From a virus: a stretch of DNA of 22,081 bases. The notes beneath the pieces were generated by a model. That model was not told where the DNA came from, did not search any database, and saw only the letters and a list, made by a program, of their open reading frames with translations. Location: positions 1 through 22,081 of IMG/VR virus record IMGVR_UViG_3300042673_000600. The stretch is one strand, 5' to 3'. Positions 1 through 22,081 of this stretch are shown piece after piece (the first letter of the stretch is position 1; every line of letters begins with the position of its first letter). Position numbers and translations under genes: made by a program.

Positions 1-465
1 TCCTTTCTTACCACCAACCATTCCCCAAAAAGCACTTTGTTTGTTAGTTGTGTGACCAAATCCAAATGCGTTATAAACTCTTTCTTTTCTGATTGTATCT
101 CTTTTTCCACTTTCGTATACATGAATTACACTTCTTTGTCTCCATCCAAAATCATCATACCAAATGTAAGGCATTGGTTGATACCATCCCCAATTATTCC
201 ATTGCCATCCCCAATTATTACCACCCCATCCCCAATTGTTTGGTCGTGCAATTATATTATAGTTTGGTCTAGATGTTTCTGGTGGATTGTTTCTCCAACT
301 ACTCACATTATTTTGTTGTGGTATAGATGGTTGAACTCTTGTTTGGGTTGATTGTGATTGTTGAGATGTGTTTGTTCTCCAACTGCTAACTTGTGCATTT
401 AACATAATTGCACATATTAGAACTAACAATATTGTTAATCCACTAATCAATAATAATTTTTTCAT
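1..465 (-). CDS. Secreted Trp/Asn/Gly-rich repeat protein, C-terminus cut by the window edge
   Basis: An open frame begins at ATG 465-463 and runs without a stop to base 1 (155 codons), so the C-terminus lies outside the window. Residues 1-25 form a signal peptide (MKKLLLISG, a hydrophobic core, then LNAQ), with Gln at the expected +1 position as is common in Bacteroidetes. Then comes a Gln/Ser/Thr-rich linker with two 'SSWR' repeats (about 27-60), then three NNWGW units in a 7-residue period and a degenerate DDFGW unit. The start overlaps the stop of the small basic gene upstream (TAATG), so the two are translationally coupled. Composition suggests a surface or extracellular matrix-like protein, perhaps a substrate of the CsgG-like protein encoded two genes upstream; that role is inference. 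No family is recognised. The signal peptide, frame and coupling are seen directly. Confidence 0.72.
   Translation of the reverse strand, partial: MKKLLLISGLTILLVLICAIMLNAQVSSWRTNTSQQSQSTQTRVQPSIPQQNNVSSWRNNPPETSRPNYNIIARPNNWGWGGNNWGWQWNNWGWYQPMPYIWYDDFGWRQRSVIHVYESGKRDTIRKERVYNAFGFGHTTNKQSAFWGMVGGKKG
184..240 (-). repeat. Three 15-nt units with 21-nt period, coding NNWGW
   Basis: On the plus strand the unit ccatccccaattatt occurs at 184-198 and 205-219, and with one change (ccatccccaattgtt) at 226-240; the spacing is exactly 21 nt. On the minus strand each unit encodes Asn-Asn-Trp-Gly-Trp. A degenerate fourth unit (DDFGW) lies at about 152-166 on the C-terminal side. The in-frame period and conserved peptide mark it as a coding repeat rather than a CRISPR or regulatory iteron. 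Confidence 0.85.
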
Positions 466-572
466 TACTTTATTTTTTGTAAGATGGCTAAATTCTTCTT
501 CATTTGTTCTGATTTTTTAACCCCAGAACGTCTGCTTCTCATTGCTCTTTTTTTCTTTGGTGCCGCTGCCAT
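465..572 (-). CDS. Small, very basic 35-residue protein of unknown function
   Basis: ATG at 572-570 opens a 35-codon frame ending TAA at 467-465, whose last base is the first base of the next gene's ATG. The peptide begins MAAAPKKKRAMRSRRSGVKK; about a third of its residues are Lys or Arg and acidic residues are almost absent. It fills the only sizeable gap between the CsgG-like gene (stop at 584) and the Trp-rich gene, and has an A/T-rich leader like its neighbours. The charge suggests nucleic-acid or ribosome binding, or packing with DNA; no family is recognised. The exact TAATG coupling and the fit into the gap are the main reasons for calling it. It could still be a non-coding leader. Confidence 0.55.
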   Translation of the reverse strand: MAAAPKKKRAMRSRRSGVKKSEQMKKNLAILQKIK

Positions 573-583
573 TTGTATAAATT

Positions 584-1303
584 TTATTTTGTGTAAATAC
601 CTTTTTTAATCATTCTACCCAATATTCTTGCACAAGCTATATCCAATGCTTTTTTAGTTGCTATTGAAATTGTTGATTGATTAAACTTTACTTCATCAAC
701 CGTTGCATCTGAAAGGAACGTTAATTCTCTTTTAGTTGTTGCTTCACCTAATCCACTTGCTGCAAATATTTCACCGGTCTCTGCATCAGTAAATCTAACT
801 TGTAAACCGATACGAGTAACCATCATATTTTTAACACCATTACTTAAATTTACTGTCTCATCTTCTGATACTGAATAATCATAACATTCAATCTCTACAA
901 AATAATGTGCTAATCGGATTTTACCCCTACCATCGAGCTTATCTTGCGATATACCGCTCTGCGATGCTTGAAACTGCTTAACCATGCGATTTTTAATTTC
1001 AGTTTTATCTTCTGTAAATGTAAATCTATTAAGATTACTAAGATACTCCAATGTAATATTAGCCACACCGAGACCGACACGTTTTTCTTTAAGTTCCGGA
1101 TATTGTTCGTACATTTCTTCACTTATACCACATTTTAAAATTTGAATTGGAATGGTAGGCCCGTCATAATCCATATATTGGCTTATGTCCACTTTTGTTT
1201 CAAAACTTGCTTTGTATTGTTCTGTTTTAGTTGAACCTATATTCTGACTACTTGCAACAAGACTTACTAAACAAAAACTTAATAAAACGAATAAACTTTT
1301 CAT
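584..1303 (-). CDS. CsgG-like exported protein (curli-type secretion pore family), no lipobox
   Basis: 239 residues. Residues 1-19 are a signal peptide with cleavage expected before Gln20 (ASS|Q). The mature part follows the CsgG/HfaB layout: a strand-helix start near 75-95, an Ala-His-Tyr-Phe-Val-Glu strand near 132-137 (where CsgG has its 'multidrug/Val-Glu-Gly' strand), the hairpin GLQVRFTDAETGEIFAASG at 166-184, matching CsgG's 'L-R-V-V-N-x-x-T-G-E-I' strand pair, and a C-terminal helix (about 207-232). CsgG forms a nonameric outer-membrane pore that exports curli subunits; T4-like marine phages are known to carry csgG relatives. Unlike CsgG, there is no lipobox Cys, so membrane attachment would differ. 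It starts 6 bases after the metallophosphoesterase stop. Substrates could be the adjacent Trp-rich protein or the secreted proteins upstream (inference). It could also be a periplasmic member of the wider CsgG/YajG fold group. Confidence 0.62.
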   Translation of the reverse strand: MKSLFVLLSFCLVSLVASSQNIGSTKTEQYKASFETKVDISQYMDYDGPTIPIQILKCGISEEMYEQYPELKEKRVGLGVANITLEYLSNLNRFTFTEDKTEIKNRMVKQFQASQSGISQDKLDGRGKIRLAHYFVEIECYDYSVSEDETVNLSNGVKNMMVTRIGLQVRFTDAETGEIFAASGLGEATTKRELTFLSDATVDEVKFNQSTISIATKKALDIACARILGRMIKKGIYTK

Positions 1304-1309
1304 ACATTC

Positions 1310-2026
1310 TTACTTTTTATATAAATATAGATTTTCATCGTTATCAATACAAATTGCACTCATATTCTCCACCCAATCTCCACTATTAACATATCTTTTG
1401 CCATTTATCATTCTATCTTCGGGTTGATGTATATGCCCACACATTACACCATCACATCCTTTTTTGGTTGCCATAGATAATGCCGTAACTTCAAAATCGT
1501 TTATGTAGTTTGTTGCTACTTTTACACCCGCCTTTATTTTTTGTGATATAGACTGATATGGTAACTTTCTTAATTTACGATAATGATTATACCACCTATT
1601 AAGTGTAAGTGCAAAATCATATCCTATTGCCCCTATTTTGGACAACCACTTATACTTTGTAATAAAGACATCAATCACATCTCCGTGAAATATATAATAC
1701 TTTTTATCACTCAATTCCAAAACATAATCTTCTCTAATTTCAATACCTCCAAAATGATTACCAATAAACTCTTGTATAAATTCATCGTGATTACCTCTTA
1801 TCCAAACTAATTGAGTTTTATTAGATAACTTTAATAACTTACTGATTACTTTTGTATGTTGCTTTTTCCATTTTGCACCTCTATTCAATGCCCACCCATC
1901 TATGATATCTCCATTTAGGATTAGGAGGTCAGTTGGATGTTCGTCTATAAATTGTATAAACTCTTCAGCCTTACTATCCTTTGTTCCTAAATGTAAGTCG
2001 GATACTATGATTGCTTTGTATTTCAT
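1310..2026 (-). CDS. LpxH-like calcineurin-type metallophosphoesterase
   Basis: A 238-residue two-metal phosphoesterase. All metal ligand motifs are present: SDLHLG (Asp10, His12), NGDIID (Asp40, Asp43), RGNHD (78-81), FHGD (His114-Asp116) and CGHIH (197-200). The spacing, the GDIIDGW block, and the SGDWVE block near 215-220 are those of the Bacteroidetes UDP-2,3-diacylglucosamine diphosphatase-like family (COG2908), which cleaves a lipid A precursor at the membrane surface. I chose ATG 2026 rather than the in-frame ATG at 2083: conserved sequence starts there, and it gives an ATGA overlap with the glycosyltransferase stop, whereas 2083 would overlap by 61 nt. Its pairing with a GT2 enzyme suggests lipid A or glycolipid remodelling by the phage (inference); a different phosphomonoester or diester substrate is possible. 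Confidence 0.83.
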   Translation of the reverse strand: MKYKAIIVSDLHLGTKDSKAEEFIQFIDEHPTDLLILNGDIIDGWALNRGAKWKKQHTKVISKLLKLSNKTQLVWIRGNHDEFIQEFIGNHFGGIEIREDYVLELSDKKYYIFHGDVIDVFITKYKWLSKIGAIGYDFALTLNRWYNHYRKLRKLPYQSISQKIKAGVKVATNYINDFEVTALSMATKKGCDGVMCGHIHQPEDRMINGKRYVNSGDWVENMSAICIDNDENLYLYKK

Positions 2027-2718
2027 TTCCAATAATTGTGATGTTTTTTGAAAAATTCTGTATTGTTTCGGTTGATGTAGCATTTAATACTTAATAAAAA
2101 CATATAAAAAAATCCTTTGTTCTTAAATCTTCTTGCAGATGTCCATACTCCCTTTGTTTTGTGTATTTTCATTACTTCTGCTTTTTGAGAAACCCAATAA
2201 TCTTCTGCAAATAAATGAGTTTCATCGTATCCACCTGTTTTCCAATATGCTTCCGTTTTCCACAATTGAAATCCACCAATAGCAAAAGGTGTACCTAATA
2301 GATTGCTCATTCTTTGTTGAATATCAAATAAACGGAATATCCAATTAAATCCTTTTTCAGTTTGAAATGGAACAGTTACTAAATCAGTATCATATGCCAA
2401 ACATTCTCCTAATACAAATTTGTTTAATAACATTATATCTGCATCCAAAAATAATATGTAAGGAGTGGTTACTAATTTACTACCTTCTAATCTTGCCTTT
2501 GCAGGAAACCCACCTTTAATTAGTTCAATATTTAGTGAATATCGGTAGTCATTCTTCGTATATTGTAAAAAATTTAAACTGATATCCTCATCGGAAGTAT
2601 CTGCAATAATAATTCTAGTTCCTGCGAACCCCACTTGCTTTGCAATAAATGCAATACACTCATATATGTTGTCTCTTTCATTTTTACAAGGTATTACTAT
2701 GGTTAATTGGTTATTCAT
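2023..2718 (-). CDS. GT2-family glycosyltransferase
   Basis: 231 residues with a GT-A fold signature. VIPCKNE (8-14) is the nucleotide-sugar-binding start of family 2, LDADIM (91-96) holds the DxD metal/nucleotide motif (Asp92, Asp94), GGFQLWK (148-154) forms the acceptor loop, and Glu172-Asp173 in FAEDYW supplies the likely catalytic base. The C-terminus has a hydrophobic stretch at about 208-221 (GFFYMFLLSIKCYI) that may attach it to the inner membrane. It transfers a sugar from a nucleotide donor to an unknown acceptor, plausibly a lipid or polysaccharide. It is translationally coupled (ATGA) to the LpxH-like gene, so the two probably act together. Its ATG lies only 14 bases past a terminator, so expression needs read-through or a promoter inside the hairpin region. 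Confidence 0.85.
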   Translation of the reverse strand: MNNQLTIVIPCKNERDNIYECIAFIAKQVGFAGTRIIIADTSDEDISLNFLQYTKNDYRYSLNIELIKGGFPAKARLEGSKLVTTPYILFLDADIMLLNKFVLGECLAYDTDLVTVPFQTEKGFNWIFRLFDIQQRMSNLLGTPFAIGGFQLWKTEAYWKTGGYDETHLFAEDYWVSQKAEVMKIHKTKGVWTSARRFKNKGFFYMFLLSIKCYINRNNTEFFKKHHNYWK

Positions 2719-2724
2719 ATCTAT

Positions 2725-2756
2725 AAATAAAAAACCCCCACCTAAAGTGAGGGTTT
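2725..2756 (-). terminator. Rho-independent terminator, minus strand
   Basis: On the minus strand a 10-bp stem AAACCCTCAC / GTGGGGGTTT closes a 5-nt loop (TTTAG; plus coordinates 2732-2741, loop 2742-2746, 2747-2756). The stem contains one U-G wobble, which on the plus strand would be a C-A mismatch, so the hairpin fits minus-strand RNA better. It is followed by TTTTTTATTT (the last stem bases run into the U tract). It begins 18 nt after the stop of the holin-like gene and ends the cassette 2774-10052 or a longer transcript. It is the only convincing terminator in the window. Confidence 0.85.
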
Positions 2757-2773
2757 ATAATGTTAATTAATTA

Positions 2774-3034
2774 TTAACCTAATTCTTCTTCTTTCTTTGG
2801 TTCTGCTTTTTTACTAGTAAATTTATCCAAAGTATCTGCACCCATACCGATAGCAGTAATTACCATTACGGCATTTACTAATTCAGCGGCTGGTTTGAAA
2901 TGGTCTTCGGAAAATGAATTAGCCAACATTGTACCACATAAGAATAACGCACCTATAAATGCGATTACTGGTTTTACGGAAATTGCTCCTCTTTCATCTT
3001 TGAAAATGTCAATTGCCCACTCTTTAAATGTCAT
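2774..3034 (-). CDS. Holin-like small membrane protein
   Basis: 86 residues with a cytoplasmic-looking N-terminus (1-19), a first membrane segment (about 21-40, KPVIAFIGALFLCGTMLANS), a short acidic turn, a second segment (about 49-67) and a Lys/Glu-rich soluble tail. Two segments with a charged tail and the closing 'GADTLDKF' pattern fit small two-helix phage holins, which make lesions in the inner membrane to time lysis. The start has one of the few good Shine-Dalgarno sites here (TAAGGGAG, 5 nt from ATG), suggesting strong or independently tuned translation. It is the last gene before the terminator and follows two other membrane proteins. No endolysin is visible in the window, so the lysis assignment is inference; it could instead be a structural membrane protein. 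Confidence 0.55.
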   Translation of the reverse strand: MTFKEWAIDIFKDERGAISVKPVIAFIGALFLCGTMLANSFSEDHFKPAAELVNAVMVITAIGMGADTLDKFTSKKAEPKKEEELG

Positions 3035-3039
3035 AATTA

Positions 3040-3047
3040 CTCCCTTA
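3040..3047 (-). promoter_or_regulatory. Shine-Dalgarno site TAAGGGAG for the holin-like gene
   Basis: On the minus strand TAAGGGAG is followed by five bases and ATG at 3034. Most starts in the window lack such a site and have only A/T-rich leaders, so this one stands out and supports the start chosen. Confidence 0.65.
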
Positions 3048-3084
3048 TTTTTGTTGTTATGATTATTTTTTATTTAACACCCTA

Positions 3085-3438
3085 TTACCATTTAGGTGCT
3101 TCTTCTTTGAACTCATCACCTTCTTTCTTTTTAGGTTTTGGTGCTGCAGTTGCAGGAGTTGCACTTTTTTCTTTAATGATTACTGTTTTAGTTCCACCAC
3201 CGGCTGCTTGTTGTTGAGCCGGTATGTTGATGTTGATTGATTGAGGTTGAACTTGTTTATCACTCTCTTTTGGTTTTTGCATATAAGTCATTAAGAATGC
3301 TCCACCTGCCGTTACTAATGTACCAATTGTACCAATCATAGTTTTTTTCAAACCACTCATTGTACCATCATTATGTTTTTCGTTTTTAGCCATTGCAACT
3401 TCCTCAGTTGTTTTGGTTGTTTTTGTTGCCTTTGCCAT
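3085..3438 (-). CDS. Single-pass membrane protein with Gln/Lys-rich tail, unknown
   Basis: 117 residues. The N-terminal 30 residues are polar and rich in Lys and Thr; one membrane segment spans about 33-53 (TMIGTIGTLVTAGGAFLMTY). Then comes a low-complexity tail with a Gln/Asn/Ile patch, QQQ, a Lys-rich hinge and an acidic end closing in Trp. There is no cleavable signal peptide. Topology could be N-in with the tail in the periplasm, which would suit a spanin-like or holin-regulating role, but no motif shows this. It lies between the 239-residue membrane protein and the holin-like gene, with 41-50 nt gaps, and has the AATAAAATATAATATG type leader. Function unknown; it starts MAKATK, with a possible internal start at Met16. 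Confidence 0.6.
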   Translation of the reverse strand: MAKATKTTKTTEEVAMAKNEKHNDGTMSGLKKTMIGTIGTLVTAGGAFLMTYMQKPKESDKQVQPQSININIPAQQQAAGGGTKTVIIKEKSATPATAAPKPKKKEGDEFKEEAPKW

Positions 3439-3479
3439 ATTATATTTTATTAAATTCTGTTATTCGTAATTGATTAATA

Positions 3480-4199
3480 TTATCCTGCGAATGCTTTAGT
3501 AAATCCTTGAGGACAAGTTCTTGTACATATCAAATCTGCAATAATAGGTGCGACTGCCGCTCCGATTGCAATACCAACGCCAGCTGGTGTTGCCCATAAG
3601 TGTGCCGACTCTAAACTTTTAGCTAAACAATTTGAAATTACATTTTTTAATATTTCGTGGTCAACACTATCACTAACACCTGGTATTTGTAAAAATGCCT
3701 CTGTTACAATTGCACTCATTGCCGTTACAACTACAACTTTAGCCGCCATATCTGCAATATAGAGAACAGGTGTTGCCATTAACGATAATGTGGTTGATGT
3801 TGCGGCTCCAGCTGGTTGAGCCGGTGTAAATGCTGCAATAACACCTGCAGAGATTGCTGCCGTTATTGCTATATTACATGCATTTTCATCCGCCCATTGA
3901 TATGCCATTACAGCACCATCTTTTACTACTTCATAACCTTCTTTAACTCCAGACTCTATTTGATTTCCAATATTGATGAGTACCGGTACTACTTCTTCTT
4001 CCCATTCTCTACCAGTTACATCTTCAATTCTATGATTTATTTCAGGATGGTCGTGTATGTACCTTATTGCTTTATCGGTAAGTCCCCATGATTCACATGT
4101 TGAACAAGGGCCGTCACCACCAAATCCATACCATCTTACATTGTTATCTCCGCAATCTGAGCGATGATAAACTATTCCGTCTCCGTTTCTGTCTGCCAT
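3480..4199 (-). CDS. Cys-rich N-terminus, hydrophobic C-terminus; unknown membrane protein
   Basis: 239 residues, no recognised family. Residues 1-40 start with DRNGDG, an incomplete calcium-loop-like motif, and carry Cys16, Cys32 and Cys35 in a Gly/Asp/Trp-rich segment. A polar helical region follows (41-100), then Ala/Val-rich hydrophobic stretches at about 108-125, 133-160 and 203-224, and Cys225/Cys229 near the C-terminus. There is no classical signal peptide. The layout (soluble head, several weakly hydrophobic Ala/Gly-rich helices) resembles pore-forming or membrane-inserting proteins more than an enzyme, and it sits just upstream of two small membrane proteins. A lysis, superinfection-exclusion or envelope-targeting role is inference. 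Start chosen at ATG 4199, 12 nt after the lipoprotein stop, with an A-rich leader. Confidence 0.6.
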   Translation of the reverse strand: MADRNGDGIVYHRSDCGDNNVRWYGFGGDGPCSTCESWGLTDKAIRYIHDHPEINHRIEDVTGREWEEEVVPVLINIGNQIESGVKEGYEVVKDGAVMAYQWADENACNIAITAAISAGVIAAFTPAQPAGAATSTTLSLMATPVLYIADMAAKVVVVTAMSAIVTEAFLQIPGVSDSVDHEILKNVISNCLAKSLESAHLWATPAGVGIAIGAAVAPIIADLICTRTCPQGFTKAFAG

Positions 4200-4211
4200 A
4201 ATTTTTGTTTT

Positions 4212-4577
4212 TTATATTTTGTTAAAATCTGTTATTCCTAATTGATTACCTTTGTTATCAAATAATGCAATTCTATATGCTGATGATGGTAATGCGGTTG
4301 TATATACTTTTAATATATTATCCCCAACTTTTACTTCACTTGTTGATTTAGATACTACTCTATTTGAGATATCGAATATTTTTATTGTTACTATTTGTGT
4401 AGTTTCACTTTTAACATTCATAGATACCTGTGATGTTACAAATGGTGATTCTAATTTAATACCACTTACACTATTGATTGCTAATTCCGATGGTACTTTA
4501 TTTATTGGTATTGGTACATCTATTTTTGTACATCCTACAAATACCAGGACTAACGCTATTAAAATTAATTTCTTCAT
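4212..4577 (-). CDS. Lipoprotein with Ig-like/T9SS-tail-like domain (paralogue of the next gene upstream)
   Basis: 121 residues. MKKLILIALVLVFVGC is a lipoprotein signal with the lipobox VFVGC (Cys16 is acylated). After the Cys come Thr-Lys-Ile-Asp, a partial match to the Bacteroidetes surface-export signal for lipoproteins (Cys-x-Lys followed by acidic residues). A Pro-rich linker leads to a beta-sandwich-like domain (about 45-121) with strands 'IKIFDISNRVV', 'VGDNILKVYT' and 'YRIALFDNKG', which resembles the Ig-like type A sorting domain of the type IX secretion system. That likeness may be only of fold. It starts one base after the stop of its paralogue. Likely outer-membrane or surface anchored; partner proteins in the cassette are probable but not shown. 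Confidence 0.68.
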   Translation of the reverse strand: MKKLILIALVLVFVGCTKIDVPIPINKVPSELAINSVSGIKLESPFVTSQVSMNVKSETTQIVTIKIFDISNRVVSKSTSEVKVGDNILKVYTTALPSSAYRIALFDNKGNQLGITDFNKI

Positions 4578-4578
4578 T

Positions 4579-4923
4579 TTATTTTATTATTATTGTTGTT
4601 TTACCTATTTTAGTTTTTGTAACATCTTCCAATAACAAATATAAATATTTACTTTGTAGTCCTTTAGTGTATATTTTCTTTTTATTTATTCCAATTTGTC
4701 CATTAAATCTTTCTCTTGTCAAAACTTGGTTGGTTGTACTATCACCTACTGTTAAAGTATATACACCATTTTTAGTTAAATCAAATTGTATTTCTTGTCC
4801 GTTTTCTACACTACTTTGTGGCACACTAAACACACTTACAATAATTGGTTTTGGTTCAGGTCTAACTTCTACCTTTCTACACCCTACCAAAGTCAATACT
4901 AATATGAATAATATCTTTTTCAT
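4579..4923 (-). CDS. Lipoprotein, paralogue of the following gene
   Basis: 114 residues. MKKILFILVLTLVGC carries the lipobox TLVGC (Cys15), then Arg-Lys-Val-Glu-Val, again the partial Cys-x-Lys-x-acidic export-like motif, and a Pro-rich linker. The remaining 80 residues form a predicted beta-sandwich. Its end aligns by eye with that of the next lipoprotein (KIYTKGL against KVYTTAL, then LLLEDVTKTKIGKT against IALFDNKGNQLGIT), so the pair arose by duplication. Its ATG shares a base with the stop of the beta-barrel gene (TAATG), tying the two in translation, as expected if the lipoprotein is an accessory of the barrel. No enzymatic motif is seen. Confidence 0.68.
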   Translation of the reverse strand: MKKILFILVLTLVGCRKVEVRPEPKPIIVSVFSVPQSSVENGQEIQFDLTKNGVYTLTVGDSTTNQVLTRERFNGQIGINKKKIYTKGLQSKYLYLLLEDVTKTKIGKTTIIIK

Positions 4924-5825
4924 TAAAATTGAAAGTTTGTTCCTATCATAAATAGAATTGGGTTACTCTTTTTATATCCAACCGACTCACTTAATTTATC
5001 CCAAGTTGTATTATATCTGATATTAGTGTTTAATATAAATCTTTTAGTTATTTTCCAATCCATAGATGTACCATAATATAAGTCCAAATTGAAATCATCT
5101 AAATATGCTAAATCCGATGCCGTTCCATCTTTGAATACTTTGTAGATATCACTCATAGCAAATATTTGTGGTGAGATGTTTACTCTTTTTGTTTTCAATG
5201 TATAGGTGTACATTGCCATACCCCTATAAGTTATTTGAGATGCTGCCGGCATTGTTGGATAAATTAAACCCACAAAATTACCATCGGTGTCTACTGTATA
5301 TTTTCCTTCCCACTCACCGTCGTATGTTCCCCAAAAAGATTTTGATGCAATTACACTATAACCAAATGTTCCCCATTTTTTAGTTCTAAATACATCTATG
5401 AATGATAAGGTAATATCTTTTTGGAAATTAAAGTCGGTTGAGTAAAATGATTGCAATGTAGTAGTTCTTGTATCCGTATTTCTACTAAAACCATAACCTA
5501 CTCCATAATAATTCCATATAGGATTTATTGATGATGCGAATGAGTGACCCCATTTACCATTATTTGATGTTTTACTATATCCCAAATTTAAGGTAGTAGA
5601 TACTTGCTTTCCAATTATACCTACTGAAAGGTTTGAAGATGAAAGTACATCTTTTGAAAAATCAATATACGACTCTAATATACCTAAATTATTCCAATCA
5701 CTACTTTCTCCAAATAATTCTTTTGGTGATAGTTGTAATGTATCAGGTGGTTGTATTTGTCCGAAAGCTTTATCTGTAATTAAACAAGCAATTATAAATG
5801 TTATAAATACTATTAAATGTCTCAT
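4923..5825 (-). CDS. Outer-membrane beta-barrel-like protein
   Basis: 300 residues. The signal peptide MRHLIVFITFIIACLITDKAFG precedes Gln23, the expected +1 Gln. From about residue 65 the sequence alternates polar and aromatic residues in many short segments (for example TLNLGYSKTS, YYGVGYGFSR, FGYSVIASKSF, ILNTNIRYNTTW), and the protein ends in Phe after GTNFQF, the C-terminal aromatic signal recognised by the BAM machinery. Length and pattern fit a 10-14-strand outer-membrane barrel. It is coupled by TAATG both to the PA14/cohesin-like gene before it and the lipoprotein gene after it. It could be a pore, an anchor for the secreted proteins, or a receptor mask. Phage-encoded barrels are uncommon. 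No closer family is recognised. Confidence 0.7.
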   Translation of the reverse strand: MRHLIVFITFIIACLITDKAFGQIQPPDTLQLSPKELFGESSDWNNLGILESYIDFSKDVLSSSNLSVGIIGKQVSTTLNLGYSKTSNNGKWGHSFASSINPIWNYYGVGYGFSRNTDTRTTTLQSFYSTDFNFQKDITLSFIDVFRTKKWGTFGYSVIASKSFWGTYDGEWEGKYTVDTDGNFVGLIYPTMPAASQITYRGMAMYTYTLKTKRVNISPQIFAMSDIYKVFKDGTASDLAYLDDFNLDLYYGTSMDWKITKRFILNTNIRYNTTWDKLSESVGYKKSNPILFMIGTNFQF

Positions 5826-7747
5826 TAGTTTATTCTTACTTTTAATGATTTTCCATCTTTATTAACTGCGTCCGTTGAACCTATTGAAATTAAACCCAAT
5901 ATATTATCCAATTTTGTGTTTGACGAAAATGAAATCTTATATGTTGTCATTTTATCTAAACTTGTACTACCATCACTTACCAACGAACCCAAATTGATGT
6001 AATCACCCTTATCACTTGCATAGTTAGTAGGTGAACCCTTTGTGGTAAATTGTATTCCTTTGAACTTTAACACCGAATTATCATAGTTTAATTGGAATTG
6101 AGTACCTACTACATTTTGTCCTAATGGGTCTAATGTGATGTAAGCATAAATACTATCACCAATTATTTCCGTCATTATAGATGCGTTAATATCGGTACTA
6201 ACCACATTCATAGTTTTAATACTCATTGTAGTAATACCATTTGACTTAGGTGTTGTTGAGTGAGATACATTTACATCACCTTTCCAAGCCATTGTTAAGT
6301 TTAATGTATCGGATGCTTTACCTGTGTTTATATCAAATGAATACCCACTACCCAATGGTGTTGTAAATGTTGTCCAATTAGATTTACCAATACTATCATA
6401 TTTTGTTTGTGGTATAATTCTCATTGTTTTATTTAAGTTGAATGTATCCACTAATGTTTTTGCTCCTGTCAAATTTTGTAGTAATGCAAAACAATCTGCT
6501 TCATTAAAATATCCATCATCATTTATATCTGCATTCTTATACTGAATACCATATGTAAATTCATTACCACTTTGATTTCCAAATATTCCACCATTTGCCA
6601 ATTCCTTAAATGCCAAATAAACATCCGACACCGTCACAATACTATTATATAAAGTTGATATTGTATTTGTAGTTGTTACGGATATTGATTGAGGTTTATA
6701 TGTGGATGATTGTGAAAATGTAAATTCTGCTTGTAATCCATAAAATCCATTTCCTGCTCTTATGTTTGATGAAAATGAAGAACCTGAAAAGTTAAATTGT
6801 GTAGGAGTATAAACATAAACTTCTGTCCAACCATTAGGGTCGTATGAATTAAATGTTACCGGGCCATCCCATAAATCAAATAATTGTAAACTACTGATTG
6901 ATGATGGTGTTGATAATATACCATTTACTTCTCTACTATCTATTCCAATTCTATATCTTTGGTTGGTTGCATCGTATTGATAAATTACACACCACTCTAC
7001 TCCACCATTAGTTGTTGATGCTTTATAACCACCACTACTTACTTTAACACTATCTAAACTTGTTGTTATATCAACCAAACCTGCCGAACTTAATGCCGAA
7101 CCTACTGCAAATGTTGTTGCAGTTAGATTGGTATTCAAATTAAAATTAGCTACTGCTTTTTTAGTTGGTGTGGTATTAATATTAGTAACTTCTTCATTCC
7201 AATAAGAATATGTGTTTGGTGCACTTGGTCTAGACCATCTTACATAAAGTGCATCACCACCACCATACTCTTGGTATCTAACCACAATTTTATATCTTGT
7301 GCCTGCAACCATATTTGTTGAACCATATTGATATGCACTCGCACCATGCCCACCATAGTAAGTTGCTATTATTGTTCCGTCTACTGATATATCGCTCGCA
7401 TCATCTGAATTAATACCAAATGAATAACTACCTGTTTGTGTTGGGATAAACCAAAATTCAAATTTAATTGCATATAAATCACCTCCCCAATGCGGTGTTC
7501 CGGTTGAACCATCACACATAGTTGCAAGTGTAACTTCTCCCGTATGTGTTATAGTTGTATTTGAGTTTGCCGTATTTAACATATTGTCAAATTCGGCAGC
7601 TGTGTATGGAAATTGAAGGTATTGGTTTGTTACCCCCGTACCATTATGTGTCTTATAAGAGGTATAATTAACATAACCCACTCCTGATTGAGAGTAGGTT
7701 ATGAATGATAATATTGTTAAGAGGAATGTAACTAATAATTTTTTCAT
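5825..7747 (-). CDS. Secreted PA14 / dockerin-loop / cohesin-like protein
   Basis: 640 residues. Signal peptide 1-19 (ends TYS|Q). Residues about 22-185 look like a PA14 domain, a carbohydrate-binding beta-barrel (FEFWFIPTQTGSYSFGINSDDASDISVDG and RWSRP blocks; key residues Asp115-Asp116 in the typical SDDxS position). A middle beta-rich region follows. DINDDGYFNEAD at 407-418 is a textbook dockerin/EF-hand calcium loop (Asp407, Asn409, Asp411, Gly412, Asp418), single rather than duplicated. Residues about 520-640 resemble a cohesin (VVGTQFQLNYDNSVLKFKGI at 546-565). Residues 370-640 align with the C-terminal half of the next gene upstream. Likely extracellular, binding glycans and perhaps assembling with its paralogue through cohesin/dockerin-like contacts. 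Tail-fibre identity is unlikely because of the signal peptide. Confidence 0.72.
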   Translation of the reverse strand: MKKLLVTFLLTILSFITYSQSGVGYVNYTSYKTHNGTGVTNQYLQFPYTAAEFDNMLNTANSNTTITHTGEVTLATMCDGSTGTPHWGGDLYAIKFEFWFIPTQTGSYSFGINSDDASDISVDGTIIATYYGGHGASAYQYGSTNMVAGTRYKIVVRYQEYGGGDALYVRWSRPSAPNTYSYWNEEVTNINTTPTKKAVANFNLNTNLTATTFAVGSALSSAGLVDITTSLDSVKVSSGGYKASTTNGGVEWCVIYQYDATNQRYRIGIDSREVNGILSTPSSISSLQLFDLWDGPVTFNSYDPNGWTEVYVYTPTQFNFSGSSFSSNIRAGNGFYGLQAEFTFSQSSTYKPQSISVTTTNTISTLYNSIVTVSDVYLAFKELANGGIFGNQSGNEFTYGIQYKNADINDDGYFNEADCFALLQNLTGAKTLVDTFNLNKTMRIIPQTKYDSIGKSNWTTFTTPLGSGYSFDINTGKASDTLNLTMAWKGDVNVSHSTTPKSNGITTMSIKTMNVVSTDINASIMTEIIGDSIYAYITLDPLGQNVVGTQFQLNYDNSVLKFKGIQFTTKGSPTNYASDKGDYINLGSLVSDGSTSLDKMTTYKISFSSNTKLDNILGLISIGSTDAVNKDGKSLKVRIN

Positions 7748-9396
7748 TATTCAACTATTAGGTTAATCTTATTTCCTGCTCCATCAACTGCGTCAGCTAA
7801 AACTGTATAGAATAAACCTGCAGTATTTGTTATAGTTTCTTTTGGAATAAATGTTAATTTGTATGGAGTACCTGTTTTAATTCTACCAATTTTTGTCTGG
7901 TCCATAGAACCAAATGTTAATCTACCATCTCCGTTTGTTGAAAAGTTGGTCACATTTGCACCTGCGTCAAATGAAATATTGTCAAAAGTTAATTTAGTAT
8001 TATCGTATTGTAAGATTACTTCTAAACCTGCTAATCCTTCTTTTGTCAATGTACCCGTTAATACCACTTTACCATTAACAATTGTGGAATTCAATCCCAA
8101 TATTGCCTTTTCAATTAATTGAGTGTATGCCATTGATTGAACTGAAAATGATTTGATTGTTGCCGTACCATCTTTTATTGAATTGGAATAATTTCCAGTA
8201 GAAACTCTACTTGCAATTGTGTCAGGATGAGATGAATGAGACCAATCCAAATCGCCACCCCATGCATAAACCATATCTATTGATTGATTTGATGCCGTTA
8301 CTTTTGTTTTATACGCAGGTACACCATCTAACCAACTTTGATTCAATAATCCACTAAACCATTTGAATTGGCCACCGTTTGTACTTAATGGAATCCATGC
8401 ACTATCTTTTACATTAGCAATACCCATTACATATGCAAATGCGTAATATGAATCACTTTCACTAAATACACTTTTATTTTTTGTAATTTGTCCTATATTT
8501 TTTTCTAATACAGGTCTTGTAAAATATGTAGCAGTACCATTGATATTGGTTTGTGAGATACCTAAAAATGATTTATATGCGTCCGATACTGTAATGATGT
8601 TATTCATAAAAGTTTTTCCAGTAGCACCATACATCCATACTGCCAAACTATCACCCACTTTAACTTCCGTTGTAAATGTTGCCTCACCACTTGCATCCAA
8701 TGCTTTACTTGCAATAGGTGTTACATTCCAATCAATAGTACCATCCGTTTTTATTGGAAATAATGCAACTGTATGTGCAGTAATATCATATCCTGATGGG
8801 TATAAAACTCTTACTTTGAATTGAGATGTGTTACCCGTTACATTTGTTAATGACATTGTACCTGGGTCGGTTGTAATTGGAGTAATGTATGCACTTGCGG
8901 CATCTATTGAATATGATAAGTCCAATTTGTGAATATCGGTATATGCACCCAAATCTTTGATTGTATATTTTTGAGTTGCAATGTCTCCATTGATTGATGC
9001 ATCCGTTCTTTGTACAGTTAATTGACCCACATTCCAATCTGCGTTAGTTGCGTAACCCCATGGATTTATTAAATATTGTGCATATAAATCTTTAGCCGTA
9101 ATACTATTTGCCGTACTTGCTGTAAATTTATACGATGTCCAACTTGTGTAATATGTTTGTACCGATGTTCCTTGTGAGAATGTGGTTGAAACATATGCTA
9201 GTGCTTTGTTATTATATTGATATCTTAACCAAAAATAACGAGGTGTAGTTGTACCTCTTGCAACTGTATATTTTACTGAAATTGTGTCACCAACCTTTAA
9301 ACCTGTTGTAGGTGTTACTGATTGATTGATTGTTAATTGTGCATTTGTTGCTATGGATATTACTAGTATTCCAAGTAGCACTAAAAGTTTTTTCAT
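7747..9396 (-). CDS. Secreted protein with cohesin-like C-terminal domain (paralogue of PA14 protein)
   Basis: 549 residues. Signal peptide 1-19 (ends TNA|Q). The N-terminal part (about 22-130) is beta-rich, with a 'VGDTISVKYTV ... WLRYQYNNKAL' pattern that itself resembles a cohesin or fibronectin-like module. The C-terminal part (about 428-549) has the cohesin-like block GLAGLEVILQYDNTKLTFDN (454-473). From IITVSDAYKSFLG (267-279) to the end it aligns by eye with the PA14 protein: VTVSDVYLAF, the SESDSYYAFAYVMGI segment against the dockerin loop, and MVYAWGGDLDWSHSS against LTMAWKGDVNVSHST. Here the calcium ligands of the loop are lost. The start is 2 bases after the upstream gene's stop, and the stop overlaps the next ATG (TAATG). 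Probably an extracellular scaffold; no catalytic domain is seen. Confidence 0.72.
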   Translation of the reverse strand: MKKLLVLLGILVISIATNAQLTINQSVTPTTGLKVGDTISVKYTVARGTTTPRYFWLRYQYNNKALAYVSTTFSQGTSVQTYYTSWTSYKFTASTANSITAKDLYAQYLINPWGYATNADWNVGQLTVQRTDASINGDIATQKYTIKDLGAYTDIHKLDLSYSIDAASAYITPITTDPGTMSLTNVTGNTSQFKVRVLYPSGYDITAHTVALFPIKTDGTIDWNVTPIASKALDASGEATFTTEVKVGDSLAVWMYGATGKTFMNNIITVSDAYKSFLGISQTNINGTATYFTRPVLEKNIGQITKNKSVFSESDSYYAFAYVMGIANVKDSAWIPLSTNGGQFKWFSGLLNQSWLDGVPAYKTKVTASNQSIDMVYAWGGDLDWSHSSHPDTIASRVSTGNYSNSIKDGTATIKSFSVQSMAYTQLIEKAILGLNSTIVNGKVVLTGTLTKEGLAGLEVILQYDNTKLTFDNISFDAGANVTNFSTNGDGRLTFGSMDQTKIGRIKTGTPYKLTFIPKETITNTAGLFYTVLADAVDGAGNKINLIVE

Positions 9397-9398
9397 TT

Positions 9399-10052
9399 TT
9401 ATTTGGCCTCAAATAGTTTAGTGATTAGTTTGTCACAACTTTTCTTAAGTGCATTACTTAAGGATGTTTGATTAAAACCACCACCTTCACCAATTATCAA
9501 TGTACTCATTGAAATCTCCGAAGATGATTCTTCCACTATAACTACTTTGTCCTTTTTCCCTTCGGATTTTAGAACACCTCTTAAACGAATAACTACTGCT
9601 TCTTCTCCACTATGGAAAATAGAAACATTTTTCTTTGTAGTCAAAACATCCAAATATATAATTTGAACTGATAGTTTGTTTGGTGCTGATGAAGATAAGT
9701 TATATCCTTTATCCTGTAAATATTCTTCTAAGATACTTTTTACACCGAATTCTAATTTACGATTACCTGCTAACTTACCAATTTTAACTTCGTTGGTAAC
9801 TGATTCAATTGTGATTTGATCATCTGCATTGTACCAAATATTGTTAGGGTCATTTTTAAATGTCCCATCAATTTTCCAAGCAATTTCATTTGCTATTTGT
9901 TGTTCTTGTGCGTATGTACCAAAAAAGTGCACACCCAATAGGTATAGTGAAAAGCACAATGCAAATACAACCCATACCCCTAATAAACCTACCAAACCCT
10001 TTAAAATGATTTGGTCTAAATTTTCTTTGAAATTTAATAACTTCGCTTTCAT
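9399..10052 (-). CDS. Membrane-anchored CsgG/YajG-like envelope protein
   Basis: 217 residues. An amphipathic N-terminus (1-17) precedes a long hydrophobic segment (about 18-43), followed by GTYAQEQQ, which could be a cleavage site (YA|Q) or a periplasmic stalk. The soluble part has helix-strand order of the YajG/CsgG fold group: KSILEEYLQDKGY (about 105-117), strand SVQIIYLDVL, strand VVIRLRGVLKS, strand KVVIVEESSSEIS, then a C-terminal helix FNQTSLSNALKKSCDKLITK. That last block resembles FNQSTISIATKKALDIAC of the CsgG-like protein at 584-1303, although overall likeness is weak. It is the first gene of the tightly packed envelope cassette and has the best ribosome-binding site in the window. 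A role in assembling or exporting the following secreted proteins is inference. Confidence 0.6.
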   Translation of the reverse strand: MKAKLLNFKENLDQIILKGLVGLLGVWVVFALCFSLYLLGVHFFGTYAQEQQIANEIAWKIDGTFKNDPNNIWYNADDQITIESVTNEVKIGKLAGNRKLEFGVKSILEEYLQDKGYNLSSSAPNKLSVQIIYLDVLTTKKNVSIFHSGEEAVVIRLRGVLKSEGKKDKVVIVEESSSEISMSTLIIGEGGGFNQTSLSNALKKSCDKLITKLFEAK

Positions 10053-10101
10053 ATGTTAACTCCTTTTACCTATATAAGTATAAAGTAACATATGATTATT
10101 A
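10053..10101 (-). promoter_or_regulatory. Leader of the envelope cassette: strong SD and possible promoter
   Basis: In this 49-nt gap the minus strand has AAAAGGAG (10060-10067), seven bases before the ATG at 10052: a strong Shine-Dalgarno site. Further upstream lies TATACTTATATA (10071-10082), which could be a -10-type element. There is no clear -35 or Bacteroidetes -33 TTTG partner, so the promoter part is weak; the Shine-Dalgarno is clear. The position at the change from replication genes to envelope genes is where a separate control point would be expected. Confidence 0.45.
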
Positions 10102-10587
10102 TCAGATTTTTAATTTAAGTGATGTTATAAGTTTTTTATCAATTCCGTATTTCTCACACATACCTTTAATTTGCTCTCTGCCTTCTCGTGTTGTATATAA
10201 AATATCTAAATATTCATCAGCGTGTTTTGTTGAACAGGTATATTCTTTAACTACCAAATCAACTACCCAATCTTCATAATCGTTTGCTCTCTTACCTTTG
10301 ATATATTTTAGATAATACTTCTTAGGTGGAATCATATCGCTAAAGAATCTATAAAAATATTCATTAGGTAGGGATTGAACATATGGTTGCACTTCTGCTA
10401 TCCATTCTATCCAATCAGGATTCATAGAGATATATCGTTGAATAATAAAATTACCAAAGGTTTTTTTATCATCATCGGAAATTTTCTTCCAATATTGCGG
10501 GTCTTGATATTCAGTAACAGCGGAGATATGGTCAAATAAACCTAATCTCTTTACTTCTTTATCGGAATCTTTTTTAATTTTCGCCAT
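10102..10587 (-). CDS. 62: Clamp-loader small subunit (T4 gp62-like)
   Basis: 161 residues. T4 gp62 joins four gp44 subunits to load the sliding clamp at primer ends. The match is of pattern, not strong identity: FGNFIIQRYISMNPDWI (about 45-61) corresponds to the gp62 'F-x-V-N-x-x-L-S-x-x-P' block; YRFFSDMIPPKKYYLKYIKG (about 79-98) to its 'Y-x-L-L-x-x-I-P-x-x-K-R-Y' block; and VVDLVVKEYTCSTKHADEYLDIL to its C-terminal 'I-x-x-Y-x-x-S-x-x-x-A' helix. T4 gp62 is 187 residues. The clamp and gp44 genes upstream fit this assignment, but gp62 here is separated from gp44 by GroES and a zinc-ribbon gene. The start overlaps the zinc-ribbon gene by 14 nt. Confidence 0.75.
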   Translation of the reverse strand: MAKIKKDSDKEVKRLGLFDHISAVTEYQDPQYWKKISDDDKKTFGNFIIQRYISMNPDWIEWIAEVQPYVQSLPNEYFYRFFSDMIPPKKYYLKYIKGKRANDYEDWVVDLVVKEYTCSTKHADEYLDILYTTREGREQIKGMCEKYGIDKKLITSLKLKI

Positions 10588-10828
10588 TTTCTGGTCTTAA
10601 TTCTTTTGGTAATAAATCTTCGAATACATCCCCACAATCAATACATAAATAAATTTCTACGGGTGTGATTTCTTCTTTACCCGTTGAACTTGCTAATGCA
10701 CTTGATTTTCTAAAATGTAATCCTGGTGAGAAAAATTGTCCACCACACTTACATTCCATTGCAGTTGTTTTGGTTAAATCAGGTCCTGCTGAACTTTGTC
10801 CTAATTTACTTAAATCCATTGGTTGCAT
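10574..10828 (-). CDS. Small zinc-ribbon protein, unknown
   Basis: 84 residues with two Cys pairs, Cys27-x-Cys29 (CKCGG) and Cys62-x-x-Cys65 (CIDCG), separated by a beta-rich 32 residues: a zinc-ribbon with one short knuckle. N- and C-terminal tails are polar, the N-terminus starting MQPMDLSKLG; Met4 is an alternative start. No enzymatic motif is seen. It lies between the GroES gene (12-nt gap) and gp62 (14-nt overlap), so it may serve replication or transcription, for example as a clamp- or RNA-polymerase-binding adaptor like the T4 late-gene factors, but that is only a guess from context. The leader is GATAAAATAATATAGT. Confidence 0.65.
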   Translation of the reverse strand: MQPMDLSKLGQSSAGPDLTKTTAMECKCGGQFFSPGLHFRKSSALASSTGKEEITPVEIYLCIDCGDVFEDLLPKELRPENGEN

Positions 10829-10839
10829 ACTATATTATT

Positions 10840-11154
10840 TTATCTGATTACCATTAGTAAATCCATTTCTCTACATAAGAAATAATCTTTATCTTCTAAT
10901 TTAATTTTTTGAACACTCATTTCACCCATTGGTAATAATACTTTATCACCAGGTTGTACTGTCATTGGAATTTTAGCTCCACTATGTGTATAAACACCAT
11001 CACCGGTTGCAACTACGACTGCGATTTTATTGTCACCCGTCTTAACTGAATCTGGAATGATTATACCACCGATTGTTTTTTCTTTTGATTCAATTGATAC
11101 TAATACTCTATCGCCTAACGGCTTAGCTAATTGAAACTCTAATTGTTTTGCCAT
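10840..11154 (-). CDS. groES: GroES-type co-chaperonin
   Basis: 104 residues, about the length of a cellular GroES (near 97). KPLGDRVLV (11-19) is the conserved first strand; the mobile loop follows at about 22-40 (KEKTIGGIIIPDSV), with the Ile-Ile-Ile tripeptide that docks on GroEL; VVVATGDG, PGDKVLLPMGE and a C-terminal strand YFLCREMDLLMVI complete the barrel. It would form a heptameric lid on host GroEL. T4 uses gp31 in this role to fold its capsid protein; here the sequence is closer to cellular GroES than to gp31, suggesting acquisition from a host. It lies between the clamp-loader ATPase gene (5-nt gap) and the zinc-ribbon gene. Confidence 0.92.
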   Translation of the reverse strand: MAKQLEFQLAKPLGDRVLVSIESKEKTIGGIIIPDSVKTGDNKIAVVVATGDGVYTHSGAKIPMTVQPGDKVLLPMGEMSVQKIKLEDKDYFLCREMDLLMVIR

Positions 11155-11159
11155 ATTTT

Positions 11160-12107
11160 TTATTTTATAATGTTAATGATTGCGATGATTGTTGCCATAA
11201 AACAAATTTCTTTATCTATTACCAACGCATCTCTAAATTGTCCTTGTGCTAATTCTAAGATTACATTTGCAGTATTACCTGCTGCGTAATCATCTAATCT
11301 TTCATATAGTGCTGTATAAAGTTCTGCGAAATCGTTTACTTTATTATCACCCACAATTTGTCTAATCTGCATATATGCATTTCTTTTCTCCTCACCACTT
11401 GCTAATAAATCTACAATCTTATTTTTGAAATCAGCTTGTAAGATTGTTTGTTTATCTACCTTTAACTCACCCTTAGATGATTGTAATTGGCAGGTATTCA
11501 TTACCCTTCTAATATCAGGATAGAAACTACTAATGATATCTGCTACATCTTTAATATCAAATCTAATACCTTCTTTATTTAAGATTTCAGTAACATGAAC
11601 TGCTACCTCTTTCTTTGATGGTGGATTTACTGCAAAAGTTTGACAACGCGATAAAATTGGTTCGATAATTTTTTCATGGTAGTTACAGGTTAAGATAAAA
11701 CGAGTATGTCTACTGAATGTTTCCATCAAGTTTCTAAGGATAGCCTGTGCGTTTGGAGTCATATAATCAAACTCATCTAATATGATAATTTTGAATCCTT
11801 TGAAACCTGCTCCACTTGCAAAGTTCTTTACTTTATTTCTTACCGTCTCAACATTGTTCTCATCTGATGCGTTGATTACCATCATATCACATTCGATTGT
11901 TTGTGCTATGATTTTAGCCAATGTAGTTTTGCCTGTCCCAGCTTTACCATATAACAATAAATGCGGAACATCATTGTTATCTAAATAAGATTGAACTTTC
12001 TCTTTAAGAAGGTCATTTCCTATGTAATCTTTTAGGGTTTGTGGTCTATACTTTTCTACCCACAATGTGTTTTCTGTTTTTGTTGTTTCCTTTTCGAAGA
12101 AGCTCAT
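11160..12107 (-). CDS. 44: Clamp-loader ATPase subunit (T4 gp44 / RFC-small-like)
   Basis: 315 residues (T4 gp44 has 319). An AAA+ ATPase: WVEKYRPQTLKDYIG (16-30) is the RFC box; Walker A is GKAGTGKT (54-61); Walker B is ILDEFD (109-114, the DExx box); sensor 1 is LTCNY (139-143); SRC at 153-155 carries the trans-acting arginine finger. The C-terminal third is the helical collar. With gp62 it opens and loads the gp45 clamp in an ATP-dependent way. It follows the fucosyltransferase-like gene with no spacing (the leader contains that gene's stop). Confidence 0.95.
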   Translation of the reverse strand: MSFFEKETTKTENTLWVEKYRPQTLKDYIGNDLLKEKVQSYLDNNDVPHLLLYGKAGTGKTTLAKIIAQTIECDMMVINASDENNVETVRNKVKNFASGAGFKGFKIIILDEFDYMTPNAQAILRNLMETFSRHTRFILTCNYHEKIIEPILSRCQTFAVNPPSKKEVAVHVTEILNKEGIRFDIKDVADIISSFYPDIRRVMNTCQLQSSKGELKVDKQTILQADFKNKIVDLLASGEEKRNAYMQIRQIVGDNKVNDFAELYTALYERLDDYAAGNTANVILELAQGQFRDALVIDKEICFMATIIAIINIIK

Positions 12108-12121
12108 AATTTATATTTTAT
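12108..12121 (-). promoter_or_regulatory. A/T leader ATAAAATATAAATT before gp44, identical to the clamp leader
   Basis: On the minus strand ATAAAATATAAATT directly precedes the gp44 ATG. The same 14 bases precede the sliding-clamp ATG at 16039 (16040-16053). Close variants precede the 117-residue protein (AATAAAATATAAT, 3439-3451) and the zinc-ribbon gene. Here it includes the stop codon of the upstream gene, which suggests a translational role (an A/T-rich, SD-free ribosome site typical of Bacteroidetes) more than a promoter. Confidence 0.5.
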
Positions 12122-13316
12122 CATTTATTATATTATCTAAGATAGTATTATTTTCTATATATTCCAAACATTTTTGTCTATTTATTGCCGATTTCTCCAT
12201 TAACTTACTTAACATTATTTGATATTCATCCTCCGGTAGTTCGGATATACGAATTATATTTTCTTTTAATTTTCTAACTGTTAAATCAAAGTTATCAAAT
12301 ACATCGTTATAATCAATACCTAATTCTTCTTCGTATGTTTCAAATCCCATTGCGTTTAAAAACACATATGCAACTTTACTACAAATTATAAATGGTTTTT
12401 CTATTAGTAAATTGTCTATTGTCTTTTCAGTAATATTACAATAACCAATTGGGTCAGTTTTATATAATGTATTTTGATTTGATTCAAACATTATTTGTAT
12501 ATCTGATGATAGGGTTACCTCATATAGTTTTAATGTTCCAATATGGTCTTGTATTCCCGCTACTAAATCACTTGTCTTCACTACATTTTGTTCAATCTTA
12601 TCTAATATAAAAAATTCATGTTTATATTGTGTAAGTTTATCGGTATTATTATGCTCAGTTGCAAAATCTCTTAACTCTCGCATTCTATTTACATAATAAT
12701 CATTTACTCTTAAATAAATGTTTTCTTTAGCGTGATTTCTAAGTGAGTTTAGTAATTCAATTCTTTCATCTTTTTGAGGAAAGTTTCTAATACTCAAATC
12801 CATTCTATATTGCTTCGGTGTTTTCTTAAAAATATCGTTACAATGATAGTGTTGAAACACAATTCTATTTGAAATAAATTTTCTAAGTAAAAATCCAAAG
12901 TCAAATTTCTTATTTGGAAACTCATACCAAAGTGATGTAAAGAATATACAATTGGTATTATCTTTAATTCTACTTATACTATCAAATATATTAAGTGGTT
13001 CTAAGTTGGCAGTATCGAATACATAGTATTTACTTTTACTACCATGTTCTGATATTCTATCTTGTAAACCATGTATGTTCGATGGAACGATGTGAATACC
13101 TTCTTCATAAATTCCTTCAAACTCTTTATCTAATATGAAATTGTTTTTACTCAAAAAATTAGTTTGATGTTCACTTAGTTTTTCTCTTAGTTCATCACCA
13201 ATTTCATGTGATGGTTCTAATATGATAATCTTAGCAAAATCATCCCAATATTTTGTGTTATAAAACAATGCTCTATTAGTAGGACTATCTAATGGTCCGT
13301 GAAAATATACTTTCAT
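12111..13316 (-). CDS. Fucosyltransferase-like glycosyltransferase, phage family
   Basis: 401 residues from ATG 13316; an upstream in-frame ATG at 13391 would overlap dUTPase by 74 nt and was not used, since MKVYFHGPLDS begins the folded protein and follows the dUTPase stop at once (TAAAATG). The N-terminal half alternates strands and helices as in a GT-B fold (for example KIIILEPSHEIG, KYYVFDTANLEPLN, NCIFFTSLWY). The clearest mark is CNITEKTIDNLLIEKPFIICS (293-313) then GFETYEE (324-330), the pattern 'S/T-E-K-T ... K-P-F-I ... L-G-F-x-T' shared by fucosyltransferase-like enzymes and many T4-like phage proteins, which binds the nucleotide sugar. Acceptor unknown: DNA base, LPS or virion protein. 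Its place between dUTPase and gp44 weakly favours DNA. Confidence 0.6.
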   Translation of the reverse strand: MKVYFHGPLDSPTNRALFYNTKYWDDFAKIIILEPSHEIGDELREKLSEHQTNFLSKNNFILDKEFEGIYEEGIHIVPSNIHGLQDRISEHGSKSKYYVFDTANLEPLNIFDSISRIKDNTNCIFFTSLWYEFPNKKFDFGFLLRKFISNRIVFQHYHCNDIFKKTPKQYRMDLSIRNFPQKDERIELLNSLRNHAKENIYLRVNDYYVNRMRELRDFATEHNNTDKLTQYKHEFFILDKIEQNVVKTSDLVAGIQDHIGTLKLYEVTLSSDIQIMFESNQNTLYKTDPIGYCNITEKTIDNLLIEKPFIICSKVAYVFLNAMGFETYEEELGIDYNDVFDNFDLTVRKLKENIIRISELPEDEYQIMLSKLMEKSAINRQKCLEYIENNTILDNIINDKI

Positions 13317-13317
13317 T

Positions 13318-13752
13318 TTATTTTCCTGTTGAACCAAATCCACCTTCACCTCGTTCAGTATCCGATAACTCATTAGCTTCTTCAAACTCAATTGGAGGAT
13401 ATGGAATAATCATAATTTGTGCAATTCTATCACCAATTTTATAATCATTTTTTTGATTTTCAATTGTTGTTATAATTTTGTTGAATGTGGCTTGCAACTC
13501 ACCTCTATATCCACTATCAATTACCCCAACTGAATTACTTAATTGCAATCTAGTTTTTCTAATTGATGAACGAGGAAATACTAATCCTACAAATCCGTTA
13601 GGTATTTCTAATGCTATCCCCAATCCATATGTTATTTGAGTTGGCGTATCTGATATGATTGATGTTGCTATTACATCCATTCCAGCATCACCTTCTTTAG
13701 CGTAGGTAGGTATTACTGCATTTTCATTTAATTTTTTAATTCGTACTTGCAT
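13318..13752 (-). CDS. dut: dUTP diphosphatase
   Basis: 144 residues, the usual length of the trimeric enzyme that converts dUTP to dUMP and pyrophosphate, keeping uracil out of DNA and feeding thymidylate synthesis. All five motifs are present: AKEGDAGMD (18-26), PRSS (60-63), GVIDSGYRGE (76-85, catalytic Asp79), GDRIAQ (97-102) and the C-terminal arm RGEGGFGSTG (134-143), whose Phe stacks on the base. It starts two bases after the methyltransferase stop. It lies inside the replication gene block, where a nucleotide-pool enzyme is expected. Confidence 0.96.
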   Translation of the reverse strand: MQVRIKKLNENAVIPTYAKEGDAGMDVIATSIISDTPTQITYGLGIALEIPNGFVGLVFPRSSIRKTRLQLSNSVGVIDSGYRGELQATFNKIITTIENQKNDYKIGDRIAQIMIIPYPPIEFEEANELSDTERGEGGFGSTGK

Positions 13753-13754
13753 TA

Positions 13755-15320
13755 TTATGGTTTATAAAATATAAAAATTGGTTCGTATTTGTAAAATGTT
13801 CCTTCTAATTTCATAGAGTTTTTAACTCCACTTAAATCTACACCTGTCATTGGGCTCATTGTCATTCTTAGTTTACCTTTGTATTCCATACCTAAACTTG
13901 TAAGTACATCAATACTATCTTGTTCTAATGTAAACCACTTATCTTTACCCACTTTGATATCTGCAATATTCCAACAAATATATCTATCATTTTTAAGATA
14001 TTCAAATGCCGTTGTTAGTGTTGGCTTTAAGAACCCATCTCTCCAACTTTCATATGAATTAAACTTCTTAAACGATTGTGATTCATCATCCGAATATCTC
14101 TCTCTATCAAAGTATGGTGGTGATGTGAATACAAAATCTAATTCACCTTTATACTTTTGAAATCTAGGGTCTTCGGATATAACCTCTGAACCTGTTGTAA
14201 ATATTTCATATGTATTTTGATGTCCCCAAAATGGATTAGCTACACCCGGTACTTGTGTATTAAAGAACTCTGCTAAGTATTCATAACGAGTCTTACCTAT
14301 CTCTGGTATTTGGTTTTCAGTATTAGGGTCATTTCCAATGTAGTGAATATTTCTATCACCTACACTCAATGCTCCTAATATCCTACCACCCCATCCTGCC
14401 GAAGGGTCGTATATGTTAATCTTATCTTGTCCTTTAATATGCTGAGTAAACCTTTCGTATAAATACTTTGCAGTTAATGGTGGAAAGTTTACCGCCGGTT
14501 GAGAACCCATACCAATTCTAAATGCGGCTGTTGCTTCAGGAAATATTCTCTGACCCAATGGGTACACCCTGATTTGAATTGGTTGTTTAGGTAAATCAAC
14601 TAAGTTATCTATATTCTCACCCCAATCTGCAGTTTTCAAAGATGCGATGTGTTTATATTCTAATACACCACTCTTGTATAATTCTTTTACTTCCTCTGCT
14701 GAAATTGGTAATGATGGTATTCTACTATCTGCTTGCGATAATGCGAATCCTAATCCATTTCCTCTATCTCCACTTTGCCATTTTTCAATCCATTCCTTAC
14801 CTGTTGCTAAGTGTGAATTATGGAACTCTATATTATCTTTATGAAGGGTTTTAGAGAAACGATACATACCATCTTGTCTCGTCAATCTTCTCATTTGCTT
14901 TGTGAATAACTCTAAATAATCATCCGATGAAAAGATTTCGTGAATTGATGGTTTTGGTTTATCATATGTACTACCACCAATTGCAGTTTTGTACATAGCC
15001 GGAAAGAATTGATTTACGGGAGTAGCGAATTTATTAAAGTTAAATATAACTTCATTTCCAGCATCATCCTTTTCCTCAAACTTAGTTATCTTATAACCTT
15101 GTAGTTTAGAAAAGTTCTCAATGATTTCTGCTTCATTAACCCCAATCTTAGGTGGTGCACCGGTCTCATCCCACTGCCTTAATGCAGTTTTCTTAAAGTT
15201 GGCTACCCACTTTTCGAAGTCAGGGAATGACATCTCAAGTACTTGTTCGTACTTAAGATTCATTTCCGGATCATAGAACCAATCACTTCTCTCGTAAAAA
15301 TATTTCTTTTCGTAATTCAT
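13755..15320 (-). CDS. Amino-DNA methyltransferase (SPPY type) with long N-terminal extension
   Basis: 521 residues. The C-terminal half is a Rossmann-type N4-cytosine/N6-adenine methyltransferase: motif I YDPSAGWGGR (304-313) binds S-adenosylmethionine, GNDPN (329-333) follows strand 2, and TSPPYFD (399-405) is the catalytic motif IV; the adenine- or cytosine-flipping SPPY form is more usual in N4-cytosine enzymes. The N-terminal 260 residues have no recognised domain; they include charged helices (LELFTKQMRRLTRQDGMYRF) and may recognise DNA or carry a second activity. No restriction endonuclease gene is adjacent, so protection of phage DNA is more likely than a restriction system. It is coupled to the clamp gene by TAATG, which would make modification keep pace with replication (inference). 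Confidence 0.8.
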   Translation of the reverse strand: MNYEKKYFYERSDWFYDPEMNLKYEQVLEMSFPDFEKWVANFKKTALRQWDETGAPPKIGVNEAEIIENFSKLQGYKITKFEEKDDAGNEVIFNFNKFATPVNQFFPAMYKTAIGGSTYDKPKPSIHEIFSSDDYLELFTKQMRRLTRQDGMYRFSKTLHKDNIEFHNSHLATGKEWIEKWQSGDRGNGLGFALSQADSRIPSLPISAEEVKELYKSGVLEYKHIASLKTADWGENIDNLVDLPKQPIQIRVYPLGQRIFPEATAAFRIGMGSQPAVNFPPLTAKYLYERFTQHIKGQDKINIYDPSAGWGGRILGALSVGDRNIHYIGNDPNTENQIPEIGKTRYEYLAEFFNTQVPGVANPFWGHQNTYEIFTTGSEVISEDPRFQKYKGELDFVFTSPPYFDRERYSDDESQSFKKFNSYESWRDGFLKPTLTTAFEYLKNDRYICWNIADIKVGKDKWFTLEQDSIDVLTSLGMEYKGKLRMTMSPMTGVDLSGVKNSMKLEGTFYKYEPIFIFYKP

Positions 15321-16039
15321 TATGCCGATAACTGAACTTCAACTAAATAATACTTACAAACGAAATCATCAATGATGAAACTAATGTGAGCTAATCCTTT
15401 TGAAGATACTAACAATTTAGCAGATGTTGCTTCTTTATTTGCAGTTAAAATCTCTTTCAAATACTTTGCAGAGAATGAAATTGCTTTTACCTCAGTTGCA
15501 TAGTTTTCTACTGCTTTGAATGTAATTCTGTTTGAGTTTACATTAGAGTAACCCATAACAATGTTCAAATTACCTTTCTCAGTTAATACTGTAAATGTAT
15601 CAACATCACTCAATGCGTTTTTAGCTTTGATGAATTTGTCGATAAACTTACCATCTAAATCGATTTCGATATCAAATGGAGGTAATGATTTTAGTTCAGG
15701 TACATTTGGGATAACACTCAAATCTGCTAATTGATAAGCTGCTTTGATATCATCACTACCTAAACCTAATGCGATTGATTTATCCTCAACCTTTTGAACT
15801 TCTAAATTAACATCATCACCTAATACCGATAACATTTTGTTTAGATTAGAAGTCGTATAGATACCTAACTCTGCATTTTCAAAGTTAAAGTTATCTAATG
15901 TGATTTCACCTAATACGGTTTTGTCATCTGCGATAAACTTTGTTGATAATTTTTGTCCATCGGTAGTCCATGTAACCGATTCTACTAATCCAGCTAAATT
16001 GTATTTGCTGATAAAGCGTGTAATTCTTGTTTTGTTCAT
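15320..16039 (-). CDS. 45: Sliding clamp (T4 gp45-like)
   Basis: 239 residues (T4 gp45 has 228). The sequence starts MNKTRITRFISKYN and shows the two-domain strand/helix pattern of PCNA-like clamps: LGEITLDNFNF, IYTTSNLNKMLSVLGDDVNL in domain 1, a linker near SLPPFDIEIDLD (about 118-129) and KAISFSAKYLKEIL with ISFIIDDFVCKYYLVEVQLSA in domain 2. A trimer encircles DNA and tethers the polymerase; in T4 it also drives late transcription. The assignment rests on this pattern, its size and its neighbours (polymerase, gp44, gp62). The 45-nt gap before it is the largest in the replication block. Confidence 0.85.
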   Translation of the reverse strand: MNKTRITRFISKYNLAGLVESVTWTTDGQKLSTKFIADDKTVLGEITLDNFNFENAELGIYTTSNLNKMLSVLGDDVNLEVQKVEDKSIALGLGSDDIKAAYQLADLSVIPNVPELKSLPPFDIEIDLDGKFIDKFIKAKNALSDVDTFTVLTEKGNLNIVMGYSNVNSNRITFKAVENYATEVKAISFSAKYLKEILTANKEATSAKLLVSSKGLAHISFIIDDFVCKYYLVEVQLSA

Positions 16040-16084
16040 AATTTATATTTTATTTATATGTCTAATATACGATTTTATTTCCAA
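16040..16084 (-). promoter_or_regulatory. Sliding-clamp leader with ATAAAATATAAATT and TATAAATA
   Basis: The minus strand here has ATAAAATATAAATT (16040-16053) next to the clamp ATG, identical to the gp44 leader, and overlapping it TATAAATA (16051-16058), which equals the T4 late-promoter -10 consensus. T4 late promoters need only that element. It is the only exact minus-strand copy I found near a gene start, so a promoter is possible, not established. Confidence 0.3.
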
Positions 16085-17257
16085 TTAACCAAAAAATTTA
16101 GTGAATATTTCCTTATTTACCACATTATTGTTCCTTAATTGTTGAATTGGGAGTAATAATTCACCATATCCCTCAATTCCGTCACCGATGTACTCATGAC
16201 AATAGGATGCTCTTTGTTTTAACTTACTATATACCTTTGAATGATTGTTAGTATGCATTCTAAGTTTACCATTAAAAACAGTTGGTTTCCATTTTTCTAT
16301 GGTTTTGTTTCTATACTCACCCAATGCAGGATTGATAGTTTTTGTATAATATTTACCACCCGTATTTTTAATTATACCCGCACTAAACTCCGATATCTTA
16401 CTACCGATTCCCATACCTTGATAATCAGGTAGAACCACAACCCTACTTCCTCTAAAAGATTTCTCTACATTATTTCTACCAATATGTCTACCTATTACAC
16501 TCATCGCAATCGGTTTATCATTCCATTCAAACAATAAGAAAATATATGTTTCGTTTACATCCTCAGTTAGATAGTGATGTTTTTTGAAGAGGTCGAAAGT
16601 TTCTGCTTCAACCCTACTAACTTGTAAAGAGATTTCTGGTCTTCCGAGCCGAAGTAAGTCAGCTCTAACAATGCTGCCTCCGATTTCGGGTGAATACGTC
16701 CAATCAGGTAGTAACCATTCCATAATATCAAAATGACAGGATGCTAATATAATTTTCTTATTCTCTCTACGGATATACTTTTGTAATGCAAAACTCATTG
16801 CCTTAGCAACATCTCTATCAACCACCGATGTATATTCATCAATTAGAATTATATCACCATCATTTGCCTTTGCAATAGTGTAAGCTAAGGTTGCTCTATA
16901 TTGCTCACCATTACTTAACAAATGAAAAGGTCTTAACCAAGTTGGAACTGATGATAATCCTATTGATGTTAGAACTCTACTTGCTTGCTCCGGTTCTAAC
17001 CAATCAAAGTTTGAAATCAATGCCTTCTCTTTATCAAATTCTATTTCCTTTACTCCACCTAATGTATTAAGTATCGTTGATTTACCACACCCACTACCAC
17101 CATATATAACCCCAATGTTCCAATCAAATGAATTAAGACCATCTAAGTTCATAGGAATAGACACAATGGTTTCCTCTCTATTTTGAATATCAAATGTATC
17201 ATACACATAGTTAGTGTATTTATCATTTTGTATTTTTGATTTTAATTCTATATTCAT
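16085..17257 (-). CDS. ABC-type ATPase fused to GNAT acetyltransferase domain (COG2401-like)
   Basis: 390 residues. The first half is an ABC ATPase: Walker A GGSGCGKST (53-61), signature LSNGEQ (114-119), Walker B IILIDE (136-141) and the H-loop His175 in ASCHFD. There are no membrane segments, so it is not a transporter half. The second half (about 212-330) is a GNAT fold: FDLFKKHHYLTEDV, then a strand pair with KPIAMSVIGRH, and the acetyl-CoA loop VVLPDYQGMGIGSKI (274-288, Gln280-Gly-x-Gly-x-Gly). The fusion matches COG2401. GNAT proteins related to phage Mu Mom modify adenine in DNA, so an ATP-driven DNA-base modifier is a plausible role; acylation of protein or tRNA is an alternative. The gene is between polymerase (3-nt gap) and clamp. 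Confidence 0.82.
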   Translation of the reverse strand: MNIELKSKIQNDKYTNYVYDTFDIQNREETIVSIPMNLDGLNSFDWNIGVIYGGSGCGKSTILNTLGGVKEIEFDKEKALISNFDWLEPEQASRVLTSIGLSSVPTWLRPFHLLSNGEQYRATLAYTIAKANDGDIILIDEYTSVVDRDVAKAMSFALQKYIRRENKKIILASCHFDIMEWLLPDWTYSPEIGGSIVRADLLRLGRPEISLQVSRVEAETFDLFKKHHYLTEDVNETYIFLLFEWNDKPIAMSVIGRHIGRNNVEKSFRGSRVVVLPDYQGMGIGSKISEFSAGIIKNTGGKYYTKTINPALGEYRNKTIEKWKPTVFNGKLRMHTNNHSKVYSKLKQRASYCHEYIGDGIEGYGELLLPIQQLRNNNVVNKEIFTKFFG

Positions 17258-17260
17258 AAC

Positions 17261-19786
17261 TTAAAAACTAAAGAACTCTTCTAATTTTTTTGAACTAAAT
17301 GATGATTTTTCCCAACCTAATGCCTTATAGAAATCATCCATTTTATTCTCTAATTCTGCCTCAAATATCTTATCCACATCAATATACTTTTGGATAAACT
17401 CTAATATTTCAGGTGGGTCTTGATAACCTTTGAATGCTGATGTTTCTAAACTTAATGGATTTTGCTTTAGATATACCCACTTAATCTTATCACCATCTTT
17501 CATTGGTTCATATTTGAAAGGGCAATTAAAGTGTTTAAGTAATCTATTGTAAGTAATACCTGCTTTAATGTGTGCGGGTGTTCCTTTCTCAAAATCACCT
17601 AATTGTTTATTCTTACCTCGTTTATCATATCTACTAATTTCTTTTACTGCTCCACCCTTTGCAATAAGTGCCACATCTAACCCAGCTAATGATAATTTGA
17701 AATCTCTTAATTCATTATCTACACTTTCGTTTGATTTACCTTGTAGAATATCTCTCAACATTCTCGCCATAAAATCTTGAAATGCTTTGGGGAATGATGA
17801 ACGAACTACATCCAATCCTTTTACATCTAACTTATCCATTGGTAATCCATTCGCTGCAACTATCCATTGTGCATATCTTTTCTTTGCAATCCATATACCC
17901 GCCTTACTGATATATTCCTTTTTAATCTCAAATCTATGTTTCTTAATATTAAAGAACTTATCAGCCATCATATCATAAAACTTATTTAAGAAATCTTGCA
18001 CCTCTCCCGCTATATCATCAATCTTTTGGGTCATTGCCACATCATCAAACTCTGCCCAATTAGGAAATCTATGTTTAACTAATGGTAGGGCTGAAAAGAA
18101 TACTGAATCCGTATCAATGTAAATATTGTAATCATCATTCGTTCCCAACTCTTTGTTATACTTAATGTTCACCATCTTTGCCGTATTCTTAATCACCGTC
18201 TGACCTGTTGTAGTTACCGCTGCTGCATTATCTACATCATAAAAACGAAACGCTGGTAATCCTAATACTCCATATAAAGAGTTAAGTAAAATCTTTTGAA
18301 CCAATTGTCTTTTAGCATAGAATTCGTGTTGTTGTTTATTACCTTCTTTACCAAATTTCTTTTCTAATTTACGGAACTCAACCCTCTGTGAGAACCACTC
18401 ATCTAATATATCTGCAATAAGACCTGGTTTATCTTGTGTGTATAAAACCCCATTGGATGAAATTGATAGTTTCTCCTCATTTAATTCTTTTCTAAGTTCT
18501 TCGGTAGTATAATTAAGTGCCGTATGTTCTATATTCCATACTCTATAATCACCCTTAACAAATGCTTCCGCATCAAAGTTTGCAATCTTACCGACCTTTG
18601 TTTCCGGTGAGATATTCAAACTCATAATGATTGATGGATATAGTGATGTTAAATCCAAATCATATAACCAATCATACTTACCTGGTATCGGGTCTTTTAC
18701 ATATGCCCCAATGAAACCCTGCTCACCACTCTCTTTTAGAGCCTCCATTTGTTCCCTTCTATCGGCAGGTTTGTTTGGTGCTACTAAGTTTCTTTTCTTT
18801 AAGTAGTTCAAACAAGCTCCCTCTAAGTATTTTGATGAGAACATATAATCCTCATATGGAACGTGGCCGGCGTGGCAAATACCTCGACACAAGTCAATGT
18901 ATTGTAATTTTCTATCAAACTCTACTACTAATTCCACATCGACAATATTATACTCAATGAACTTTTCTAAATCCTCTTTGAATAAATCATCTAAACTTCC
19001 CTCATATGCAATTTTCTCTCTACCTAATTCTTTCTTTGCAATATAATTCAATGCGTAAGATGGCATTAATGAATAAGTGAACTTCTTATATAGTGTAATA
19101 TAATCTAAAATAGATACCCCAGCTAAACTCCACTTCTTTCTATAAGGTGAATAGAAACCATCTCTAATTGGCGATAATCTATACGCGTTTTGCTTACCCA
19201 ATACATTAACTAAACGATTGAATAAATAAGGAACGTCAAATGCATCAATGTTCCACCCAGTAAGAATTGTAGGATTGATATGTTCGTAAACTGTTAAGAA
19301 TGCATTAAGTAATTCTCTTTCACTTCTAAACGCTTTAATAATACGATTATCCTTTTTGATTGTATTTTGTAACTTACCACCTTTATCTAAAACTAATGCG
19401 TAGTAAGTGTCGGTAGGCCCATCATGTACTGCAATAGCTGTAATTTCATTTTCGGCTTTCTCTACATCCGGTAGTCCACTTTCCATTTCTACCTCAATAT
19501 CAAATGTAAGAACCACATGTCCTTCCGATGGTAAATCACTTTCTGAATATAAATCTACTAAGATGCGGGTTGTTTCTGGTACATCTGTTTCGTAATACGC
19601 CGGGTCATCCTTTTGAAACTCATAGATTTTAGTAACCTTTGTACCATCTAATGCCGTTGACTGGCCTCGCTCTGCCGGTGCATAAGCATAGTTGAATGTT
19701 TTGTATGGGAATGTTTGATACCCTAATTTATCATCCCAAAGATGAACTAAATCTTTTCCTTTTTGTAAGTAGACGTTTTGATACAT
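17261..19786 (-). CDS. 43: Family B DNA polymerase (T4 gp43-like) with 3'-5' exonuclease
   Basis: 841 residues (T4 gp43 has 898). The N-terminal exonuclease is intact: Exo I FDIE (95-98), Exo II NIDAFD (179-184), Exo III YNIVD (279-283). Polymerase motif A is DLTSLYPS (378-385), motif B KILLNSLYG (498-506), motif C YIDTDS (556-561, metal-binding Asp558 and Asp560), and KKRYA follows in the palm/thumb. The protein ends KKLEEFFSF, consistent with a C-terminal clamp-binding tail. It replicates the phage genome with the clamp and loader encoded downstream. There is no intein or split. The start MYQNVYLQKG lies 38 nt after the LigT-like stop. Confidence 0.97.
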   Translation of the reverse strand: MYQNVYLQKGKDLVHLWDDKLGYQTFPYKTFNYAYAPAERGQSTALDGTKVTKIYEFQKDDPAYYETDVPETTRILVDLYSESDLPSEGHVVLTFDIEVEMESGLPDVEKAENEITAIAVHDGPTDTYYALVLDKGGKLQNTIKKDNRIIKAFRSERELLNAFLTVYEHINPTILTGWNIDAFDVPYLFNRLVNVLGKQNAYRLSPIRDGFYSPYRKKWSLAGVSILDYITLYKKFTYSLMPSYALNYIAKKELGREKIAYEGSLDDLFKEDLEKFIEYNIVDVELVVEFDRKLQYIDLCRGICHAGHVPYEDYMFSSKYLEGACLNYLKKRNLVAPNKPADRREQMEALKESGEQGFIGAYVKDPIPGKYDWLYDLDLTSLYPSIIMSLNISPETKVGKIANFDAEAFVKGDYRVWNIEHTALNYTTEELRKELNEEKLSISSNGVLYTQDKPGLIADILDEWFSQRVEFRKLEKKFGKEGNKQQHEFYAKRQLVQKILLNSLYGVLGLPAFRFYDVDNAAAVTTTGQTVIKNTAKMVNIKYNKELGTNDDYNIYIDTDSVFFSALPLVKHRFPNWAEFDDVAMTQKIDDIAGEVQDFLNKFYDMMADKFFNIKKHRFEIKKEYISKAGIWIAKKRYAQWIVAANGLPMDKLDVKGLDVVRSSFPKAFQDFMARMLRDILQGKSNESVDNELRDFKLSLAGLDVALIAKGGAVKEISRYDKRGKNKQLGDFEKGTPAHIKAGITYNRLLKHFNCPFKYEPMKDGDKIKWVYLKQNPLSLETSAFKGYQDPPEILEFIQKYIDVDKIFEAELENKMDDFYKALGWEKSSFSSKKLEEFFSF

Positions 19787-19824
19787 ATGTTATAAAGATA
19801 CAACAAATTATCCTAACCACAAAA

Positions 19825-20355
19825 TTATTTAATCTTTAATTTGAATTTTTTTCCGGATGGAATTGAATAAATTGCGAAGATGGGAGTTACTTGAAATTGT
19901 ATATCTCGCATTCTATTTGTGTATGATTGCCACATTTCTTTTTCTAAATAAGCAATTGTCATATGTGGTCTATAATCTGTAAATTCGTTTGAGTTTGGTA
20001 GTTTACTCAATAGTTGATGTGCTTTTTCTAATCCATCGCCCACTGCATCCATTTTTAATACATCATAGTTATTACTTTCAAAAACTGAAACGTTACTTAA
20101 TTGTATATCTCCAAAATGAATAGTGTCTAACATTTGTTGAACTATTTGTGGAGTTACATTAGAATGCAATCCATATAACAAAGTGACGTGTGGTTCGGTT
20201 TCTTTACCATATTTACCACTACCATCATCGTAAATATCTTTATCATCTATAATACCGGTAAGTTGACTTTCGTTAAAATCAAAGTATAACATTACACACC
20301 CATATTCAAAGGGGCCTCTTTCAATCTCTTTTAATAATTTTCTTAGTTTAATCAC
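19825..20355 (-). CDS. 2H phosphoesterase, LigT / 2'-5' RNA ligase-like
   Basis: 176 residues with the two HxT motifs that define the family, His56-Val-Thr58 (EPHVTLLYGL) and His131-Met-Thr133 (RPHMTIAYL), in the usual bilobed spacing. These enzymes open or form 2',3'-cyclic or 2'-5' phosphodiester bonds in RNA or small nucleotides. In phages, 2H phosphoesterases can repair RNA or cleave cyclic-nucleotide or 2'-5' oligoadenylate defence signals; which applies here is inference. The start is GTG at 20355, overlapping the stop of the nucleosidase gene as GTGA; no ATG lies nearby. Likely co-translated with it. Confidence 0.85.
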   Translation of the reverse strand: MIKLRKLLKEIERGPFEYGCVMLYFDFNESQLTGIIDDKDIYDDGSGKYGKETEPHVTLLYGLHSNVTPQIVQQMLDTIHFGDIQLSNVSVFESNNYDVLKMDAVGDGLEKAHQLLSKLPNSNEFTDYRPHMTIAYLEKEMWQSYTNRMRDIQFQVTPIFAIYSIPSGKKFKLKIK

Positions 20356-20909
20356 GACACTTTAAACTCTTCCTTTAATTTCTGCAAAAATAATTCAATA
20401 CCTTTGTTGTGATTTTTTTTCCAATCGTTTGCATCACCATTATCGGAAATAAATTTATATGATGTAAAATCAAATCCATAAATCTTACATACTTTTGCAA
20501 TTGAATATGCTTCCATATCACATATAGAACGTTTTGTATTACTTTGAAATGTATCGGTAGTAAAACATACATCACTATTACCAAATATTAAAGTACCTGC
20601 TTCTAATTTAGGATAAATTAAGTCATCAAATGGAGTAATGTATTTTTTTGCAAATTGTTTAGTATCTATATCACCTTGTTGGAATTGTAAACATTTAATA
20701 AGTTCACCAATTTTATAATCACACGAACCGGCTGAACCATAATTAATAACCATAGTTTCGGATGGTGATAACTCTTTTAATATTTCGGTTGCTTTAATTG
20801 CTGCATTTACTTTACCTACACCTGTATAAATAACATCTACTCCCAATGGTGCTTTCTCTTTTGGAAACTCACTCGGTAATGCAACAAATAGTTTAATTCT
20901 CATACTCAT
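20352..20909 (-). CDS. MTA/SAH nucleosidase-like protein (purine nucleoside phosphorylase fold)
   Basis: 185 residues against about 230 for cellular MTA/SAH nucleosidase, so it is compact. Motifs: ALPSEFPKE (10-18, Glu14 in place of the base-site Glu12 of E. coli), TGVGKVNAA (29-37), INYGSAGS (55-62), CDMEAYSIA (130-138, Glu133 binding the ribose) and FISDNGD (153-159, Asp156 as catalytic acid). It would split methylthioadenosine or S-adenosylhomocysteine into adenine and a thio-sugar, removing the product that inhibits methyltransferases such as the one encoded at 13755-15320. A purine-nucleoside phosphorylase or NAD/AMP-directed activity is an alternative. It is between the SGNH-like gene (9-nt gap) and the LigT-like gene. 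Confidence 0.78.
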   Translation of the reverse strand: MSMRIKLFVALPSEFPKEKAPLGVDVIYTGVGKVNAAIKATEILKELSPSETMVINYGSAGSCDYKIGELIKCLQFQQGDIDTKQFAKKYITPFDDLIYPKLEAGTLIFGNSDVCFTTDTFQSNTKRSICDMEAYSIAKVCKIYGFDFTSYKFISDNGDANDWKKNHNKGIELFLQKLKEEFKVS

Positions 20910-20918
20910 AAATATACA

Positions 20919-21998
20919 TTAAATTAAATTAGTATTTTGTTTTATATATTCACTATCTTTTGTTGGAATCATATCATTAAACATATCCCAGTTAAGAATA
21001 ACATCTTCGGTAAACTTTTTGTAATTACAACTACTAACATGCCCAGTTGGTCCCATTGCATTAGTACGAAGTGCGTTTTCTACATTAGTTTGTGTTTTGA
21101 AATCAGTATATTCCATCCAAATAGGATTAAAATCTTCATCTGTACTTTTTACTTGATTTCTAATAGTCCATTCAAATACACCACCTTTAGAATGCACACC
21201 TTCCTCTTCAAAAAACCAACAATATTTATCCCAATCAATTGATTTATATAAATACTTACAATATGGATAAACATCCACTCTATTGTTTGGCTCATTCCAA
21301 GTGTTAATTACTTCCCTTTGTGTAAATAATCTATCAATCATTTCATCTGCATCTTTCCAATTATACGGCATTAATCCATAATCATATTGTAATGAAAATG
21401 AATTATGCATAAAGAAAGATTTCATCTCAATTCTGTTATTCTCACAAAAACTTATTAAGTAATCAAAATATTCCATCCACTCAAAATATCTACTTTCATC
21501 ATTATATAATGTTTCAACATATGCAGTATTATATTTAAACATTCTTTTATTCTCACCGGTTTCTAATGAAGATTTACCCATATTAGGAACTGCTAAATTT
21601 ATCCAATAACCATTTGCACCTGGTACTATTTTTTCTTTTAAATAATCGTTTGCATAATTATGATGTTCTTTTAATGGTATATGTTCTTTAATTTCGTTTG
21701 AGATAAAATGTGTTCTACGGAAAAAAGATGACCATTGTATAATCATTGAAATATCTTTACCTTCAATACCACTATTAAGTAATTCTTTTGCTTTGTATAT
21801 TGCAGAACGAACAATCATTGAATTATTATTCGCCGGGCTACCCATATTAAAAACCTTTAGTTCTGGAAATTTATGTTGTAACCAATGTGGATAATACCAA
21901 TTTCTATTATCATCTACTAAAAATTTATCTTCACCTCTTTCTAAATTAACTCTATGTGCAGATGTAAATGAACAACCCGATGTAATTAAATATTTCAT
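20919..21998 (-). CDS. SGNH/GDSL hydrolase-like protein
   Basis: 359 residues. Block I is SGCSFT (7-12, nucleophile Ser10), block II-like FNMGSPANNN (50-59, with oxyanion-type Gly53 and Asn57) and block V-like EGVHSKGG (266-273, His269). The acid normally three residues before the His is Glu266 here, not Asp. Between them lie aromatic-rich regions (YYPHWL, QWSSFFRR). No signal peptide is seen, so it probably acts in the cytoplasm. SGNH proteins of this style are common in T4-like phages of aquatic hosts; the substrate may be an acyl or acetyl ester on glycan, LPS or another phage protein. The ATG shares bases with the stop of the upstream partial gene (ATGA). Confidence 0.68.
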   Translation of the reverse strand: MKYLITSGCSFTSAHRVNLERGEDKFLVDDNRNWYYPHWLQHKFPELKVFNMGSPANNNSMIVRSAIYKAKELLNSGIEGKDISMIIQWSSFFRRTHFISNEIKEHIPLKEHHNYANDYLKEKIVPGANGYWINLAVPNMGKSSLETGENKRMFKYNTAYVETLYNDESRYFEWMEYFDYLISFCENNRIEMKSFFMHNSFSLQYDYGLMPYNWKDADEMIDRLFTQREVINTWNEPNNRVDVYPYCKYLYKSIDWDKYCWFFEEEGVHSKGGVFEWTIRNQVKSTDEDFNPIWMEYTDFKTQTNVENALRTNAMGPTGHVSSCNYKKFTEDVILNWDMFNDMIPTKDSEYIKQNTNLI

Positions 21999-22081
21999 AT
22001 TATTTTTATGTATATATCACTATTTACTGGTAATGCTAATGAATTATTGTGATATAATATTTTTCCATCATCTGAAAATCC
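21995..22081 (-). CDS. 3' end of an unidentified gene
   Basis: The minus strand is open from the right edge of the window to TGA at 21997-21995: 28 residues ending IYIKII. The TGA overlaps the ATG of the SGNH-like gene as ATGA, the coupling used at other junctions here, which supports a real coding end. The 5' part is outside the window, so no function can be given. Confidence 0.6.
   Translation of the reverse strand, partial: GFSDDGKILYHNNSLALPVNSDIYIKII

Follow-up and report, generated by a model that had tools for sequence, protein, structure and literature searches.

Why would a phage with T4-type replication genes carry, side by side, two exported proteins that both end in a cohesin-like domain? 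The window analysed here, a 22 kb IMG/VR record, encodes a family B DNA polymerase and a clamp loader (PHROGs), and the host of the virus is a Bacteroidota bacterium. A preliminary description of the locus had proposed a tandem duplication with division of labour, perhaps into a calcium-binding partner and a scaffold, and had pointed out that cohesin and dockerin are unusual in a phage, a setting that our analysis bears out. Phage proteins displayed on the Bacteroidota host surface during infection are poorly known. Our reading, to which we give a probability of about 0.6, is that the two proteins form a phage-encoded, surface-anchored lectin display system on the infected Bacteroidota cell.

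A gene pair with a common C-terminal half

ORF A (7747-9396, 549 aa) and ORF B (5825-7747, 640 aa) are both intact and lie adjacent, head to tail, on the minus strand, as do their parts, the two lipoprotein genes and the genes at 584-1303, 4923-5825 and 9399-10052 discussed below. The AlphaFold model of A is good (pLDDT 88.6) and that of B fair (81.8). According to AlphaFold, Foldseek and profile comparison, A, the exported constant partner, consists of a signal peptide with Gln at +1, an N-terminal beta region, an Ig-like middle, a degenerate dockerin-like helical region that has lost its calcium loop (8422-8613, residues 262-325; model and profile comparison) and a cohesin-like beta sandwich (7750-8115, residues 428-549; AlphaFold and Foldseek). 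B, the exported head-bearing partner, was divided with Pfam, AlphaFold and Foldseek into an exchangeable head, here PA14 (7163-7690, Pfam stretch residues 100-175), a middle beta module recognised by its sequence, VEW...DGPV (6680-7162, residues about 196-356), a half-dockerin with a Pfam Dockerin_1 match below cut-off (6464-6658, residues 364-428), in which the sequence and the relatives place the EF-type calcium loop DINDDGYFNEAD (6494-6529, residues 407-418), and a cohesin-like beta sandwich (5828-6199, residues 517-640; Pfam Cohesin and Foldseek). The VEW...DGPV module precedes the dockerin in window B, is found inside the dockerin-GD region in single-gene forms (for example L268, 5707-7818) and is absent in L044, an instance of module shuffling.

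The duplication is confirmed. Residues 365-639 of B and 262-548 of A are homologous over about 300 columns at 23% identity (BLASTP E=1e-11), and in profile-profile comparison A and B reach 99.2% over the cohesin-like part and 98.3% over the dockerin-like one. Three elements make up the common half: a dockerin-like unit with one loop (a "half" dockerin), the motif GD[VL][ND]xSHS and a cohesin fold. The N-terminal halves do differ as described earlier, with PA14 in B and, in the AlphaFold model of A, an all-beta region without PA14, which is homologous to the S and T forms introduced below (91-94.5%, profile-profile). A second cohesin in the A N-terminus was considered and is not claimed, profile comparison giving only 1-13%.

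The cohesin-like end, first noticed by eye, agrees with the structural comparison: both models match solved cohesins with a Foldseek probability of 1.00 and a TM-score of up to 0.69 by target length. Pfam Cohesin (PF00963) reaches 6.8e-4 and 20.3 bits in window B against a cut-off of 24.1, has no match in window A and passes the cut-off in three homologues (L077 25.0, L048 26.5 and L268 29.2 bits). The models thus point to a cohesin fold at the C-terminal ends of A and B, which may bind dockerin.

The calcium loop DINDDGYFNEAD is intact in window B, whereas window A has the shorter KNKSVFSESD instead, and a pattern match across relatives finds an EF-type loop in 88 of 90 distinct B proteins and in none of the 96 distinct A proteins; A and B therefore diverged long ago, and the difference is fixed. 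Even B has a single loop, as against the two that define a type I dockerin, with the first repeat degenerate; A has none. Dockerin_1 (PF00404) is above the Pfam cut-off of 22.9 bits in no protein tested, the best being L044 (18.3 bits, E=0.0027), and window B reaches 11.4 bits (E=0.4). The claim that one copy kept a calcium loop and the other lost it therefore stands, and the loop of B is of EF type, but its assignment to a dockerin holds only in part, for a single loop and sub-threshold matches. In a tree of the dockerin region A forms one group and B another (SH-aLRT 100 and 96%), which indicates a single old origin for each family; the A stem is very long, with a long-branch warning, so that A and B can be called sisters only tentatively.

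Cellulosomal cohesin and type I dockerin share with A and B the cohesin fold and the EF-type dockerin loop. A and B differ from the cellulosome in having one calcium loop and not two, no enzymes, no multi-cohesin scaffoldin among the proteins seen, and sugar-binding-type heads in the place of catalytic modules. Pfam found no catalytic domain in A, B, their homologues or the other scanned exported cassette proteins, and the combination that marks a cellulosome, a scaffoldin with several cohesins together with dockerin-bearing enzymes, was not found. With Dockerin_1 below threshold and a cohesin-like domain in both A and B as well, we abandoned the cellulosome analogy. The presence of that domain on both proteins also makes the idea of one binding partner and one scaffold too simple for the pair, although calcium binding by one of the two is in keeping with a loop found in B only.

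Cassette variants and the small lipoproteins

The pair is part of a modular cassette whose variants, namely the pair, a single-gene form (S), a form with a fused T9SS sorting domain (T) and a lectin-dockerin split, make a natural comparison set. Our scans gave 60 loci with A and 76 with B, a set that by design depends on one of the two genes; a separate scan, with gene 584-1303 as query, recovered the same organisation and, in addition, variants. This gene encodes a conserved exported protein of 239 aa and matches more than 480 IMG/VR stretches, so the cassette is widespread. Among INPHARED phage records, A had no match, and B matched only at the level of PA14. B follows A directly wherever both genes are covered, the sole exception seen being L122, with about 360 bases between them.

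A signal peptide with Gln at +1, identified by pattern, is present in 93/96 A, 90/90 B, 14/14 S and 22/24 T proteins. Gln in this position after the signal peptide (the Q-rule) fits a Bacteroidota host. Export of A and B is thereby well supported at the sequence level. These signal peptides, present on nearly all members, also weigh on a different interpretation, in which A and B belong to the virion, as fibres or as decorations of the head, and attach to polysaccharide of the host. Both proteins are large and all-beta, and sugar-binding heads are swapped between phages like receptor-binding modules; however, given the Sec signal peptides, relatives that end in T9SS sorting domains and the linkage to lipoprotein genes, we regard a place in the virion as highly improbable.

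Cassettes were counted after de-duplication and where fully covered from the first gene (9399-10052 in the window, with weak similarity to Lipoprotein_16, Pfam 1.1e-4, 22.5 bits versus a cut-off of 25) to the 584-1303 homologue, which set aside 11 patterns cut upstream of the first gene and L239, which runs off the contig end. All 73 A+B cassettes, among them L261, where B is broken, and L043, where the order is rearranged, carry two genes for small lipoproteins, lp1 (4579-4923) and lp2 (4212-4577). Each of the 14 S cassettes has exactly one lipoprotein, and none of the 20 T cassettes, in which the one gene has a fused sorting domain, has any. Pfam places this domain close to its cut-off of 27 in T homologues (L256 27.2 bits, L258 25.5) and finds no C-terminal T9SS sorting domain in window A and B. 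L263 keeps A and lp2 only, both B and lp1 being absent, and this cassette comparison suggests that A is paired with lp2 and B with lp1. Between B and lp1, about half of the cassettes have the gene found at 4923-5825 in the window, which encodes a predicted exported protein, outer-membrane barrel-like by eye from its sequence (median identity 85%); together with 584-1303 (median identity 81%) it is among the most conserved cassette parts.

The two lipoproteins are homologous to each other (95-99%, profile-profile), and the lipobox cysteine is invariant in their alignment. Similarity to the sorting domain Por_Secre_tail, in 13 of 32 lipoproteins (best 3.4e-4), and to DUF3244, in 16 of 32 (best 2.8e-5), is weak, also for lp2 of the window, and would weakly fit a stand-alone sorting-domain-like fold. 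Compared directly by profile, the lipoproteins resemble the T sorting domain weakly as well (probability 4-29%), so that we do not put forward the lipoprotein as a sorting domain by homology; the idea of a split sorting domain, as we infer it, draws mainly on the complementarity of the genes together with the weak Pfam matches.

That complementarity is strict, and it argues against A and B being released in soluble form, for example as a coating on debris or as matrix, with the lipoproteins as periplasmic chaperones and not anchors. Release would agree with the lack of a sorting domain in window A and B and with the fact that lp1 rarely carries C-X-K-(D/E)2 behind the lipobox, the motif published as the optimal signal for surface export (PMC5080379). 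This signal occurs in 32/93 lp2, 5/93 lp1 and 0/13 single-form lipoproteins, and other species use other signals. The lp2 matches, like the complementarity, speak for anchoring, and we consider release unlikely.

T phages offer a further comparison. A separate downstream lectin-dockerin gene is present in 26 of the 29 T loci whose sequence continues for more than 5.5 kb downstream; as for the remaining three, L258 and L308 have a longer, 766-aa version and L296 is the L258 contig. The T-phage lectin-dockerin protein ends right after GDVNxSHS and has neither cohesin, sorting domain nor lipoprotein; no lectin-dockerin gene was found downstream among the A/B loci. This split is the best, if indirect, support for a relation between a dockerin client and a cohesin scaffold. 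A division of labour is accordingly upheld in another form than first imagined, with A constant, B carrying an exchangeable lectin head, and related phages distributing the lectin-dockerin and cohesin functions over two proteins.

An exchangeable lectin head and its possible use

The head of window B matches PA14 (PF07691) at 3.5e-8 and 33.8 bits, above the Pfam cut-off of 24, and Foldseek relates it to the Flo1/Flo5/Epa lectins of yeast and to the sugar-binding PA14 of bacterial RTX adhesins, which suggests that B heads may bind carbohydrate. Flo1, Flo5 and Epa1 share the PA14-type lectin head fold with B, but they are eukaryotic and anchored differently. Across the family, PA14, Lectin_C, LCCL and Cohesin are found above the Pfam cut-off, and the heads of 90 distinct pairs comprise 53 C-type lectin, 19 PA14, 17 C-type lectin+LCCL and one unassigned. 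On the A tree the head changes at least 20 times, compared with a mean of 33 under shuffling. The A proteins of the window and of L003 share 93% identity, yet L003 B bears C-type lectin+LCCL at its head and is only 55% identical to window B over the part they have in common. The reverse is seen with L061, whose B is 85% and whose A is 66% identical to that of the window. These discordant identities show that B moves between phages independently of A.

A reasonable model that unites these data is that A and B are exported via the host Sec pathway and retained on the outside of the infected cell. B would present its carbohydrate-binding head, PA14 in this phage, on a stalk ending in the half-dockerin and cohesin unit, and A would provide such a unit without calcium ligands behind its constant beta region. 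lp2 would anchor A and lp1 would anchor B, in place of the T9SS sorting domain still found at the C-terminus of close relatives. Dockerin-to-cohesin contacts, B-A or B-B, could build a mixed array with the heads exposed, through which it would attach to glycans on the host or on cells nearby. It is reasonable to expect anchoring and assembly, given the gene complementarity and the T-phage split; the surface location and the glycan binding are likely by analogy with the relatives and with the head folds.

The most likely benefit would be masking of receptors against competing phages, a tentative proposal, and holding cells together would come second. In the latter scenario infected cells with a lectin coat would catch uninfected siblings, which then serve as the next hosts. 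The heads are lectin-like, with flocculins and adhesins as the closest fold matches, the last gene of a comparable cassette in phage HTVC008M encodes PA14 together with curlin repeats, and "sibling capture" has been proposed for the curli genes of pelagiphages (PMC7029224); however, the curli-bearing phage Melnitz showed no clumping (PMC9004378), and aggregation appears to us an improbable main function. On a wider scale, one might speculate, with considerable doubt, that a large clade of aquatic T4-like phages makes a cohesin-dockerin lectin coat on infected cells, with the sorting domain of an ancestral host protein split off into one lipoprotein per displayed protein and the heads exchanged so as to track host glycans for superinfection exclusion.

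The HTVC008M cassette (gp014-gp018) resembles that of A and B as an exported set whose last gene puts a PA14 head on a shared stalk module. It differs in that the stalk consists of curlin repeats, CsgG is clear, CsgF is annotated and there is no cohesin-like domain. This analogous gene order, with a similarity of 584-1303 to CsgG seen by eye, raises the question of whether our cassette could be a curli (type VIII) secretion system that has diverged. Twenty-one members of the 584-1303 family gave no Pfam CsgG match, neither Pfam nor PDB searches found a relative of it, and profile comparison with 81 phage CsgG reached 5.7%, at the N-terminus only. These results do not support 584-1303 as CsgG, and we think a curli origin of the cassette very unlikely. 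In HTVC008M, gp018 (L135 10638-11963) combines PA14 with curlin repeats (Curlin_rpt 5.2e-8, 5 stretches), and gp016 (L135 8871-9557) is similar to the repeat part of gp018. L148 and others match gp018 with the repeat (stalk) part alone, so the head varies there too. CsgA and CsgB are stated to be missing in these phages (PMC7029224, PMC9004378).

Returning to the surface lectin display, phage-encoded T9SS cargo is already known from Cryophage, and this kind of protein is hence not new. According to the available part of that report (PMC7468147), the cargo includes a PA14 protein and varies between phage variants. It is like A and B in being phage-encoded, exported and variable, with PA14 in one protein, and unlike them in having its own sorting domain; cohesin or dockerin, a two-gene form and lipoproteins are not described in that part. 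In the literature searched, which included few subscription journals, we found neither the cohesin-dockerin pair nor the swapping of lectin heads nor the lipoprotein complementarity. The cassette variants allow direct tests of surface anchoring, of the pairing of cohesin and dockerin outside cellulosomes and of competition between phages through lectins.

Cellular relatives and other genes of the window

Bacteroidota proteins (L330, L331, L336 and L342) have the order Ig-like domain, one-loop dockerin, GD motif, cohesin-like domain and sorting domain, with one clear calcium loop by eye and a profile match of domain E=7e-12 for L336. A genome-contig search with the T alignment returned no relative; a motif search and a wider profile search of 395 genomes found some, the latter in 19 of the 395 genomes of the sampled phylum. 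T9SS cargo of this type (L336, L342, L330) shares with A and B the domain order from Ig-like to cohesin-like but is cellular, while A and B have no sorting domain but partner lipoproteins, and B additionally bears a lectin head. Judging from their sequences, such Bacteroidota dockerin-cohesin-T9SS proteins are the likely source of the A/B architecture. The top BFVD match of the A model (E=1.5e-21) is to a phage protein that bears the name "Secretion system C-terminal sorting domain".

Several other genes of the window deserve mention. Two small predicted membrane proteins (2774-3034 and 3085-3438) are kept in most cassettes, L008 and L129 having a further membrane protein between their homologues, and 2774-3438 is possibly a lysis-type module. 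The product of 19825-20355 is 2H phosphoesterase-like, scoring 27.5 against a cut-off of 27 for the Acb1 (anti-CBASS) family and passing the cut-off for 2_5_RNA_ligase2, which makes a counter-defence gene possible. An ABC-type ATPase and a GNAT acetyltransferase-like domain occur in an apparent fusion at 16085-17257, and 20352-20909 encodes a phosphorylase-superfamily nucleosidase in this phage genome (PNP_UDP_1, 5.5e-11).
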